From NCBI GenBank assembly GCA_020072645.1, contig JAIQGK010000012.1, positions 124,001-188,000 of the forward strand: DNA of 64,000 nucleotides, in the 5' to 3' direction. Below the pieces are notes generated by a model. The model saw nothing but the letters and a program-made list of their open reading frames with translations. It had not been told where the DNA came from and ran no database searches. Positions within the stretch are counted from its first letter, which is position 1. Each line of letters starts with the position of its first letter. Both the position numbers and the translations under genes were made by a program. This document shows positions 1 through 64,000 of the stretch, piece by piece. Origin of the DNA: Terriglobia bacterium. Lineage in GTDB: Bacteria > Acidobacteriota > Terriglobia > Terriglobales > Acidobacteriaceae.

Positions 1-351
1 ACTCACCTGCCGACCAATACGGTAGTCAGCTGCCAGGACGAAAAATCGCAGATCAAGAACCGCGAAAAAGGTATGCGCGTGCTCCGCGCCCGTCTCTATG
101 AGCAGGAGATGGAACGGCAGCAACAGGCGCTGGCCAAGGAACGGAAAGCGCAAGTAGGCAGCGGCGATCGCAGCGAAAAGATCCGCACTTACAATTTTCC
201 CCAGAACCGCATGACCGACCATCGCATCGGCCTCACGCTGCACCAGCTTTCTGACGTAATGGACGGCAAGCTCCAGCCCGTTCTGGACGCGCTGACCACG
301 CATTACCAGGCAGAGAAGCTGAAGAACGAGTCGGCGGGCGTAGTCGCTTAG
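1..351 (+). CDS. prfA: Peptide chain release factor 1, C-terminal part (5' truncated by window edge)
   Basis: The reading frame is open from base 1 and ends at a TAG at 349-351, so only about the last 116 residues are present. The order THLPT, CQDE, SQ, NR, then [14 protein letters not shown] and [10 protein letters not shown] is the typical end of class I release factor RF1. RF2 lacks the RTYNFPQNR block. The GGQ catalytic loop, which triggers peptidyl-tRNA hydrolysis on the ribosome at UAA and UAG, must lie just upstream of the window. prmC follows after about 210 bases, the usual pairing because PrmC methylates the GGQ glutamine of this protein. The identity is secure; the start is not visible. 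Confidence 0.95.
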
Positions 352-403
352 GGGACAGCATGGCCGTGCCTGTGGGACGATGCCACGTGATCTGTTTCAG
401 AAA

Positions 404-429
404 TTCCGAACGCAGCGAGGCCCCCCTAT
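404..429 (+). repeat. Interspersed repeat family 2 (CCCGAACGCAG type), degenerate copy
   Basis: This spacer between prfA and prmC carries a TTCCGAACGCAGCGAGG-like block followed by CCCCCTAT. Related blocks occur at 1441, 58572 and 62684 on this strand and, inverted, at 1545 and 62747. The block is non-coding and looks like a diverged member of a genome-specific family. Confidence 0.5.
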
Positions 430-561
430 TGTCATTGGCGCATCGGGTCCACCATTTTTTCGGCTTCAACCATTTCCAGCGAGTAAGGACCTCTCACATC
501 GTTCGAGATTTCAGAAAGCTCCTTTGCGTCATTAACGTCCTTTGCGGTACAGTTCCCCGGC

Positions 562-1428
562 ATGCAACTCAAACAGGCCGTTGATTCCGCGTACCAGATC
601 TTCATTGAGAATGACGTTCCTTCTCCGCGCCTGAATGCCGAGTTGTTGCTCTTGTTTGTCCTCAACCGCGAACGCGCGTATCTCTACGCCCATCCTGAGC
701 GCGAGCTGGACGAAGACGACCAATCTCGCTACGACGAAGTCATTCGCGAGCGGGCCCGCGGCTGTCCCACGCAGTACATCACCGGACATCAGGAGTTCTG
801 GGGGCTTGATCTGCTGGTTTCGCCCGCGGTACTGATCCCTCGCCCGGAAACCGAGCACGTGGTTGAAACTGTGCTTGAGCTGGTGAAGGAATATCAGTTC
901 GACGGCCCCGGCCGCCTGAAGCTCTTAGACGTGGGCACGGGCTCCGGATGCATTGCCCTGGCGCTGGCCAGTGAGCTGCCGCACGCAGAAATCCATGCCT
1001 GCGATATCTCTGACGACGCGCTGGAAATGGCACGGACCAACGCTGCCCGCCTCGCTCTGGGCGGGAAAGTGCTTTTCCGTAAGTCCGACCTTCTGGCCGT
1101 CTATGCAGGCGAAAAGTTCGACTTTATCATTTCCAACCCACCCTATGTGGGCGAAGCCGATGCCGACAAGGTTCAGAAGCAGGTACGCGAATTCGAGCCC
1201 AAAATCGCAGTCTTTTCCGGTCGTGAAGGAATGGAAATCTATCGACGGTTGATCCCACAAGCGCATGCCGCTCTGCGGCTCGGCGGCTGGTTCGTTGCAG
1301 AAATCGGCTACTCAGAAGAAGAAAAGGTGCGTAGTCTGCTTGCGGGGTGGCAAGACATTCAGGTCACGGCGGACTTACAGGGAATCCCCAGGGTGGTGGC
1401 AGCGAGGAAGGCTCAAGAGATCGGGTGA
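562..1428 (+). CDS. prmC: Peptide chain release factor N(5)-glutamine methyltransferase
   Basis: This 288-residue enzyme is the usual length for the family. It transfers a methyl group from S-adenosylmethionine to the glutamine of the GGQ motif in release factors. An all-helical N-terminal domain (about residues 1-90) is followed by a Rossmann methyltransferase domain. That domain shows the SAM loop DVGTGSG (about 123-129) and the NPPY motif (192-195), which binds the glutamine side chain and defines the PrmC/HemK group. The position directly after prfA supports the role. The ATG at 562 is used because the alignable N-terminus begins there, although no strong Shine-Dalgarno precedes it. Confidence 0.95.
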   Translation: MQLKQAVDSAYQIFIENDVPSPRLNAELLLLFVLNRERAYLYAHPERELDEDDQSRYDEVIRERARGCPTQYITGHQEFWGLDLLVSPAVLIPRPETEHVVETVLELVKEYQFDGPGRLKLLDVGTGSGCIALALASELPHAEIHACDISDDALEMARTNAARLALGGKVLFRKSDLLAVYAGEKFDFIISNPPYVGEADADKVQKQVREFEPKIAVFSGREGMEIYRRLIPQAHAALRLGGWFVAEIGYSEEEKVRSLLAGWQDIQVTADLQGIPRVVAARKAQEIG

Positions 1429-1440
1429 GCGTTTTTCTAC

Positions 1441-1460
1441 GATCCCGAGCGCAGCCCTAT
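1441..1460 (+). repeat. Interspersed repeat family 2, half element
   Basis: The block GATCCCGAGCGCAGCCCTAT lies 12 bases after the prmC stop. With the inverted half at 1545-1585 it forms a loose inverted pair, CCCGA-CGCAG-CCCTA facing ATAGGG-GCGG-CGGGA. The pair at 62684/62747 has the same arrangement. Confidence 0.5.
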
Positions 1461-1544
1461 AAGCGCGGCGATCTTTAGGCGCACTAATTTTTTCATTTCC
1501 GCACTGCCACGGGTACTTTTCAATCCGTAGCTGCCGTTCCTTGT

Positions 1545-1585
1545 CACGATAGGGCTCCCTCTCCCGCTGCGCGGGAATCGGGATG
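1545..1585 (-). repeat. Interspersed repeat family 2, inverted half element
   Basis: It reads CACGATAGGGCTCCCT and then CCCGCTGCGCGGGAATCGGG on the plus strand, and contains the small perfect hairpin CCCGC-TGC-GCGGG. It closely resembles 62747-62791, which also carries CGATAGGG and CCCT and ends in TCGGGA. It lies in the leader region before sdhC. Confidence 0.5.
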
Positions 1586-1644
1586 TTAGAACAAGCCTCA
1601 TTTGCTACACTAATCAGTTTTCAATTCACCCTTGGAGGTGAAGT

Positions 1645-2409
1645 TTGGCAGAAAGAAGCTCTGCTGTGCCGGTCGGCCTGGGCCGCACGTTGCGCCGCGA
1701 CGCCTGGTGGATGGAGAACATCCCCGTCATCATACTTCTTGGTGGATTCGGCCTGTACGCCACTTGGCGCGCCTTCGAAGGAAAATTTTATTGGTCAGAT
1801 CCATATCTCTCGCCCTTTTACTCTCCGTTGCTTAACATTTCATGGTGGCATCTGTCGCCGGCGCTTCTGATCCTGGCATTCCCTCTCGGGTTCCGCGTCA
1901 CCTGTTACTACTATCGCAAGGCTTATTACCGCGCGTTCTTCATGGACCCACCGGGCTGCGCCGTGGGCGAACCGGCAAACCGCAACTATCGCGGCGAAAC
2001 CAGGTTTCCTTTCATCCTGCAAAATCTCCATCGTTATTTTCTCTATGGGGCCATCGTCTTCCTGTGCTTTCTCTGGTATGACGCCATACGCGCTTTCTGG
2101 TTTCCGGGCCCAGATCAAAAACTTCATTTTGGCATCGGCGTAGGATCACTGGTGTTGCTCGTCAACATCATCCTGCTCACGCTCTATCTGCTCTCCTGCC
2201 ACTCGCTGCGGCACCTGATCGGCGGCAAACTGGATTGCTTTTCCTGCACCGTCACCAATCGCGGGCGTCATGGCGCATGGAAGAAAGCCAGCTTCCTCAA
2301 TGAACGCCACATGCTGTATGCCTGGTGCAGTTTGATTACGGTTGGATTTGCCGATTTCTATGTCCGCATGGTGGCCAGCGGCATGATCAAGGATTTTAGA
2401 ATATTGTGA
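1645..2409 (+). CDS. sdhC: Succinate dehydrogenase membrane anchor / cytochrome b subunit
   Basis: This 254-residue integral membrane protein sits directly before sdhA and sdhB, so it is the quinone-reactive, haem-binding anchor of complex II. Five hydrophobic segments are visible (roughly residues 30-46, 70-88, 130-150, 163-190 and 215-235). Histidines in HLSP, NLHRYF, SCHSLRHL and ERHML are candidate haem ligands. One five-helix subunit replaces the separate SdhC and SdhD of enterobacteria. The start is a TTG with GGAGG six bases upstream (1634-1638). No in-frame ATG fits as well. The stop overlaps the GTG start of sdhA by four bases, giving translational coupling. Assignment rests on context and topology more than on motifs. 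Confidence 0.85.
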   Translation: MAERSSAVPVGLGRTLRRDAWWMENIPVIILLGGFGLYATWRAFEGKFYWSDPYLSPFYSPLLNISWWHLSPALLILAFPLGFRVTCYYYRKAYYRAFFMDPPGCAVGEPANRNYRGETRFPFILQNLHRYFLYGAIVFLCFLWYDAIRAFWFPGPDQKLHFGIGVGSLVLLVNIILLTLYLLSCHSLRHLIGGKLDCFSCTVTNRGRHGAWKKASFLNERHMLYAWCSLITVGFADFYVRMVASGMIKDFRIL

Positions 2410-4133
2410 CGAACCAGACGAAGTATGAAACCCATGAGCATGACGTCCTGATCATTGGCGCGGGCGGCGCGGGCCTGCGAGCGGCGATTGAAGGCCTTGC
2501 CGCAGGCGCTCGCGTTGCCGTGGTCTCCAAATCTCTGCTGGGCAAGGCGCACACTGTAATGGCGGAAGGCGGAATCGCTGCCGCCATGGCCAACGTGGAC
2601 AAGGCCGATAGCTGGCGCACACACTTCCGTGACACTATGCGGGGCGGCAAGCTAATGAACAACTGGCGCATGGCCCAGCTCCACGCCCAGGAAGCGCCTG
2701 AGCGTGTCCGCGAACTGGAGCAGTGGGGCGCGCTCTTTGATCGCACGTCTGACGGCGACATTCTGCAGCGCGCCTTCGGCGGCCATACGTTTAAGCGCCT
2801 CTGCCATGTTGGCGACCGCACCGGCCTGGAGATGATCCGCACGCTACAGGACCGCGGCGTGCAGATGGGCTTTGATGTTTTCATGGAATGCACCATCATC
2901 CGCTTGCTGACCGACGGTAAGCGCGTTGTGGGCGCTTTCGGATATTGGCGGGAGCAAGGCCGCTTCGTGGTGCTGAAGGCTAAAGCGGTGGTGATGGCGA
3001 CCGGGGGCATTGGCAAGGCGTGGCGCGTCACTTCAAATTCCTGGGAGTACACCGGCGATGGCATGGCGCTCGCCTATGACGCTGGCGCGGAATTGCTCGA
3101 TATGGAATTTGTACAGTTCCATCCCACCGGGATGGTCTGGCCTCCGGGCGTGCAGGGAATCCTGGTCACGGAAGCCGTTCGCGGCGAAGGCGGCATTCTT
3201 CGCAACAAAGACGGGCAGCGCTTCATGGAGAAATACGATCCCAAACGCATGGAACTCTCCACCCGCGACGTGGTTGCGCGCTCCATCTATACCGAAGTCC
3301 GAGAAGGGCGCGGCAGCGAGCATGGCGGCGCGTATCTGGATATATCCCACAAGCCCGCTGAATACGTGAAGCAGAAGCTGCCCAGCATGTATCACCAGTT
3401 CAAGGAACTGGCGGACGTGGATATCACCAAAGGCCCAATGGAAGTAGGTCCCACCTGCCATTACATGATGGGAGGAATCCGCGTGGAAGCCGAAACTGCT
3501 GCGTCATCACTGCCCGGACTTTTTGCCGCGGGCGAAGCTGCCGCAGGACTCCACGGCGCCAACCGTCTTGGCGGAAATTCGTTGTCTGATCTTCTGGTAT
3601 TCGGCCGCCGCGCAGGATTGGGCGCTGCCGCATACGCCAGCAAAGCGCCTGCCGCTTCGATCGACGATCAGCAGATAGTCGAGGCTGAACGCGACATGCT
3701 TGCGCCGTTCGACCGTGGTCAGGGCGAGAATCCTTACTCTGTTCATCGTGACCTGCAGGAAGTGATGCAGAACCTGGTCGGTATCTTCCGCGTGGAAGAA
3801 GACATGAACAAGGCCATGGGCGAACTGGAAAAGCTGAAAGCCCGCGCCGCGCGTGTGCGCGTGGAAGGCTCACGGTTGTTTAATCCCGGCTGGCATCTCT
3901 CAAAGGATTTGAAATCGATGCTCACGGTCTCAGAGGCAGTGACCCGGAGCGCCATGGCCCGCAAGGAAAGCCGCGGCGCGCATAGCCGCATCGACTTTCC
4001 CAAACTGGACGAACAAGTCTGGGGCAAACAGCACAACTTGATCACGCGCGATGGAGCAGGAATGAAATTGCAGCAAACCCCGGTGGATGCTATTCCGGGC
4101 GAATTGAATGAGTTGCTGGCAGAAGAGAAATAG
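2406..4133 (+). CDS. sdhA: Succinate dehydrogenase flavoprotein subunit
   Basis: This 575-residue subunit oxidises succinate to fumarate with covalently bound FAD. An N-terminal FAD-binding fold shows GAGGAG at residues 18-23. AHTVMAEGGI follows, in which H49 matches the histidine that carries the covalent flavin. The active-site region shows FVQFHPTG and RGEGG, with HYMMGG and GLFAAGE further on. The C-terminal capping region contains the R-x-S-R-GAHSR block. The GTG start overlaps the sdhC stop (GTGA). It is the second gene of a sdhC-A-B operon, but the 194-base gap to sdhB is long for an operon and holds an interspersed element. Confidence 0.96.
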   Translation: MTNQTKYETHEHDVLIIGAGGAGLRAAIEGLAAGARVAVVSKSLLGKAHTVMAEGGIAAAMANVDKADSWRTHFRDTMRGGKLMNNWRMAQLHAQEAPERVRELEQWGALFDRTSDGDILQRAFGGHTFKRLCHVGDRTGLEMIRTLQDRGVQMGFDVFMECTIIRLLTDGKRVVGAFGYWREQGRFVVLKAKAVVMATGGIGKAWRVTSNSWEYTGDGMALAYDAGAELLDMEFVQFHPTGMVWPPGVQGILVTEAVRGEGGILRNKDGQRFMEKYDPKRMELSTRDVVARSIYTEVREGRGSEHGGAYLDISHKPAEYVKQKLPSMYHQFKELADVDITKGPMEVGPTCHYMMGGIRVEAETAASSLPGLFAAGEAAAGLHGANRLGGNSLSDLLVFGRRAGLGAAAYASKAPAASIDDQQIVEAERDMLAPFDRGQGENPYSVHRDLQEVMQNLVGIFRVEEDMNKAMGELEKLKARAARVRVEGSRLFNPGWHLSKDLKSMLTVSEAVTRSAMARKESRGAHSRIDFPKLDEQVWGKQHNLITRDGAGMKLQQTPVDAIPGELNELLAEEK

Positions 4134-4169
4134 GCAGAACGACAGGTGCAAGCACGAATCGAGTCACTT

Positions 4170-4310
4170 AACGTAGAGACGTAGCATGCTACGTCGGGTG
4201 CATCGATATAGCAGCGAGCCCGGCTTGCGCGGCGAGCTGCTTGCCTCAAGGGCAGAAGAATCTCTGGCGGGCATGGCGCGCCGGCGGTTTGGAGCGAAGC
4301 GACAGAAATA
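4170..4310 (+). repeat. Leader repeat family 1, copy A (before sdhB)
   Basis: The element starts near AACGTAGAGACGTAGC and contains a CGAGCCCGGCTTGCGCGGCG block (about 4213-4234). It ends with CGGCGGTTTGGAGCGAAGCG plus ACAGAAAT at 4281-4309, about 18 bases before the sdhB ATG. Four relatives occur at 5100, 19799, 22009 and 22109. All have the GGAGCG end nearest to the downstream gene. This copy also holds a perfect 18-bp palindrome at 4178-4195. Confidence 0.75.
4178..4195. promoter_or_regulatory. Perfect 18-bp palindrome between sdhA and sdhB
   Basis: GACGTAGCATGCTACGTC is identical to its reverse complement. In RNA it could only form a stem with a very small loop, so as DNA it looks like an operator or an element end. 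It is part of leader repeat copy A. A shorter, imperfect version (CGTAGCGTTGCATGC) sits at the same relative place in copy C. Confidence 0.5.
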
Positions 4311-4327
4311 GAAGCTAGGAGTTATTC

Positions 4328-5071
4328 ATGGCTGATGCGGTCTTAGAGGTCTTTCGCGGCGATCAGGAATCTGGTGCAGCAAAGCAATATACCGTCCCGA
4401 TCGCGCCGGGCATGGTTGTGCTTGACGCGCTGCATTACATTCAAGTGCACCTGGAGCCCGATCTCGCAGTGCGGTGGAACTGCAAGGCCGGCAAGTGCGG
4501 CTCCTGCTCCGCGGAAGTCAACGGCAAGCCCCGCCTCACCTGCAAGACTCGCATGGACGCGCTGCCCACCGACAAGCCCATCACCGTCTATCCCATGAAG
4601 TCATTCCCGGTGATCAAAGACCTCGTCACGGACGTCTCATGGAATTATCGCGTCAACAAAAAGATCCCGCCGTTTTCGCCCAAGCCCAAGACCGATTGGA
4701 AGATGTATCAGGAAGATATGGACCGGGTGCAGGAGTTCCGCAAGTGCATTGAATGTTTCCTGTGCCAGAATGTCTGCCACGTTGTGCGCGACCACCACAA
4801 GAAAGAAGAGTTTGGCGGGCCGCGCTTTTTCGTGCGCGTGGCATCGCTGGAAATGCACCCGCTGGACAACCTCTCACGAGTCAAACTTCTCAAAGACGAG
4901 CTGGGCATCGGTTATTGCAACATTACCAAGTGCTGCACTGAGGTCTGCCCTGAAGAGATACACATCACTGACAATGCCATCATTCCTCTCAAAGAGCGTG
5001 TGGTGGATGAATATTACGATCCCATCATGAAATTGGTGCGCAAGATACGCGGCGCGCCAAAATCGGATTAG
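4328..5071 (+). CDS. sdhB: Succinate dehydrogenase iron-sulfur subunit
   Basis: This 247-residue protein is the electron-transfer subunit between SdhA flavin and the membrane anchor. An N-terminal ferredoxin domain carries the [2Fe-2S] cysteines CKAGKCGSC and a later TC (about residues 51-72). The C-terminal domain carries CIECFLCQNVC for the [4Fe-4S] cluster and CNITKCCTEVCPE for the remaining cluster. AGGAG lies seven bases before the ATG. The gene is separated from sdhA by an interspersed leader element, so its expression may be tuned separately from sdhCA. Confidence 0.95.
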   Translation: MADAVLEVFRGDQESGAAKQYTVPIAPGMVVLDALHYIQVHLEPDLAVRWNCKAGKCGSCSAEVNGKPRLTCKTRMDALPTDKPITVYPMKSFPVIKDLVTDVSWNYRVNKKIPPFSPKPKTDWKMYQEDMDRVQEFRKCIECFLCQNVCHVVRDHHKKEEFGGPRFFVRVASLEMHPLDNLSRVKLLKDELGIGYCNITKCCTEVCPEEIHITDNAIIPLKERVVDEYYDPIMKLVRKIRGAPKSD

Positions 5072-5099
5072 AATTGTAACAGTGGTTAAAAAAGATCGC

Positions 5100-5199
5100 T
5101 CAACGCGCGAGGCCGGCTTGCGCGCCGAGCGCTGCTTCGGGCAGCAGATGCCTTTCCAGGCAACGAGACTTGCCGGCGGTTTGGAGCGTAAGCGACAAG
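5100..5199 (+). repeat. Leader repeat family 1, copy B (before the TPR gene)
   Basis: It contains CGCGAGGCCGGCTTGCGCGC followed by a CTGCTTCGGGCAGCAG hairpin (about 5131-5147). It ends with GCCGGCGGTTTGGAGCGTAAGCGACAAG at 5172-5199, only four bases before the ATG at 5204. The same two blocks in the same order occur in copies A, C, D and E. Confidence 0.75.
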
Positions 5200-5203
5200 A
5201 CCT

Positions 5204-5716
5204 ATGGAACGGCAGCTAAAAGCAATCTCAAAGAACGGCATTACAGAGGCGCTGGCAAAAGTACAGCACTATCGTTACCTGAACCAGGCGGAGGAAGCGG
5301 AATCAATCTGCCGCGATATTCTGGCCATTGACCCGGAAAATCAAATGGCGTTGCGCCAGTTAGGTCTCGCCATCACTGACCAATTTAGAGGCACTCTCTC
5401 TGACGGATTCCACGAAGCCCAGACTTGCTTTGAAAAACTCTCCAGCCCTTACGAGCGATCCTATTATCAGGGCATTTTGCATGAGCGGCGTGCCAAGGCC
5501 CAGCTACGCGCCGGCCACACGGCGCACTCTCTCATGGCCAGCTTTGAGAACGCGATGCGCTGTTTTGAGGAAGCTGAAAAAATACGTCCACAAGGAAACG
5601 ATGACGCGTTGCTTCGCTGGAACCGCTGCCTGCGCCTGATCCAAAGCTTGCCCGCTTTGACAAACGAGTCAGATTCCTTTGATGCCAGCGACGCGCCGCC
5701 CATTTTCAGAAGGTGA
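5204..5716 (+). CDS. Small TPR-repeat protein of unknown function
   Basis: This 170-residue protein has no signal peptide, so it is probably cytoplasmic. Residues 13-60 form a clear TPR pair (HYRYLNQAEEAESICRDIL, then DPENQMALRQLGLA). A second helical region follows (FEKLSSPYERSYYQGILHERRAKAQL and an alanine-rich helix pair). The C-terminal 30 residues are polar and probably disordered. TPR helices usually mediate protein binding; the partner is not evident. The start codon sits right after leader repeat copy B. Its GGAG is 17 bases from the ATG, too far for normal initiation. Confidence 0.75.
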   Translation: MERQLKAISKNGITEALAKVQHYRYLNQAEEAESICRDILAIDPENQMALRQLGLAITDQFRGTLSDGFHEAQTCFEKLSSPYERSYYQGILHERRAKAQLRAGHTAHSLMASFENAMRCFEEAEKIRPQGNDDALLRWNRCLRLIQSLPALTNESDSFDASDAPPIFRR

Positions 5717-5869
5717 GTTTCGCTGAGTGCTTGCGGCAGCCGGCGGAAGCTCTTGAAAACCCTGTTGTTGATTCTCTAGCACCCACTGCCGGATCTCCAT
5801 AAACTCGCGTTGGGCTGCGGTTTTAGCGCCCCATAACCGGTCTTTTCTCTTCCGAGAACTTCAATCTGG

Positions 5870-5885
5870 CGTGACCGGCGTCACA
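5870..5885. promoter_or_regulatory. CRP/FNR-family-like site upstream of the universal stress gene
   Basis: CGTGA-CCGGCG-TCACA differs at one position from the CRP-type consensus TGTGA-N6-TCACA. The inner part is a GTGAC-N4-GTCAC palindrome. It lies 55 bases before the usp ATG, a plausible activator or repressor position. A perfect match occurs at 45070-45085. The regulator itself is not in the window. Confidence 0.5.
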
Positions 5886-5913
5886 TCCTCCGTGGTCACT
5901 GCCTCATTAAACT

Positions 5914-5937
5914 GGGCACTCAATGAGTGAGGTGCCC
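5914..5937 (+). promoter_or_regulatory. Hairpin that would sequester the ribosome binding site of usp
   Basis: GGGCACTCA (5914-5922) can pair with TGA-G-GTGCCC (5928-5937), giving nine pairs with one bulged G and a five-base loop. The only Shine-Dalgarno of the next gene, GAGG at 5929-5932, lies inside the 3' arm. The ATG begins two bases after the stem. This suggests translational control by folding. Confidence 0.5.
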
Positions 5938-5939
5938 TC

Positions 5940-6824
5940 ATGAACACGCTTGAAGCAGTTACTGCGCTATCGCTAAAAAACATTCTTTTGGCTACCGATT
6001 TCTCTCCGGGCTCGGAAACCGCCGTAAAATATGCGCAAGCCATCGCGCACAGGCATTCCTCACGCGTCCACACCATCCACGTAAACTCGCCGGACTCATA
6101 CAATCTGCTGGATCCGGATGCATTCTCCATCACGTTTAATGGCTCGGAATCAGACACAAAAAATGTTGCGGACGTGCTGCATGGACTTCTCACGGGACTG
6201 CCGAGCCAGACGCCATTGCGTCAAGGCGCGGTATGGGAAGTAATCAGCGACGTGGTGAAGCGCAATGAAATTAATTTGCTGGTGCTGGCGTCGCATGGCC
6301 GCCATGGAATTCCCCGGCTCGTCTTGGGTTCCGTAGCTGAAGAAGTTTTTCGTAACGTTTCTTGTCCGGTGCTTACGGTTGGCCCTGATGTGAAGCCCTG
6401 CAACAGCCGGGAGATGAAAATCAATAAAGTGCTGCTGGCTACGCATTTTGAAGCTGGATCAACCGCGCCTGCGCACGCCGCGCTGCTTTGCAATGAATTT
6501 GGCGCCGAGCTAACAGTCCTGCACGTGGCCGATGAGAACAAGGTTGCGTCGAACGGAAAAAATGGCAGAGAGCTTGCACAACAGCTCAACTCCGTGGTGC
6601 CGCCGGAGGCCTGCCTGTGGCGGAAACCAGTGTGTGTTCTTAAGTATGGATTGCCTTCAGCCAACATTCTGGAAGTTGCACAACAGATGCGCGCTGATCT
6701 GATTGTGCTGGGAGCACGCCATCCCGAGCCGGCGAAAATCAATTCGCACCTGCCCTGGGCGACCGCGGCCCGGGTCATTGCTGAAGCTGAGTGCCCCGTA
6801 TTGACCGTGCGGCAGAAGGACTAG
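5940..6824 (+). CDS. Tandem universal stress protein (two UspA domains)
   Basis: This 294-residue protein has two Usp folds in one chain (about residues 10-148 and 160-292). Usp proteins are cytoplasmic, often bind ATP, and accumulate under starvation or redox stress. The first domain keeps the nucleotide loop near residues 118-131 (ASHGRHG, then LGS). In the second domain the same place reads LGARHPEPAKINS and lacks the glycine spacing, so only the first domain is likely to bind ATP. Both domains end with the typical CPVLTV strand. The leader has a CRP-like site and a hairpin covering the Shine-Dalgarno. Confidence 0.9.
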   Translation: MNTLEAVTALSLKNILLATDFSPGSETAVKYAQAIAHRHSSRVHTIHVNSPDSYNLLDPDAFSITFNGSESDTKNVADVLHGLLTGLPSQTPLRQGAVWEVISDVVKRNEINLLVLASHGRHGIPRLVLGSVAEEVFRNVSCPVLTVGPDVKPCNSREMKINKVLLATHFEAGSTAPAHAALLCNEFGAELTVLHVADENKVASNGKNGRELAQQLNSVVPPEACLWRKPVCVLKYGLPSANILEVAQQMRADLIVLGARHPEPAKINSHLPWATAARVIAEAECPVLTVRQKD

Positions 6825-6826
6825 CT

Positions 6827-7141
6827 ATGAGAACGACGAAGAGCAACTTGAAGATTGAAACGGATACAAGTTCCGACTATGACTCTACCTGCCAAAGGTT
6901 TGGAACGCGTGTTCAGTTAGGCGGCTATATAGCGGACATCGTGCCCGACGATGAGGAGAACCCTTCGATCCATCACTGTATCGTGCAGAGAATTGGCTCG
7001 CCGAAGGTCCTCTATCTGGGGCAGGAAAGCACCTTCGCGGCCGCTCTGGAATCCGGTTACCACCATCTTGAAGAGCTGGCCAGACCGCAGCCAAAGAAAA
7101 CTGCCGCGATTTATGAATTCAAGGCCCCGGATCACAAGTAA
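6827..7141 (+). CDS. Small conserved-looking hypothetical protein
   Basis: The ATG lies two bases after the usp stop, giving a 104-residue product; an upstream in-frame ATG inside usp is less likely. The sequence has no signal peptide. It has an alternating, probably beta-rich middle (GTRVQLGGYIADIVPDDE, then HCIVQRIGSPKVLYLGQE) and a helix (ESGYHHLEELAR). It is probably co-transcribed with usp. I do not recognise the family. The stop is three bases from the end of a convergent gene, with no obvious terminator between them. Confidence 0.65.
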   Translation: MRTTKSNLKIETDTSSDYDSTCQRFGTRVQLGGYIADIVPDDEENPSIHHCIVQRIGSPKVLYLGQESTFAAALESGYHHLEELARPQPKKTAAIYEFKAPDHK

Positions 7142-7144
7142 AGG

Positions 7145-7669
7145 CTACTTAGCCATACTCTCAAGTACGCGCACTTTCCAGCGGTCTTCAGCACCGGTCA
7201 TCACGGCGTAATACTGGATTTGTGCCTGGTCTGAGTGGAGCACGGTGCTTCCATCAAGCACCTGAGTTTCAATGCTGGCGGTATCCTTCAGTTCGATAGC
7301 CGCCCCGTCAGGTGAATAAAATATTGCGTCCACCTTGTGCCCATGGTCAATGATGCGTGTTGTAAGGCCGTTTTGTTTCTGGTCTTTCACACGCTGCGTG
7401 AGCTTGTCCAGAGCAAAGCCGGCGAAGTTTTCATTCAGCGGCTGAAGCGTATTGTTGGCCAGAGAAGTGGTTATAGCCTGCCACGCCAACGTATAGTCGC
7501 GCACGATTGCGTTTTGCGTTACGTCTTCCACCTCGCGCGGCTGGGCGCTTTTCACGCTGAGCTGCACCGTAGGTTTAGTGTCAGCGAAAATCCGCTCCAG
7601 CAGAGGCACAACGCCGGAGACCGCGAGCGCTACACCGGCACTGAGGATCAGTATGCGTGCAAGCTTCAT
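7145..7669 (-). CDS. Exported protein of unknown function (NTF2-like fold suspected)
   Basis: This is the last gene of a four-gene minus-strand operon. It has 174 residues with an N-terminal hydrophobic segment (ARILILSAGVALAVSGVVP) that acts as signal peptide or anchor. The rest alternates helices and strands (DYTLAWQAITTSL, AIFYSPDGAAIELKD, QIQYYAVMTGAEDRWKVRVLE). It ends with the WKV type strand common in NTF2/SnoaL-like proteins; this fold call is inference. Its ATG overlaps the stop of the upstream gene by one base (TAATG), so the two are translationally coupled. Confidence 0.7.
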   Translation of the reverse strand: MKLARILILSAGVALAVSGVVPLLERIFADTKPTVQLSVKSAQPREVEDVTQNAIVRDYTLAWQAITTSLANNTLQPLNENFAGFALDKLTQRVKDQKQNGLTTRIIDHGHKVDAIFYSPDGAAIELKDTASIETQVLDGSTVLHSDQAQIQYYAVMTGAEDRWKVRVLESMAK

Positions 7670-8529
7670 TATCTGCCTCCCACGTGCAGTTCATTGCCCA
7701 GCACCACACCGGCAGCCACGGTGATGGTTGCGTTGTCAGATGCAGGCAGCTCGGCACGTGCCGTGCCCTTTTTGATGCGCGCGTCCACCGTGCTTTTGCC
7801 GGTCTTGTCAGTCTGGATGAACGTAACGATGGTCCCGTCCGGTACCGGATTACCGCTGCAATCGCGGATTGGATCTGTTTCCACGATTGTGTTTTGCGCC
7901 GTGTGACCGGCTATATGCATGCGGAAACTCCGCTCACATGGATCAGCCGCAACCTGTTGCACTACGCGCGCTACTGAAGTGTCACCGACGGAGGCGACAA
8001 ACTGCGCCGCGCCCGCTTTGGGCGCGGACGCGCTATTGATCCACGCAACCCCTTCACGGCTGGTGACCGTCTTTGTCGATCCTGCCCCGCCAACGGACAG
8101 ATTAAAGTTCACCGGCGTGGGATCAAGGATGAGGTTCTGGTACTGATCAAAAACAAATGTCACGCCGCTGATTACGTTGGGCCGCGCCACCGGCACGCGT
8201 GAAGGACGAGCGAGGAAATTGAGCTTTCCCGGCTTGCCCGGCTTTACCCAGAACACCTGGGATTGATTGGAATCGCCGCGCACCACGGCAATCCATCGTC
8301 CGGCGCTACGCAGCTCTTCACCTTTGATATCGACGCTGCCAGATTTAAATTCTTTCTTGATCACCTGTCCTGGCCCGACCAGGTACAGCGTTCCGCTTCC
8401 ACTGGTGCCGATGGTGAGAGGCTGCCCGGCCACGGCATTCTGCGGCACATGCAGCTCCGCAGCGCGCGCGCAATCCTCCGCGAACCAGCACAGAGCAACA
8501 AGCAGACCGATATAAATTACTTTACGCAT
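7669..8529 (-). CDS. Exported protein with Ig-like/beta-sandwich domains
   Basis: This 286-residue protein has a signal peptide (VIYIGLLVALCWFAEDCARA). The body is rich in strands, glycine, valine and threonine, with repeated patterns such as GQPLTIGTSGSGTLYLVGPG and GTIVTFIQTDKTGKSTV. The latter resembles bacterial Ig-like (invasin/intimin-type) modules in which one domain begins with DPIRDCSGNPVPDGT. Two cysteines (DPCERSF and RDCSG) could form a disulfide. It lies two bases after the gene upstream and overlaps the next gene by one base. A periplasmic or surface structural role is likely, but no enzyme motif is seen. Confidence 0.7.
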   Translation of the reverse strand: MRKVIYIGLLVALCWFAEDCARAAELHVPQNAVAGQPLTIGTSGSGTLYLVGPGQVIKKEFKSGSVDIKGEELRSAGRWIAVVRGDSNQSQVFWVKPGKPGKLNFLARPSRVPVARPNVISGVTFVFDQYQNLILDPTPVNFNLSVGGAGSTKTVTSREGVAWINSASAPKAGAAQFVASVGDTSVARVVQQVAADPCERSFRMHIAGHTAQNTIVETDPIRDCSGNPVPDGTIVTFIQTDKTGKSTVDARIKKGTARAELPASDNATITVAAGVVLGNELHVGGR

Positions 8530-8531
8530 AG

Positions 8532-9629
8532 TTAGTTCTCACGGCTGTTGAGGCTATAGTGATTTACGGTTACGCGATAGGTGTGCACGTTGGCCGCAAG
8601 GTCGTCGCGCAATGCCACGGAGAAGGGTTGCGGCGTCTGCGGCAGCAAAGCGTGATCAGAGTAGGCGTCAGAAACCCAGATCACCTGTCCGCCATTATCG
8701 TAAAATGTTGCCAATACGTGCGGGATGTTTACAGTCTCTCCGCTCTCATTCAGCAATTCGCCTTTCAGCACAGTTCGTCCAGTCAGGTCTTTTTCGATCC
8801 TCTGATGCAACACAGCGATGACCGGATCGGCCGATGCGGGTACGAGCATCCAGTTGTGAGTCATGCGGACGGATTTCACGTCGGCCTTTTTGATGCCAGG
8901 AAAATCGATGCGATACGGCGATACTTCCTTCGGAAGCAAAACGTGTGAGAGCTTGTCAAAGCTGCTTTCTTCCGCAATGTCTTTGCCGCTATTGTCGGTA
9001 AGCACCGCGCCCACGCTAATGAAAGCCGGGACAGTATCTTCATTCACTACTTCGCCCATGATGATCAGAGCGCCGTCGCGCTCCACGGCATGCATGGAAA
9101 GAATGCGGCAATTCGGGTTCTCAACGTTCTGCGCGCCCCAGTCATCGCCAGCGCCACGCCACACAATGTCCCAGCGCAGATAGTTCACGGGAATCACCTG
9201 CGGCGGCACGTTCACTTCTTTTTCCGCTGGCCACACCACTTTCCATGTGCCATCGTCTTTTACTACTTTCAGGTCACGCGTCTCAAAAGAAGCGCCAACG
9301 GCGGTCGCATACTTGATTTCAGTGCGAACCGTGGCTTCATTTTCAGATTCATGCAGCACGCGCGTGTTGACCGAGTCAAGCTGAGAATAGGTGCGCAGGC
9401 TGCCGTTGCGTCCAGCCAGATCACGAACGAAGCCGCCCTGGTCAACGTTGCTGGAAGGAGCGACAAAAGCATACGCGCCCTGCCAGTCATGCGTCTTGGC
9501 ATTGTCAAACATTGCTTGCACGGCGCCATCCGGCGTGGAGGCGTGCGTGGTCTTGCTTCCATGCACCGTGCCAACGGCAATCAATCCCACCGTAAGCGCT
9601 CCAAAGATGATTGCTAATAAGCGGCCCAT
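8532..9629 (-). CDS. Exported protein with NTF2-like and FxLYD-like domains
   Basis: This 365-residue protein begins with an uncleaved anchor or signal segment (LLAIIFGALTVGLIAVGTV). Residues about 30-130 look like an NTF2-like domain (PDGAVQAMFDNAKTHDW to DGTWKVVW). Two later segments, near residues 190-260 and 285-345, resemble FxLYD modules (LIIMGEVVNEDTVPAFISV, and VLKGELLNESGETVNIPHV with ATFYDNGGQVI). These modules occur in extracytoplasmic proteins of unknown role. The ATG overlaps the stop of the preceding membrane gene by one base. Domain names are inferred from pattern, not from a search. Confidence 0.7.
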   Translation of the reverse strand: MGRLLAIIFGALTVGLIAVGTVHGSKTTHASTPDGAVQAMFDNAKTHDWQGAYAFVAPSSNVDQGGFVRDLAGRNGSLRTYSQLDSVNTRVLHESENEATVRTEIKYATAVGASFETRDLKVVKDDGTWKVVWPAEKEVNVPPQVIPVNYLRWDIVWRGAGDDWGAQNVENPNCRILSMHAVERDGALIIMGEVVNEDTVPAFISVGAVLTDNSGKDIAEESSFDKLSHVLLPKEVSPYRIDFPGIKKADVKSVRMTHNWMLVPASADPVIAVLHQRIEKDLTGRTVLKGELLNESGETVNIPHVLATFYDNGGQVIWVSDAYSDHALLPQTPQPFSVALRDDLAANVHTYRVTVNHYSLNSREN

Positions 9630-11443
9630 TACAATGCCTCCCGGTATACAGGTTCCTCGCTTGAGGTCAGCGGGAACTCAATTGTTTCAAGCTTGCGGCG
9701 CTTGTCTGGGAACGCCAGAACAAGGACCAGCGCAAGAATGCTGCTGCCGATGGGAAGCGTGCCCCAGAGAATCCCTTCCATGCGGGTGGGCGGCGTTCCG
9801 TATGGCGTCTTGTGCGCCGGAGGAATTCCATCTTTCACCCACAGGCTGACATTGCCACGATCATAAACTTCTGTCTTGCGCCAGCCGGCAAAGGCGATCA
9901 GCGGCTCGTAATACGGGTCACGAACAAATATGTATTTCAATCCGTACTGCTCGGCGTGCTTTAGCACGGCCCGCAGTGACTCAATGCCGTTTGTCCCGTA
10001 ATACTTTGAGTTGGTGAGCTGAGCTGATCCGTACTTCGTCATTTCCGGAAGCAGACGGGCGGAGTTGTATTCGCCGTCAACGCTGCTGGCGTTGGCGTAG
10101 ATTCCCACTTCAGACATCTTGCTTCCAAAACCGAGTGTGAGATACCGGTACTTGTCATGGCCGTCGCGGTTCAGGAAGGAAACGACCTCAGCCGTGCTGA
10201 AAGGCGCATCATGGATAGGGTGATACACCGGCCATGAAACCGCCATCGCTACACTGAACGCGCCTAGCGCGCCCAGAACGAACGCTGCCTTGCGTCCATA
10301 GCGATCAATCAAGACCACAGCGCCCAAAGCCACGATCGGCAGCGCCATCAGGTTGGCCCAGAAGCTGAAACGCTCAAAGGTGAGAATGTCAAAAGGATTG
10401 TGGACATTCGCGCCGGTAATCGCATTCACAACACCGGCAAGCATGCCCAGCAAGATGCGCGGCAACGGTGTGGTTCCGCCCAAGCCGAAAATCATCGTCA
10501 GCCAGAAGCCGATGAAGAGCGGACGCAGCCTGGATTCTTTTAGGCCTTTGAGAAAGATGAATGGAAGCGCCAGCAACATTGCGCCCCACGGCACAATGAT
10601 GTAGTTCACCGCCAGCCAGCCCTGAGAGAAGAAATTCTCGCGGCTACCGTGTGGGATAGGCATCTGCTTGATCGGGTTGGCTTTTAGCGCCAGCCAATAT
10701 GGCAGCAGCACCACGATAATTCCGACGAGAGAGAGCCCGGCAAAAATTGCTGACCGTATTACGACTCCGGCGGTAGTAGCATCAAGACCATCGCGTTTGC
10801 GATCCATGATGGCCGTGACCACTACGGGAATGGTGAAGATCACGCTGGCAAACAACAATGTCACGTGGTGCGCCGAGGCGGCGGCCATAGTTAGCGCCAG
10901 GGCTTTGCACAACGCCATCATCTTGCTTTCACGCGCCCATTCATAAAAGTACCCAAGCGCCATCAGGTAAAGTGGCGCGGCCCATGTGGTGGATAACTGT
11001 CCGTCAACGTACACGAGCGAAGCCAATGATCCCAGCAGCACACTGCCAATGGCGGCGTAACTGGCGGCCCGTTCGCCCACCCATATTCGCGCATATTTAT
11101 AAACGCCGATAGGAAGCAACAGAATCGCAATCAGCTGAACAAAAATATAGGCCAGGTTCAAGCCCATCACGTGGGAGAACAGCGCCATCCACTGCTGCTC
11201 CATAGGCGGATACGTCGTCTGCGAGAAACCGGTAAACCACTTTTCATTCCACGGATTGAACCAGTGTGTCGCATAGTGCGCCGCAAAAAACTTGTGGAAG
11301 TCCGCGTCGTACGAGTCATTGGTAATTTGCATCAACAGGAGCGGACCGTGCACCAGCAACGCCAGCAACAGCACCCAACTCAAAGGAATCGCACGAGTGG
11401 GCAAAGTAACCTGCCTGCTCGGAGCGATGGATGGGGAACTCAT
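9629..11443 (-). CDS. Multi-pass membrane protein, GT-C-like (6-pyruvoyl-tetrahydropterin synthase-related family)
   Basis: This 604-residue protein has about ten or more transmembrane segments. The first extracytoplasmic loop is acidic (NDSYDADFHKFFAAHYA), as in GT-C glycosyltransferases, which take sugars from polyprenyl phosphates. The layout and the DADFHKF/NPWNEKWF region recall the PTPS-related membrane family. It is the first gene of a four-gene operon whose other products are exported, so it may modify or build a surface polymer. A clear GGAGG lies six bases before the ATG. The catalytic assignment is inference; it could also be a non-enzymatic flippase-like protein. Confidence 0.65.
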   Translation of the reverse strand: MSSPSIAPSRQVTLPTRAIPLSWVLLLALLVHGPLLLMQITNDSYDADFHKFFAAHYATHWFNPWNEKWFTGFSQTTYPPMEQQWMALFSHVMGLNLAYIFVQLIAILLLPIGVYKYARIWVGERAASYAAIGSVLLGSLASLVYVDGQLSTTWAAPLYLMALGYFYEWARESKMMALCKALALTMAAASAHHVTLLFASVIFTIPVVVTAIMDRKRDGLDATTAGVVIRSAIFAGLSLVGIIVVLLPYWLALKANPIKQMPIPHGSRENFFSQGWLAVNYIIVPWGAMLLALPFIFLKGLKESRLRPLFIGFWLTMIFGLGGTTPLPRILLGMLAGVVNAITGANVHNPFDILTFERFSFWANLMALPIVALGAVVLIDRYGRKAAFVLGALGAFSVAMAVSWPVYHPIHDAPFSTAEVVSFLNRDGHDKYRYLTLGFGSKMSEVGIYANASSVDGEYNSARLLPEMTKYGSAQLTNSKYYGTNGIESLRAVLKHAEQYGLKYIFVRDPYYEPLIAFAGWRKTEVYDRGNVSLWVKDGIPPAHKTPYGTPPTRMEGILWGTLPIGSSILALVLVLAFPDKRRKLETIEFPLTSSEEPVYREAL

Positions 11444-11790
11444 GAAAAACCTCCGTGAATGCGAGTGCGATGATCGCGAAATCTCTACTCAGTGAGACGG
11501 CAATTAAAAAAGGGACGCCGCTAATCAGCAGCAGTTTTGCTTCAGCAGAGACTTCGATTCCAAAAGAGGTGCTGGGGTTTTCCTAGTGGCATCCGGATTC
11601 TCATTTTTGGAGCATTTTCGGTAGTTTCCACCCTGCTAGCAATCCCTGAGAGCAAAAATGGCATCTTGATTCAAGATAAGAACAGAGCTGCTGCCGCAGT
11701 TGGGCATGCCGCTTTCGCTAAATCCTTGGTAGCGTGCGTGGAACCCTGGTGGCCACGTGTTCTTTCTGCGACTCTGACAACGGTGGTCCC
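11444..11790. other. Divergent intergenic control region
   Basis: This is a 347-base gap between the minus-strand four-gene operon and the plus-strand TPR/barrel gene. It must hold both promoters. The only strong motif seen is a palindrome, ATCTTGA-T-TCAAGAT, at 11663-11677. The region is more AT-rich than the flanking genes. I see no convincing short gene. Confidence 0.5.
11663..11677. promoter_or_regulatory. Operator-like palindrome ATCTTGA-T-TCAAGAT
   Basis: It has two perfect 7-bp arms around a single base in the divergent region, 114 bases before the TPR/barrel start and 220 before the opposite operon. The shape suits a dimeric repressor or activator. No regulator gene is adjacent. Confidence 0.4.
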
Positions 11791-14700
11791 GTGAAGAAGA
11801 ACTTTTTGCGTCTCGCGCTTTCCTGCTCTCTATTTCTGGTCAACTTTGGCTGGGCGCAGACGTTTGATCTGAACAGCAAGCCGCAAGACCAGAACCAGAA
11901 ATCCCAGCCTAAACAGAACAATGGCAAGCGGCAGTCCTCAGGCCGAGCCAGCAGCGGTGGTGGCGGCTCAACTGCCTGTGGAACCACTGGCAGCGGATGG
12001 GGCGGCAGTATTGAAGCTGGGCGTTATGCGCGTGCGGCTGAAAAAGCGCTGGCAAATGGCAATCCTTCGGCAGCAATGGGTTATGCCGAGCATCTCACTC
12101 AGGCCGCGCCTAGTGACGCATGCAACTGGTTCCTGCTGGGCTACACCAGCCGTCTGGCGGGGAACTCAAAAGTTTCACTCGATGCCTATCAGAAGGGTCT
12201 CTCACGCCAGCCTAACTCCGTGGAAGGTCTCTCCGGCATGGCCCAGACGTACATTCGCATGGGCAAAGCCGACGAAGCAAAGAAACTGCTGTTGCAGGTG
12301 ATCGCTGCCAATCCCCGCCGCGCTACTGACTTGGCGATGGCCGGTGAACTCTTCATGCAATCAGGCGATCTCCCCCGCGCGCAGAATCTGCTGGAACGTG
12401 CCGAAGGTGTTCAGCCTTCATCCCACGCCGAGCTATTGCTGGCCATCACCTACATGAAACAGAAGCAGACAGACAAAGCGAAACAGCTTCTGGACCGGGC
12501 AATGAAACGCAGCCCGAAGAACACTGAGATATTCCGCGCCGTTGCCCAGTATTACCGCGAATCCCATGACTACAAGTCCGCTATTGCCATTCTGCAAAAG
12601 GCTCCGGTCAAAAATGCCGACGTCATGTCCGAATTGGGCTACACATATGAATTGGCCGGCATGAAGAAAGAATCGGCTGACACATATGAGAAAGCTGCCA
12701 GCCTTGCCCCGAAATCTGTGAATGTACAGTTGGCCGCCGCACAGGCACAGTTGCGCGTCGGCAATCTGGATAAAACACGTACATACCTCTCGCGTGGCGA
12801 ACAGCTTGATGCGAATTACTACCGCCTGCACGCAATCCGCGGCGACCTGGCCAAGATCGAGCGCCGTGATAGTGACGCAATCCGCGAATATCTGGCAGCG
12901 CTGGCTGCCATGCCGGAAGGCCCTGCTGAAGGCGTGCTCTATCCCACACAATTGCGGCTCAACCTGATCGATACTTACCGCAATCTGGATGATGACGCTG
13001 CAATAACCCAGCAACTCAGAATCGCCCAGCAGGAACTGGCCAAGATCCAGGTCGAAGGCCCGCAGCAGGTGGAATATTTGCGCCTTCGCGCGGCCATCAA
13101 AGCGCTTGCTAATGACGTTCCGGGCGCTGAAGCCGATTTGAAGCAAGCGCTGCAGCTTGATCCTGAAAATGACAACGTAACTTTGCAGTATGGCAGCCTG
13201 CTTTGGAAGATTGGCCGCAAAGGCGAAGCCCGGCAGATGTACACGAGCCTGCTCAAGCGTGACGACAAAAACCGCTATGCGCTGGAAGCGCTGGGGTATC
13301 TCTCTCGTGATGAAGGCGACAATAAAGCAGCTGAAGGCTTCTTCGGCCGCATGGCCGCCGCCTATCCTAACGACTATGTTCCCTACATGGCCTTGGGCGA
13401 TCTGTACACTGCCATGAAGGAATATCCCAAGGCGCAGGCCAGCTATGAGAAGGCCCACAAACTCGCACCGACAAATTCACAAATCGTAGCCAGCGGATCC
13501 AACGCCGCCATTGAGGCTGGCAAGGTTGATCTGGCCGGAGAATGGATCGCACGCGCTACCGGCACTATGAAGAATGATCCGCGCGTGATACGCGAAACCG
13601 AGCGCTATCTCTTCCTGAAAGGCCGTTACGCTGAATCCGCCAAACTGGGCGAAGTGGCAATTGTGAAGTTGCCGCATGACCGTGACGCCGCCGTTTACCT
13701 CGGCTACGACTATTACAACCTGGGCCGTTACGACGAAGTGCTGTCTCTGGTAAGCCGCTATGAGGCTGCCATGCCCAAGGAAGCAAACTTCCCGCTGCTA
13801 GCCGGGCATGTGCACAAGCAGAACCAGCTCTTACAGCAGGCGATCGACGATTTTTCCCGCGCGCTTGAGAAAGACCCCAAGATGTTTGAAGCGCTTGTAA
13901 GCCGCGGTTACGTCCGCAATGACATGCAGGACGCGCAGGCAGCCATCCGCGATTTTGAGCCCGCGCTCAAAATGAATCCCAACAGCGGCATTGCCCGCCT
14001 GGGTCTGGCTTTTTCATACCTGCAACTGCATCGCTCGCGTGAAGCTTTAGAAGAGACCAACAAGGCGGAAAAGTTGCTCGGCGAGCTGGGCGCTACACAC
14101 ATGGCCCGCGCAACCGCATACCGGCAGATGCGCGTTCTGGATAAGGCCGTAGCGGAATATCGAGTGGCGCTCAAGTACTCTCCAGACGATCTTAAACTTC
14201 ATCTGGCGCTGGCGGATGCTTTGTTCCACGCGCGGCATTATGCCCAATCCATCAACGAGCTGGATGCTTCTCTGAAGCTTTCTCCGGATGATCCGCTCAT
14301 TTACGCCAACATGGCTTCAGCTTACGCGCAGCTAGGCCGTCGCCCTGAAACATTCAAGTACATCCAACTGGCGGAACAGGAAGCAGTAGACCAATCGGCG
14401 ATTCTTTTGGCCACTGGCGACGCACTGCTGACGTTGGGTGACCGAGCGGCTGCGTTGGAACGCTTTACGCGCGCGCTGGACGCTCCGGATGCCAACCGCG
14501 TTGACGTGCGCATTGAGTTCGCGAAACTGTTTGTCCGGCAAGGCAAGTTTACCGATGCCAAGCAGGAAGTGGCGCTGGCATTTGCTGAGTCGCGCATTGG
14601 CGAAGCCTCTCCCGTCACCGCCGACAATCTTGTTGAAGCCGCCAACATTTTCCTGGCCGCCCATGACTTTGATCTTGCTGAGCGGTACTTCGCCAAAGCC

Positions 14701-16005
14701 AAGGACCTGGGCGCTTCTGACGACACAGTAGCCATTGGCCTGGCCGACACCTACATCGCTCAAGGCTACGATCGCAAAGCGGAACGGGAACTGGCTGCAC
14801 TGGGAAATTCCGCCGATTACCAGCAGAGCTATGATTATCAGCTTGCCTGGGCCAATATCTACACACAGCGGCATGACAATGCACGGGCCGTCACGGCATT
14901 TGCACGTGCCAATCAGCTTGCGGCAGATGATCCGATCGCCGAGCGTGGCCTGTTGCAGGTTGCCGGGGAGCAAGGCACGCCTCTGCCCTGGCGGCCAGAT
15001 TTGAACATTCAAAGCGACGTAACGACGGGCGCGATTTTTGAAGACGCTACTCTTTACGAAATGAATAACAAGCTCATAGGCGCTCCGTTGCCTCCGCACG
15101 CATCCCAGGAGACTGACGCTAATAGCGCGTTCCACTACACGGGCTGGAAAGTGCCGATCAATGGCCTGTTTGGCGTCAACAATTACGTCGGAACAACTTT
15201 GTTTCCCAACCAGCTTTTGCCTGTTCGCCGGAACACTTTTGATACGATCCTGAATGTCGGCACAACATGGGTACCGCATCTTGGAAATTCCCATATCGTT
15301 TTTGTCCCGGGCATTCAATTTACCATCCGGCGCGATACGCGATCGCCAATCGATCTCAACCAGAACCTCCTGCGTGAGTATCTCTATCTGAGCACCTCAC
15401 CTTTCTTCAACTGGCTGACAGTGCGTGGAAGTGCGATCCATGAAGCCGGTCCATTTACGCTGCAGAACCAAAATTCGCGCGACGTGGGCGCAAGCCTTGA
15501 GTTTGAAGTGGGACGTCCCTGGGGACACAACTCTCTGGTCACGGGCTATTCCGTCCGCGACCTCTTGTTCCGCCCGACCCCCCGTGAATTTTTCACCACA
15601 GACACCTGGGTAGGCATGGAACATAAGTTCGGTGAGAAGCTGGCTGTTACCGTGCTGGGAAAATATATCCGTTCATGGCGCGTACAGGACCTTACTTTCG
15701 CCACGGCGCAGGCGCTTATACCCGGTGCGCGCGTTGAGTACAAGCACAATGAGCGCTGGTCATTTGAAGGATCCATGGACCTGACCCGCGGTGAGGGATT
15801 CCACCTTTATGACAACGTTCAGAGTGGATTCCTCATCTCGTATGTAAAGCCGCTTCGTCGCAGCATGAACGACGTGAATGGTTCGCTCAACGTCGATTAC
15901 CCATTGCGCTTTTCCGTAGGCGTGCAACAACAAACTTTTTATGGCTACACCGGCATAGGGAGCACATCGTCCTTCAGGCCCGTAGCCAGAATTTCAATCT
16001 TTTAG
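11791..16005 (+). CDS. Large TPR protein fused to a C-terminal outer-membrane beta-barrel
   Basis: The 1,404-residue product is read from a GTG at 11791 because KKNFLRLALSCSLFLVNFGWAQ is then a perfect N-terminal signal peptide; the frame is open further upstream. A glycine/serine-rich linker (about residues 50-70) is followed by a very long TPR-like array (about 75-1060; repeated A-x-x-Y-x-x-A and P-x-x-A-x-x-x-L patterns). From about 1065 (LPWRPDLNIQ) the sequence changes to amphipathic strands and ends in RISIF, a C-terminal aromatic typical of outer-membrane barrels. This TPR-plus-porin design is known from BcsC and PgaA, which export polysaccharide. The glycosyltransferase 14 bases downstream supports a similar role here, but the substrate is unknown. 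Confidence 0.8.
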   Translation: MKKNFLRLALSCSLFLVNFGWAQTFDLNSKPQDQNQKSQPKQNNGKRQSSGRASSGGGGSTACGTTGSGWGGSIEAGRYARAAEKALANGNPSAAMGYAEHLTQAAPSDACNWFLLGYTSRLAGNSKVSLDAYQKGLSRQPNSVEGLSGMAQTYIRMGKADEAKKLLLQVIAANPRRATDLAMAGELFMQSGDLPRAQNLLERAEGVQPSSHAELLLAITYMKQKQTDKAKQLLDRAMKRSPKNTEIFRAVAQYYRESHDYKSAIAILQKAPVKNADVMSELGYTYELAGMKKESADTYEKAASLAPKSVNVQLAAAQAQLRVGNLDKTRTYLSRGEQLDANYYRLHAIRGDLAKIERRDSDAIREYLAALAAMPEGPAEGVLYPTQLRLNLIDTYRNLDDDAAITQQLRIAQQELAKIQVEGPQQVEYLRLRAAIKALANDVPGAEADLKQALQLDPENDNVTLQYGSLLWKIGRKGEARQMYTSLLKRDDKNRYALEALGYLSRDEGDNKAAEGFFGRMAAAYPNDYVPYMALGDLYTAMKEYPKAQASYEKAHKLAPTNSQIVASGSNAAIEAGKVDLAGEWIARATGTMKNDPRVIRETERYLFLKGRYAESAKLGEVAIVKLPHDRDAAVYLGYDYYNLGRYDEVLSLVSRYEAAMPKEANFPLLAGHVHKQNQLLQQAIDDFSRALEKDPKMFEALVSRGYVRNDMQDAQAAIRDFEPALKMNPNSGIARLGLAFSYLQLHRSREALEETNKAEKLLGELGATHMARATAYRQMRVLDKAVAEYRVALKYSPDDLKLHLALADALFHARHYAQSINELDASLKLSPDDPLIYANMASAYAQLGRRPETFKYIQLAEQEAVDQSAILLATGDALLTLGDRAAALERFTRALDAPDANRVDVRIEFAKLFVRQGKFTDAKQEVALAFAESRIGEASPVTADNLVEAANIFLAAHDFDLAERYFAKAKDLGASDDTVAIGLADTYIAQGYDRKAERELAALGNSADYQQSYDYQLAWANIYTQRHDNARAVTAFARANQLAADDPIAERGLLQVAGEQGTPLPWRPDLNIQSDVTTGAIFEDATLYEMNNKLIGAPLPPHASQETDANSAFHYTGWKVPINGLFGVNNYVGTTLFPNQLLPVRRNTFDTILNVGTTWVPHLGNSHIVFVPGIQFTIRRDTRSPIDLNQNLLREYLYLSTSPFFNWLTVRGSAIHEAGPFTLQNQNSRDVGASLEFEVGRPWGHNSLVTGYSVRDLLFRPTPREFFTTDTWVGMEHKFGEKLAVTVLGKYIRSWRVQDLTFATAQALIPGARVEYKHNERWSFEGSMDLTRGEGFHLYDNVQSGFLISYVKPLRRSMNDVNGSLNVDYPLRFSVGVQQQTFYGYTGIGSTSSFRPVARISIF

Positions 16006-16019
16006 GTTCTCAGGCCCAG

Positions 16020-17273
16020 ATGAAAATATGCTTTGTAAGCGGTTTCCCGCCGAGTAAAGCGGTGCTCAATGAATACGGCTTTCACGTAGCCAGAGAGCTG
16101 CAGGCCGATCCGCTGATCAGTTTGACCATTCTGTCCGATGAGTATTCAGGCGCGGAACCAGAACTGCCGGAATTCGACGTGCGCCGCTGCTGGAAGGAAA
16201 ACCGCCTCAGCAACCACGTGCGATTGCTCAAGGCGATCCGCGACTGCAAGCCTGACGTTGTGTGGTTCAACCTGGTGTTCTCCAGCTTTGGCAACAAAGA
16301 AAATCCTTTAGCGGCATTTTCCGGGCTAACTCTGCCCGCCATGACGCGCATGGCCGGCTTTTACACCCACGTGACGCTCCACCATCTGATGGACCACATT
16401 GACCTCAATGACGCAGGCGTTCGCAACAAAGCGCTCTTTCGTGCGGCGGGAAACATTGCCACGCGCATGCTCCTGATGGCCAATTCAGTTTCTGTGCTGC
16501 TGCCGGCTTACCGCCGCACGCTGACGGAAAAATATAAGGGAGAGCACATTCACTATCGCGCGCACGGAATTCTTTCCGCGCGGCCGGAATTTCCTGATTT
16601 CTCCCGGCGCGGCAATCCCGACCACCGCATTCTGGCCTTTGGAAAGTGGGGCACCTACAAGCGTTGCGAAATGCTCATTGAAGCGTTTGAGGAGCAGGTG
16701 GCGCCCGCCTTTCCGCGCGCAAAACTGGTGATCGCGGGAACGAATAACAGCAACTCGCCCGGCTATATTGAAGGGCTGAGCGCGAAATATGCCAGCCACC
16801 CGGGAATCGAATTCAAGGGCTACGTGGAAGAACACGACATTCCGGACATGTTCGGCACTTCGTCATTCATGGTGATGCCGTATACATCAGCCACCGGAGC
16901 CAGCGGTGTGGCCAACCTGGCCGCAGCGTATGGTGTGCCGATTGTCTGCTCGGATATTCCCGATTTTCGCGAAATGGGCGATAGCGGCGGGCTGGCGATC
17001 AAGTTTTATCCCGTGGGAAACAAAGCTGCGCTGGCCAAAAACATGCTCGACCTACTGCAAAATGAGCAGGAGCAGCATGAAATGGCAGAGCAGAATTTTT
17101 CCGCCGCGTTGCGCATGACCATGCCGCAGATCATCCGGCAGTACGTTCGCGCGTTTGATCGGCATCAGCGAGCACGCGCATTGGAAGCTGTTTCACGTTT
17201 CCGCCGCATTCCCGCCTGGGTGCCTTCGCGCTCGGCCATCTTCAGGGCGTCGCGCTGGGGAAGCTGGAGCTAA
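16020..17273 (+). CDS. GT4-family (GT-B) glycosyltransferase
   Basis: This 417-residue protein would act at the cytoplasmic face, adding sugars to a lipid- or polymer-linked acceptor. The N-terminal Rossmann half starts MKICFVSGFPPSKAVLNEYG. The C-terminal half shows the GT4 order: ILAFGKWGTYKRCEMLIEAF (about 205-225), AKLVIAGTNN, IEFKGYVEEHDIPDMF, then MPYTSATGASGVANLAAAYG with VPIVCSDIPDFREM (about 285-325). The canonical E-x7-E nucleotide-binding pair is not obvious. It follows the TPR/barrel gene by 14 bases and is probably co-transcribed with it. It is convergent with the amine oxidase gene. Confidence 0.85.
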   Translation: MKICFVSGFPPSKAVLNEYGFHVARELQADPLISLTILSDEYSGAEPELPEFDVRRCWKENRLSNHVRLLKAIRDCKPDVVWFNLVFSSFGNKENPLAAFSGLTLPAMTRMAGFYTHVTLHHLMDHIDLNDAGVRNKALFRAAGNIATRMLLMANSVSVLLPAYRRTLTEKYKGEHIHYRAHGILSARPEFPDFSRRGNPDHRILAFGKWGTYKRCEMLIEAFEEQVAPAFPRAKLVIAGTNNSNSPGYIEGLSAKYASHPGIEFKGYVEEHDIPDMFGTSSFMVMPYTSATGASGVANLAAAYGVPIVCSDIPDFREMGDSGGLAIKFYPVGNKAALAKNMLDLLQNEQEQHEMAEQNFSAALRMTMPQIIRQYVRAFDRHQRARALEAVSRFRRIPAWVPSRSAIFRASRWGSWS

Positions 17274-17283
17274 GCAAAACTCT

Positions 17284-18567
17284 TTACGCCTGTTTTCTTT
17301 TTGAGCTCCGCAAACATTGAAGCAGCTCTTTTGCTGCGCGCAATCCGGTAGCAATCGCGCCGTGAACGGTGCCATTGTATCCGTGACTGTTCGTAGCCTC
17401 TCCGGCAAAGAAGAGTGTATCGACAACCGTCTCCGCGAGTTTCTTCGCCGCGTTCATGCCTCCCACGGCTGTGTAGCTATAGGCGCCTCGTGAGAATGGG
17501 TCCGCTTGCCAGTTATGCACAAATGACGCTGTCATTTGCGTGCGAAGTTCAGGCTCCGCAGTTTTTGTGATTCGCGCCAGGGATTGCAATGCGCTGCGAA
17601 TGATTTCGTCGTTGCTGCGCCCAGTGTGCGCACTTGCATTCGGCCCCGCTGCCCAGCCCGTGAGAATGGGATAAGGAAGAGGATTGCTCGTCCACCAGGT
17701 TGGAAATTGATGGTCGTCAGTGAAAAGAAAGCTCAGATCAGCCATTTTCGGATCGCGCGCCCAAAACTTTTCTTTAAAGCACAGGCTCACGCGGATTACC
17801 GGACCCATTTCCAGAAAACTCATGGCATTCTGTTTTTCCGGCAGCGCGGGCGAGAAAACTATGCTGCCTGATTTCAACACTCCCAGCGGAAGCGTAACAA
17901 TGGCCCGCGAGGCCAGATACTCCGTTAAACCAGCGCGGGCAACCACTTGTCCCTGCCGCCAGACAATCTCATTCACCGGAGTATTCATCACAATGTCGCA
18001 ACGACTGCGGTCGATCCGATCCGCCACTGCTCGCACAAGACTTTCGTAGCCGCTGGCGATCCGGTGTTGCTGATCTCCGTTGATGGCTTCTTCTGCCTCG
18101 CTGTCGCGACGTAATGAACGCGCGCTGATGAGCGAGGGATCGGCGGCATGGAATCCTTCCACATACCTAAGCGCCTGCTGCTTTACGCTGTCATCTTCTC
18201 CGCTGCGGTCAAGATAGTATTTGAATGATTCGTCAGGCTCTTTCTTAGGCAGCCTGGAAAAAAGCTGGTCAACTTTCTCCATGAGATGGCCTGCATCTGC
18301 CCACTCGCCATTGATCTTCCTGCGAAAGCACCCTTGCACTGGGACAATTGGCGCCGCGCCTTCCGCCGCAAGGGCAAGGATTTCTTGGGGCCGCCCGTGA
18401 ACAAACTCTGCTCCCAGCTCCGCAGGAAATTCGCCAGTCGAGCGCGTGTATATGCGGCCGCCCAGGCGTTCTCGCGCTTCCAAGAGTGTGACGCGCAACC
18501 CAGCCCCAGCAAGATGGCGGGCGGCTGTGAGGCCGGCAATTCCACCGCCGATGATCAGTGCGTCCAT
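17284..18567 (-). CDS. FAD-dependent amine oxidase family protein
   Basis: This 427-residue protein belongs to the flavin monoamine oxidase/protoporphyrinogen oxidase-like superfamily. At the N-terminus the dinucleotide fold reads IIGGGIAGLTAARHLAGAG (residues 5-23), then LLEARERLGGRIYT, the standard FAD signature. Near the C-terminus is FFAGEATNSHGYNGTVHGAIATG, which closes the FAD site. It could oxidise a polyamine, an aromatic amine or another hydride donor; the substrate cannot be told from sequence. No signal peptide is visible. The start overlaps the end of the upstream transglutaminase-like gene by 13 bases. Confidence 0.88.
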   Translation of the reverse strand: MDALIIGGGIAGLTAARHLAGAGLRVTLLEARERLGGRIYTRSTGEFPAELGAEFVHGRPQEILALAAEGAAPIVPVQGCFRRKINGEWADAGHLMEKVDQLFSRLPKKEPDESFKYYLDRSGEDDSVKQQALRYVEGFHAADPSLISARSLRRDSEAEEAINGDQQHRIASGYESLVRAVADRIDRSRCDIVMNTPVNEIVWRQGQVVARAGLTEYLASRAIVTLPLGVLKSGSIVFSPALPEKQNAMSFLEMGPVIRVSLCFKEKFWARDPKMADLSFLFTDDHQFPTWWTSNPLPYPILTGWAAGPNASAHTGRSNDEIIRSALQSLARITKTAEPELRTQMTASFVHNWQADPFSRGAYSYTAVGGMNAAKKLAETVVDTLFFAGEATNSHGYNGTVHGAIATGLRAAKELLQCLRSSKRKQA

Positions 18568-19727
18568 AATTCTGCAGTTACTTCTTGTTTGTTTGCTCCA
18601 GACACAGGCATAGGATACACACCCAGCGCTCTGGCCGCGCCGATATCGACGGTGAGAACTTCATTTGGCGGCGTCTTCTTGAGCCACGCCCGAGCGCGAG
18701 CGATTGCCTCCGCAAATGTTCCGCGCGGCAACACCGTCAAATCAAGATACAAAAAGTCCAGCGAGTTAGGCCCAAGTCGAACTCCGGTGAACGCATGTCC
18801 CGGAACAATCACGATCACGGGCTTCATCCCAAGATTTTCCAGAGCAGAAGCATAGGCCACGCTCACGTCAATGCAGTTGGCATTGCTGAGCTCCAGCGTC
18901 TCGCGCGGCAGACGAATGCGTTCTGTCTCGTTTGGATAGTTTCCGAAGGTATAAATGCTACTCACGTAACTGATACCGGAGCGACGCATCGCAGTAAAAA
19001 TTGCCGCGGCCTGGGCGCGCACCTGCGCGGTCAGATCGATTCCAGGAACAAGGTTATAACCCCGCATTCTTCCGCCAGGAACCAGGCGTTCCGCCCGCGC
19101 GACCAGTTGCAGGACTTTATCATCATGCGGAGTAACCCAGCGGGCCAGCAACTGCGCGTTGGCAAATTTTCTTCCCCAGAAAAAATCAGAAGCGCTATGG
19201 ATGAACACCGGACGTTGTTGCGCAAAAGTGTGTCCCGTTAAAGGGTCTTGAACTTCCACCACCAGCGTAGCGGGATGAATTTCGCCATTCTCGTAGGCCT
19301 TGGCCAGCAATTCAGGATCAAGGCTGAAGGTCCTGACCTCATGCGGCCCGATCACGGCAGTCTGGCGCAGCTCCGCGCTCCAACCGCGAACCTCTGACGA
19401 GATAATTTGCAATACCGCTTTGTCAGACGTGTTCGCTATGCTCAATACCGCAACGGGCCAGTAGTCGGCGGCGTGTGCAGCAGCAAGCGCGGGAAAAATC
19501 TCGCCGCGTCCGGGCATATTGAGCTGATACTGCATCTGCAGCGGCGAAGCAGGGCCGGTGCTGACCTGCATCTTTGCCGGCAGAGGAGGGTCGGGTAGAG
19601 GCTTGAGAGCAAGTTTAGTGACAAAAATCCACGTCCAGGCCAGCGCGCCTCCCAGACCTAGCGTAGTGCACAGAAAGACCCAGGCCAGCACACGCGCAGC
19701 TCTTCCATGTTGTCTGGATTTCACCAT
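18555..19727 (-). CDS. Membrane-anchored transglutaminase-like domain protein
   Basis: This 390-residue protein has one N-terminal transmembrane segment (VLAWVFLCTTLGLGGALAWTWIF), placing the rest outside the cytoplasm. The middle has beta-rich segments (about 90-190). Near residue 285 the block ELSNANCIDVSVAYASALEN followed by GHAFTGVRLG matches the Cys and His of transglutaminase-like (papain-fold) domains, where an Asp completes the triad (LDFLYLDLT is a candidate). Such proteins hydrolyse or cross-link peptide bonds, often in the envelope. It overlaps the downstream amine oxidase gene. Leader repeat copy C lies about 70 bases upstream. Confidence 0.8.
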   Translation of the reverse strand: MVKSRQHGRAARVLAWVFLCTTLGLGGALAWTWIFVTKLALKPLPDPPLPAKMQVSTGPASPLQMQYQLNMPGRGEIFPALAAAHAADYWPVAVLSIANTSDKAVLQIISSEVRGWSAELRQTAVIGPHEVRTFSLDPELLAKAYENGEIHPATLVVEVQDPLTGHTFAQQRPVFIHSASDFFWGRKFANAQLLARWVTPHDDKVLQLVARAERLVPGGRMRGYNLVPGIDLTAQVRAQAAAIFTAMRRSGISYVSSIYTFGNYPNETERIRLPRETLELSNANCIDVSVAYASALENLGMKPVIVIVPGHAFTGVRLGPNSLDFLYLDLTVLPRGTFAEAIARARAWLKKTPPNEVLTVDIGAARALGVYPMPVSGANKQEVTAELWTH

Positions 19728-19798
19728 CTACTAAATTGGGTGATGAAGAGAGCTGACGGGTTGCAACAACTTTTGCCGGGAATTAAGGCAAGATTCTT

Positions 19799-19917
19799 AA
19801 TTTCTGCCGCTTCGCTCCAAACCGCTTTTAAAAGTATCGTCCTGACTGGTGCAATCAGCCTGCATCGCGCCGCTCGGCGAGCACGGCCTCGCGGCATGCA
19901 ACGCTACGTTAAAAACG
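19799..19917 (-). repeat. Leader repeat family 1, copy C
   Basis: Read on the minus strand it starts AACGTAGCGTTGCATGCCGC, continues with GAGGCCGTGCTCGCCGAGCG, and ends AAGCGGTTTGGAGCGAAGCG plus GCAGAAATT at 19801-19828. It points at the transglutaminase-like gene (ATG at 19727). It is the best-preserved full-length copy besides A. Confidence 0.75.
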
Positions 19918-20064
19918 TTCAATGATTTCCATTTTGAAATGATGCAGCCAATTTAAGAAGACTTTTTGTTGACATAAGAAATTGCGCGGATCCAGACTTG
20001 TTCTTGTCTGATCAATTTGTGCCGTAAAACTATTGAAGAGTGATCAGATGAAAGAGGTGAACTG
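19918..20064 (+). other. Leader region of the Cys-rich secreted protein
   Basis: With copy C this completes a gap of 337 bases. It contains a TTGACA (19969-19974) without a convincing -10 box at normal spacing, and an inverted pair CTGATCA/TGATCAG (about 20008-20045) around the presumed transcription start. GAGGTG precedes the ATG at 20065. Confidence 0.4.
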
Positions 20065-20445
20065 ATGAACATGAAAAAGCTGTTTGTGACTGCAGTGGGT
20101 GCATTGTGTTTTTGGTTGGGAAGCACTGCACTCGCCCATGCTCAGTCTTGCGATGTTAACCCGGTTGACAATGGATGCCCGAATCCTTGCTATTTCACTC
20201 CAGGAGCCACGGAGGGTTGCGACCCCCTGATTATGTGTGACGGTCAAACCTTTTCCACTTGCGACGAAAACATTGCAAGACGCCCCAAGAGCAGCGAAAG
20301 TTGGGCCAGGCTCAGTGATCTTGTCCAGCTGAAAGATCGCTCTTTCCAGAAAGAAATGGCCTCATTGCTTCCTCGAAAACCCCAAAGTTCCTGCCAGATG
20401 GCAGCTCTACCAAAAAGCAATTTATTTTCTCTTGAACTGAAGTGA
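20065..20445 (+). CDS. Small secreted cysteine-rich protein, unknown
   Basis: The 126-residue precursor has a clear signal peptide (KKLFVTAVGALCFWLGSTALAHAQ, cleavage after AHA). The mature N-terminal half is cysteine-rich (SCDVNPVDNGCPNPCYF, then GCDPLIMCDGQTFSTCDE), with six cysteines in about 40 residues and a seventh near the C-terminus (SSCQM). The second half is basic and helical. This suggests a disulfide-stabilised exported peptide. I do not recognise the family. It has its own Shine-Dalgarno (GAGGTG) and is followed by a terminator-like hairpin, so it is probably monocistronic. Confidence 0.75.
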   Translation: MNMKKLFVTAVGALCFWLGSTALAHAQSCDVNPVDNGCPNPCYFTPGATEGCDPLIMCDGQTFSTCDENIARRPKSSESWARLSDLVQLKDRSFQKEMASLLPRKPQSSCQMAALPKSNLFSLELK

Positions 20446-20450
20446 ACATT

Positions 20451-20478
20451 GCGGCAGGGTGATACCTGCCGCTTTCAA
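20451..20478 (+). terminator. Terminator-like hairpin after the Cys-rich gene
   Basis: GCGGCAGG and CCTGCCGC form an eight-pair stem (20451-20458 and 20465-20472) with loop GTGATA, followed by TTTCAAAAAC. The U-tract is short, so efficiency is uncertain. It separates two convergent genes. Confidence 0.55.
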
Positions 20479-20568
20479 AAACTCAACCGCAAAGAAGCGA
20501 AGATCTAACACGGTCATGGCGGTTGGCGATTCAAAGACGCCTGCATCTCCAAACAAAGCCAAATAACC

Positions 20569-20588
20569 TGCTAAATACTAAGTACTGG
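20569..20588 (-). repeat. AGTATTTAG-type repeat forming the manB-family stop
   Basis: On the minus strand it reads CCAGTACTTAGTATTTAGCA. The last codons and TAG stop of the phosphohexomutase gene lie inside it. Close relatives occur at 50408-50432 and 50491-50523, beside rel. Confidence 0.5.
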
Positions 20589-22007
20589 TTTTTTGTTGTC
20601 AACAAACGCCACAGCCTCCTCGATAATTTCCTGCACCAGTTCCGGCGATGATGCTTCCACGTAGATGCGCATCAGCGGCTCTGTCCCTGAAGACCGCAGC
20701 AGAACCCATGCGTCTGCGCCTTTGTCTTTGATCGGCGCGTCAAGAAAGAACTTGATGCCGTCCAGATTCTCCTTGCGCAATACTTTGTAGCGGCCCAGTG
20801 AGGTTGTTTCACCGCTGCCGGCGCGGCTGATAGCAGCGTCTTTCACGTCGTTCGGGATGCGCAAATCGCGACGCGCGTAATAGTGCGGACCATATTCAGA
20901 TTGTAGCGCCGCCACTAGCTGCCCCAGGCTCTTGCCTTCATCAGCCATCACATTAGCGAGAAGAAGAGCATTGAGCAGACCATCGCGCTCCGGCAGATGG
21001 CGTTGGAATCCGATGCCGCCAGACTCTTCGCCGCCGATCACAATCTGCCGCTCCAGCATCAGGTCGCAGATATATTTGAAGCCGATGCCGCATTCCAGCA
21101 GCGTGCGTCCATGCTTGGCGGCAATGCGATCCAGCATGCGCGTGGTATTGAAGGCACGCGCCACATCGCCCGGCCAGTCTTTATGCCTCGTCACCACCCA
21201 TTGCAGCAGGATGGAAAAGATTTTGTGTGAATCCACAAAGCTGCCGTCTTCCGCCGCAGCGCCGATGCGATCGGCATCTCCATCGGTGATGAAGGCCGCG
21301 TGGCACTTTTCTTTGACAACAACTTCCTGCGCTGCTCGCACATGCGGCTCAATCGGCTCAGGGTTGATTCCAGGGAAAAGCGGATTAACCTCGCTGCGAA
21401 TTTGTACATGCTGAATGCCGCGCTTCTTGAAGATATCCGCCAGCACGTTGCGCCCTGCGCCATACATGCAATCGATGGCAAACTTGAAGTTGGCTTTCGC
21501 GATCTTGTCCAAATCGGCAAACTTGCATATGGCTTCGATGTACGGCGTCTTGAAATCCGCTTCTTCCACTTTGGCCGCCTTGCCTTTTGGCATGGCCCCT
21601 TCGTGAACGTATCCTTCAATCTGCTTAATGATGGCGGGGGTCGCAGAGCCGCCGTAAGTGGCTTTGAACTTAACTCCATTCCAGTCCCATGGATTGTGGC
21701 TGGAAGTGATCATGATTCCACCCGCAGTTTTCAGGCTTCGGACCGCATAGGACAGAGCCGGTGTGGGAGTGTAGTCGTTCGACAACTTGATGGAAATGCC
21801 CGCGGCTGCCAGCACTTCAGCCGCGGCTTGCGCGAATCGGCGCGATCCAAAGCGTGTGTCATAGCCGATGACCAGCCCGCGGCTGGGATCTTCACTCTTC
21901 AAAACGTAGGCGGCAATGGCCCCGGCGACACGCCGCACATTTTCAAAGGTGTAGTCTTCGGCAATAACGCCGCGCCATCCATCGGTCCCAAACTTAATCT
22001 CATTCAT
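20571..22007 (-). CDS. Phosphomannomutase/phosphoglucomutase family enzyme
   Basis: This 478-residue alpha-D-phosphohexomutase interconverts hexose 6-phosphate and 1-phosphate. It opens with FGTDGWRGV. The catalytic serine loop is TSSHNP (S103). The Mg site is TDGDADRIGA (about 240-250). The sugar-binding loop is GGEESGGIG and the phosphate-binding loop is RSSGTEPLMRIYVE near the C-terminus. Because manC and manA lie just upstream in the same direction, mannose 6-phosphate to mannose 1-phosphate (ManB) is the likely reaction, but sequence does not exclude glucose or glucosamine substrates. The ATG directly follows leader repeat copy D. The final residues and stop come from a separate interspersed repeat. 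Confidence 0.9.
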   Translation of the reverse strand: MNEIKFGTDGWRGVIAEDYTFENVRRVAGAIAAYVLKSEDPSRGLVIGYDTRFGSRRFAQAAAEVLAAAGISIKLSNDYTPTPALSYAVRSLKTAGGIMITSSHNPWDWNGVKFKATYGGSATPAIIKQIEGYVHEGAMPKGKAAKVEEADFKTPYIEAICKFADLDKIAKANFKFAIDCMYGAGRNVLADIFKKRGIQHVQIRSEVNPLFPGINPEPIEPHVRAAQEVVVKEKCHAAFITDGDADRIGAAAEDGSFVDSHKIFSILLQWVVTRHKDWPGDVARAFNTTRMLDRIAAKHGRTLLECGIGFKYICDLMLERQIVIGGEESGGIGFQRHLPERDGLLNALLLANVMADEGKSLGQLVAALQSEYGPHYYARRDLRIPNDVKDAAISRAGSGETTSLGRYKVLRKENLDGIKFFLDAPIKDKGADAWVLLRSSGTEPLMRIYVEASSPELVQEIIEEAVAFVDNKKPVLSI

Positions 22008-22008
22008 C

Positions 22009-22100
22009 TCTGTCGCATCGCTCCAAACCGCTTTAAGAGTAAATTCTGTGGAAATGTAATCAGCCCTGAATTAAGCCGCCGGCAGCACGGCCTCGCGGCT
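22009..22100 (-). repeat. Leader repeat family 1, copy D (abuts the phosphohexomutase ATG)
   Basis: On the minus strand it has CGCGAGGCCGTGCTGCCGGC and, about 45 bases later, AAAGCGGTTTGGAGCGATGC plus GACAGAG, ending one base before the ATG at 22007. Its GGAG lies about 13 bases from the start codon and may act as a distant Shine-Dalgarno. Confidence 0.75.
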
Positions 22101-22108
22101 CTTCAATA

Positions 22109-22205
22109 ATTTCTGCCGCTTCGCTCCAATACCGCTCAGGATTTTCTACGCCCAATATTTGTCAGCGTTCATATCAAGCCGCTCGCCGCGTGGTCGGGCT
22201 CGCGC
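22109..22205 (-). repeat. Leader repeat family 1, copy E (tandem with D)
   Basis: On the minus strand it contains GCGCGAGCCCGACCACGCGG (about 22186-22205) and ends with GAGCGGTATTGGAGCGAAGC plus GGCAGAAATTA at 22105-22137. It directly precedes copy D, so the 198-base manC to phosphohexomutase gap is made almost entirely of two elements in tandem. The manC stop lies at its far end. Confidence 0.65.
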
Positions 22206-23312
22206 CTAGATCAGCTCAGTCAATTTCTTCTCACTCAAGTATTTCACAATTTTTCCTACATCCTGGGAGTGCTCCCGCGTGGTCACCAGAATTGCATCCT
22301 CGGTTTCAACCACAACCAGGTTATGGACGCCCACAGTGGCGACAAATTTCTCAGGCGCATAAACGTAGTTGCCGGTCGCATTCAGCGTGAAAGAGTTTTT
22401 GCTATGCAGCACGTTCGCGTCGTCTTCTTTTTCCAGGGCTGCGTGATGCTCATACAGAGCGGCCCAAGAGCCCAGATCATTCCAACCAAAGTCGGCGCGC
22501 AGACAGAATAAATTCGATGAGTGCTCTCCCTTGGCGGAACGCGGCTCCAGAACAGCATAGTCAATACTAATGTTTTCGCACTTGGGATAAAGCTGCGCGA
22601 ATGTCTTGTCAAAGTCCTTGGTTCCCCAAGCCGCAGCAATCTGCTCGAGATAAGGCGTGGTTTCTGAGAGGTGTTCCCGCAAAGCCCGGGTAAGCGTTCG
22701 CGCGCTCCACACAAAGATTCCGCTGTTCCAGTAGTAATTTCCGGCAGTCAGGAACTCTTCCGCCCGCTGCTGGTTTGGCTTTTCAGTGAAGCGCTTTACC
22801 CGGAACAGCTCAGATTCAATTTTTTCTCCGGTCTCAATGTAGCCATAACCGGTTTCAGCCCGCGCAGGCTGCACTCCCATGACCACAATGTGATCTTCGC
22901 GAGCGGCAATTTCAATGGCGCGTTGCAGCACCTTGCGAAACTTTTTCTCGTCGCCGATCACGTGGTCCGCGGGAAACATTCCGATGATGGCATTAGGCGC
23001 GATCCTTTCCAGCAAGAAAGCTCCCAATCCAATGGCCGGAGCGGTGTTGCGGGCCTCAGGCTCCGTCACAACCTGCCGCGGAGGAATCGCCGGTAACTGC
23101 CGCTGAATCTCTTCGGCAAGAAATTCATTGGTGATCACCCAGAAATCTTTTTCCGTACCCAGAGGGAGCAGGCGTTCCATGGTTTTCTGGATCATGGTCT
23201 GCTTGCCATCGAGCGCCAGCACCTGCTTGGCCTGCCTACGACGGCTGCGCGGCCAGAAGCGTGTCCCGCTGCCGCCCGCAAGAATCACTGGATAGAATGG
23301 CTGTTTGCTCAC
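22206..23312 (-). CDS. manC: Mannose-1-phosphate guanylyltransferase
   Basis: This 368-residue enzyme makes GDP-mannose from mannose 1-phosphate and GTP. The nucleotide-binding signature is VILAGGSGTRFWPRSR near the N-terminus (about 8-23), followed by KQ and LALDG. FPADHVIGDE (about 95-105) and VKRFTEKP (about 170) are typical of the family. The C-terminal cupin/isomerase domain of long ManC proteins is absent, so this is the short single-function form. I start it at the GTG at 23312, just before KQPFYPVILAGG; the frame extends to a TTG at 23345 with no better ribosome site. It is flanked by manA and a phosphohexomutase in one pathway cluster. Confidence 0.92.
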   Translation of the reverse strand: MSKQPFYPVILAGGSGTRFWPRSRRRQAKQVLALDGKQTMIQKTMERLLPLGTEKDFWVITNEFLAEEIQRQLPAIPPRQVVTEPEARNTAPAIGLGAFLLERIAPNAIIGMFPADHVIGDEKKFRKVLQRAIEIAAREDHIVVMGVQPARAETGYGYIETGEKIESELFRVKRFTEKPNQQRAEEFLTAGNYYWNSGIFVWSARTLTRALREHLSETTPYLEQIAAAWGTKDFDKTFAQLYPKCENISIDYAVLEPRSAKGEHSSNLFCLRADFGWNDLGSWAALYEHHAALEKEDDANVLHSKNSFTLNATGNYVYAPEKFVATVGVHNLVVVETEDAILVTTREHSQDVGKIVKYLSEKKLTELI

Positions 23313-23372
23313 AAGCACCCACAGGGCAGAAGCCCGACGTTTCAAACGTGTCGCTTAATGTTGCCTGTTCGT

Positions 23373-24395
23373 TCAACGCTGAAGCGTTGAGAAACTCTTC
23401 TCTAATAATACAGTCGCCGGTTGTTCAACTTTTTCCACTGGAAGCGACGCGCACAGAAATTCCAGTTCCCACTGCGGCTTCAGCAGGAATCTTTCCGTTG
23501 AGGCAGGGACCACCACGGCTTCTCCGCTGGTAAAGGTTACCGGAGCCGCGCCTTCGCTTTCGACCACGCCGCATCCACGAGTCGCCACCAGACACCACAA
23601 GCTCTTTTGGGCGTGACGCGGGCGTCTGAACTCCCAAGGTCGCTTCATCTTGAAATGGTCAACGATAAAACAGGGCGAGGTCACAAGATTGACCTGCTCT
23701 TTTCCCTGCTCGATTTGCCGCTCGCCTGCAACTGCCTTACCCGCGTGCGTCTGTTCCTTGGTTGCGAGCAAACCGTCTTCAATATGCAATTCCCGTGGAC
23801 GGCCATAATCATAGAGCCGGTATGTGGTGTCAGAATTCTGTTGTGTTTCCACAATGACCGCGCCACCCCCAATGGCATGAACGGTGCCAGCATCCACGTA
23901 GATCATGTCGCCTTCATGGACATCAATCCAGTTCAGCAACTGCTCCATACGGTGTTCACGAATTGCAGCTTCGACTTCGGATTTTCTGGTTCCCGGTTTT
24001 AATCCCAGCCCAATCTGGGCTCCACGGTCCGCCCGTAACACATACCAGCATTCAGTTTTGCCGCAGGGCTGGCCGACCCTGGCAGCTCCCTCATCGTCAG
24101 GGTGTACCTGCACGGAAAGCTTTTCTGTGGGAAAGAGAAATTTGATCAACAGCGGAAAGCGGCTTGCATCCCTGACGGCATCGCCTAGAAACTGTTTGCC
24201 AAATTCTTGCGCCACATCGGCCAGAGTGCGACCGGCAAGCGGGCCGTTGCGGACGGTGCACTTGTCCCCGGTCAACCATGCCTCGCCGATGGGATCGCCT
24301 GTAACTTCACGGGCATAAAAGGGCTTAAGGTCTCGGGTACCCCAGACGCGCTCATGAAACTGCGGTTGCAACAATAATGGGTAAAGATCGGGCAT
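23373..24395 (-). CDS. manA: Mannose-6-phosphate isomerase (class I)
   Basis: This 340-residue zinc enzyme interconverts fructose 6-phosphate and mannose 6-phosphate, the entry step to GDP-mannose. The family starts LYPLLLQPQFHERVWGTRDL. Zinc ligands are visible as QVHPDD (about 96-101), a Glu in KTECWYVL (about 115-120) and the His in AGTVHAIGGG (about 172-181). The arginine of the catalytic centre is probably in SDTTYRLYDYGR. The C-terminal part is a second cupin half. It is first in the manA-manC-phosphohexomutase series, and a cluster of inverted repeats separates it from the aminotransferase gene upstream. Confidence 0.92.
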   Translation of the reverse strand: MPDLYPLLLQPQFHERVWGTRDLKPFYAREVTGDPIGEAWLTGDKCTVRNGPLAGRTLADVAQEFGKQFLGDAVRDASRFPLLIKFLFPTEKLSVQVHPDDEGAARVGQPCGKTECWYVLRADRGAQIGLGLKPGTRKSEVEAAIREHRMEQLLNWIDVHEGDMIYVDAGTVHAIGGGAVIVETQQNSDTTYRLYDYGRPRELHIEDGLLATKEQTHAGKAVAGERQIEQGKEQVNLVTSPCFIVDHFKMKRPWEFRRPRHAQKSLWCLVATRGCGVVESEGAAPVTFTSGEAVVVPASTERFLLKPQWELEFLCASLPVEKVEQPATVLLEKSFSTLQR

Positions 24396-24465
24396 GCGAG
24401 TTTTTGGGCCGTGGCGCGATGGGACCTAGAAAATCTTAGACTCGTAAAACAGGCTGGGCGTTGTC

Positions 24466-24496
24466 CAGCAGCTTGGGTCGTTGACCCAAGCTGCTG
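24466..24496. repeat. Perfect 14-bp inverted repeat (hairpin)
   Basis: CAGCAGCTTGGGTC and its exact complement flank a GTT loop. It lies in the 219-base gap after the aminotransferase gene. It could end transcription of coaD-aminotransferase, but the minus-strand continuation (GACAACGCCC) lacks a U-tract, so it is more likely a repeat or an RNA-stability structure. Confidence 0.6.
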
Positions 24497-24507
24497 AGTA
24501 TCAGCGT

Positions 24508-24591
24508 CTAGCGGTTCGCTTTGCGAATCGCGGGCCTTTAGGCAGACGTTCATTGCGTTAGCAATGAAGGCAATTCTCAGACGTCTGGTTA
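24508..24591. repeat. Cluster of further inverted repeats
   Basis: Next to the 14-bp hairpin lie GCGGTTCGC-TTT-GCGAATCGC (one mismatch, about 24511-24531), TTCATTGC-GTTA-GCAATGAA (perfect eight-pair stem, about 24548-24567) and an outer pair CAGACGT/ACGTCTG (about 24542-24589) that encloses it. Together they predict a compact multi-stem fold. Confidence 0.55.
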
Positions 24592-24614
24592 TCTAAACTG
24601 AACCTGAGACCCGC

Positions 24615-25808
24615 CTAAAGCTTGCCGAACCACTCCTGCATGCGTTCCAGGCCGCGCTCAATTTCCGTGGGTGCGGTCGCGTATGACAGGCGAATATGCT
24701 CGCGCGTTCCAAAGGCCTCGCCCGGCACTGTAACCACGTGGGCCTCATGCAGCAGGCGCTTGGCGACATCGGCAGCCGAATTGATTCCGGATTTGCCAAA
24801 ATAGGCTGAGACGTTGGGATAAACGTAAAACGCCCCTTCCGGCTTTACGCAGGTCACGTCCGGAATCAAGCTCAGATGGCCCAGGGTAAGGTCGCGCAGC
24901 TGGACGTAATCTTTCTTCATTTTCTCAACGCAATCCTGCGGGCCGGTAACGGCGGCCAGGCCAGCCATCTGGACCATGTGAGCCGTGCTTGAAGTGCTCT
25001 GGCTCTGCAGCTTGGTCATGGCGTTGATGATTGGCGCTGGAGCCATTGCATATCCCAGCCGCCAGCCGGTCATGGCATAAGTCTTGGAAAGCGAGCCCAC
25101 GATCACCAGGTGCTGCTTCACGTCGGTGGCGGAACCGGCAGAGAACCGCTGCGGCGTGAAATTAAGGTAAACATAGCATTCATCGGCAATGACATAGATA
25201 CCGCGCTTGTGCGCGAGCCTCAGAATTGCGGAGAAATCGGCAGGAGCAAGCACCGCTCCGCTGGGGTTGTTGGGCGTATTGATGATGATGGCGCGCGTCC
25301 GCGGCGTGATCTGGCGCTCAATCATCTCCGGTGTCAGCCGGAAATTTTCAGCTTCATCGGTCCCGACAAAAACGCATTTGCCGCCTGCATACTCAATAAT
25401 GTCTTTGAATGAAACCCAGTAAGGGACAGGGACAATCACTTCGTCGCCGTGGTCCACCAGCACCTGCAGCGCATTGAACAGGGCAAGCTTTCCTCCGGTG
25501 GAAACCATGCATTCACTGGGCTGGTACATGGAACCAAAATCCGCGGCGTGGCGGCGGACAATCGCAGTGCGCAACTCCTGTATTCCAGCAACAGCGGTGT
25601 AACGCGTGCAGTTGTTATTGATCGCGGCAATGGCCGCATCCTTGATGTGCTGCGGCGTGGGGAAATGGGGCTCGCCTGCGCCAAACTCCACCAGATCGGC
25701 CCCACCTGCTTTAAGCTGTGCCGCTTCGGCAACCACCGCCATGGTGGCGGAAATTTCAATGCGGTTAATGCGGTCACTGAATTGTTTTAGTGCTGGAAGC
25801 GTCGCCAT
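24615..25808 (-). CDS. Pyridoxal-phosphate aminotransferase class I (aspartate aminotransferase type)
   Basis: This 397-residue fold-type I aminotransferase is cytosolic. It shows FGAGEPHFPTP (about 42-52), VSTGGKLALFNAL (102-114), NTPNNPSGAV (177-186), the PLP-ring aspartate in VIADECY (D209), and the Schiff-base lysine in SLSKTYAMTGWRLGYA (K242). It closes with the substrate arginine in HIRLSYA. It matches the Ibeta aspartate aminotransferase group (aspC/aspB-like), which moves amino groups between aspartate and 2-oxoglutarate; other amino acids may be accepted. GAGGT lies before the ATG. It follows coaD by 12 bases, so the two are likely co-transcribed. Confidence 0.9.
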   Translation of the reverse strand: MATLPALKQFSDRINRIEISATMAVVAEAAQLKAGGADLVEFGAGEPHFPTPQHIKDAAIAAINNNCTRYTAVAGIQELRTAIVRRHAADFGSMYQPSECMVSTGGKLALFNALQVLVDHGDEVIVPVPYWVSFKDIIEYAGGKCVFVGTDEAENFRLTPEMIERQITPRTRAIIINTPNNPSGAVLAPADFSAILRLAHKRGIYVIADECYVYLNFTPQRFSAGSATDVKQHLVIVGSLSKTYAMTGWRLGYAMAPAPIINAMTKLQSQSTSSTAHMVQMAGLAAVTGPQDCVEKMKKDYVQLRDLTLGHLSLIPDVTCVKPEGAFYVYPNVSAYFGKSGINSAADVAKRLLHEAHVVTVPGEAFGTREHIRLSYATAPTEIERGLERMQEWFGKL

Positions 25809-25820
25809 TTTCTACCTCTT

Positions 25821-26321
25821 TTAAATTGTGGCTGCGGTGCCATGGAATTTTTCCCGCAGCCGTTGTTCCACCAGTTCCGGTACCAGCCCACGCACGGAAC
25901 CGCCAAGGCGAAAAATTTCTTTGACCAGCCGCGAGCTCAGATAGGAATAAGCTTCCGCGGGCATCATAAACACGGTTTCCAGTTGCGGCTGCAGCTTGCG
26001 GTTCATCAGCGCCATCTGCAGCTCATATTCGTAGTCGCTAATGGCGCGGATGCCGCGTAGCACCGCCTTGGCTTTCTTCTGCATGGCGTAATCCACCAGC
26101 AGCCCTTCAAAGGCTTCCACGCGAACGTTGTCGTAGTGCTTGACCATCTCTTGCAGCATCTCTAGCCGTTCCTCCAGGGTAAACAGCGGGTCTTTTTCAG
26201 AGTTGCGCAGGATGGAGACGATCAATTCATCAAAAATTTTGCTGCCGCGTTCAATCAGGTCAAGATGACCGTTGGTGAGCGGATCAAATGAGCCGGGATA
26301 GATGGCGCGGACCAAATTCAA
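25821..26321 (-). CDS. coaD: Phosphopantetheine adenylyltransferase
   Basis: This 166-residue enzyme catalyses the penultimate step of coenzyme A synthesis, joining ATP and 4'-phosphopantetheine. The nucleotidyltransferase signature YPGSFDPLTNGH is at residues 8-19, with the T/HxGH histidine at H19. RGIRAISDYEYELQMALMN (about 90-108) and AYSYLSSRLVKEIFRLGGSV (about 125-144) are diagnostic for bacterial CoaD. The length is standard. The start is a TTG at 26321, with AGGA six bases before it; no ATG is available upstream of the signature. Confidence 0.95.
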   Translation of the reverse strand: MNLVRAIYPGSFDPLTNGHLDLIERGSKIFDELIVSILRNSEKDPLFTLEERLEMLQEMVKHYDNVRVEAFEGLLVDYAMQKKAKAVLRGIRAISDYEYELQMALMNRKLQPQLETVFMMPAEAYSYLSSRLVKEIFRLGGSVRGLVPELVEQRLREKFHGTAATI

Positions 26322-26380
26322 TTAAGTTCCTGGTTGTGGCTGACACCTGATTTTATTCCGGAAATCAATCACCGGCAATG

Positions 26381-26403
26381 TGGGAATTTATCCCATTTTG
26401 GGA
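26381..26403. promoter_or_regulatory. Alternating TGGGA/TCCCA repeats in a divergent gap
   Basis: TGGGA-ATTTA-TCCCA-TTT-TGGGA allows two mutually exclusive five-pair hairpins. It lies between divergent coaD and the methyltransferase gene. It could be an operator; evidence is limited to the sequence pattern. Confidence 0.3.
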
Positions 26404-26559
26404 GGGCAGAAAACTGCAAGCTGCTGAACAGGCAAGGGTTTGCCGAAGAATAATCCATCACAGTACCTCCCTGCTCTTACGCTTTACATCTCAGAGATAA
26501 GGCGAGTATGGTTAACTCGCAGCCAGAGCCCCTCTTTTTTGAAGGACTTAATCATCAGC

Positions 26560-27135
26560 ATGCTATCCAAGCCTTCTCGTAGTGAAGAAACGCTGTTATT
26601 TGCGAAAAACTTTCTCCAGCATCCCAGAATGCTGGGCTCATTGATTCCCAGCTCCCGATTTCTGATTGACCGCCTGCTCAGCCGGGTGGACTGGAAGCGC
26701 GCCAAAACCATTGTGGAATACGGCCCCGGCGTCGGTACGATCACCGCCCATATTCTTTCCCGGATGTCTGCCGATGCCCGCCTCGTCGTTTTTGAGATGA
26801 ATGAAGACTTCGTCAACTATCTTGCGCGAGCGTTTCCCGATCCCCGGCTGCATGTGGTCCACGGCTCGGCAGAGACCGTCCAGAGAGAGCTGGACCGGTT
26901 GAAACTGGATGGCGCCGACTACATCATCTCCGGAATCCCCTTTACCACCATGCCCGTGGAATTGCGGGAAAAGATCATGCGTGAATCGCGTGAAGCGCTC
27001 AACCCCGGCGGCGCAGCGCTGGTCTATCAATTCACTCGCGCCGTTCTGCCCTACCTGAAGAGCCATTTTCGCCAGATCGATCAGGATTTCGAGCCCCGCA
27101 ACATTCTGCCGGCGCGGTTGTTTTATTGCACGTAA
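26560..27135 (+). CDS. SAM-dependent methyltransferase (phospholipid N-methyltransferase-like)
   Basis: This 191-residue protein starts at the ATG at 26560, before SKPSRSEETLLFAKNFLQHP; an ORF extends upstream without an obvious ribosome site. The methyltransferase fold shows the SAM loop VEYGPGVGTITAHIL (about 53-67), an acidic strand end VFEMNEDF (about 78-85), and the motif ISGIPFTTMP (about 121-130). That motif sits where rRNA adenine dimethylases have NIPY. FLQHPRMLGSLIPSSRFL at the N-terminus is shared with PmtA-type phosphatidylethanolamine methyltransferases. Lipid headgroup methylation is the best guess; rRNA methylation is less likely because the protein is short. Confidence 0.75.
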   Translation: MLSKPSRSEETLLFAKNFLQHPRMLGSLIPSSRFLIDRLLSRVDWKRAKTIVEYGPGVGTITAHILSRMSADARLVVFEMNEDFVNYLARAFPDPRLHVVHGSAETVQRELDRLKLDGADYIISGIPFTTMPVELREKIMRESREALNPGGAALVYQFTRAVLPYLKSHFRQIDQDFEPRNILPARLFYCT

Positions 27136-27603
27136 GCGACTGGCTGCGGTTTCCGATCTCCCTGAGCTTTTTCCGTCAGATCATCCCGGCGTTTCCTCCG
27201 TGCTCCGCAGCCGTGGAAGGTTTTGTCTTTCCGATTACAGCCGTCACGCGCAATGTCGCGATTCCGGCGATTTTTGCCCCTCCCCCCGGCATTTTGCAAC
27301 TTTTATTGCAAACAAAGGTGCTTATGCCATTCGACCCTCGCGTGGCCCCTGCGTGACGCTTGGGCGACGCTTGGGCCACCCTTGGGCCACCCAATCCCAA
27401 ACCCAATCGGCAGAGGGTCGCAGGACGAAACTCTTTTGGGGTTTGGCTTGGCTAAGTGCTAATTGCCAAATGCTAATTGCTCGGTTTTCAAAGATCCCCG
27501 CGCATAGAGCCGCCCTCCTGAGAAAGCGGTGCAATATTTTACTATTTGTTCGCCCTTATGTCAAAGCTAATTTGGCGCGGAGCTTCTGTATATACTTGTC
27601 TAT
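27136..27603. other. 468-base intergenic region without a supported gene
   Basis: The gap lies between the methyltransferase gene and the DUF971 gene. It contains an 11-bp tandem repeat block (27353-27396) and a doubled TGCTAATTGC-type sequence near 27456-27480. No ORF here has coding character. The DUF971 promoter is probably within the last 100 bases. Confidence 0.5.
27353..27396 (+). repeat. Four 11-bp imperfect tandem repeats
   Basis: The units are GTGACGCTTGG, GCGACGCTTGG, GCCACCCTTGG and GCCACCCAATC, head to tail. The 11-bp period is close to one helical turn, so it could array a protein on one DNA face; it may also be simple slippage. Confidence 0.6.
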
Positions 27604-27969
27604 ATGGCCGTGATCAATCCCAAGTCTGTCAAAGTCAACGTCACCACAGGTACGGGAATGGATATCGAGTGGGACGACGGCCATCGGACACACTTTGGCT
27701 TCCAGTGGCTGCGCGACGCATGCCCATGCGCCACCTGCACGGAAGAACGCAACAATCACCATCGCAATCCCGGCGAGCCCGCCAAACAATCTGCGGCGTT
27801 GTTGCCCATGTATAAAGAACCCGCCAAGCCCAAAGAAGTAAAGCCGGTGGGTAAATACGCGCTGAACATCGCATGGAATGACGGCCACTCCAGCGGCATA
27901 TATTCCTGGGACTACCTGCGCGAAATCTGCCAGTGCGAAGAATGCCGCGCCAAGGCGGTTAATTCTTAA
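27604..27969 (+). CDS. DUF971 (GBBH-like N-terminal) domain protein
   Basis: This 121-residue stand-alone domain is of the type found at the N-terminus of gamma-butyrobetaine hydroxylase. Characteristic segments are IEWDDGHRTHFGFQWLRDACPCATC (about 18-42, with key CPCATC) and a repeat-like second half IAWNDGHSSGIYSWDYLREICQCEEC. The cysteine pairs and histidines suggest zinc or Fe-S binding. Stand-alone DUF971 proteins are often linked to iron-sulfur assembly (Mrp/ApbC context), but no such gene is adjacent here. It has no signal peptide. The start ATG has only a weak ribosome site. Confidence 0.88.
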   Translation: MAVINPKSVKVNVTTGTGMDIEWDDGHRTHFGFQWLRDACPCATCTEERNNHHRNPGEPAKQSAALLPMYKEPAKPKEVKPVGKYALNIAWNDGHSSGIYSWDYLREICQCEECRAKAVNS

Positions 27970-28175
27970 AACTCCAAGCATCTGCGCGAAGGCATTTTCT
28001 GCCTGCGACTAAAGGTCGGCCAAGAGCGATCCTTTTTCTACTTGTGCCATGCCGCATCAAGGCGTCCTCTCATGACCCTCGCTTTTGATTTTCAATCTGC
28101 CAATCGCTCATCGGCGACCATCTGCGCTGATCTGCTGCGAGTGCTCTCGCTCCTTGCCATAAAGTTCCGCGGTAC

Positions 28176-28313
28176 ATGCACACTCGACTGTTTACTTTCA
28201 CTCTGGCTAAACGCAAGATTACACTGAGCGAAGCGAGCAAACATGGCGATCCGCAAGTTAAAGTCAGGGCAATCACAAACCGCACTGGCTGGCCGCTAAC
28301 AATCGATATATAA
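28176..28313 (+). CDS. Putative 45-residue small protein in the leader of the NagX-like gene
   Basis: The short ORF starts at ATG 28176 (MHTRLFTFTLAKRKITLSE) and ends in a TAA whose bases form the 5' end of TAAGGAG, the Shine-Dalgarno before the next gene. The peptide is basic and looks protein-like (ASKHGDPQVKVRAITNRTGW, then PLTIDI). No good ribosome site is seen before its own ATG. Overlap of stop and Shine-Dalgarno is typical of translational coupling or leader peptides. Whether it is expressed cannot be judged from sequence alone. Confidence 0.4.
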   Translation: MHTRLFTFTLAKRKITLSEASKHGDPQVKVRAITNRTGWPLTIDI

Positions 28314-28360
28314 GGAGAGTTGCGCACGCAACGCCGGGCCGCGAAAGCGGCCCCAAATAG
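28312..28360 (+). promoter_or_regulatory. Shine-Dalgarno separated from its start codon by two perfect hairpins
   Basis: AAGGAG (28312-28317) is 43 bases from the ATG at 28361. In between are GTTGC-GCAC-GCAAC (28319-28332) and GGGCCGC-GAAA-GCGGCCC (28336-28353), the latter a GNRA-tetraloop stem. If both fold, only 11 unpaired bases separate Shine-Dalgarno and ATG, close to normal spacing. This looks like a structured ribosome-bridging leader. Confidence 0.55.
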
Positions 28361-29575
28361 ATGGCAACCTCTACTGACACCACGTTCACCCCAAAAACAA
28401 CCAGCGCCACGCCTTCGTCCGCCGGGTGGCAGCGGCTTGAATCTCTGGATGTCTTTCGCGGGCTCACCATCGCGGGAATGATCCTGGTGAACAATCCCGG
28501 CGCAACCTCTTACTGGCCGCTTGATCACGCCGACGAACTGATGACCGCGCACCCCTCGGGCTGGTATCCGGGGAAGTCGTGGGTGGACGCGAACGGATGG
28601 ACACCTACCGACCTGATTTTTCCTTTCTTCCTGTTTATCGTCGGGACGTCGATGGTGCTCTCATTTGCAGCGCGGCGAGCGCGCGGCGATTCGCGACAGT
28701 CGCTCATGAAGCACGCTGCCCGACGGAGCGCGCTGATCCTGCTCATCGGTTACGCTATCCGCATCCTGCCCTATGTCGATTTTTCTCACATGCGCTACCC
28801 CGGAGTCCTGCAGCGGATTGCCGTGGTGTATCTGTTCGCGTCAGTGATTACTCTGTGGACGTCAACCCGAGGCCGCATCCTCTGGATTGCCGGACTGCTC
28901 GCTGGCTACTATGCGCTGATGCGCTTCGTTCCGGTGCCGGGATGCGATCCCGCAGCGTGGATGACGCAACATTGCAGTCTTGCCGGATTCATTGACCGCA
29001 AGCTAATGCTCGGCCATCTTTACCGCCGCGACTTCGATCCTGAAGGCCTGCTGAGCACCCTTCCCGCAATCGCAACCACGCTGCTGGGCACGCTGGCTGG
29101 AGAATTTCTGCGCGGCGCATCAAGCTTCTCATATAAACTGCGTGGCCTCGTCATCGCCGGAATCGTCGGCGTAGCCGCTGGTTACGCGTGGCATCCGTTG
29201 TTCCCCATCTCCAAACCGCTGTGGACGAGTTCCTACGTGCTCTTTACCGCCGGGGCCGCATGCCTTCTGCTGGCGCTCTGCTGGTCGCTCATCGAGATGC
29301 GCGGCTGGCATACGTGGGCCAAACCATTTCTCTGGCTGGGATCAAACGCCATTGTGGCTTACGCGCTCTCAACCTTCGTCGGCAAACTTTGGTCAATCAT
29401 CAAAGTGCGTGACGGAAGCCACATGATCGAACTTCAAGCCTGGATCTACAACCATTGCTTCGCGCCGCTGGTGCAGGAGAAGAATGCGTCGCTGGCCTTC
29501 GCCCTCTGTTATGTGGCGCTGTGGACGCTGGTGGCCTGGGCCCTGTACCGGAAGAAGATTTTTATCAAGGTTTAA
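28361..29575 (+). CDS. NagX-like membrane acyltransferase (heparan-alpha-glucosaminide N-acetyltransferase family)
   Basis: This 404-residue multi-pass protein of the DUF5009/HGSNAT family is thought to acetylate amino sugars across the membrane. The family opening is RLESLDVFRGLTIAGMILVN (about 26-45), followed by WTPTDLIFPFFLFIVGTSM and RYPGVLQRIAVVYLFAS. About ten hydrophobic segments are seen. A Ser/Thr/Pro-rich cytoplasmic stretch of some 25 residues precedes the core. The last residues, ALYRKKIFIKV, recur as a decayed fragment at 30127-30162. The leader has an unusual two-hairpin structure and a possible coupled small ORF. Confidence 0.88.
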   Translation: MATSTDTTFTPKTTSATPSSAGWQRLESLDVFRGLTIAGMILVNNPGATSYWPLDHADELMTAHPSGWYPGKSWVDANGWTPTDLIFPFFLFIVGTSMVLSFAARRARGDSRQSLMKHAARRSALILLIGYAIRILPYVDFSHMRYPGVLQRIAVVYLFASVITLWTSTRGRILWIAGLLAGYYALMRFVPVPGCDPAAWMTQHCSLAGFIDRKLMLGHLYRRDFDPEGLLSTLPAIATTLLGTLAGEFLRGASSFSYKLRGLVIAGIVGVAAGYAWHPLFPISKPLWTSSYVLFTAGAACLLLALCWSLIEMRGWHTWAKPFLWLGSNAIVAYALSTFVGKLWSIIKVRDGSHMIELQAWIYNHCFAPLVQEKNASLAFALCYVALWTLVAWALYRKKIFIKV

Positions 29576-29621
29576 GCGTACAAAGGCGCAGAGACGGAAT
29601 CACAATAGATCCGGTGGCGCA

Positions 29622-30020
29622 TCACTCAGCAGTTTCTCGTTTGGCTTTTTCCTTCCGCACGAAATATAAGTACGCGCCGACGCTTAGAAAATTGATCAAC
29701 ACTGCGACCACGTTCCATGCAATTACGGGTCGCGACGCAATCAGCAGGCCGTAATATACCCAGAAGATCTGAAAGACGCCCATAATTGCCGCCATCCTTG
29801 GGTGCATGCCAGCGCTTGATCGGCGCTTGAGCATGGCAAGCAAATCCGGCAGAGCGGCGAAAGTAGTTCCAAAACCCGCCACAAAGCCAAAGATCTCTGA
29901 TCGTTGAAACCTGGGCATAAGCAGGCTACGCGTATCGTGTGGAATCAAATCCTGACAGCTACCAAGCCTGAGCAGGACCAGGAACAGAACCGCGAGCGTC
30001 AGTCCGTTGAATCGTCCCAT
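29622..30020 (-). CDS. SemiSWEET-type sugar transporter with an N-terminal extension
   Basis: Residues about 40-125 form a PQ-loop/MtN3 triple-helix unit: EIFGFVAGFGTTFAALPDLL, KRRSSAGMHPRMA, then FQIFWVYYGLLIASRPVIAW and VVAVLINFLSVGAYLYF. SemiSWEETs dimerise to carry sugars across the inner membrane and are normally 85-100 residues. A GGAGG six bases before the ATG at 30020 favours a 132-residue product with an extra N-terminal hydrophobic stretch (LTLAVLFLVLLRLGSC). An internal ATG at 29918 would give a normal-sized 98-residue protein but has no ribosome site. The extra helix or signal is the odd feature. Confidence 0.75.
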   Translation of the reverse strand: MGRFNGLTLAVLFLVLLRLGSCQDLIPHDTRSLLMPRFQRSEIFGFVAGFGTTFAALPDLLAMLKRRSSAGMHPRMAAIMGVFQIFWVYYGLLIASRPVIAWNVVAVLINFLSVGAYLYFVRKEKAKRETAE

Positions 30021-30126
30021 ACGCGCCTCCACAAATGAGTGGGCGAGCATTCCATCATAGCCGAGGTTACTTCCGGCTCTAATGATGGCGTGAATGAAGC
30101 AACTCAGGTTTAGGGGTTACGCATAG

Positions 30127-30162
30127 GCCTAGTACCGGAAGAAAATTTTTGTGAAGGTTTAA
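30127..30162 (+). pseudogene. Decayed duplicate of the 3' end of the NagX-like acyltransferase gene
   Basis: The codons read A-stop-YRKKIFVKV-stop against ALYRKKIFIKV-stop at 29540-29575. The changes are CTG to TAG (nonsense), AAG to AAA (silent) and ATC to GTG (Ile to Val), plus a conserved TAA. Upstream similarity is quickly lost. It is a remnant of a tandem paralog or of a recombination that inserted the SemiSWEET gene. Confidence 0.6.
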
Positions 30163-30335
30163 GTCTGGTATTGCTTCGAATCGGGCTGTCCATCAATTTC
30201 TCCGGGCAAGACCTCTTTTTTTTAGCGTTCTCCTGCGCAAAGTGCTCATCAATCCGCTCAAGCCCCTTGGACCTTCCCGAGTTCCCGTTTTGAATTTATT
30301 AAAGAATTTTCATCATTCCTAAAAAGAACACAAAG

Positions 30336-30365
30336 TTGAAACAAGCTGCAAGCTTAATTTATAGT
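30336..30365 (+). promoter_or_regulatory. Sigma70-like promoter of the CHRD gene
   Basis: TTGAAA (30336-30341) and TATAGT (30360-30365) are separated by 18 bases, with one mismatch in each hexamer. It lies 80 bases upstream of the CHRD ATG. Confidence 0.5.
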
Positions 30366-30444
30366 TTTGTGCTGGTTGCAAAGAACGTCGGGCCGGAACT
30401 CTACTGAGAGGCATTTGGCCCGCGTTGCAAGCAGGAGGAATCGC

Positions 30445-31023
30445 ATGAAAGGTATGCTCAAGTTCCTGGCGACCGGTTTGGTTGTCGCAGTTTCCGCTTT
30501 GCCCGTTGCCGTTGCCGCACAGGCAATTCACGCGAACTGCGATGGCTATCAGGTCGTCTCGTCGCAATCCAGTCACGGAACCGCCGCCTTCCGGGCCAAG
30601 GTGGACCGCGTTAACAAGACCATTGAATACGAACTCAACTACAACAACCTGGAAGGCGACATTATCCAGTCGCATATCCACTTCAGCCGCCCCGGCAGCA
30701 ACGGCGGCATCATTTTGTTTTTGTGCACCAATGCCGGGAACACTCCCGCTTCAGCCACGCCAGCCCCGCTCTGCCCTGGCACTCGCGAGGGGACAGTGAC
30801 GGGAACACTGCACGCCGGCGATGTGGTGTACCTTCCCTTTGGCAATCAATTTCCACCACCACCCGCCGGGACCCAGGGCATTCCGCCGGGCGATTTTGAC
30901 GATGTTGTGCGCGCTCTGGATGCAGGCGCAACTTACATTGTGGTGCACACCAAGGCGCAACCGACGGGCGAACTCCGCGGCCAGATTCCGCAGCATGGCG
31001 AACACGACGGAGACAGCCATTAA
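30445..31023 (+). CDS. Secreted CHRD-domain protein
   Basis: The 192-residue precursor has a signal peptide (LKFLATGLVVAVSALPVAVAAQ). The rest matches a CHRD domain, a beta-sandwich first seen in chordin and common in secreted bacterial proteins: AAFRAKVDRVNKTIEYELNY, SHIHFSRPG (with the conserved H-x-H), GTLHAGDVVYL, and TYIVVHTKAQPTGELRGQI. In bacteria it is extracytoplasmic and its biochemical role is not settled. AGGAGG lies before the ATG at 30445. A strong hairpin terminator follows, so it is likely a single-gene transcript. Confidence 0.9.
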   Translation: MKGMLKFLATGLVVAVSALPVAVAAQAIHANCDGYQVVSSQSSHGTAAFRAKVDRVNKTIEYELNYNNLEGDIIQSHIHFSRPGSNGGIILFLCTNAGNTPASATPAPLCPGTREGTVTGTLHAGDVVYLPFGNQFPPPPAGTQGIPPGDFDDVVRALDAGATYIVVHTKAQPTGELRGQIPQHGEHDGDSH

Positions 31024-31063
31024 ATCTGCCTGATCACCGGGCGACTTGGAAACCGTAAACTAA

Positions 31064-31097
31064 AACAGGCCGGGCTGTACCCGGCCTGTTGTGTCTT
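31064..31097 (+). terminator. Intrinsic terminator after the CHRD gene
   Basis: AACAGGCCGGG (31064-31074) pairs perfectly with CCCGGCCTGTT (31080-31090) around a five-base loop, followed by GTGTCTT. The stem is strong although the U-tract is interrupted. Confidence 0.75.
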
Positions 31098-31111
31098 AAC
31101 CGATGGAGGCT

Positions 31112-31576
31112 TTATTTTGCTGAGGAGTTCACATTGCGTACGAATGAGTATGGACTTTGCTCTGCTGGATCATCTGGCCATCCCTTGCCGGGCGCATTTG
31201 CCAGTCGTGAGAGTCTCGCGATATCAGTCTGACGGACCGAGTTTGTGACATCACAACGCGATGTGTCCAGGGTCTTGGCCTCGATGGCAGCCAGGTATTC
31301 AGCCACCGCCGCGGCTTCGATCAGGACCTTCCCTGATCCAGCCCAATGGCGATCTTCCCCATTCATCTTTACGCCGGAAACCCAGAATGATTCGCCCGTT
31401 TCCATATCGATGTAATTCCCTCCCGACTCGTCACGCCGCTGCCCTTTGAGCTTCATCAACCCTCGGCCATTGAAGTACAAGGTTCGGCCGCTCTTGGATT
31501 GCTGTACGTAGCCAATCCAGGCCGGACCATTATCGGCATAGCCGCTCTTCAACTCAATGTATCTGAGGATCTTCAC
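31112..31576 (-). CDS. Conserved-looking hypothetical protein
   Basis: The 154-residue product is read from a GTG at 31576. It is soluble, without a signal peptide. The N-terminal 90 residues are strand-rich and regular (ILRYIELKSGYADNGPAWIG, LYFNGRGLMKLKGQR, NYIDMETGESFWVSGVKMNG). The next part is helical (GKVLIEAAAVAEYLAAIEA). The last 50 residues are polar. I cannot assign a family or function. It is convergent with the CHRD gene, with the terminator hairpin between them, and diverges from the next exported protein. Confidence 0.65.
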   Translation of the reverse strand: MKILRYIELKSGYADNGPAWIGYVQQSKSGRTLYFNGRGLMKLKGQRRDESGGNYIDMETGESFWVSGVKMNGEDRHWAGSGKVLIEAAAVAEYLAAIEAKTLDTSRCDVTNSVRQTDIARLSRLANAPGKGWPDDPAEQSPYSFVRNVNSSAK

Positions 31577-31693
31577 ACTTCAGAGTGTGGCACATCTTGG
31601 ATTAAGTACGGAAACACTTTTTTATGAAGCTCCGCTTGGTGTGCCCCACTCCCCTGAATAGTGCGCAGGTATCTAGCCTGTTAGAGTTATGGC

Positions 31694-32632
31694 ATGTTTC
31701 GCAGGTTATGCGTCGCGATCTGCCTTGTTATGTTGGCTCTTCCTCTTATAGCTGGCGAGAAGAGCAGAGACGAACAGCTTTCTGTTCTTTTTGTCCTGAT
31801 CGATCAAGCTGACGAGATGGTCGTCTACACCGAAGGATTCAAGCGCGAATTTGCCATTTACCATTCATCGAGCCGTAAGGACTTTGAAGACCTAAAGTCT
31901 GCCATAACTCTCAAGCATAAGGGGGGCCCTTTTGTTTGTGCCTGCATGGACGGTCCCGAGATTGCCCTGTTGAAGAATAAAAAAGAAATCGCCTCGGTGT
32001 GGAATCATGAAGGAAGCGCGATAGGCAGCTCTGTTTGGAAAGGGGATTGGCAGAACAGCGATGCAAATCGCTGGCTACGCTGGTTCGACAACCGCGGCAT
32101 GACGAGCGCGCGAAAATTTTTTAATGAGACGCAGGCCGACGCCAGAAGGACGATCGTTGACGAGAAGCGTTGGCTCAGGGCAATGCCCTCCAGCCTGAAA
32201 CCTCTATGGTCAAACGCGGTGAGTCAGTACAACCCACCTGACAAATTCCCGGATCTGAAACCTCTTAACGCCGCACTGCTAAAGCAATACCCCAATGCGT
32301 ATGATCGGATCCGTGCGCTCATGGCTTGGTTCGGCTCTGGTGCGGGACCATGGTCGGGGTTCCCGGGATATGAGCAGATTGCTGAAAAACTGCTGCGCCA
32401 GTATCCGACTGCGGAGTTGATTGGAGCGGCGGAGAGTAGAAATTTAAGTGATCAAGAACTCGAAGGCGCGGCACGAATCTTGGGCAACTGGACACCCGTT
32501 CCAGACGACACTCCCATCCCGGCTCAATTGCGCCAGAAGCTATTGGAACATTGTCTGAAGAGTAAAGATCAAGATAAGGTCGAGCGCGCTAGAAAAGCGT
32601 TTTCAACGCCCGATGCCTTCAACCCATCGTGA
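31694..32632 (+). CDS. Exported hypothetical protein
   Basis: The 312-residue precursor has a signal peptide (RRLCVAICLVMLALPLIAG). The first 100 mature residues have alternating strands (LFVLIDQADEMVVYTEGFKR, DLKSAITLK, FVCACMDGPEIALLKNKKEI). The C-terminal half is helical (KPLNAALLKQYPNAYDRIRA, AEKLLRQYPTAELIGAAE). The CAC pair could be metal- or disulfide-linked. It is convergent with the polysaccharide deacetylase gene and directly abuts it, with no spacer. I do not recognise the family. Confidence 0.65.
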   Translation: MFRRLCVAICLVMLALPLIAGEKSRDEQLSVLFVLIDQADEMVVYTEGFKREFAIYHSSSRKDFEDLKSAITLKHKGGPFVCACMDGPEIALLKNKKEIASVWNHEGSAIGSSVWKGDWQNSDANRWLRWFDNRGMTSARKFFNETQADARRTIVDEKRWLRAMPSSLKPLWSNAVSQYNPPDKFPDLKPLNAALLKQYPNAYDRIRALMAWFGSGAGPWSGFPGYEQIAEKLLRQYPTAELIGAAESRNLSDQELEGAARILGNWTPVPDDTPIPAQLRQKLLEHCLKSKDQDKVERARKAFSTPDAFNPS

Positions 32633-33625
32633 TTAACGGCTCAACGCTGCAACCCTCGTCGGACGCATCACCGCCGCCTGCTGCTTCGCCGTCTCATCGC
32701 GTTTTGACTCAACCAGCTTCATGTACTCAGTCAGCGTAACGAAGCGATATCCCCGCGCTTTAAGATCGCTGATCAACCGCGGCATGATGGCGGCCGTGGT
32801 TGAAAGTTCATGGAACGCCAGAATGTGCGTGAACGTTCCTTTTCTCTCGCGCTGCTCTATCTGCTGTAAAACTGCGTCCGGCAGAGATGGCTTAGGACAT
32901 CCCACAGCTTTGCCGGCGCAAAGATAGTCAAGCGAGTTCACGTCGCGCAGTGGCATGGGATTTTCTTGCGAAATGGTCAGCACGCGATACCCCTGTTTCT
33001 GTAGGTCGCGCCGCGCGTCATCGGTCAGGATCCAGTCTGGAGGACGGACGTACTTAGGCTGCGTGCCGGTAACGGCCTTGATGGCCTGCGCTCCGCGATC
33101 CACGTCATGCATGACCCACTGCTCGCCATTTTTCTTTTCTGCGCTGCTCAGTTCCAGGTGGCTGTAGGTGTGGTTTTCCAGCTCATGGCCGCGCCGGATC
33201 AAACGCTCCGCTGCGTCAAGGCAGCTAACGCCGATATCTTCTTCATGCCTGGGTTCTCCCCATGTCTTGGGAGTAAGCCGCCAGCCGACCACAAAAAACG
33301 TCGCCTTTACGCCATTCTGGTCGAGGATATCCACCAGGCCCGGACCGCGATTGCTCTCCTTGCTGCCGAACAGAACATAGGGCCGGGGGCCATCGTCAAA
33401 CGTAAGCGCGATCAGCTTGTTACCGTGGAAAGCGGAAGTCGTGTCCGCGACTGGCCGGATCGTGGCCAAAGGCGTTTCTTTGGACATCACGCCACCGACG
33501 ACCGTATGGGCGGCCGCAGTAGATGAGTTATTAATGCTGGCGCCGACACTGAGAGAATGCGTGCCGCTACATGCGCTGAGCACACTGAGAGCGGCAATTG
33601 ATAACAAGAATCTGACGTAGCGCAT
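32633..33625 (-). CDS. Polysaccharide deacetylase (NodB homology) lipoprotein
   Basis: This 330-residue enzyme starts at the ATG at 33625, which gives a lipoprotein signal (YVRFLLSIAALSVLSAC) with lipobox LSAC; GGGGTG precedes it. NodB motifs are intact: ALTFDDGPRP (catalytic and metal aspartates), NHTYSH (zinc histidines), VRPPDW (arginine loop) and a late LAFHEL. Carbohydrate esterase family 4 enzymes remove N-acetyl groups from chitin-like polymers or peptidoglycan. The lipid anchor places this one in the periplasm or at the outer membrane. Several insertions (such as PYVLFGSKESNRGPG) lie between motifs. Confidence 0.9.
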   Translation of the reverse strand: MRYVRFLLSIAALSVLSACSGTHSLSVGASINNSSTAAAHTVVGGVMSKETPLATIRPVADTTSAFHGNKLIALTFDDGPRPYVLFGSKESNRGPGLVDILDQNGVKATFFVVGWRLTPKTWGEPRHEEDIGVSCLDAAERLIRRGHELENHTYSHLELSSAEKKNGEQWVMHDVDRGAQAIKAVTGTQPKYVRPPDWILTDDARRDLQKQGYRVLTISQENPMPLRDVNSLDYLCAGKAVGCPKPSLPDAVLQQIEQRERKGTFTHILAFHELSTTAAIMPRLISDLKARGYRFVTLTEYMKLVESKRDETAKQQAAVMRPTRVAALSR

Positions 33626-34174
33626 CAAGATCACCCCGACCGGGCCGGGTTCATTCCCGGAAAACGGTCCAACTGCAAAGCTTTTGCGGGGAGACGGATG
33701 ACACACGAAGCGGCACTTGGCAGATCGTTAGCTAATTTTTATCATGAGCAAGTTTTGCTGGTTAGAGTCCAAAGGTCTTTGACCAAGGTAATCATGCGCA
33801 AGGCTGGATTGCCGGAGCAGTAGGCGAGTATTGAAATAAGTCCAGCAAATCTCACCGCCGCTTGATGCGAAGAGATGATGCGACGGAACGGCGCTTCATC
33901 GGGCGAAAACGGCCGTTCATCCGCAAAGAGTGATCCAGGCGATCCCGAAGAAGCAATCCGCGGAAATGTTTTGATCGGGCAGATAACGCCTTTGATGCGC
34001 TACAGAGGCAAGACCAGAAAACCAGATATAATGGATAAGGACAATGAATACGCTGGGAAGCAGAGTCGCGATCCGTTGATGCGAGGATAGTGAAACGCAG
34101 CGCGAAGCCGGTTGTTGGATTTGCCAGCGCGCATCAAGCCCACATTTTTTCGCAATAATCCCTTTGGAGCCTAG
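33626..34174. other. 549-base intergenic region without a supported gene
   Basis: The gap separates the divergent deacetylase and glutamate dehydrogenase genes. Two 20-base GATGCGACGG/GGCCGTTCATCC-type segments near 33880-33930 resemble each other weakly, but I see no clear promoter, RNA fold or coding ORF. The 71-codon ORF here lacks coding character. Confidence 0.4.
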
Positions 34175-35440
34175 ATGAAAACAGTATCGCTTGAGCAGGA
34201 GCTGAATCCCTGGGAGGCACAGGCAGCTCGGTTTGATTTTGCCGCACAGAAACTTAACCTGGATGATGGATTGTGGAAGATCCTGCGCTATCCGCAGCGC
34301 GAAATTATTGTGCACATACCGGTGGCCATGGATAACGGCACGCTGGAAGTGTTTACCGGCTTTCGCGTGCAGCACTCTATTGCGCGCGGCCCCGCGAAGG
34401 GCGGCGTGAGGTATTCACCGGACGTTACGCTGGATGAAGTGCGCGCCCTGGCTAGCTGGATGACATGGAAATGCGCAGTCGTGAACATTCCTTTTGGCGG
34501 CGCCAAGGGCGGGATTATTGTTGATCCCAAGAAGATGAGCCAGTCAGAGCTGGAGAAGATGACTCGCCGTTATACCGCCGAGCTGATTGAGTTCCTGGGC
34601 CCGGAAAAAGATGTACCTGCCCCTGACGTCAACACCAACGAACAGACAATGGCGTGGATGATGGACACGTACTCCATGCACATGCGCCAGACTGTGACGG
34701 CGGTTGTTACTGGCAAACCAATCAACATCGGCGGATCACGTGGACGGCGTGAAGCCACAGGCCGCGGCGTGATGATCAATTGCGATGAAGCTCTCCGCAA
34801 ATTTGAAATGAGCCGCGAATCCACGCGCGTGATCATTCAGGGCTTCGGCAACGTAGGCTCCAACGCGGCCAAGCTGATGCAGGACGCCGGTTATAAAATC
34901 GTTGGCATCGCTGAATACGATGGCGGCTTGTTCAATCGTACTGGCATCAACATTGATGCGCTGCTGCAGCATCGCGATCGCAACAAGACAATCGTCGGCT
35001 TCCCCGGCGCTGACGCCGCTGATCCCCGTGAGCTCCTGCTGGCCGACTGCGAAATCCTCATCCCCGCCGCCACTGAAAACGTTATCACCAGCCAGAACGC
35101 GGCAGGCATCAAGGCAAAGATTATCTGCGAAGGCGCAAACGGTCCCACTACGGCCGCCGCGGATGAAATCCTGGCCGACAAAAAAGTCTTCGTCATTCCA
35201 GACATTCTTGCCAACGCCGGCGGCGTTACTGCGTCGTATTTTGAGTGGGTGCAGGACCGTCAGGGATATTTCTGGAAGGAGTCCGCTGTGAATGAGCAGC
35301 TTGAGTTCATCCTGCGTGAGGCCTTTGAGGATGTGGTTCACTTCTCTGACACACATGGCGTCAACAATCGCATTGCGGCATACATGCTGGCCATTTCGCG
35401 GGTAGCTCACACTATCAAGCTGCGTGGTATTTACGCGTAA
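34175..35440 (+). CDS. gdhA: Glutamate dehydrogenase (hexameric type)
   Basis: This 421-residue enzyme interconverts glutamate and 2-oxoglutarate plus ammonia using NAD(P). The substrate domain shows [11 protein letters not shown] (about 72-82) and the catalytic lysine loop PFGGAKGGI (106-114, K111). [19 protein letters not shown] follows. The dinucleotide domain shows [14 protein letters not shown], and CEGANGPTT lies further on. Length and motifs fit the 420-residue GDH class shared by archaea and many bacteria. Coenzyme preference cannot be fixed by eye. GGAG lies five bases before the ATG. A shared bidirectional terminator follows. Confidence 0.95.
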
Positions 35441-35479
35441 GAAATCCGCAAAGCAATCTGCATAGCAATGCTCAGCAAA

Positions 35480-35506
35480 AAAGGCCGCGATCCTCTCGCG
35501 GCCTTT
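35480..35506. terminator. Bidirectional intrinsic terminator between gdh and the H1-like gene
   Basis: AAAGGCCGCGA and TCGCGGCCTTT form an 11-pair perfect stem with a five-base loop. In the minus direction it is followed by TTTT, ideal for the H1-like gene. In the plus direction it is followed by CTCATT and can serve gdh. Confidence 0.8.
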
Positions 35507-35535
35507 CTCATTGACCTCAATTGTTCTTGCCGGAC

Positions 35536-35964
35536 TTATTTCTTTTTCTTGGCCTTTTTCTTTGCGCCGCCTTTTTTCTTGGCAGCTTTTTTCGGGGCTT
35601 TCTTCCCCCGCGATCCGCCGCCGCCTTTTTTGCCGGCGCTCTTCTTCGCGCTCTTTTTCTTGGCCGCTTTCTTTTTTGCGGCAGGTTTTTTCTTGGCAGC
35701 TTTTTTCGCCGCTGGTTTTTTCTTTGCGCCGCCGCCACCGCCTCCGCCGCTTCTGCGGGCCGGAGCCGGAGCGCTTACTGGTGCTGGCGCTTCGCCGCCC
35801 ATCGGCTCTTCAGCCCCGCCGCCGGTTTCGGCGCCAATGGATTCTTCTTCTTCTTCGTCATAATCCTCTTCGGTTGCGCTGCTGCCGTAGCCGCCGGCTT
35901 CGCCGTATTCATCGTCCATGTCGTCCTCATGTCTTGCCTTGAGGGTCTCATCGTAAAAGCTCAT
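35536..35964 (-). CDS. Histone H1-like Lys/Ala-rich protein with an acidic N-terminus
   Basis: The 142-residue product has three zones. Residues 1-45 are strongly acidic (DDMDDEYGEAGGYG and EEDYDEEEEES). Residues 46-80 are a Gly/Pro/Ala linker with seven glycines in a row. Residues 81-142 are a basic tail of KKKPAAKKAAKK-type repeats ending in KKKK. The tail resembles histone H1 C-terminal domains and bacterial H1-like nucleoid proteins. The acidic head may compete with DNA or bind a basic partner. It has an isolated promoter and a strong terminator. DNA or RNA binding is inferred from charge. Repeat content makes it easy to miscall, but the ATG and terminator frame it well. Confidence 0.75.
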   Translation of the reverse strand: MSFYDETLKARHEDDMDDEYGEAGGYGSSATEEDYDEEEEESIGAETGGGAEEPMGGEAPAPVSAPAPARRSGGGGGGGAKKKPAAKKAAKKKPAAKKKAAKKKSAKKSAGKKGGGGSRGKKAPKKAAKKKGGAKKKAKKKK

Positions 35965-36097
35965 GTTTCCTCCAGAAAATTAGGGCTGGAAAGCGCACAG
36001 CAAAACAAAAAGTTAACAGGCGCGGATTATATCAAGCCCGAGGAATTGCTTGTCAACATTCGCACAGCAAATGTGGAATCTCTGGGATTTTTATTGC

Positions 36098-37900
36098 TTA
36101 TTCGCTCTTGGCGTTGAGTGCGGTCTTCTCTTTGGCTGCGGCAGCGGCGCTCGATTTCGGCTTTGTCGTTGCGTGTGCCGTCTTTTTGCGCCGTCGCGCG
36201 GGCGTTTTATCGGCCTCGCCCGGCACCAGCGGCTTATATACGATCAACACCCGCCCATGGCGCAAGTCATTTCCTTTCAGTCGGTTCCAGCGTCTCAACC
36301 GATCCGGAGGAACGCCGAAATCCTCGGCCACCGTGAGCACTGTGTCACCCGTGTGCGTCTTGTAGTGTGAGGCATAGCGTGAGTAGACGATCTTGCCATT
36401 GGCCCCGGCACCATTCACCGGGATCACCAATTTGGCTTCCGCGGCCAGCGGCCCTGGCTGCAGGTTGTTGGCCTGTGCAATGGCCCGTTCCGTCGTGCGA
36501 TATTTGCGCGCAACGCCCGCCAGCGTGTCTCCCGGCTGCACTTTGTAGTATCGCCACGCCACCCGCTTTTCTACCGGAATCGTCGCTATGGCGGCTTCGT
36601 ATTTGTCTTTTGTCCCCAGCGGCAGCCGCAGCTCAAATGGCTGGTCCTTGGGCGTTGTGCGGCGCAGCAGGCTGGGGTTTAGATCGATCATCTGCTCTAC
36701 CGGTACGTCCACGCATTCCGCCACCAGCCGCAGGTCCACCGGATAGTTGACCTTGACCACGTCATATTGCATGGGCGGGTCAGGCTGCACGGCGTCCAGC
36801 CCATATTGCGCTGGATTCTTTGACATGATGGTCATGGCCAGAATAATCGGGACGTAATTCTTGGTTTCCGCCGGCAGCACGTTGCGCTTGTAAAGCTCCC
36901 AGAAATCGGCATATCCCGTGCGCCGGACGGCCTGTTGCACATTCCCAGGCCCGGAGTTATACGCAGCCATGGCCAGGTACCAGTCGCCAAACTGGTTGTA
37001 GAGATCGTGCAGATGGCGTGCCGCGGCGCGCGTCGCTTTTTCCGGGTCCTGCCGATCATCCACCCACCAGCTCCGCCGCAGTCCGTAGCCGACGCCTCGG
37101 CTGGCCATAAACTGCCACATGCCGCGCGCCCGTGCGCGTGAAAGCGCCAGGGGTTTGAATCCGGATTCAGCCTGCGCCAGGTAAATCAGGTCCTGGGGCA
37201 CGCCTTCTTCCTTGAAGATGCGCAGGATCATATCGCGATAACGCCCTGAGCGGACAAATGCTCCCTCAAATACACTGCGCCCATGTGTGGAAAAATAATT
37301 GATATAGCCCGCCACATACTCATTGATCATCAGCGGCAGGTCAGACTGCGTGGTCTTCAGGTCGGCTTCAGCTTTGGCCGTCACGCTGGCGTCAGCCGGA
37401 AACGTGACCTGGTTCGCTTCATCAATCGGGGCGGGTTCAGGCTGCTGTTCGGCAAAGCCATCGCCTTCTTTAAAGGCCACCATCTCCAGCTTGTTGATTT
37501 CCTCGGTAATCTTGTCGAATTCCGCCTGCAGCCGGTCGTCGGACTTTATGTCCACCGGCCCTTGCATCAGTATGTCCACGGCGTGGTTAAAGTCCTGCTT
37601 GGCTGCGTCCAGATGGCCGGCTTTATAGTCTTCCTGTCCTGCGGCCAGGGCTTTTTCCGCATCGGCAATCATGCCCGGGACCGGATCGGGTTTTTCCGGC
37701 TGTTGAGTCGGGACTGGCGTTTGTTCCAACGGAGTTTTCGATATAGAAACAGGCGTTGCTACCGTCTGCTGGATGCTGGGCGCTAGTGCCTGTGTAACCG
37801 GCTGCGCCGACTTCTTTGTGTCCTTGCTCTCGCACGCCACCAGCGAAATCAATCCAGCGGCGAGAACAATCATCTTTAAACGATTCAAGCAGCACTCCAT
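36098..37900 (-). CDS. Lytic transglycosylase lipoprotein with two LysM domains (MltD-like)
   Basis: The product of about 600 residues starts at ATG 37900 (or 37873) so that MIVLAAGLISLVAC is a lipoprotein signal. A Pro/Gln-rich linker and a helical region (about 70-185) precede the SLT domain. That domain has the catalytic glutamate in LAQAESGFKPLALS and the family motifs ARGMWQFM and MAAYNSGPGN (about 235-345). Two LysM domains follow, VQPGDTLAGVARKYRTTERA and THTGDTVLTVAEDFGVPPDR, which bind peptidoglycan. It cleaves murein glycan strands in the periplasm with formation of 1,6-anhydro ends. A long basic tail (TPARRRKKTAHATTKPKSSA) is unusual. Confidence 0.9.
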   Translation of the reverse strand: MECCLNRLKMIVLAAGLISLVACESKDTKKSAQPVTQALAPSIQQTVATPVSISKTPLEQTPVPTQQPEKPDPVPGMIADAEKALAAGQEDYKAGHLDAAKQDFNHAVDILMQGPVDIKSDDRLQAEFDKITEEINKLEMVAFKEGDGFAEQQPEPAPIDEANQVTFPADASVTAKAEADLKTTQSDLPLMINEYVAGYINYFSTHGRSVFEGAFVRSGRYRDMILRIFKEEGVPQDLIYLAQAESGFKPLALSRARARGMWQFMASRGVGYGLRRSWWVDDRQDPEKATRAAARHLHDLYNQFGDWYLAMAAYNSGPGNVQQAVRRTGYADFWELYKRNVLPAETKNYVPIILAMTIMSKNPAQYGLDAVQPDPPMQYDVVKVNYPVDLRLVAECVDVPVEQMIDLNPSLLRRTTPKDQPFELRLPLGTKDKYEAAIATIPVEKRVAWRYYKVQPGDTLAGVARKYRTTERAIAQANNLQPGPLAAEAKLVIPVNGAGANGKIVYSRYASHYKTHTGDTVLTVAEDFGVPPDRLRRWNRLKGNDLRHGRVLIVYKPLVPGEADKTPARRRKKTAHATTKPKSSAAAAAKEKTALNAKSE

Positions 37901-38196
37901 GTCGGCACGCGCCTTGCCCCTCAATCATACATTCCTGTTAGACGGGCTCCAGCGGCGCAAGGCAGCATCTGGTCCGTCGATCCTCGGGAACAAGCGCCTG
38001 AATCCATTGTCCCATGAATGCTCTTGAAAAGACTCCCAAAACAGGCACAACCGCAGGTTACGTTGGGTGAAGCACCTGAACACGCGCCCGGCTCTCCCGC
38101 GCGCCACCACGGCTGCAATAAGTCAGTTAATAGGGGCAACTCGGGATCAATTGAGAACGTCCATTCAGCAGCTCTGCTTCTCCTGGCCGAGGTCTT

Positions 38197-39281
38197 ATGC
38201 AATCGACTGTCTTCTTCAGCAGCACGGCTCGAATCTTGTTTTCATCAATAATGTTCCTGGCTGGTTGCGGCGGGTTGTCAAAAACAACTTTGCAATAAAT
38301 GCTTTTTCCGCGAACTCCAACGGGCAACTCACGCCCGTTCCGGGTTCGCCTTTCCTAGCGAACGTGGAGGCTATCGCGGCAAATGGAAAGTATCTGTTTG
38401 GTACTGACGGGAGCAGCATCAATTCGTTCTCTATCGCTTCCAACGGGGCGCTTACCCAGGTCTCATCCATTAACGGCCTGCAATTCAATCCACATGGCGG
38501 GCTTTCTAATCTGTTCCTGGATCGTACCGGCACAACTTTGTACTCTGTACACTCTCTTATCGATGGCGCAAATGACGGCTATGAGTCGTACAGCGTTGAC
38601 CACTCCACCGGAGCCCTGAGTTACCTCGGCGCTACATTCACCGGCTGCTGCGGCGACGGGCCCTTGAGCTTCATGGAAAACAATCTCTATGGATACACCA
38701 CGAGTTGTTTTCACGGTTTTTCGGAGATATCGAGGTTCAAGCGGAATAACGATGGAACCCTTACCCCTTCTGGCGGTGCGATTGATTTTCCGGATCCCAA
38801 CCATCTTTGTCCCGGGATGGTGGCAGCAGGCCCTACCAGTAACTTGGCCGTCTCTTTCGGCGCTGATGCCGGTCCCGGCGTTCCACCGCAAGACAGCGGC
38901 GTAGTGCTCGCGGTATACACCGTTGATGGTTCCGGAAGTTTGACCACGAACAGCACGGTTGCGAATATGCCGCAGACTGCTGTCGGCACGAACATCGTCA
39001 TGTCGCCGTCGGGAAAATTCCTTGCTGTAGGGGGAAGTTCAGGTTTAGAGGTATTTCACTTCAATGGAGCTGACCCGATTACGCTGTTTACTGGGCTACT
39101 GATGAACGATCCGGTAGACCAGATCAGTTGGGACAATGGCAATAACTTTTACGCGATAAGTCGGTCCACCAGCAAACTGTCAGTATTTACGGTGCCTGCC
39201 ACGAGCGTAACTCAGGCTTCCGGCTCACCCTACACAATAATCAACCCGACGGCCGTTGTCGTTGTACCCAGAACTCCGTAG
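38197..39281 (+). pseudogene. Beta-propeller (lactonase-like) lipoprotein interrupted by a frameshift
   Basis: From ATG 38197 (with GAGG four bases upstream) one frame encodes a lipoprotein signal ending IMFLAGCGGLSK, then stops at 38293. The remaining about 330 residues lie in the -1 frame: AINAFSANSNGQLTPVPGSP, GALTQVSSI, TLYSVHSL, SGALSYLGA and so on, a YVTN/lactonase-type seven-blade pattern. Joining the frames at the run of five A (38280-38284) restores GCGGLSKNNFAINAF; six A would be in frame. Either one A was lost (pseudogene or sequencing error), or the run is a slippage switch. The open frame that runs upstream from 38067 has no signal peptide and is not credible as the N-terminus. 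Confidence 0.75.
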
Positions 39282-39659
39282 TGCGTTGCGCGACGATGAA
39301 GCGCGGACACGCCGCGGTGCGCGTTGCCTTTTCTCTCTCCTTTTCCGTCAAGGAGAAGACCAGCCCCTCCAGAGTTCCGGCGTCTTTATCTGATTGAGAG
39401 CAGCGATTCTCTATTTTGGTGCGTACAGGTAACAGGCGATAGGTTTGCTCGTGCGTCTTGAAGCATGAAAAAATCAATCTCGTCGCCATTCCCGCTTCAC
39501 AGGTACTCTAGTTTCCCCAACCCCTTGCTTTTTCTTTACATTCCGGGTACCTCCTTCATAAACTAGCCTTACTCTTTCCGTGAAGTTTTCAGGAATCCCG
39601 GTAAACTTGGGACAGGTATTTTGTCCCTTTTTCCGGTTTCCGGCCGGGAAACGGGCTCG

Positions 39660-41459
39660 ATGGGCGCCATTAGCGTGATAAAGACAAAGGTACAGGGCAA
39701 GAACTACGTAAATGCGTTTGCCAGCGCCGTGGCAGCGCTCAGCCGCGCCGGAGAAGATCTTACCGCCCGCGTGCTGGAAATGCTGGTCAGTGACTTTGAC
39801 GCTGCCCGCGCCGAGCTCTGGCTGTGGGACGCATCTTCCGGCTCCTGTTATCTCACGCACGCGCAGGGCACGGCTGCCACGCATCGGCTTGACTATGCCG
39901 CCGCCGGCGCCGGAGCCGTTGGCAAAATCGCCCATAACAAAACGACAATCGAAAATATTGTGCTTTCAACCTTTGGCGGTGACGATCTGGAATTTTCCCG
40001 CCAGACCGGATTGACGCACATCTCCGGATATCCTCTGCTGGCCGCCGGACAACTCGCCGGCGTGCTGGCCATTTATACGACCTCTGAAGCCCCTGAAGAC
40101 CTGCTGCTGTGGTGGCGACTGTACTCTGAGATGAGCGCGGCTAAGCTCAACAACGTGCTGGCCACGCAGGAGAAAGACAAGCGCATCAACCAGCTTTCCC
40201 TGCTCTTTGAAGCCACGCGCATGCTCAACTCCACGCTCGATCTTCCTGAGCTGCTGGAGCTGATCCTGAAGATCGCTCGGACTGAGGTAAAAGCCGAGCG
40301 CGGCACCGTCTTTCTGGCCGACAACAAGCGCAAAGAGCTGTGGTCCATCGCGGCGTCCGGGCTCGACCACCAGGAAATCCGCATTCCCTTCGGCAAGAGC
40401 ATTGCCGGGCAGGTGGCCATCTCTGGCGAACTCGTCAACACCGATGACGCTTACAGCCTCGAGGCATTCGACCCAAGTCTTGATCAGCGGTTGAATTATC
40501 GCACCAAGTCGCTGCTCAGTCTGCCCATCAAGCACCATTCCGGTGAGATCGTTGGCGTGCTGCAACTGCTCAACGCGCAGAGCGGCGCGTTTTCTCCCGA
40601 TGACGTAGGCTTTCTCAACAAGCTCTCTGGACACATGGCTATGGCGCTGGAAAACGCCCAGATGCATCGTGACACCATGGAAAAGCAGCGCATGGAGCGC
40701 GAGCTTTCGTTGGCGCGCAGCATCCAGCATCGTCTCCTGCCGGAAGCTCCGCCCGTGGTCCCGGGCTATGACATTGCTGTGCTCAGCGATTTCTGTTTTG
40801 ACGTTGCCGCCGACTATTACGACTTCATCAACCTCGGCCCGCAGTCGTTGCTTCTCGTTAGCGCCGAGGTCGAAGGCCACGGCGTTTCTTCAGCATTGAT
40901 CATGGCTAATCTTCAGGCCACGCTGCGCGCGCTGGTCATGCATCTGCACTCGCTGGAAGTGCTGGCATTCTCGCTGAATGAAATGCTTTACACCTATACC
41001 AAGTCAGGCAAGCATCTCAGCGTTTTTCTCGGTCTGGTCGACACCAGAAAAAACATTCTGCAATACGTGAACGCCGGACACGTTCCTCCCATCCTGGTGC
41101 GCGGCAAGACCGGTGAAATCAAACTGCTGGAAGAAGGCGGCACTGTGATTGGCTTGTTCCCGCAGGTTGATTACACCCGCGGATCAGTCAAGCTTGAAAA
41201 AGATGATGTGCTCGTCTGCTCCACCGACGGCATCCTGCATATCTCTGACGAGCAGAAACATCAATACGGCCCCAAGCGCCTGGCTGACTGTGTGCGCCGC
41301 AATCGCGAGCGCACCTCGCAGGGAATCGTGGATTCCGTGCTGGCCGAAGTCTCAGCCTATTCCACTGCCAGCATGAACGACGATGACAAGGTGCTCATCG
41401 TGTTCAAAGTCACTGCCGATAAAGAGCCCGCAGCCGAGGAAGCAAAAAGCACTCATTAA
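39660..41459 (+). CDS. GAF-domain PP2C/SpoIIE-type serine phosphatase (RsbU-like) with altered metal motifs
   Basis: This 599-residue cytoplasmic signalling protein has a GAF-like sensor at about 15-150 and a second GAF at about 180-345 (RINQLSLLFEATRMLNSTLD to ALENAQMH). A coiled linker (QRMERELSLARSIQHRLLPE) leads to a SpoIIE-type phosphatase domain (about 365-590). RsbU-type enzymes dephosphorylate anti-anti-sigma factors. Here GGDYYDF is AADYYDF, the metal-binding DVxGKG is EVEGHG, and TDGxxE is TDGILH, while NAGH and TDG persist. The protein may be weakly active or a binding pseudophosphatase. The ATG at 39660 is chosen over an upstream TTG. No sigma-regulator gene lies next to it. Confidence 0.85.
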   Translation: MGAISVIKTKVQGKNYVNAFASAVAALSRAGEDLTARVLEMLVSDFDAARAELWLWDASSGSCYLTHAQGTAATHRLDYAAAGAGAVGKIAHNKTTIENIVLSTFGGDDLEFSRQTGLTHISGYPLLAAGQLAGVLAIYTTSEAPEDLLLWWRLYSEMSAAKLNNVLATQEKDKRINQLSLLFEATRMLNSTLDLPELLELILKIARTEVKAERGTVFLADNKRKELWSIAASGLDHQEIRIPFGKSIAGQVAISGELVNTDDAYSLEAFDPSLDQRLNYRTKSLLSLPIKHHSGEIVGVLQLLNAQSGAFSPDDVGFLNKLSGHMAMALENAQMHRDTMEKQRMERELSLARSIQHRLLPEAPPVVPGYDIAVLSDFCFDVAADYYDFINLGPQSLLLVSAEVEGHGVSSALIMANLQATLRALVMHLHSLEVLAFSLNEMLYTYTKSGKHLSVFLGLVDTRKNILQYVNAGHVPPILVRGKTGEIKLLEEGGTVIGLFPQVDYTRGSVKLEKDDVLVCSTDGILHISDEQKHQYGPKRLADCVRRNRERTSQGIVDSVLAEVSAYSTASMNDDDKVLIVFKVTADKEPAAEEAKSTH

Positions 41460-41774
41460 CCTTTGCGCCGACAAAGACAGAAGACCAAAGCCTTACCGCT
41501 GATTTCACGGATCACACGGATTTTCACTGATAAATCGGAGTTTGTTTCTCAATGATTCAAGATTGAGCTTTCATCGGTCTTCCACGCTAATTTAGCGAAG
41601 AAAGAACCAGAAACTTAACACTGATTAACAGGGATCGCAAAGATTGATAGATAGCCGCATATGAGGGTGATGTCAAAGGGATCGGGTAATCGTTGAAGAA
41701 AGAAAATTGACGTCCCTATAAGTGGAAATCCGGCTGATCAGTGTTATCAGCGGTAAGGCTTTGGTTTTCAGTGG
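41460..41774. other. Intergenic region with low-complexity repeats
   Basis: This 315-base gap contains TTTGCGCCGACAAAG and phrases such as ATTTCACGGATCACACGGATTTTCACTGAT and AACACTGATTAACAGGGATC, a recurrent intergenic style (see 58617-58750). No gene is seen. Confidence 0.5.
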
Positions 41775-42074
41775 TTAGCTTTTGGTTTCTTCGATCACCA
41801 GTTCCTGCTCTTTTTCCAGATAGCTCTTCCTGCGGAACCAATCCTCCATCGCCGCTTTCAATTTTTCCAGCGGCACGCGCGTCCCGATTCTCATCTCACC
41901 GTCAGCCACCGGAAGCGTGTCGTCAAAAATGGAATCGTTGGTAAAGCTGCGCATGGAAAAATTATCCAGCCACTTCATGGGACACCTTGCCAGCTTCCCA
42001 TTCAACTCGTACTGCACTGAAATGTGCCGCGAATACATGCCGCTTTTCTCTCCCGTTTTGGCACTGCGCGCCAA
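41775..42074 (-). CDS. Possible small hypothetical protein
   Basis: A 99-codon ORF; an internal ATG at 42038 (MYSRHISVQYELNGK) would give 87 residues. The sequence has a protein-like mix of strands and helix (SVQYELNGKLARCPMKWLDN, GTRVPLEKLKAAMEDWF, SYLEKEQELVIEE) and no low-complexity bias. It lies in a 924-base space that otherwise has no gene. No strong Shine-Dalgarno was found and no family is recognised, so it could be spurious. Confidence 0.45.
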   Translation of the reverse strand: MARSAKTGEKSGMYSRHISVQYELNGKLARCPMKWLDNFSMRSFTNDSIFDDTLPVADGEMRIGTRVPLEKLKAAMEDWFRRKSYLEKEQELVIEETKS

Positions 42075-42383
42075 CTACCGATGGAAACGTTTATATCAAT
42101 GGTTCAACCACATTCTCTGGTTTGGGACTATTCCGCTCCGCGCATCCGGCCAACAGGAAAGCCCAATTCCAGGTGCAAGCAACGCCTATCCCATTGAAAA
42201 CTATTGCACATAAGTGGCATCCAGAGCGTTAAGCCTCCAGCCGCCAAAAATCCAGAGTTGCTGAAAATACAGGCTTTAGGTCTTGGGGCATGGACTTGAG
42301 TAACCAGCATTTCTGCAACGTTCGGCGCATCCTAGACACTAATACACGTACTACATAAGTAGAAGTAAAGGGAGTCCCCCAAA
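42075..42383. other. Intergenic region with no recognised feature
   Basis: This 309-base gap lies before the 139-residue hypothetical gene. It contains AAGGGAG just before that gene's ATG. I see no RNA structure or additional ORF. Confidence 0.4.
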
Positions 42384-42803
42384 ATGCCTGACCGCCGCTT
42401 ACAAACCGATTCTACAGAACTCGTATCCCATCTTAAGGAGCTTACGACTGCGCTGACTGCCGTTCATGAAGATCTGTACTGGCTTGCCATGCAGCCCCCA
42501 AACGTTAATGACAAGCCGGCTGTTCCCGCCGCTGAACTCAACGTAGACATGCTCAGTGATCTTAAAAGTGCGGTCGATGATATGCGGCTTTTGCTCTGGC
42601 AGTACATTGAAACCGCTTCAGAAGTAAATCCTCAGCACGTGCAGGAACGGATGGACTCGCAACGCCTGCATCGCGTCACCAAATTTCTCCAGTTGTTGCG
42701 CAAGCGCCTTGCGCCTCCTTCGGCGGACGAGCAGCCCGTTTCCTTTATCGAGCGCATTAACGCCACCGTAAGCCAACACCTGGGCCGCGACAAAGCCGCC
42801 TGA
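42384..42803 (+). CDS. Hypothetical all-helical protein
   Basis: This 139-residue soluble protein has no signal peptide. It is predicted to be mostly helical (TELVSHLKELTTALTAVHED, LSDLKSAVDDMRLLLWQYIE, RVTKFLQLLRKRLA) with a Pro-rich loop in the middle (QPPNVNDKPAVPAAEL). Helical spacing suggests a small bundle or coiled coil. AAGGGAG precedes the ATG and a strong terminator follows, so it is probably transcribed alone. The family is not recognised. Confidence 0.7.
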   Translation: MPDRRLQTDSTELVSHLKELTTALTAVHEDLYWLAMQPPNVNDKPAVPAAELNVDMLSDLKSAVDDMRLLLWQYIETASEVNPQHVQERMDSQRLHRVTKFLQLLRKRLAPPSADEQPVSFIERINATVSQHLGRDKAA

Positions 42804-42858
42804 CTGATGACTGCCTGAGCGATGTCCGGGCAGACATCCTGAAACTGTTTCCAAAAAC

Positions 42859-42890
42859 AAAGAGACGTGCTTTGCGGCGCGTCTCTTTTT
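42859..42890 (+). terminator. Intrinsic terminator
   Basis: AAAGAGACG (42859-42867) pairs with CGTCTCTTT (42880-42888), followed by TTGCTTTG. It ends the 139-residue gene; read in reverse, the A-rich 5' side also gives a U-tract, so it may serve pckA (minus) too. Confidence 0.75.
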
Positions 42891-42932
42891 GCTTTGAATC
42901 CTGCTTAGCAGTTACTCGTTGGCTCTCGCAGA

Positions 42933-44525
42933 TTACTTCTTCAGTCCCGGTCCAGCGGCGCGAATATTTGCCGGCGCGTCAAACTTCTCAAAGTTCTTGG
43001 CAAAAAGAGTAGCCAGATTGGCAGCGGTCTTGTCATACGCGGCTTTGTCTTTCCAGGCATCGCGCGGCCGCAAGAACTCAGACGGCACGCCCGGTACGGA
43101 CTTCGGTATGGTGAGCCCGAAAGCCGGGTCTTGTTCAAATTCAACTTTATCCAGCGCGCCTTCAATCGCAGCATTGACCATGGCACGCGTGTAAGGCAGC
43201 TTCATGCGCGCGCCCACGCCGTATGGTCCGCCAAACCAGCCGGTATTCACCAGCCAGCACTGTGAGCCGTGCTCAGTCATTCGCCGGCCCAGCATTTCCG
43301 CATACACCTTGGGCCGCAGCGGAAAGAACGGCGCTCCAAATAACGTGGAAAAATCCGGCTGCGGCTCTTCCACACCAGCTTCAGTTCCGGCCACCTTGGC
43401 CGTGTAGCCGGAGAGAAAATGATACATGGCCTGGTCCGTGGTTAGTTTGGAGATTGGAGGCAGCACGCCAAAAGCATCAGCCGTCAGGAACATCACGTTC
43501 TTTGGGTGTCCTCCGATTCCCGGAATCACGGCGCCTTCAACATAGTCCACGGGATAGGCGCAACGCGTGTTCTCCGTGAGACTGTCATCGTCATAATTTG
43601 GAACATGTGTTTCCGCATCGAGCGGAACGTTTTCCAGCACGGAGCCAAAGCGGATTGCATTCCAGATCTGCGGCTCATTTTCTTTTGACAGCTTGATGCA
43701 CTTGGCGTAGCAGCCGCCTTCAAAATTGAAAATGCCTGTCGGACTCCAGCCGTGCTCATCGTCGCCAATCAGCAGGCGTTCCGGATCGGCCGAGAGCGTG
43801 GTCTTGCCAGTGCCGGAAAGTCCAAAGAAAAGTGCTGTCTGGCCGTTTTTGCCGACGTTGGCCGAGCAATGCATGGGAAAGACATTTCTCTGCGGCAGCA
43901 GGAAATTCATGATGCCGAAGATTGACTTCTTCATCTCGCCCGCGTACTTAGTCCCGCCAATCAGGATCACCTTCCGGGTGAAACTCACAAGAATGAAAGC
44001 TTCTGAGCGGGTGCCGTCGCGCTGCGGATCGCCTTGAAATTCCGGCGCTGAGACAATCGTAAATTCCGGGCGATGGGTTTTAAGCTCTTCTGCCGTAGGG
44101 CGCACAAACAGCGCGCGGGCAAAAAGATTGTGCCACGCATATTCATTGATCACCCTGATCGGCAGCCGATATTTGGAGTCTGCCCCGGCATACAGGTCCT
44201 GCACAAACAGTTCTTTGCCGCGCAGAAAAGCCACAACACGGTCAAACAGCGCGTCAAACTTTTCCTGATCAAAAGGCTGGTTTATGGCGCCCCAGTTGAC
44301 CAACTCAGCGGTAATCGAGTCCTTTACCGTGAACTTGTCTTTGGGGGTGCGTCCGGTGTATTTACCGGTGTATCCAACCATCGCTCCATTGTCCGCCAGC
44401 AGCCCTTCACTCCGGCGCACTGCCTGCTCCACAAGCACGCCTGAATGGAGGTTGCGATGCACGTTACTGCCTTTGAGAAGTGTTTCCAGGGCTGAGGCTG
44501 TATCAATGGCTGGCAAAGTCGACAT
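42933..44525 (-). CDS. pckA: Phosphoenolpyruvate carboxykinase (ATP)
   Basis: This 530-residue enzyme of gluconeogenesis makes PEP and CO2 from oxaloacetate and ATP. I start it at ATG 44525 ([11 protein letters not shown]), with AGGAGA upstream. Motifs of the ATP-dependent class are present: [14 protein letters not shown] near the N-terminus, [21 protein letters not shown], the P-loop [14 protein letters not shown] (kinase-1a), and [12 protein letters not shown]. The C-terminal R-x-x-x-P-x-G substrate loops are also present. The GTP form has a different P-loop. It is convergent with the terminated hypothetical gene at 42384. Confidence 0.95.
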
Positions 44526-44598
44526 GGCGGAAAAATCTCCTGTTCTGTTGGGCCAGAAGGCTGGTCGCAAGCAGCGGTTTTTGGCTGGCCTAAACCGG

Positions 44599-44973
44599 CT
44601 AGGCCGTTTTGATCAGCGCATCCTGGGGCGCGCCAACTTCCTTTAGGACTGCATTCAAGTGTCCGAGCGATTCATCCACCGTCAACGTATACATTTCCCG
44701 GCCATGCTCATACGTGCCGGATTCAATCGCCGTCTTCAAAAAATGCCCGGCAATCTGGATGGCCAGCGGATCGGTTATGACCCGGCCGGTGCGCTCCTTG
44801 TATTCCACCCATGTTGGATGCGGCAACGCTATCCATACGGGACGCCCGCTGGCAAGAAACTTTATGTCAACAGCATCGGCGTGCCGCGTCGCAATGGCGA
44901 CGATCAGGGCCTGATAAATACAGTGGAGTTGTTCTCCCGTCCAGCGGTCGGTGGCTTGAAAGTCCTCGTACAT
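44599..44973 (-). CDS. Hypothetical protein next to pckA
   Basis: The 124-residue product starts at ATG 44973 ([20 protein letters not shown]); the frame runs further upstream without a better start. It is soluble. Helical and strand segments alternate ([77 protein letters not shown]). It lies 73 bases before pckA in the same direction and may be co-transcribed. The family is not recognised. Confidence 0.65.
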
Positions 44974-45069
44974 GCTGTCTAAAAATATATCGGAGTGCCT
45001 TAACTTCAGCAAATAAAAGACCCAGTAGATAAGGCTCAGCAAATATAAGGCATGGCATCTCTAGCCCGA

Positions 45070-45085
45070 TGTGACTCTAATCACA
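45070..45085 (+). promoter_or_regulatory. Perfect CRP-type operator upstream of the quinone oxidoreductase gene
   Basis: TGTGA-CTCTAA-TCACA matches the CRP-family consensus TGTGA-N6-TCACA exactly. Its centre lies about 38 bases before the start predicted from TATAAT at 45104-45109. It overlaps the -35 region, as in class II activation. It could also regulate the divergent gene at 44973. Confidence 0.7.
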
Positions 45086-45103
45086 GTCCCTCGGTGCGCG
45101 CCT

Positions 45104-45109
45104 TATAAT
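45104..45109 (+). promoter_or_regulatory. -10 box (TATAAT) of the quinone oxidoreductase gene
   Basis: A perfect TATAAT lies 17 bases before the ATG at 45127, predicting a leader of about 10 bases. No good -35 hexamer is present, consistent with activator dependence at the overlapping CRP-like site. Confidence 0.6.
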
Positions 45110-45126
45110 CATTTTGCACGCTTAAC

Positions 45127-46134
45127 ATGCCCATGAACAACACCATGCTGGCGGTCTGGATCTCCACCTTTGGCGGCCCTGAAGTGCTGGAAATACGCAC
45201 CGTTGGCAAACCCCTTATCAATGACGATCATGTTCTGGTCCGCGTCCGCGCCTCATCGCTCAACCGCGCTGACCTGCTCCAGCGCCAGGGCAAATACCCC
45301 CCACCGCCCGGCTTTCCCGCTGAGATTCCTGGCATGGAGTTCGCCGGCGAAGTTGCGGAAGTTGGTTCCTCCGTTCGCCGATGGAAGACCGGCCAGCGCG
45401 TTTTTGGCCTGATCGGCGGCGGGGCCCATGCCGAATATGTTGTCACCTATGAACATCTGCTGGCGGAAATCCCCGCGAACCTTGATTGGACTCAGGCCGC
45501 TGCCGTGCCTGAAGTCTTTATTACCGCGCAAGACGCTCTATGGACCCAAGGAAAGCTTCGCCCCGGCGAAACCATCCTGATCCATGCCGTGGGCAGCGGC
45601 GTGGGCCTGGCTGCCGTGCAACTTGCCCGCGCAATCCATGCCGTCCCTTATGGAACTTCACGCACGGCCGACAAAATTGAACAATCTAAACCGCTGGGTT
45701 TGGAAGCGGGGTTGGTCCTTCGCCAGAACTTTGACGAGCTCGCAACTTCTGCGGAAAAATGGACTGGCGGCAAGGGCTTCAACGTGCTGCTTGATCTCGT
45801 CGGTGGCCCTTACGTCAAAGCCAGCCAGAAAGCCATGGCCCATCAGGGCCGCATGATTCTTGTGGGCACCGTGGCGGGCGGCAGCTATGAGCTTGACGCT
45901 AAATATGTCATGAGCAAACGTCTTCAGATTCGCGGGACCGTCCTGCGCGCCCGCTCCATGGAAGAAAAGATTGCCGCCACCCGCCTCTTCGCCGCAGAGG
46001 TCGTGCCGCTGCTCGCCCGCGGCGTTCTCAAGCCCAACGTTGACAGCGTCTTCCCCATCTCGGATATAGGCAAGGCCCACCAGCGCCTGGAATCGAATGA
46101 GACATTTGGGAAGGTTGTGGTTGTGATGGAATAG
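45127..46134 (+). CDS. NAD(P)H quinone oxidoreductase, zinc-free MDR family (PIG3-like)
   Basis: This 335-residue cytosolic reductase belongs to the medium-chain dehydrogenase superfamily. An N-terminal GroES-like domain contains SSLNRADLLQRQGKYPPPPG and PGMEFAGEV, the signature of the PIG3/Qor group. The zinc-binding cysteines of alcohol dehydrogenases are absent. The coenzyme domain has ILIHAVGSGVGLAAVQLARA (about 140-160), with a variant AVGSGVG in place of GxGxxG. Such enzymes reduce quinones or other enones with NADPH. A perfect CRP-type site and TATAAT precede the gene, suggesting regulation by a CRP/FNR-family protein. Confidence 0.9.
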   Translation: MPMNNTMLAVWISTFGGPEVLEIRTVGKPLINDDHVLVRVRASSLNRADLLQRQGKYPPPPGFPAEIPGMEFAGEVAEVGSSVRRWKTGQRVFGLIGGGAHAEYVVTYEHLLAEIPANLDWTQAAAVPEVFITAQDALWTQGKLRPGETILIHAVGSGVGLAAVQLARAIHAVPYGTSRTADKIEQSKPLGLEAGLVLRQNFDELATSAEKWTGGKGFNVLLDLVGGPYVKASQKAMAHQGRMILVGTVAGGSYELDAKYVMSKRLQIRGTVLRARSMEEKIAATRLFAAEVVPLLARGVLKPNVDSVFPISDIGKAHQRLESNETFGKVVVVME

Positions 46135-46148
46135 CTCCACCCTGAATT

Positions 46149-46180
46149 TGGTTCATCTGAGTAATGGTTCATCTGAGTAA
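46149..46180 (+). repeat. 16-bp perfect tandem duplication
   Basis: TGGTTCATCTGAGTAA occurs twice in a row (46149-46164 and 46165-46180), with a third partial TGGTTCAT from about 46187. It lies between the oxidoreductase and a small ORF. Confidence 0.8.
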
Positions 46181-46222
46181 CGATTTGGTTCATTGCCGGT
46201 AACAATGTAAACTCTATCCGCT

Positions 46223-46417
46223 ATGACACCACCATCGCAGCACTCAGGCCGTCCGCGCTACAAGGTAGTGTTTGGAAAAGACGCTCAGGACCTGGAAGCC
46301 AAACTCAACGATCCTGTTTTCACTCCCGCCGGCTATGCAGTCACCCACCTTGCTTTCAACTCCGCCAGGGCGGAGTATCTTCTCATCCTGGAAGATGAAC
46401 GCAACGACGGGCGCTGA
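46223..46417 (+). CDS. Possible small hypothetical protein (64 residues)
   Basis: It starts MTPPSQHSGRPRYKVVFGKD and contains a strand-helix-strand pattern (YKVVFGKDAQDLEAKLNDP, YAVTHLAFNSARAEYLLILE) that looks coding. No Shine-Dalgarno is obvious and the family is unknown. The reading frame keeps the codon style of its neighbours, so I retain it with low confidence. Confidence 0.45.
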   Translation: MTPPSQHSGRPRYKVVFGKDAQDLEAKLNDPVFTPAGYAVTHLAFNSARAEYLLILEDERNDGR

Positions 46418-46552
46418 CCAACCGCCAATACACCGTCACAAAGATTTCTCCGCAACTACATTCGGGTAGCGACGCGTGGTTCCCTCCGATTGAGGCATGC
46501 GTGGCTCCGCCGCCCCTCGTGAAAGGCCTTATTGCTCCACCGATCTTCCTTT

Positions 46553-46580
46553 GTGTTCCTTTGTGTCCTTTGTGGTCAGG
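46553..46580. repeat. CCTTTGTG-type low-complexity repeat
   Basis: TTTGTGTTCCTTTGTGTCCT and TTGTGGTC form a triplicated CCTTTGTG/TTTGTGTC phrase. Relatives of this recurrent intergenic pattern occur at 58660-58690 and 58720-58745. Confidence 0.55.
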
Positions 46581-46612
46581 TTTTGGCGATGCACCTGCTA
46601 TAACAAACTTGC

Positions 46613-47758
46613 TTGAACCTTCTCGACACATCCTCCGCCCGCGAGCCCGGCCTGGACCTCATGCGCGCCATTGCCGTCCTGTGGGTCATGCTCTGGCACA
46701 TGCACTTTGCGCTGCGTCCCGGCATTTGGAGCGGCCCCGGAAATTACGGCTGGATGGGCGTTGATCTCTTCTTTGTCCTCAGCGGATACCTGATCGGATC
46801 ACAATTGCTGCGACCATACACGCGTGGCGCCCGCCCTTCGATTGGCGGCTTTTATATGCGGCGCGCCTTCCGCGTCCTGCCCGCGTATCTAACGGTGCTG
46901 CTTTTCTACTTCGCTATTCCCGCCTTTCGAGAAGCTCCGGGGCTGTCTCCGGCATGGCAGTTTCTTACCTTCACGGAAAATTTCCGCATCGACTATCTGA
47001 ATGACCGGGCCTTTTCCCACGTCTGGTCTCTGTGCGTGGAAGAGCATTTCTATCTCGTGCTGCCTCTATTGATCTTGTTGCTGATGCGCCGTCCCAGCTT
47101 CGGCAAAACCGTGGCCGTGATCCTCGGAATACTCTGCTTCGGCATCGCCATCCGGGCGTACATCTATCTCCATCAGGTGCAAGTGTTCCCCAGAGATGAT
47201 GATGCCTTCGCCTTGGCCTATGTCGAAAAAATCTATTACCCTACGCACACCCGGCTCGATGGTCTTCTGGTCGGCGTGACCCTTGCGACGATCAAGACTT
47301 TTCGTCCCTCGTGGTGGCAGCGTGCCATGTCCCACGGCTACCTATTGCTGGTAAGTGGACTCGCGCTCTGCGCCTGGGCCATGTGGCTTTTCCGCGACCG
47401 TCTTTCGTTTTCAGCTTCCGTCATTGGTTTCCCTTTGCTGGCTGCTGGCCTTGGCCTGCTGATTGCATCCAGCCTGGCTCCATCCAGCCCGCTATCCAAA
47501 GTCCGGGGATTTGGCTTGATCGCGGCCTTGGCTTACAGCGCCTATCTCACCCACAAAGAGATCATCCACCTGGTTCGCATACACCTGCCACGGCTGGTCG
47601 AATCCCGCGGCTGGTTCGCCTTGTTCATTTACTTTGCCTTTAGCTTCATGGCTGCTTTCGCGCTGTATATGGCCATTGAACGGCCGTTCCTGCGCCTGCG
47701 GGAAAGGATTTCAAGGCGAGTCACCACTCCAGTGGAAAAGGTGATGACAGCCGGATAA
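46613..47758 (+). CDS. Acyltransferase 3 family membrane protein (OafA/YrhL-like)
   Basis: This 381-residue protein has about ten transmembrane segments. The family start GLDLMRAIAVLWVMLWHMHF is at about 13-32 with the conserved R-x-x-A and H. WMGVDLFFVLSGYLIG follows at about 46-62, then RRAFRVLPAY and SLCVEEHFYLVLPLL. These proteins O-acylate surface polysaccharides or peptidoglycan from the cytoplasmic membrane. A TTG at 46613 is the only start that keeps the full family N-terminus, and its ribosome site is poor, so the exact start is uncertain. A low-complexity repeat lies just upstream. Confidence 0.88.
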   Translation: MNLLDTSSAREPGLDLMRAIAVLWVMLWHMHFALRPGIWSGPGNYGWMGVDLFFVLSGYLIGSQLLRPYTRGARPSIGGFYMRRAFRVLPAYLTVLLFYFAIPAFREAPGLSPAWQFLTFTENFRIDYLNDRAFSHVWSLCVEEHFYLVLPLLILLLMRRPSFGKTVAVILGILCFGIAIRAYIYLHQVQVFPRDDDAFALAYVEKIYYPTHTRLDGLLVGVTLATIKTFRPSWWQRAMSHGYLLLVSGLALCAWAMWLFRDRLSFSASVIGFPLLAAGLGLLIASSLAPSSPLSKVRGFGLIAALAYSAYLTHKEIIHLVRIHLPRLVESRGWFALFIYFAFSFMAAFALYMAIERPFLRLRERISRRVTTPVEKVMTAG

Positions 47759-47804
47759 ATGTTGGCTATAAGCCAGCGTTCGTGCCAAAATCTGGTCTCC
47801 GTCC

Positions 47805-48029
47805 ATGACCGACTGCAATCCTAATAGCGAAAGCTCGTCAGATCCGACGCCTTCACACCAGCGTTGGGACCGATGGCGTGGCAGGCTCAAATTGCTCGGG
47901 CGCTTCGTTTTGTGGCTGCTGACGCGCGGGTTCGCCACGATTCCCGACGACGACTACGGGGCCAAAAATCTCGATGGCGGTGAGCTCCAAACGCTGTTTG
48001 GCAGCGACAACGGTAAGAAAAGGCGCTGA
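47805..48029 (+). CDS. Possible small hypothetical protein (74 residues)
   Basis: A polar, Ser/Pro-rich N-terminus leads to RGRLKLLGRFVLWLLTRGFA, a single amphipathic or membrane-associated helix with basic flanks, and an acidic-to-basic tail ending GKKRR. It sits between the acyltransferase and rpmB. No strong ribosome site or family is recognised. It may be a real small membrane-associated protein or a chance ORF. Confidence 0.4.
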   Translation: MTDCNPNSESSSDPTPSHQRWDRWRGRLKLLGRFVLWLLTRGFATIPDDDYGAKNLDGGELQTLFGSDNGKKRR

Positions 48030-48145
48030 TCGAGATCGAACCGAACTTCGTTTGCGCTTACTGCTATCTTCCTGTAAAATTTACCTTTAACCACACGACC
48101 TGAAGCCCTACGGCCCTTCTGCGTCAGATATCTGGAGTCAATCGA

Positions 48146-48355
48146 ATGGCACAAGTTTGCGACATCTGCGGCAAAGGCCCGCAATTTGGAAACAAGATCA
48201 GCCACGCTCACAACGTGAGCCGCCGCCGCTGGAACGTAAACCTGCGTCCCGTGCGCGCCCGCGTCAACGGCGCCAACAAGCGCGTCCGCGTATGCACCAC
48301 CTGCCTCAAGTCCGGCAAGGTCGTGAAAGCCTCAGTGAGCAAGAAAACGGCATAA
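48146..48355 (+). CDS. rpmB: 50S ribosomal protein L28
   Basis: This 69-residue protein of the large subunit has the family pattern CDICGKGPQFGNKISHAHNV, SRRRWNVNLRPVR, RVRVCTTCLKSGKV. The two CxxC pairs (CDIC and CTTC) mark the zinc-binding (C+) version; many bacteria also carry a zinc-free paralog. The gene stands alone, with a clear terminator 50 bases downstream, as is common for L28. Confidence 0.96.
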   Translation: MAQVCDICGKGPQFGNKISHAHNVSRRRWNVNLRPVRARVNGANKRVRVCTTCLKSGKVVKASVSKKTA

Positions 48356-48407
48356 TCAGCACTCCCCCTATTTCAAGCGAATCAGTTCAGCGATTTTTAA
48401 AGATCAA

Positions 48408-48442
48408 AAAGGCTTCCTTATTCCGGGGAAGCCTTTCATTTG
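48408..48442 (+). terminator. Intrinsic terminator after rpmB
   Basis: AAAGGCTTCC (48408-48417) pairs perfectly with GGAAGCCTTT (48427-48436) across a nine-base loop, followed by CATTTGT. Confidence 0.75.
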
Positions 48443-48548
48443 TCCTGAGATTATCAGAGCGTTTTGCGAACCTCTCTACGCTCGGCCAGACAAGTTCACA
48501 CCTGATATGTACGGGCTGAATGCTGACCGCTGACTACTGAATGCTTCT

Positions 48549-49160
48549 TCAGAACCGCAGCACGATTCCGCCGCCGGCCAGGATGTTGTGATGATGCAAT
48601 CCACTGCTTGTCGAGAAGACTCCGAAATCCGGGTCGCCGGTGACGAAGTCACGCACTTCTGCGCGGAAACCCAACAGCGGCAATCCAGTCTTGAAATCAA
48701 GCCCGCCGCCGTACTGGAGCGCGGCTTTGTTTTGCGTCGTGTTTGCGGTGTCCAGAGAATAGTGCGCCCATCCACCGCCAATGCTTACCCAGGGTGAAAT
48801 CGGCGAAACGGGCAGCAGCTTCAGCCGGACTCCTGGCGTGATGAATACTGTGGAAAGGTTGTCCACCACGGTTCCCGGCGTGCTGGCAAGCGTAAGCTTC
48901 TGCGATGTAATTCCCGCTATTGGCAATTCCACGCTTAGAGAAGCCACATGGGCGTTCAGCACCCGCACCCCGAGTTCACCTTCCAGAAACAGGTGATGGT
49001 CGGTTTTTACAGTATCTGTAAGCGTTAGCGACGGAGCAAGAAAAGTCTCTTTCGTATCGGAAACAAACGATCCGCCCACCACAAACGCCGCATCCGCTTT
49101 CTGCGCCATCGCGAACGTTGAGGCGCACAATATGACAAACAAAATGGAATAACGCTTCAT
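48549..49160 (-). CDS. Outer-membrane beta-barrel protein, paralog 1
   Basis: The 203-residue precursor has a signal peptide (RYSILFVILCASTFAMAQ) and mature start KADAAFVVGGSFVSDTKE. It contains alternating amphipathic strands and ends LAGGGIVLRF, with the terminal phenylalanine that targets barrels to BAM. About eight strands fit the length. It is clearly homologous to the gene at 49321: both share PWVSIGGGWAHY-type strands, LPLLGFRAEVRDF and the final residues. AGGAGC precedes the ATG. The function may be structural or adhesive; no pore or enzyme motif is visible. Confidence 0.8.
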   Translation of the reverse strand: MKRYSILFVILCASTFAMAQKADAAFVVGGSFVSDTKETFLAPSLTLTDTVKTDHHLFLEGELGVRVLNAHVASLSVELPIAGITSQKLTLASTPGTVVDNLSTVFITPGVRLKLLPVSPISPWVSIGGGWAHYSLDTANTTQNKAALQYGGGLDFKTGLPLLGFRAEVRDFVTGDPDFGVFSTSSGLHHHNILAGGGIVLRF

Positions 49161-49320
49161 TCAGAAGCTCCTTTAGCTGGCATTAAAGTTTTTAGTTGGC
49201 TCTCCCACCTGAGATGCAGAATTCGTTGCCTGCGGAACAAGAAAACACAGCGCCGGAGAGGAAGTTCCGGTAACCAAAGGTCATGCCGGAAAGATTGCCG
49301 CGATTTCGAAATGGACTCTT

Positions 49321-49959
49321 TTAGAACCGCAATACGATTCCACCGCCGGCCAGCACATTGTGTCTCCGCCCAAGGCTTGGCGAGCCGGCGGTCTGTATGC
49401 TCACGATCCCGAAATCCGGCTGGCCGGTAGTGAAATCCCGCACCTCGGCACGGAAACCCAGCAGCGGGATTCCTGTCTTGATGTCCACTCCCCCGCCAAA
49501 CTGCAGCGCTCCCTTGTTCATCGACGAACCGGCCAGGTTGTAATGCGCCCAGCCTCCACCAATGCTGGCCCAGGGAGAAACGGGAAATCCCGGCGCGAAC
49601 TTCACCCGCAGCGATGGCGTGACAAACACACTGGAAAGTTTCAGCTGAGTGCCTGATGGAGCGCCGGAAAAATTGATGGATGCCGAAGGTATGCCGGCCA
49701 CCGGCACTTCCAGATGAAGAGATGCCACTCTGAAATTTGCCAGGCGGACGGCCCCTGTTCCTTCATAGAACACATGAGTGTCGGTCCGGAAATTAAAGGC
49801 CAGCGGACATGGAATTGTGCAGGTCACTCCGGGCGCCACGTGGTCCTCGGAGACAAAAGCCCCGCCAGCCACAAAAGACACGTCGGCTTTTTGCGCCAGA
49901 CAAAGGGTTGAAAATGTGGTGAACAAAAACAGGGTGATAGCGAATCGCCTAAGGAACAT
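49321..49959 (-). CDS. Outer-membrane beta-barrel protein, paralog 2
   Basis: The 212-residue precursor has a signal peptide (RRFAITLFLFTTFSTLCLAQ) and mature start KADVSFVAGGAFVSEDHVAP. It shares SPWASIGGGWAHYNLAGSSM, IPLLGFRAEVRDFTTGQPDF and the C-terminus NVLAGGGIVLRF with its neighbour 160 bases downstream. It has two extra cysteines in a CTIPCP loop near the N-terminus that paralog 1 lacks. GGAGG precedes the ATG. Probably eight-stranded. The pair arose by tandem duplication. Confidence 0.8.
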   Translation of the reverse strand: MFLRRFAITLFLFTTFSTLCLAQKADVSFVAGGAFVSEDHVAPGVTCTIPCPLAFNFRTDTHVFYEGTGAVRLANFRVASLHLEVPVAGIPSASINFSGAPSGTQLKLSSVFVTPSLRVKFAPGFPVSPWASIGGGWAHYNLAGSSMNKGALQFGGGVDIKTGIPLLGFRAEVRDFTTGQPDFGIVSIQTAGSPSLGRRHNVLAGGGIVLRF

Positions 49960-49977
49960 TGCTCCTCCGGTGGTGAT

Positions 49978-50367
49978 TTACGCCAGCGCAATCACGTCAA
50001 TCTCCACCGCGACGTCCTTCGGCAGGCGTGCTACTTCCACCGTGGAACGTGCCGGCGGCGCGTTCTTGCAGGTTTTTCCGTATACCTCATTCATCTGCCC
50101 AAACTCTGCCATGCTCCTCAAAAAGACGCTTGTCTTCACCACTTTTTCCCAGCTGCTGCCCGCGGCCTGAAGAATTGCCGTCAGGTTTTTCAGCACCTGC
50201 TCCGTCTGCGCCTCAATCCCGCCTTCAATCAGGTTTCCGGTCGCCGGATCAATGGGAATCTGCCCGGAGATAAAAAGAAATCCATTGGCTTTGATTGCCT
50301 GCGAATATGGTCCGATTGCTTTCGGTGCATTGGGAGTTGAAACCACGTCTCGAGTAAAGCCGCTCAT
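49978..50367 (-). CDS. ridA: RidA family enamine/imine deaminase
   Basis: This 129-residue trimeric cytosolic protein hydrolyses reactive 2-aminoacrylate-type enamines released by PLP enzymes. Diagnostic segments are AIGPYSQAIKANGFLFISGQ (about 17-36), a helix QTEQVLKNLTAILQAAGSSW, VVKTSVFL, and NAPPARSTVEVARLP with the catalytic arginine (about 105). EIDVIA ends the fold. The length is typical. The family name is certain; whether it is the RidA subgroup proper rests on the conserved arginine. Confidence 0.92.
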   Translation of the reverse strand: MSGFTRDVVSTPNAPKAIGPYSQAIKANGFLFISGQIPIDPATGNLIEGGIEAQTEQVLKNLTAILQAAGSSWEKVVKTSVFLRSMAEFGQMNEVYGKTCKNAPPARSTVEVARLPKDVAVEIDVIALA

Positions 50368-50407
50368 TTATTTCCTCCGAAGATTCTCGCCGCTGATTTG
50401 CCAACCT

Positions 50408-50432
50408 CAGTATTTAGTATTTGGTACTTAGC
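50408..50432 (+). repeat. AGTATTTAG-type repeat (plus orientation)
   Basis: CAGTATTTAGTATTTGGTAC followed by TTAGC. With 50491-50523 it forms an imperfect inverted pair flanking the ridA-rel gap. A third copy is at 20569. Confidence 0.6.
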
Positions 50433-50490
50433 CGGAAGCTTATGATCTGTGTTGCCACTCTGCAAAATGTCCTTCATCTTCCAAGGCCAA

Positions 50491-50523
50491 GCTAAATACC
50501 AAGTACTAAATACTAAATACTGC
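50491..50523 (-). repeat. AGTATTTAG-type repeat (minus orientation)
   Basis: On the minus strand it reads GGCAGTATTTAGTATTTAGT followed by ACTTGGTATTTAGC. It ends three bases from the rel stop codon. Confidence 0.6.
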
Positions 50524-50525
50524 CT

Positions 50526-52766
50526 TCACACCTTATTCAATCTCTGCACATCGTGTATCCCCGGGATCTTCCTCAACCCGCCGATCACGCGCTCCAGGTG
50601 CTTCACGTCTTCAATATCAATCACAATATCGATCGTTGCCTGGCTGTCGGCGGTGCGCGCCTCAATGTTGCGGATGTTGGTATTGTCGTCAGAGATCACG
50701 GCGGTGAGCTGCTTCAGCATCGCCGGACGGTCGTCGCAGAAAACCGTCAGCTTCACCGGATACGTTCCGCGACCATCTGTCTTGTCGATCTTAAGCGGCT
50801 TGGCCCATTCCACAGCAATGCGGCGATCCGCTTCATACATCAGGTTGTTCACGTTCGGGCAGCTCACCGCGTGCACGGCTACGCCTTTGCCCCGTGTCAC
50901 GTAGCCCACAATCGCTTCACCGCGAATCGGATTGCAGCATCGCGCGCGATACACCAGCAGATCGTTATAGCCTTTTACCTTGATCGCGCCCGTGTCCGCG
51001 CTCTGTCCAAACACACGACGGATCACAGTGCCCAGCGTGCTGCCGGCCTTCGGCGCTTCTTCCGCGGCAGGCGTCTGCTCGGAAATTTCCGGTGATAGCT
51101 TGGCCAGCACCTGCCGTGCGGAATATTTTCCGTAGCCGATTCCCGCCAGCAGGTCCTGTCCGCCGCCCAGGCCGTATTCCTTGGCGATGGCGTCCATTGT
51201 CTTCTCGTTAAAATCTTTCAGCGCCAGCCGATATTTGCGCGCCTGCTTTTCCAAAAGCTTTTTCCCGATCTCAATGGCCCGCTCACGCTGATGAATGTTC
51301 AGCCAGTGCCGTATCTTATTGCGCGCGCGCGTGGACTTGGCAAAGCCCAGCCAGTCGCGGCTGGGATTGTGTCCCGGCTGCGTCATGATCTCCACCACGT
51401 CGCCATTGCGCAGCTTGTTCCGCAGCGGCACAATGCGCCCGTTCACCTTGGCGCCGACGCATGAGTGTCCCACCTCAGTGTGAATGGCATAGGCAAAATC
51501 AATTGCGCTGGCATCGCGCGGTAAAATCACCACCTTGCCCATGGGCGTGAAGCAGTAAACCTCTTCCGGGTAGAGATCGACCTTCAGCGTGGAAAGAAAT
51601 TCGTTGGGGTCTTTAACGTCCTGCTGCCACTCCACGACCTGCCGCAGCCATGCGAGCCGCTGCTCATCTTTGGCGCTTACCGGGCTGCCGTCTTTGTACT
51701 TCCAGTGCGCCGCGATGCCTTCTTCCGCCATCTTGTGCATCTCTTCCGTGCGGATCTGCACTTCAAACTGGTGGCCATCTTCGGTGATCACCGTCGTGTG
51801 GAGTGACTGATAAAGATTCGGCCGCGGCATGGCGATGAAATCTTTAATCCGTCCCGGCACCGGACGCCACATTTGATGGATCGCGCCCAGCACGGTGTAA
51901 CAATCCTTGACTGACTTGGTGATGATGCGGACAGCCAGCAAGTCATAAACCTGATCGACGGTAATGCGCTGCCGCAATAGTTTCTGGTGAATGCTGTAAA
52001 GCCGCTTGATCCGGCTTTCCACCTTGGCGTCAACGCCATTTTCCGTAAGCTTCTGTTGCAGTATTTTTACCAGTTTGGCCAGAAACGCTTCACCGGCTTT
52101 GCGGCGCTTCTCCACCGCTGTCCGCACCTGGTCATAGCCGATGGGATCAACATAACGGAATGAAAGATCTTCCAGCTCGCCGCGCACCTTGCCCATGCCC
52201 AGCCGATGCGCCAGCGGCGCATAAATTTCCAGCGTTTCTTTCGCCACCTGCTGCCTGCGCTCTTCCGGCAGGTGCTTGAGCGTGCGCATATTGTGCAGGC
52301 GGTCGGCCAGCTTGATCAGCACCACGCGGATGTCATCCACCATGGCCAGTACCATCTTGCGCACGTTCTCTGCCTGGCGCTCTTCGCGACTGGCCAGATT
52401 AATTTTGTCGATCTTGGTAACGCCTTCAACAATGTGGACTACCTGATCGCCAAACTCGCGGCGTATGTCTTCATGCGTTACCGGCGTGTCTTCAATTGCG
52501 TCATGCAGCAGCCCGGCGGAGATGGCCGTGGAATCCAGCTTCATGTCCGCCAGCACCAATGACACTTCCAGCGGATGAATCAGGTATGGCTCGCCGGAAG
52601 CGCGCGTCTGTCCCTGATGATGTTTGAGAGAAAAATCGTAGGCCTTGCGGATGATTTCCAGATCGTCAGAAGGGCGGTTTTCGGCGACCTTGGCCAGCAG
52701 TTGCTGGAACTTACCATTCAGCAGCTTCAGCTCTTTTTGCGAAGCGGGCTGCGGGTTTGTCGCCAT
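50526..52766 (-). CDS. rel: Bifunctional (p)ppGpp synthetase/hydrolase
   Basis: This 746-residue stringent-response enzyme has an N-terminal HD hydrolase domain with intact metal motif (SLKHH at about 46-50, LLHDAIEDT at 86-94). The synthetase domain follows (about 240-340) with the metal-type motif RIKD in GRIKDFIAMP and LYQSLHTTV. RXKD at this place is the signature of Mn-dependent bifunctional Rel/SpoT, unlike the EXDD of RelA. Then come a TGS domain (VEVQ to VYCFTPMGKVVILPRDASA and following), a zinc-finger-like region (CCNPIRGE) and an ACT domain. ATG 52766 is preceded directly by TATAAT, suggesting a leaderless mRNA. Confidence 0.94.
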   Translation of the reverse strand: MATNPQPASQKELKLLNGKFQQLLAKVAENRPSDDLEIIRKAYDFSLKHHQGQTRASGEPYLIHPLEVSLVLADMKLDSTAISAGLLHDAIEDTPVTHEDIRREFGDQVVHIVEGVTKIDKINLASREERQAENVRKMVLAMVDDIRVVLIKLADRLHNMRTLKHLPEERRQQVAKETLEIYAPLAHRLGMGKVRGELEDLSFRYVDPIGYDQVRTAVEKRRKAGEAFLAKLVKILQQKLTENGVDAKVESRIKRLYSIHQKLLRQRITVDQVYDLLAVRIITKSVKDCYTVLGAIHQMWRPVPGRIKDFIAMPRPNLYQSLHTTVITEDGHQFEVQIRTEEMHKMAEEGIAAHWKYKDGSPVSAKDEQRLAWLRQVVEWQQDVKDPNEFLSTLKVDLYPEEVYCFTPMGKVVILPRDASAIDFAYAIHTEVGHSCVGAKVNGRIVPLRNKLRNGDVVEIMTQPGHNPSRDWLGFAKSTRARNKIRHWLNIHQRERAIEIGKKLLEKQARKYRLALKDFNEKTMDAIAKEYGLGGGQDLLAGIGYGKYSARQVLAKLSPEISEQTPAAEEAPKAGSTLGTVIRRVFGQSADTGAIKVKGYNDLLVYRARCCNPIRGEAIVGYVTRGKGVAVHAVSCPNVNNLMYEADRRIAVEWAKPLKIDKTDGRGTYPVKLTVFCDDRPAMLKQLTAVISDDNTNIRNIEARTADSQATIDIVIDIEDVKHLERVIGGLRKIPGIHDVQRLNKV

Positions 52767-52771
52767 GTTCA

Positions 52772-52777
52772 ATTATA
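52772..52777 (-). promoter_or_regulatory. TATAAT box five bases upstream of the rel ATG
   Basis: On the minus strand a perfect TATAAT is followed by TGAAC and then the ATG, so transcription would begin at or next to the start codon. There is no Shine-Dalgarno. No matching -35 hexamer is obvious 17 bases upstream. Confidence 0.5.
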
Positions 52778-52835
52778 GCGTGAAAAAATGCGGACTTTGC
52801 ACGGACGAGCGCTTAGCCAGCCGCTCGATGCGCGG

Positions 52836-53492
52836 CTACCTGCACAGGCCTTTCAGTTCATCAGGAAGCTGCAGCGGGAGCGCTTTCGCTGCAATTGCTT
52901 CCCACAACTGATACACCCTACTGGTGTTTTCAGCGGGAACCTCTCCACCTGCAACCGTTTGATCAAGCCTTCTTGCTCGCATACAAGCCGCTGCGACTGA
53001 TACGAGTGGAAAATCCTTCTGCCTCAGATTCGCCTTATTGTATTGCCCCAGCTGAGAACGTAGCGCCGCCTCGACATCTGCTGCAGTTGAAAGACCGCGG
53101 ACCGCCGCCTCTTCGACGTGGTGCAGTAGCAACCACAGCTCGAAGCATGGTTTGCTTACGGCAATATTCACCCCACTCTTACGGGCCTGAGTAATCGCTG
53201 CGAGAAAGCTTTTTATGTGATTTCCTTGTGCACAGTGGTCGATATCGATAACCATCCATAGTTCGTCGTCATCTTCGTGTTCAAATCCCAGCAAACGTGT
53301 TAATACGTGCTCCGCGACGGAGGTACCATCAATGGTCGGAACCACGTGAACCTGCACTCTCGGAACTCTGTAAAACTCGAAGTATTGCCTTGGCGCATAT
53401 GTATCATCGCAGGCCACAATAAAGAGCCTGTCGTCCCGAAGGCTGTCGCGGTCTCTAGCTAGTGGTCTCGGCTTACGCTGTACAAGGCTCAT
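52836..53492 (-). CDS. RloB-like protein, second component of an AbiL-type defence pair
   Basis: The 218-residue product starts at ATG 53492, 20 bases inside the upstream ATPase gene. The RloB core shows a strand RLFIVACDDT at the place of the usual IVCEGxxTEP, followed by RQYFEFY, then the acidic strand ELWMVIDIDHCAQGNH with DxD, and PCFELWLLLH, where RloB proteins have PxFExWLLxH. The first acidic residue is Asp rather than Glu, and the following TEP is lost. Toprim-like nuclease activity is suggested by this layout (inference). Together with the ATPase it matches AbiLi/AbiLii or RloA/RloB phage-defence modules. Confidence 0.75.
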   Translation of the reverse strand: MSLVQRKPRPLARDRDSLRDDRLFIVACDDTYAPRQYFEFYRVPRVQVHVVPTIDGTSVAEHVLTRLLGFEHEDDDELWMVIDIDHCAQGNHIKSFLAAITQARKSGVNIAVSKPCFELWLLLHHVEEAAVRGLSTAADVEAALRSQLGQYNKANLRQKDFPLVSVAAACMRARRLDQTVAGGEVPAENTSRVYQLWEAIAAKALPLQLPDELKGLCR

Positions 53493-54861
53493 TCGCGTTA
53501 CCCTTTTCAAGCAGCAAACGGTTGATATCCCCCATGAAAGGTACTGCGCCAAACCTTCCTTGCAAGTAATGCTTGCGAATCTCCAGATCCTTACGAACTT
53601 TAAAATCCGCCAACGAATACAGCCGTGTAGCGGCTCCTGAATCTTTCTCGGCAAACCAAATCTCATCCCGGCGAAGCAGTTCTAAATCCAATAGATTTGA
53701 CTCGTGAGTGGTAACAATAACTTGACCCAATCTACCTTTACAGGATTTTAAAAATAGCTGTAGAAAATTCACGACCAATATCGGATGCAAGCTGCGATCA
53801 ATTTCGTCGATTAGGTATACTGCACCGCTGGTTTTCATATGGTGCAAAGCGGGCATAAGGTTGAGGAGACGCCGAGTACCATCCGACTCATCTGCAAGCT
53901 CCAATGTTATCTCCTTGCCCGCAAGATCCTGATGCGCTGCTTGGATTGTGATCAAGTAGAAATGCTTCTCTTCCGACCGCTCGATTAGGAGTTCGTTCCC
54001 TTCACTTAAGCGGACAATGGCCATGTCATCATCACTTTCAGCAATGCTTTTTAACACACTGGAAAAGGTATCGGCGGGTAGAAAAGTTCTAAGATCATCT
54101 TCTGCGATTTCCGCTTTCGAAATTTTCAGGTGATCGACTCCCGTAGAAGACAATCGCAAAAAATCGTCGGCGAATTCTTTAAAATGCGAATCGCGTGCGA
54201 GGAGATCCCCTAGCGTACGAAATGAAGCAGTAGGGGCTATCAGATTCAAGCCAGAATTAAACCATTCCAAGATCGCATTTAGCTCTTCGCCATAGTCGGG
54301 GGCTTCGAGCGTGGCGTAAATCGTGGCTAAGAATGACTGATTCTGGGGGCCACCCACTGTGGCTAGGGCGCGCAATTTTTCGCCGGCGTTCTTGATGCCC
54401 TGAGCATCGATTGTCACTTTTCCATGCTCGTCAGTTATCCTCTCATACAGAGTTTTTTCCCGGCTGCCATCGATCTCTAATAACCATTCTTCTGTAATTC
54501 TTTGGTCGTTTAATTTCAGGCCGAAACGGAACAGCTTTTCTCCCGCAATGAACTGCAAATCAAAACTAGAAAGCTCCCCATCTACACCTCCAAAGCGGAA
54601 CGCCTCTCTTCCGGTTCCACTGTTCCTCTCCCTAGCCTTAAGAGCCGCCGACCTTAGATAGCGAAGCGCCTTGAAAAGGTTCGATTTACCAGCTCCATTA
54701 GCCCCATAAAGGACAGCTGTACGTAGAACACGCTCTTTAGAGCCTGGAATTGGAATTGCATGATCTTCGTGACTCCCCGCCAATCGATTACTCGCTACGA
54801 GAGAAAATGTCTCTTCCGACTGAAAAGAACGAAAGTTAGACACAGAGAACGAAACGATCAT
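53473..54861 (-). CDS. AAA/ABC-type ATPase of an AbiL/RloA-like defence pair
   Basis: The 462-residue product starts at ATG 54861 with GGAGG six bases upstream. It begins MIVSFSVSNFRSFQSEETFS, the typical opening of OLD/RloA-type SMC-like ATPases. Walker A is LYGANGAGKSNL (about 44-55). A long helical and strand insertion follows. The late part has a D-loop-like SDGTRRLLNLMPAL, Walker B AVYLIDEIDRSLHP, and the H-loop strand VIVTTHESNLLDL. The downstream RloB-like gene overlaps it by 20 bases. Such ATPases sense phage components and control a partner nuclease. Local base composition is more AT-rich than the flanking rel and gltX genes, suggesting acquisition. Confidence 0.82.
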   Translation of the reverse strand: MIVSFSVSNFRSFQSEETFSLVASNRLAGSHEDHAIPIPGSKERVLRTAVLYGANGAGKSNLFKALRYLRSAALKARERNSGTGREAFRFGGVDGELSSFDLQFIAGEKLFRFGLKLNDQRITEEWLLEIDGSREKTLYERITDEHGKVTIDAQGIKNAGEKLRALATVGGPQNQSFLATIYATLEAPDYGEELNAILEWFNSGLNLIAPTASFRTLGDLLARDSHFKEFADDFLRLSSTGVDHLKISKAEIAEDDLRTFLPADTFSSVLKSIAESDDDMAIVRLSEGNELLIERSEEKHFYLITIQAAHQDLAGKEITLELADESDGTRRLLNLMPALHHMKTSGAVYLIDEIDRSLHPILVVNFLQLFLKSCKGRLGQVIVTTHESNLLDLELLRRDEIWFAEKDSGAATRLYSLADFKVRKDLEIRKHYLQGRFGAVPFMGDINRLLLEKGNANEPCTA

Positions 54862-54919
54862 AGCCAGCCTCCGCGAGACAAAATCACGCTCTAACAAAGA
54901 ACATGCTACCTCATAAACA

Positions 54920-54950
54920 TGAAATTTTGATTTAATTGTGAAATTTTCAC
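54920..54950. promoter_or_regulatory. Operator-like repeats upstream of the AbiL-like pair
   Basis: TGAAATTTT occurs at 54920-54928 and 54939-54947, spaced about 19 bases (near two helical turns). The second is part of the palindrome GTGAAA-T-TTTCAC (54938-54950). They lie about 60-90 bases before the ATPase start and could bind an autoregulator. Confidence 0.5.
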
Positions 54951-54965
54951 GCGGAACGCACAGCC

Positions 54966-55544
54966 TTAGGGCCTTGCTCCTCCCGTGTGCTTCCCAGTCT
55001 TCAAGTCCACCTCAAACGGCACTTCTTTATCTGCCAGCGCGTCCCATCCATGGCCCAGCAGCTTGTCTCCATCGATGGCGCTGATGGTTAATCCTTCCCA
55101 CGTGAGCCGCTCCGTAGTCCACGCAATTCCCAGACTACCAACTGCAACAATTGACGTGAAACCAGCAAACAGCAGAAGCCCCTGCTGCGACAGCACGCGC
55201 AAGTCCACCACCGGGCGCTGTTCGATTCGCAGCCAGTCAGCGTGGTCAGAGGCCTTCACCAAGTATGCGTAGCCGCCCACCACCACGCAAAAACGCTCGG
55301 GATCAGGCGTTGAACAAAGTTGGCTGACCACCTGGTCAGAGTCAAAACCCAGCGCAAAGAATCCCGCCCACGCCGCTCCGCTCTGCGGCGTGACGCGCAC
55401 GTACGCGCCGCTGCGGTCGCCTTCCTCAAGTTCCACGGGATAGTGGTACAGCTTCTCAATAGGATGAACGGGCGGAGCAGCTTCCAGGATTCTAACTTCA
55501 TAGTTGCGCGGGAAGGTAAAGTCGAATCGGAAGTGAGGTTTCAT
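54966..55544 (-). CDS. Hypothetical protein with one hydrophobic segment
   Basis: This 192-residue protein starts FRFDFTFPRNYEVRILEAAP. Strand-rich regions follow (KLYHYPVELEEGDRSGAYVR, WAGFFALGFDSDQVVSQLC, FCVVVGGYAYLVKASDH), then a moderately hydrophobic stretch (GLLLFAGFTSIVAVGSLGIA, about 125-144) and a final strand pair. In the usual case GLLLFAGFTSIVAVG would be a buried strand pair rather than a membrane helix. No family is recognised. It lies between the defence pair and gltX on the same strand. The gene GC style is that of the core genes, not of the defence pair. Confidence 0.65.
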   Translation of the reverse strand: MKPHFRFDFTFPRNYEVRILEAAPPVHPIEKLYHYPVELEEGDRSGAYVRVTPQSGAAWAGFFALGFDSDQVVSQLCSTPDPERFCVVVGGYAYLVKASDHADWLRIEQRPVVDLRVLSQQGLLLFAGFTSIVAVGSLGIAWTTERLTWEGLTISAIDGDKLLGHGWDALADKEVPFEVDLKTGKHTGGARP

Positions 55545-55651
55545 TGCGTTCTTAACATCGAAAAACGTGGACCGCAGCCGCCCTCGGCTGCGATGAAGAA
55601 TTTGGTAGGGACGCAGGCGAGGGCGCCTGCGCTCCGCGCATTTATTTCAAA

Positions 55652-57160
55652 TCAATTCTTTTGTGCCGCTGTAAACTCTATTATCCGTTCGCGCACGCTC
55701 TTCACGTGCACCGGCAATTCCAGCCTGCTTCCATCTTCGATGACTGGAATAAGCTTGTTGAAGTCCGGTCCGGAATGCGATCCAATCAGCATGATCCTCA
55801 CCGGATGAAATAAATCTTTTCCCTTTGCGCCCGTCTCTGCCTTGATCTCATCCATGATTGCCTTAAAGCGCTCCGGCGTCAGCGGCGACTCATTCGTTGC
55901 GCGCTTCGCAAACGCCTGCACTACGGCCTTTGCTTTGTCGCTGGCAAACACCTCTGCATTCTCCGGCAGGGCCAGCGCCGCGGCAGCGTCATGGTTGAAG
56001 ATGATCTTTGCTTTCTCCGGCAACTGATCAAGCTGATCAACATAAGGTGCCAGCAAATCAATCAGCCCATTCGTCCAACCTTTGACGTTGCCATTCACGC
56101 TGGACGGCAGCAGCCCTGCGCGCTGCAAAGCCTCCGTGCCCATTTGATGAATGCGCTCGGGCGGGCTTTGCTTGATGTAATGCCGATTGATCCAGTAGAG
56201 CTTGGTGAAGTCGAAAACCGCAGGCGCCGCATTCACGCGGTCCAGGTCGAATTCTTTGATCAACTCGTCCTTGGAAAAGATCTCGCGATCGCCGCCGCTC
56301 GGGGCCCAGCCCAGCAGCGCCAGGTAATTCATCAGGGCCTCGGGCAGCACGCCCATATCGCGGAAGCTGGCCACTGACGTGGCTCCGTGCCGCTTCGACA
56401 ACCGCTCGCGATCGGGCCCCAGGATAGTCGAGAGATGCGCAAACTCGGGCACCGGCAGCCCCAGCGCCTCATACACGGCAACCTGTTTCGGCGTGTTGGA
56501 AATGTGGTCGTCGCCCCGGATGACGTGTGTGATCTTCATATCGGCGTCATCGATCACCACCACGTAGTTATAGGTCGGCATGCCGCTGGAGCGGACGATG
56601 ATGGGATCGCTCACTACTTCATTTGAAAATTCAAGGTCGCCGCGCACAATGTCATGGAAGCGGATGGGACGCTCAGGAATCTGCAAGCGTATTGCCGCTG
56701 GCTCGCCCGCTGCCCGGCGCCGCTCCGCCTCCGCTGGATCAATGTTCCTGCACTTGCCGGAATAGTTTGGCTGGCGCTGTTCCGCCATGGCCTGCTGGCG
56801 ATCGCGCTCCAGTTCCTCGGCGGTACAGAAGCAGTAATACGCCTTCCGCTCCTTGATGAGCCGCTCAGCATAGTCGCGATACACGTCCATCTTGTCCGAT
56901 TGCCGGTAAGGCGGATACGGGCCGCCGATGTCCGGCCCTTCGTCCCAATCAAGGCCCAGCCACTTCAGGTCTTCGATGAGCTGGGTTTCGTATCGCGCCT
57001 CACTGCGCTCCAGGTCAGTGTCTTCAATCCTGAGGATGAACGTTCCGCCATGCTTGCGGGCAAACAACCAGTTAAACAGCGCTGTCCGCACATTGCCAAG
57101 GTGGATGTGTCCCGTGGGCGACGGCGCAAAGCGGACGCGAACTTTATCGTTCGATGACAT
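55652..57160 (-). CDS. gltX: Glutamyl-tRNA synthetase
   Basis: This class I aminoacyl-tRNA synthetase has 502 residues from ATG 57160. [20 protein letters not shown] carries the HIGH-type signature (HLGN), [13 protein letters not shown] follows, and the KMSKS-type loop is [10 protein letters not shown] (about 245-255). The CP1 insert contains the CxC-like CFCTAEE and the CRN segment of a possible zinc site. The C-terminal helical anticodon domain is complete. Only one GltX is seen in the window, so discriminating versus non-discriminating character (with GatCAB) cannot be told. It is divergent from the antiporter. Confidence 0.95.
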
Positions 57161-57261
57161 GTATATCCATGGTAACAAAAGCCAATCGCCTGATTTGCCC
57201 AGCCAACGCCCGCAGTCGGAATTTCATCTGATCCTATGACAGCAGCTCCGGATTCCCATTC

Positions 57262-58563
57262 ATGCCTTCCAGCGCCATCGGCCCACTCATCCTATTTCTT
57301 GCGATCCTGCTCACCGGCGCTCATCTGCTCGGCTACCTGTTTGCTCGCCTTCGCCAGCCGCGCGTAATCGGAGAAATTCTGGCAGGCTGCATCCTTGGGC
57401 CGTTCGTTCTCGGTCGATGGGCCGCTTACACGCATTTTCTTCAGCTTGACGTTGCCGCCAATGAGAAGAAGGCCGCGCTCGACCTGCTCTACTATCTCGG
57501 CCTGCTCATGCTGATGTTTCTTTCCGGCGCGGAAACCAAAGCGCTTTTCCAGAAGCATGAGCGCAAGCAGATTGGCTGGCTGGCCGCCGTTGGCACGGCC
57601 TTGCCCTTTTTCATCATGCTGGCCCTAGGATCGGTGCTGCCCCTGGGCTGGTTCATGGGCGCAAAGTCCAGCCGCGCTTCTCTGCTTCTGGTGATGAGCA
57701 TTGCGGTCGCGGTGACTTCCATTCCGGTCATCTCGCGCATTTTTTTCGATCTTAAAATCCTTCACACGCGTTTTGCCCGGCTGGTGCTGGGCGTGGCGGT
57801 TCTGGAAGACATAGTTCTCTGGGCGGTGCTTGCCATCGCCACTGCCATTGCCGATTCATCCGGTCTTCCGGCGCGCAAGATTGCTCTGCACATCGGCATC
57901 ACGCTCGTCTATTTCATCCTGGGATTGATGCTGTTTCCGCGCGCGACCAAGCGGATTTCAAAATCACGATTCAACCTGCTTGCCATCAACTCCCCAGTGA
58001 CGTTCACTCTGTTGATCGCATTTGCTTATGTGGCTGTTGCTGGCCTGCTGGACGTGAATCTGGTCTTTGCCGCCTTCCTCGCGGGATTTGCCGTTTCGCG
58101 CAAGCGGCTGGGCGATGCCCTAGCCACAATCTCTGGCTTCTCCTTCGCGCTGTTCATCCCTGTCTATTTCGCTCTGGTGGGTTATAGCCTGATCTTTGGG
58201 AAAGCTTTCTCCATACCGATGCTGCTGGCCTTCCTGGCTGGTGCCTGTGTGCTTAAGCTTCTGGCAGTCGCGCTGGGAGCGCGCCTGGCAGGCTTCCGCG
58301 GCCTCGACATCACGAACCTCGCTGTCGCAACGAATGCTCGCGGCGGTCCCGGCATCGTGCTGGCCAGCGTAGCGTTTGAAGCCGGAATCATCAGCGCCGC
58401 GTTTTACACCACGCTGGTTCTGGTCGCAGTGCTCACATCACAAGCTGCCGGAGCATGGCTGGAATTCGTATTGCGCAAAGGCTGGCCGCTGCTTTCGGGC
58501 GACACGTCGACAACAGAAAAGATCACCGCAGTGGAAAAAGAACCGGGACAGTTGGTGGCGTAG
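57262..58563 (+). CDS. Cation:proton antiporter (CPA2 family)
   Basis: This 433-residue inner-membrane protein has about 12-13 transmembrane segments. The family N-terminus is LILFLAILLTGAHLLGYLFA, RLRQPRVIGEILAGCILGPF (about 30-49). Core helices contain LYYLGLLMLMFLSGAET and VAVTSIPVISRIFFDLK. The ion-binding pair region is LDVNLVFAAFLAGFA with a second LVLGVAVLEDIVLWAVLA (ED). Such proteins exchange Na+ or K+ for H+ to control pH and salt. No regulatory TrkA-N or USP domain is attached. A polar tail of about 30 residues ends the protein. Confidence 0.9.
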   Translation: MPSSAIGPLILFLAILLTGAHLLGYLFARLRQPRVIGEILAGCILGPFVLGRWAAYTHFLQLDVAANEKKAALDLLYYLGLLMLMFLSGAETKALFQKHERKQIGWLAAVGTALPFFIMLALGSVLPLGWFMGAKSSRASLLLVMSIAVAVTSIPVISRIFFDLKILHTRFARLVLGVAVLEDIVLWAVLAIATAIADSSGLPARKIALHIGITLVYFILGLMLFPRATKRISKSRFNLLAINSPVTFTLLIAFAYVAVAGLLDVNLVFAAFLAGFAVSRKRLGDALATISGFSFALFIPVYFALVGYSLIFGKAFSIPMLLAFLAGACVLKLLAVALGARLAGFRGLDITNLAVATNARGGPGIVLASVAFEAGIISAAFYTTLVLVAVLTSQAAGAWLEFVLRKGWPLLSGDTSTTEKITAVEKEPGQLVA

Positions 58564-58571
58564 ATTTTTTA

Positions 58572-58600
58572 TCCCGAAGTGCGGCGAGGGAACCCTATAG
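58572..58600 (+). repeat. Interspersed repeat family 2, single half
   Basis: TCCCGAAGTGCGGCGAGGGA followed by ACCCTATAG, close to TCCCGAACGCAGTGAGGGAACCCTA at 62684. It follows the antiporter stop by ten bases. Confidence 0.55.
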
Positions 58601-58616
58601 TCACCAAACACATCCT

Positions 58617-58750
58617 GCCGCGAATCAACGCGAATGAACACGAATCAGCTAAATCTATTTACCGCAAAGGGACGCAAAGAACGCTAAGCCAAAACAATCC
58701 TAGATTTCCTCTCCTTCGCGACCTTTGCGTCCTTAGCGGTAAATTTCTCT
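58617..58750. repeat. Low-complexity intergenic repeats (CGCAAAG/CACGAAT type)
   Basis: Phrases such as GCGAATCAACGCGAATGAAC, CCGCAAAGGGACGCAAAGAA and their partial reverse TTTGCGTCCTTAGCGGTAAA fill the antiporter to RDD gap and reach the RDD gene end. The two CGCAAAG/CTTTGCG tracts are inverted around about 58705. The last codons of the RDD gene lie inside this sequence. Confidence 0.6.
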
Positions 58751-59884
58751 TTGGCTGAGTGCTGAAGGCTGACTGCTGAGTGCTGAGCGCACATGCGTCC
58801 GGCTGATACGGTCGTGCCAGCCGACGCGATCCTCATCCACCAGCGCCCACAAGTAGCCCAGCCCAACGGAAAACCCTGAAAGCGCGCTGGCTGCGGCGCG
58901 GCATTGCCGCTCAAACATGGTGGTGGCTTTTCCTTCGAAAGTACAAAGTTCAAGACCAGCGAAGCTCATTCCCGGTGTGGCGCGTCGGTAGACAAGAAAG
59001 ATGTATTGAAATACCAGCCAGAAGATTCCACCGGCCGCCAGGATGCATAGCATTGTCATGCTTGAATGCGGGACTTGCTCCGCCGCTTCCAGAAAAGTCA
59101 GTGCAAAGGCGCCAGTAGCGATAAAAACGATTGCCACATCCACCAGTCCGGCCACCAGACGCTGATGCATCGGCGCAGGATGCGGGATCACTTCATCATC
59201 GTGGTCAATGCGCTCGTCTTGGGGGTCCAGTTGAATGTCGTCAAAGCTGGGCAATAAATCCATCTGCTGGCCCCGCAGAGACGGTCTTGCCATTGGCTCG
59301 ATCTCGAGCGGCTCGATTTCTTGTTGCAGTAACTCCATCGGCTCAGCATCGTAGGCTTCCATGGTGATTCTGGGCGACTCCGGCGCTGGCGCGGCCTGCT
59401 CAAGCTCATCGAGCATCACTTCTTCAACTGTAGGCACGTACGCAGGCTGTGTGCGCGGAAAGCGGATGACCTTAGGTGGCTCCGGCCTGCCCATTACCGG
59501 CTTGACCATGTTCTGCGGGATCACAATCTCATGAAAGCGCTCGGGCGGAGGCGGCATCCGGCCATCTTCGGGGTCCGCACCAAAGGAATGTGGGCCATCC
59601 GCAGGAAAATTTAATTCCATGGCATTGGGATCAACTGGACGGCGGCGACGCGCGCGATGCTGCTGCACCCGCGAAACAATTTCTCTTCTCCATGCCGGAT
59701 CGGCCGCAGGGCGCGCCTCGCCCGCCACTGCGCGAATGGGCGGCGCAGGAGGCGCAAGCGGCTGCTCGTCACCAGCAAAATCGGCAGCAAGAATGTCGTG
59801 GTCCGCGTGGTGGTCCACCAGGGCTGAGGTGTTCCTGCGAGTGTGAACGCAAGGAGACGCCTTACCGCAGAGAGGGCAAGTCAT
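58733..59884 (-). CDS. RDD-family membrane protein with zinc-ribbon-like start and acidic linker
   Basis: The 383-residue product starts at ATG 59884 (MTCPLCGKASPCVHTRRNT), with a CPLC pair plus a further cysteine and histidine suggesting a small zinc site. Residues 30-235 are a Pro/Glu-rich disordered linker (many PEPP, EPLEIEPM motifs). The last 130 residues form an RDD domain with three hydrophobic helices (HQRLVAGLVDVAIVFIATGA, CILAAGGIFWLVFQYIFLVY) and the conserved RRATPGMSFAGLEL. RDD proteins are small membrane components, some of them proposed transporters. The final residues overlap interspersed repeats. It is divergent from lptD. Confidence 0.8.
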   Translation of the reverse strand: MTCPLCGKASPCVHTRRNTSALVDHHADHDILAADFAGDEQPLAPPAPPIRAVAGEARPAADPAWRREIVSRVQQHRARRRRPVDPNAMELNFPADGPHSFGADPEDGRMPPPPERFHEIVIPQNMVKPVMGRPEPPKVIRFPRTQPAYVPTVEEVMLDELEQAAPAPESPRITMEAYDAEPMELLQQEIEPLEIEPMARPSLRGQQMDLLPSFDDIQLDPQDERIDHDDEVIPHPAPMHQRLVAGLVDVAIVFIATGAFALTFLEAAEQVPHSSMTMLCILAAGGIFWLVFQYIFLVYRRATPGMSFAGLELCTFEGKATTMFERQCRAAASALSGFSVGLGYLWALVDEDRVGWHDRISRTHVRSALSSQPSALSQREIYR

Positions 59885-59920
59885 GGGCCGATTCGGAGAT
59901 TTTCGCCAGGAGCGGGAGGC

Positions 59921-62677
59921 ATGTTGACTGGGCCAACTTTTGCTTTTACAAAACTTGCCGTGGTAACTTGCCCAGACTGGCTTTCTTACGGCATGCGTTC
60001 CCAACATAAATTTGTTATCACAGCAGGGCTGCTTTGTCACTTGTTTGTCACCGCACCGCTAGTGACAAGCCAGGCGCTCGCAGACCAGAGCGCGCAAAAT
60101 CCTGCTGCATCAACGGAACAAAGCACGCCAACGCCCACACCCACGCCCGTCGAACTGGAACAAGGCGCTACCGGTGAGAAAGCTCCAATCGGAAACTGCC
60201 ATTCTGTCATCACCTCTCCGCCTGCGGTACCGCAGTCTGCGTCGTCAACTACTTCAACCCAAACTGAGGGGAATGCCGCGGCCGCAGCGCAGAGCAACAA
60301 GAAAATGCGTATACCGATCAGCGAAGAGCATCCGGTGGTCATTGATGCACGCGAGTGCGAGCAGGCCGGCAAGGTTTACACGCTGCGTGGCGATGTGCAG
60401 ATTCAATTCGCGGACTATACCTTCCACGGCGACCTGGTGACGTATGATTCCGCCTCTGGCGACGTCACCGCAAAAGGCCATGTTTCTTTAGACGGCGGCC
60501 GGCGCGATATACACATCAGCGGCAGTGAAGGCAGCTATAACCTGCATCTGCAGACCGGAAAGTTCTACGATGTACGCGGTTCCACGGGAGCGCGCTTTAA
60601 AGGCCGCAGCGTTACGCTCACATCATCAAGCCCGCTTTCCTTTACAGGCAAGATGGTGGAGCAAACGGCGCCGGACGAATATGTACTGCATCACGGATCG
60701 GTAACCTCGTGCGAACTGCCGCGTCCCAAGTGGACATTTACCGCGGCCAAAATCATCATGAAAGTGGGCAGCTCCGCGCATGTTTACAACGCCACTTTTC
60801 GCCTCAAAGGCGTTCCGGTTTTCTATTTGCCGTATGCGTCTCCGCCGGTGGAGCGTCTTGGACGCGAGAGCGGTTTCCTGATCCCGAATTTCGGCACCTC
60901 GAATACCAAGGGCACAGTGATTGGCGATTCCTTTTATTGGGCCATCAACCGCAGCATGGACGCCACCGTGGGCGGTGAATACCTTTCCAAGCGCGGCTGG
61001 GCCCTGCAGGAAAATTATCGCTACCGGCCCAATGAAGTATCGTTTCTTAATCTCAGTTACTTCGGCGTGCTCGACCGCGGCATCACCACAACATCAATCG
61101 ATCAGACCGGGAAGACTCTTTCGACAACCACCCAGCAGGGCGGAGAAGACGTAAAACTCAATGCTGAAACCACATTCGCCCACGATGTCCGGGGTGTCGC
61201 GTCCATTGACTACCTGAGCTCCTTCATCTTCCGCCTGGCTTTTACAGAGAACTTTTCTCAGGCCGTAGATTCTGAGGTGAAGTCGGTGGCCTTCCTCACC
61301 AAGAACCTCCAGGGCTTCTCATTCAACGGATTTGGCGCGCGCTACCAGAACTTCCAGAGCAAGAAAAATGACGACGTAATAACGATCCTGCACGCGCCGG
61401 GCGTCGAATTTTCCAGTGTGGATCGGAAAATTTTTGGCACGCCGATTTACTGGTCGTATGACGTAGATGCCGGCGGCTTGCGACGCAGCCAGCCCGGAAA
61501 GCCCCCCTTTGTTACTCCCGGCCTGGTTGGCCGCATTGACGTAGATCCTGACGTAAGTCTTCCCATTTTTTACAAAGGCTGGACTTTCCGCCCGGACGTT
61601 CAACTTCGCAATACGGCTTATTCCCAGCAGGAATCTACAGAGCAGGGAATCACCATAGCGCACCACAATGTGCTCAATCGCCGCACCATTGCCACCAGCG
61701 CTGAACTGCGTCCGCCGGTACTGAGCAAAGTTTTTGATGGAACAATCGCCGGCCGCAAGATCAAGCACACCATTGAGCCACGGTTTGTCTATCGCTACAC
61801 CAACGGCGTAGAGAAACTTGGCTCCATCATTCGTTTTGACTTCAGGGACATTCTCAGCAACACGAATGAAGTTGAATTCGGCCTGCTGCAAAGGCTTTTT
61901 ACCAAGCGTGAGCGTCCAGAATGCAACCAGGAGACAACAAACACGGTTTCCACTGCCAGCGCACAAGCCATTGCTGCGGCTGATTCCTGTGCGCCCGCGG
62001 GCGCCGATGAATTCGTGAGCTGGGACGTAAAGATGAAGTATTTTGCCGACCCGACTTTTGGTGGCGCGATCGTGAACGGCACGCGCAATGTGTTGACCAC
62101 CACCGCAAGCTTCACCGGCATCGCTTTTGTTACCGATCCCCGGCGGTTTTCTCCTGTGGTCTCGCGGCTCCGCGTGCGTACCAGCAGCAACAGCGATCTG
62201 GAATGGCAGCTCGACTATGACAGCAAAAAGGGCCGCATCAATTCCAGCACGCTTTACACCGGCTTTCATTTCGGCGATTTCTTTGTCGGCGCCAGCCACG
62301 CTTATCTTCAGGTTCCAGGTGAAGTGGTGGACGATCCCACAACGGGGGCCGTGTTGCCCACTTGTATCCCGCACGTCTTTAACCAGCCGGCATGCGTGCC
62401 TCCGCTCTTTGACCAGGTACGCGCGCAACTTGGATATGGCAGTCCCACCAAGAGAGGCTGGAGCGCCGCCGCAAACATCGGGTTCGATCGCGAGTTCAAT
62501 CTCCTGCAATACGGGGCCGCCCAAACTTCCTATAACTGGGATTGCTGCGGCTTGAGCTTTGAATATCGCCGCTTTTCTCTCGGTTCAGTGCGGAATGAAA
62601 ACCAATACCGCTTCGCGTTCACGCTGGCAAATATTGGATCGTTCGGAAACCTGAAACGCCAGGAACGGCTGTTCTAG
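59921..62677 (+). CDS. lptD: LPS-assembly protein LptD (outer-membrane)
   Basis: This precursor of about 918 residues builds the outer-membrane pore that inserts lipopolysaccharide. AGGAG eight bases before ATG 59921 supports that start, whereas ATG 59993 (MRSQHKFVITAGLLCHLFVT) would begin directly at the signal peptide. The periplasmic LptA/OstA domain follows (PVVIDARECEQAGKVYTLRG, VQIQFADYTFHGDLVTYDSA, VTAKGHVSLDGG). The barrel begins near FRLKGVPVFYLPYASPPVER, a hallmark of LptD, and ends LKRQERLF. Cysteines are present (CNQETTNTVS, CIPHVFNQPAC) but their disulfide pattern is not certain. It implies an LPS-like outer leaflet. It is divergent from the RDD gene. Confidence 0.92.
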   Translation: MLTGPTFAFTKLAVVTCPDWLSYGMRSQHKFVITAGLLCHLFVTAPLVTSQALADQSAQNPAASTEQSTPTPTPTPVELEQGATGEKAPIGNCHSVITSPPAVPQSASSTTSTQTEGNAAAAAQSNKKMRIPISEEHPVVIDARECEQAGKVYTLRGDVQIQFADYTFHGDLVTYDSASGDVTAKGHVSLDGGRRDIHISGSEGSYNLHLQTGKFYDVRGSTGARFKGRSVTLTSSSPLSFTGKMVEQTAPDEYVLHHGSVTSCELPRPKWTFTAAKIIMKVGSSAHVYNATFRLKGVPVFYLPYASPPVERLGRESGFLIPNFGTSNTKGTVIGDSFYWAINRSMDATVGGEYLSKRGWALQENYRYRPNEVSFLNLSYFGVLDRGITTTSIDQTGKTLSTTTQQGGEDVKLNAETTFAHDVRGVASIDYLSSFIFRLAFTENFSQAVDSEVKSVAFLTKNLQGFSFNGFGARYQNFQSKKNDDVITILHAPGVEFSSVDRKIFGTPIYWSYDVDAGGLRRSQPGKPPFVTPGLVGRIDVDPDVSLPIFYKGWTFRPDVQLRNTAYSQQESTEQGITIAHHNVLNRRTIATSAELRPPVLSKVFDGTIAGRKIKHTIEPRFVYRYTNGVEKLGSIIRFDFRDILSNTNEVEFGLLQRLFTKRERPECNQETTNTVSTASAQAIAAADSCAPAGADEFVSWDVKMKYFADPTFGGAIVNGTRNVLTTTASFTGIAFVTDPRRFSPVVSRLRVRTSSNSDLEWQLDYDSKKGRINSSTLYTGFHFGDFFVGASHAYLQVPGEVVDDPTTGAVLPTCIPHVFNQPACVPPLFDQVRAQLGYGSPTKRGWSAAANIGFDREFNLLQYGAAQTSYNWDCCGLSFEYRRFSLGSVRNENQYRFAFTLANIGSFGNLKRQERLF

Positions 62678-62683
62678 TTCTAG

Positions 62684-62709
62684 TCCCGAACGCAGTGAGG
62701 GAACCCTAG
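62684..62709 (+). repeat. Interspersed repeat family 2, half of an inverted pair
   Basis: TCCCGAACGCAGTGAGGGAA plus CCCTAG. It is paired with the inverted half at 62747-62791 across about 40 bases (CATCGATATCGAAG). The same order exists at 1441/1545. Confidence 0.6.
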
Positions 62710-62746
62710 TGCCAGCGAGTTCCATCGATATCGAAGTTGAGAGCAT

Positions 62747-62791
62747 CGGAACGATAGGGATCCCTCCCCTTCGACCAGCTCAGGGTCGGGA
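62747..62791 (-). repeat. Interspersed repeat family 2, inverted half
   Basis: It reads CGGAACGATAGGGATCCCTC then CCCTTCGACCAGCTCAGGGT and CGGGAT. The minus strand has CCCGACCCTGAG, AGGGGAGGGATCCCTATCGT. It lies 39 bases before larE. Confidence 0.6.
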
Positions 62792-62829
62792 TTTCAGAAA
62801 GAACAGTCTTTCAGGTTTAGAATCTAGCT

Positions 62830-63663
62830 ATGGATTTGTCCGCCAAACAGCTCCTCCTTGAAGACTCGCTTCGATCGCTCGGTCGCACCCTGGTCGCTTA
62901 CTCCGGTGGTGTCGATTCGGCCTATCTGGCGTGGGTCGCGAGCAAGGTCTTGGGGCGGGATGCACTTGCGGTGATCGCAGATTCGCCCAGCTTGGCACGA
63001 ACTCAATTGCACGACGCTCTAGCCTTCGCGCAGGAGCATGGAATCGCCGTTGAGGTGGTCCAGACGAGCGAAATGGACCGACCGGAATACGTTCGCAATG
63101 ACCGGCAGCGGTGCTTCCACTGTAAAGATGAACTTTTCCAGGCGATGGAGGCATTTGCCGCGAAAAGAGGCTTCCAATCCATTGCCTATGGTGTGAATGT
63201 CGATGATCAAAGCGATTTTCGTCCCGGCCAAGCGGCAGCCAAGCAGCATCACGTAGCTGCTCCCCTGCTTGAGGCTGGTTTAACCAAAGCTGATATCCGG
63301 GAACTGGCCCGCGCGGCAGGTCTGCGCGTCTGGGAAAAACCTGCTTCCGCCTGTCTTTCATCCCGCATTGAGTATGGCCGTCCTGTGACGCTGGAGGCCC
63401 TCTCAGCGGTCGAACAGGGAGAAGAAGCCCTGCGCCGTCTCGGCTTCCGCCAGTGCCGCGTACGGCATCACGGCGAGATTGCCCGGATTGAGATCGCCCG
63501 GGACGAATTGCCCCGCGCACTCACGCCGGAGATGTTCCGCGAGTTCACCCGGACCTTTAAAGCGCTGGGATTCACGTTTGTGACCATCGACACCGAGGGA
63601 TTCCGTTCCGGATCAATGAATTCCGCCAAAACCGCCCCACCCCTGATTAAGCTCATCTCTTAA
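62830..63663 (+). CDS. larE: ATP-dependent sacrificial sulfur transferase LarE-like
   Basis: This 277-residue enzyme of nickel-pincer cofactor synthesis donates a sulfur from its own cysteine to the pyridinium dicarboxylate. The PP-loop is SGGVDS (25-30), where ATP binds. RCFHCKDEL (C95, C98) and ASACLSSR (C175, the sacrificial cysteine equivalent to C176 of the studied enzyme) are both present. Cysteine-rich variants with three cysteines may bind a 4Fe-4S cluster and recycle; here only C175 lies in the expected loop while C95/C98 form a separate CxxC pair. No larB, larC or lactate racemase gene is in the window. Confidence 0.85.
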   Translation: MDLSAKQLLLEDSLRSLGRTLVAYSGGVDSAYLAWVASKVLGRDALAVIADSPSLARTQLHDALAFAQEHGIAVEVVQTSEMDRPEYVRNDRQRCFHCKDELFQAMEAFAAKRGFQSIAYGVNVDDQSDFRPGQAAAKQHHVAAPLLEAGLTKADIRELARAAGLRVWEKPASACLSSRIEYGRPVTLEALSAVEQGEEALRRLGFRQCRVRHHGEIARIEIARDELPRALTPEMFREFTRTFKALGFTFVTIDTEGFRSGSMNSAKTAPPLIKLIS

Positions 63664-63726
63664 CCATGGGGCTTGCGCCTTCATGAGATAATTTGGAAAG
63701 CTGTCTTGTACGACGAGGTGACCTTT

Positions 63727-64000
63727 TTGGCTAGATTTATAGGCATTTTTCTAAATACTTTCCTGCTTGTGCTTCTGGTTGCTCAGCCGGGAGTGTCTCA
63801 AAACGCGGGTACCGCCGCCCCAAAGAAAGCCGCAGCCAGCGCGACTCCTGCCGCCAAAAAAGGCGGGACTGCTGCAAAAGGAAAAGGTGGGGCTAAGACT
63901 GCAAATAAGAAAGTTGCACGGAAGAAGCCCGCAGCCACGGCAGCTGCCAAGCCAGTTCCTCTGACCCCGGAGATTACCCACCGGATAACCACAGAGATTC
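63727..64000 (+). CDS. Secreted Lys/Ala-rich protein (3' truncated by window edge)
   Basis: The frame opens at a TTG at 63727 with GAGGTGA seven bases upstream and runs off the window. The first 25 residues form a signal peptide (RFIGIFLNTFLLVLLVAQPG, VSQ). The next 50 are a Lys/Ala/Gly-rich stretch (AAPKKAAASATPAAKKGG, KGKGGAKTANKKVARKKPAA). The last visible residues, PLTPEITHRITTEI, look like the start of a folded domain that lies outside the window. The basic linker is similar in style to the H1-like protein at 35536 but is exported. The function is unknown. Confidence 0.7.
   Translation, partial: MARFIGIFLNTFLLVLLVAQPGVSQNAGTAAPKKAAASATPAAKKGGTAAKGKGGAKTANKKVARKKPAATAAAKPVPLTPEITHRITTEI

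Follow-up and report, generated by a model that had tools for sequence, protein, structure and literature searches.

A probable laterally acquired AbiL module with putative twin operator palindromes between rel and gltX in a Terriglobia bacterium

The AbiL pair between rel and gltX

The window is the whole stretch of 64,000 nucleotides that was analysed in this work. It carries two genes, rloA and rloB, where the order along the minus strand is gltX, a conserved ORF, rloA, rloB, and rel. The features of the locus are shown in Table 1. The start of rloB is most likely the ATG at 53490-53492 rather than the ORF start at 53666, which gives an overlap of 20 nt with rloA.

Table 1. Features of the locus, with positions in the window.
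Feature	Position	Strand	Remarks
rel	50526-52772		Flank of the pair
Variable slot holding the module	52795-54965	no strand	Between rel and the 192-aa ORF; GC 48.8%
rloB/abiLii	52836-53492	-	TOPRIM-like effector, 218 aa; PADLOC AbiLii, Pfam RloB
rloA/abiLi	53473-54861	-	SMC/Rad50-like ABC ATPase, 462 aa; start ATG 54859-54861; PADLOC AbiLi, Pfam AAA_21
Downstream operator copy (candidate, imperfect, 7/10)	54874-54888	-	CGTGATTTTGTCTCG; starts 27 nt before the start codon
Upstream operator copy (candidate)	54937-54951	-	CGTGAAAATTTCACA; starts 90 nt before the rloA start codon
Conserved 192-aa ORF	54966-55544		Between the pair and gltX
gltX	55652-57178		Other flank of the pair

The sequence-only reading had described two overlapping genes between rel and gltX as an AbiL/RloAB-like pair and had proposed a check against defence models (DefenseFinder/PADLOC). 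Both ORFs are present on the minus strand, PADLOC calls both as AbiL genes, and Pfam agrees. RloA matches the PADLOC model of AbiLi (PDLC02335, E 4.5e-85, top of 89 families) and Pfam AAA_21 (E 1.1e-35). RloB matches AbiLii (PDLC02337, E 1.9e-15) and Pfam RloB (PF13707, E 3.1e-20). The pair consists of an AbiLi-matching ATPase gene and an adjacent, overlapping RloB/AbiLii gene on the same strand, which are two of the features that define AbiL. By these sequence matches, the pair is a member of the known AbiL (AbiLi/AbiLii, RloA/RloB).

The GC content of rloA is 46.9%, which is below all 2,953 segments of the same size (step 20) outside the slot and within the 64-kb window. The GC content of rloB is 52.4%, where 286 of 3,025 such segments are lower. 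Only the ATPase gene is therefore clearly AT-rich, so the earlier statement that the pair is AT-richer than its flanks holds for rloA and not for rloB. No tRNA genes were found in the 64-kb window.

In four genomes of the same genus (G153, G134, G050, and G150), a single contig carries both rel and gltX at a distance of 2.0-4.5 kb. In the DNA alignment against the window, all six relatives lose homology at the start of rel (52777-52794), and the four that have the 192-aa ORF on the contig lose it where this ORF ends (54965-54988). The gap differs in all four readable relatives, which exhibit four distinct ORF sets: a 289-aa ORF (G153), an alpha/beta hydrolase and a DUF4177-like ORF (G134), a 210-aa ORF (G050), and a 265-aa ORF with a PIG-L protein and a weakly YcxB-like protein (G150). 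The cargo of the rel-gltX interval is thus variable, as had been anticipated. The anticipated alternative defence cargo did not appear. Eight ORFs on the upstream side of rel were selected in five relatives (seven from the gaps and one from G154), and PADLOC gave no match at E <= 0.01 for any of them. A dedicated site of defence exchange is unsupported because of this result, and the slot was rejected as such a site.

The 289-aa ORF of G153 and the 210-aa ORF of G050 have no Pfam or PHROGs match. Judged by eye, the G050 ORF at L043:8579-9211 in the same slot is PD-(D/E)xK nuclease-like, and the G153 ORF at L041:9389-10258 in the same slot has a HEPN-like stretch at its end.

This RloB was found in none of the eight other genomes of the genus, where G154 gave a weak and partial match of 35%. 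RloA has matches in eight of the 150 genomes of the window's family, including the window's own, and the sole close match among them is in G063 (64%). RloB occurs in 10 of the 396 genomes of the phylum, including the window's own, and nine of these are above the family cut-off. A scan of GTDB genomes with RloB yielded 22 loci, and 18 of them (L085-L102) are at 54-66% identity. According to the record titles these 18 belong to Acidobacteriota, Thermodesulfobacteriota, and Pseudomonadota, and most of them are metagenome assemblies. The RloA tree (58 rows) places a Geobacteraceae sequence as the partner of the window's RloA (support 97/85) within a 17-row subfamily (support 100/99). The nearest kin are in other phyla, so these comparisons support a lateral arrival of the module. 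The lateral insertion of the pair put forward earlier is upheld by the eight genomes of the genus without this RloB and by the grouping of RloA with Geobacteraceae.

The RloB subfamily and the protein models

RloB of the window has D29-D30 in place of the canonical Glu-Gly of TOPRIM and retains D83-x-D85. Asp-Asp is present in all 19 readable rows (of 21 rows, two are without the stretch), which comprise the subfamily and a more distant relative from Archangium (L103). The other 38 RloB rows have Glu-Gly (32), Glu-Asp (2), or Asp-Gly (3) after strand 1, or are unaligned (1); they include three second copies of loci (L158, L159, and L166), and Glu-Gly is found in 30 of 35 rows when these are taken out. 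The second acidic motif, D-x-D, is retained in nearly all RloB rows. RloB thus belongs to an Asp-Asp subfamily that is new relative to known AbiL, and this subfamily would be a natural test of the role of the TOPRIM Glu. The closest RloB (L091:1695-2390, 66%) has N-x-D, where Asn stands for the first Asp of D-x-D, so its active site may be altered.

The AlphaFold model of RloB has a pLDDT of 88.9. The TOPRIM layout has a characteristic strand order, with acidic residues following strands 1 and 3. The model agrees with this layout in how strands and helices succeed one another and in the placement of D29-D30 and D83-x-D85. The best match of the model by VIA is the TOPRIM part of OLD (6p74; Z 6.9 over 133 residues), and a designed Rossmann protein is level with it (Z 6.7). 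The likeness of RloB to the TOPRIM part of OLD is suggestive only. The model has no Foldseek match at E <= 0.001, the RloB sequence has no match in the PDB at E <= 1, and no PARIS (AriB) entry is among the structure matches listed for RloB by Foldseek and VIA. RloB has been linked to OLD_TOPRIM by HHPred (PMC10440598).

The AlphaFold model of RloA has a pLDDT of 84.1. It matches Rad50, PtuA, and OLD at E <= 1e-8 (OLD at 3.5e-9), and the TM-scores, taken by model length, are about 0.35-0.45. Family searches found no DNA-binding domain in RloA or RloB.

Palindromes upstream of the ATPase gene

Two sites of the GTGA-N5-TCAC palindrome type, 63 nt apart, lie upstream of rloA in the window. The upstream copy contains GTGAAATTTTCAC, a perfect 13-bp palindrome at 54938-54950, and GTGAAANTTTCAC has a single match in the 6.4-Mb assembly, which is upstream of rloA. 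A palindromic site is therefore present upstream of the first gene of the operon, as in the autoregulation of type II toxin-antitoxin pairs. The palindromes would lie in a promoter; a sigma-70 scan upstream of rloA gave 0 sites and was uninformative. The sequence-only reading had pointed to an operator-like repeat pair before the module. The direct repeat TGAAATTTT does exist at 54920 and 54939, but it was rejected as the operator because the relatives keep the palindrome instead.

The palindrome was compared across 16 subfamily loci with at least 35 nt upstream, including the window; L101 (upstream stretch of 19 nt), L096 (start of rloA missing), and the first rloA copy in L090 (unreadable N-terminus) were left out. 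The sites of the kin have the form TGTGA-N5-TCACA. Exact GTGA-N5-TCAC is present in 12 of the 16 loci, and L091 and L097 have near matches to it. A downstream copy with at least 7/10 matches is present in 13 of the 16, starting 19-28 nt before the start codon. Nine of the 16 have two copies at a distance of 61 nt (L089), 62 nt (L092, L093, L094, and L097), or 63 nt (L095, L098, L100, and the window). No palindrome was found in L085 and L099 of the subfamily. In a blind scan for twin sites, the score of the window was reached by 1 of 60 shuffles, which preserve single-base content only. The corresponding numbers are 9/60 for L086, 26/60 for L087, and 29/60 for L092, so several members are not significant alone.

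Among 41 distant AbiLi loci, where redundancy was retained, 14 have a GTGA or GAGA site. These loci exhibit 16 sites (9 GTGA and 7 GAGA) against 0.52 expected from the whole-locus density (0.33 and 0.19, respectively). Eleven of twelve control patterns gave 0 in the same 41 loci, and TCTC-N5-GAGA gave 2. The half-sites had been chosen after the first set was seen, so a second set was used. This separate set consists of ATPases from viral contigs, none of which is 70% or more identical to the first set, and comprises 55 representatives (70% identity) of 88, where one start (L296) is CTC. Second copies of a contig, matches not beginning from residue 1, contigs already used, and upstream stretches below 100 nt were dropped. 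A GTGA or GAGA site is present in 9 of the 55 loci against 0.09 sites expected; the alignments used to find this set consisted mostly of operator-bearing ATPases, so the set is biased towards their part of the family.

The controls in the separate set gave TCTC-N5-GAGA in 1 locus, AGAG-N5-CTCT in 1, GACA-N5-TGTC in 3, and GCGA-N5-TCGC in 1. The AGAG-N5-CTCT match is a shifted GAGA site. GACA-N5-TGTC may be another variant of the operator, and the GACA and GCGA sites are outside the count of 9/55. The other mechanical ORFs of the separate-set loci have a site upstream in 1 of 203 cases. Dyads of radius 3-7 were also counted in 57 AbiLi upstream stretches, including the subfamily, against mononucleotide shuffles that keep single-base content only. 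There are 49 odd-centred dyads, some of them A/T runs counted more than once, against 12.6 +/- 3.3 in the shuffled stretches, and 18 even-centred dyads against 13.0 +/- 3.3. No start codon was found for L165.

The site moves with the module across phyla. The two occur together in Acidobacteriota, Thermodesulfobacteriota, Pseudomonadota, Myxococcota, Verrucomicrobiota, a plasmid of Fusobacterium, and viral contigs. Both copies in L156 are GAGA. In L103 and L059 the upstream copy is GAGA and is followed by a near match at 62-63 nt, which in L103 has one mismatch and lies at 63 nt. Judging from L156 and L103, it appears that both copies can change together.

The site does not accompany every AbiL. 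Any tested half-site is absent from 46 of the 66 loci with RloB, and the palindrome was found in none of four further relatives (one lactococcal and three enterobacterial). It would therefore be the operator of part of the family and not of AbiL as such. A strict twin pattern, outside which the window itself falls, has one match in the 396 genomes of the phylum (in G536). A similar pattern has 21 matches in viral contigs, which are taken for chance. Our searches of the open-access literature turned up neither an operator for AbiL nor autoregulation of AbiL, and the conserved twin operator is a putative new feature for the AbiL module.

Other arrangements were seen at several loci. The enterobacterial plasmid loci L135, L307, and L308 have, by eye, a TTTCGC...GCGAAA dyad just before the ATPase start of their AbiL operons, which may represent a variant operator or a hairpin. 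Trinickia mobilis (L090) has two AbiL-like modules (4583-6654 and 9186-10800), which lie on opposite strands with about 2.5 kb between them. A stop interrupts rloB in the first. In the second, the ATPase is distant (28%), a perfect TTTTGTGAAATTTTCACAAAA precedes it, and rloB is reduced to a fragment. The Treponema saccharophilum plasmid locus L133:1201-3023 has an AbiLi-like ATPase followed by an annotated (deoxy)nucleoside triphosphate pyrophosphohydrolase in the place of RloB.

The binding protein and comparison with known systems

Matching palindromes with the same module in distant bacteria suggest that the genes of the pair are switched on and off by the defence proteins that they encode. 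We consider it probable that the pair is a laterally acquired AbiL abortive-infection module that is autoregulated through its operator, most likely by its own ATPase. RloA, by analogy with PARIS, would hold the toxic TOPRIM-like RloB in restraint and would sense infection. RloB would be freed or activated on infection and the cell would be stopped, most likely by the cutting of nucleic acid as suggested by PARIS and by the published toxicity of AbiLii. Proteins encoded by the module itself, and the ATPase most likely, would bind both palindromes and repress transcription, and the state of the sensor would thereby set its own supply. The position of the downstream copy near the start codon suits repression. 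The upstream copy is in phase with it (61-63 bp, six helical turns), which suits a loop or a multimer on both sites.

The loci were cross-checked for the operator and RloB. Among 80 loci, 23 have an operator (four of these are GACA or GCGA sites, which are counted here as operators), where 20 have RloB, two are without it (L175 and L130), and one has no room for it. The 57 loci without an operator comprise 46 with RloB, 8 without, and 3 with no room. The operator is thus present in 2 of 10 loci without RloB and in 20 of 66 loci with RloB, among those with room. L175 (IMGVR_UViG_2600254994_000002, 1682-4516) has a GAGA operator and an ATPase matching AbiLi (4.9e-73), followed by KwaA (5.9e-123) and KwaB (5.6e-108), and no RloB was found in it. 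L130 has an operator-bearing ATPase, and its next ORFs (149 and 450 aa) are not RloB. The operator is kept in both loci without RloB, which points to the ATPase as the binder, where two cases are few. As an observation in its own right, L175 is a possible ATPase-led Kiwa operon.

Loci with the operator tend to group together on the RloA tree (17 changes, versus 25.2 when shuffled, with 0 of 200 shuffles as low), to which near relatives contribute. One group of 36 rows with weak support (81/95) contains 19 of 20 GTGA loci, 4 of 6 GAGA loci, 4 of 4 near matches, and 9 of 28 loci without the site. The GAGA loci are unclustered on this tree (6 changes against a shuffled mean of 5.8). One RloA column tracks GTGA versus GAGA, which was equalled in 12% of permutations, and no RloB column does.

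A host transcription factor (CRP, FNR or Rex-like) could bind the palindromes instead, so that host physiology would control the module. TGTGA...TCACA is like the half-sites of CRP and Rex, and the downstream copy lies near the start codon, where host repressors act. However, the sites of CRP and Rex are even-centred, with a six-base spacer, whereas GTGA or GAGA with a spacer of 4 or 6 gave 0 matches in both sets. The module is accompanied by the site across many phyla, on a plasmid, and in viral contigs. The host genome has 2 matches to TGTGAN5TCACA elsewhere against 2 for the reversed control, so no excess of such sites is visible. Control by a host factor is unlikely on these grounds. RloB could also be the protein that binds DNA, as a TOPRIM dimer or only when complexed with RloA, as in type II toxin-antitoxin pairs. 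The palindrome would suit a dimer, AriB of PARIS is dimeric (PMC12409363), and RloB accompanies 20 of the 23 operators. Binding by RloB is nevertheless improbable given that the operator is kept without RloB in L175 and L130 and that no RloB column tracks the half-site.

The module may otherwise be an ordinary AbiL pair in a neutral gap, where the window operator is a decaying relic that no longer has a role. The imperfect downstream copy and the free variation of the gap among relatives would agree with this, but the upstream copy is a perfect palindrome that occurs once in the genome and both reading frames are open, which makes a relic very unlikely. The least likely reading is that the palindromes are DNA or RNA hairpins, such as a nuclease target or a start-site hairpin, and not a protein operator. 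The N5 spacer is A or T at 184 of 195 letters in 39 sites and a short hairpin is possible, whereas two copies 61-63 nt apart and in phase at six turns better fit protein binding.

Autoregulation by the ATPase is consequently the reading that we prefer. It can tentatively be extended to many AbiLi-type ABC ATPases, which would then be sequence-specific repressors without a helix-turn-helix, although we hold this extension as a possibility and not as a probability. Their SMC/Rad50-like head would read GNGA-N5-TCNC (13 bp, odd-centred) at two sites separated by six helical turns, and would couple the sensing of phage to the transcription of the defence operon, also with a Kiwa effector. The putative operator, conserved and borne by the module, would be a testable handle on the silencing of ATPase-plus-nuclease defence modules ahead of infection, and it would mark AbiL operons that are likely self-controlled. 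An SMC-like head that acts as a specific repressor, if the ATPase is the binder, would be unexpected to specialists.

OLD is one two-domain protein. GajA of Gabija is also one two-domain protein (PMC10440598), and both resemble the window's module in having an ATPase part and a TOPRIM part, which is TOPRIM-like in RloB, where the RloB model is nearest to the TOPRIM part of OLD. The window differs from them in having two separate proteins. PARIS (AriA/AriB) is similar in having an ABC ATPase with a separate effector, TOPRIM in PARIS and TOPRIM-like in the window, and RloA matches the AriA model at 1.6e-32. The effector in the window is RloB, for which PADLOC at E <= 0.01 gives only AbiLii and no AriB model. 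The AriA hexamer sequesters AriB before infection, and AriB cleaves tRNA (PMC12409363).

Known AbiL is similar in having two overlapping genes with the ATPase first and RloB second, and it is the best PADLOC match for both proteins. The window differs in the Asp-Asp that RloB has for the TOPRIM Glu-Gly and in the twin palindromes, which are absent in the lactococcal and the three enterobacterial relatives. AbiLii of F. nucleatum was reported as toxic in E. coli and AbiLi failed to neutralise it, whereas the lactococcal AbiL proteins were non-toxic there (PMC3985639). The TOPRIM_OLD:AAA pair of C. algidicarnis, at the RloB node, is among the pairs validated by toxicity neutralisation (PMC10440598). 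AbiE (AbiEi/AbiEii) has inverted repeats in its promoter that are bound by the first gene product, AbiEi (PMC3985639). AbiEi has a winged helix-turn-helix, none of which was found in RloA, and the repeats and proteins are other ones. The likeness of AbiE to the window's module is that of an abortive-infection operon with upstream inverted repeats.
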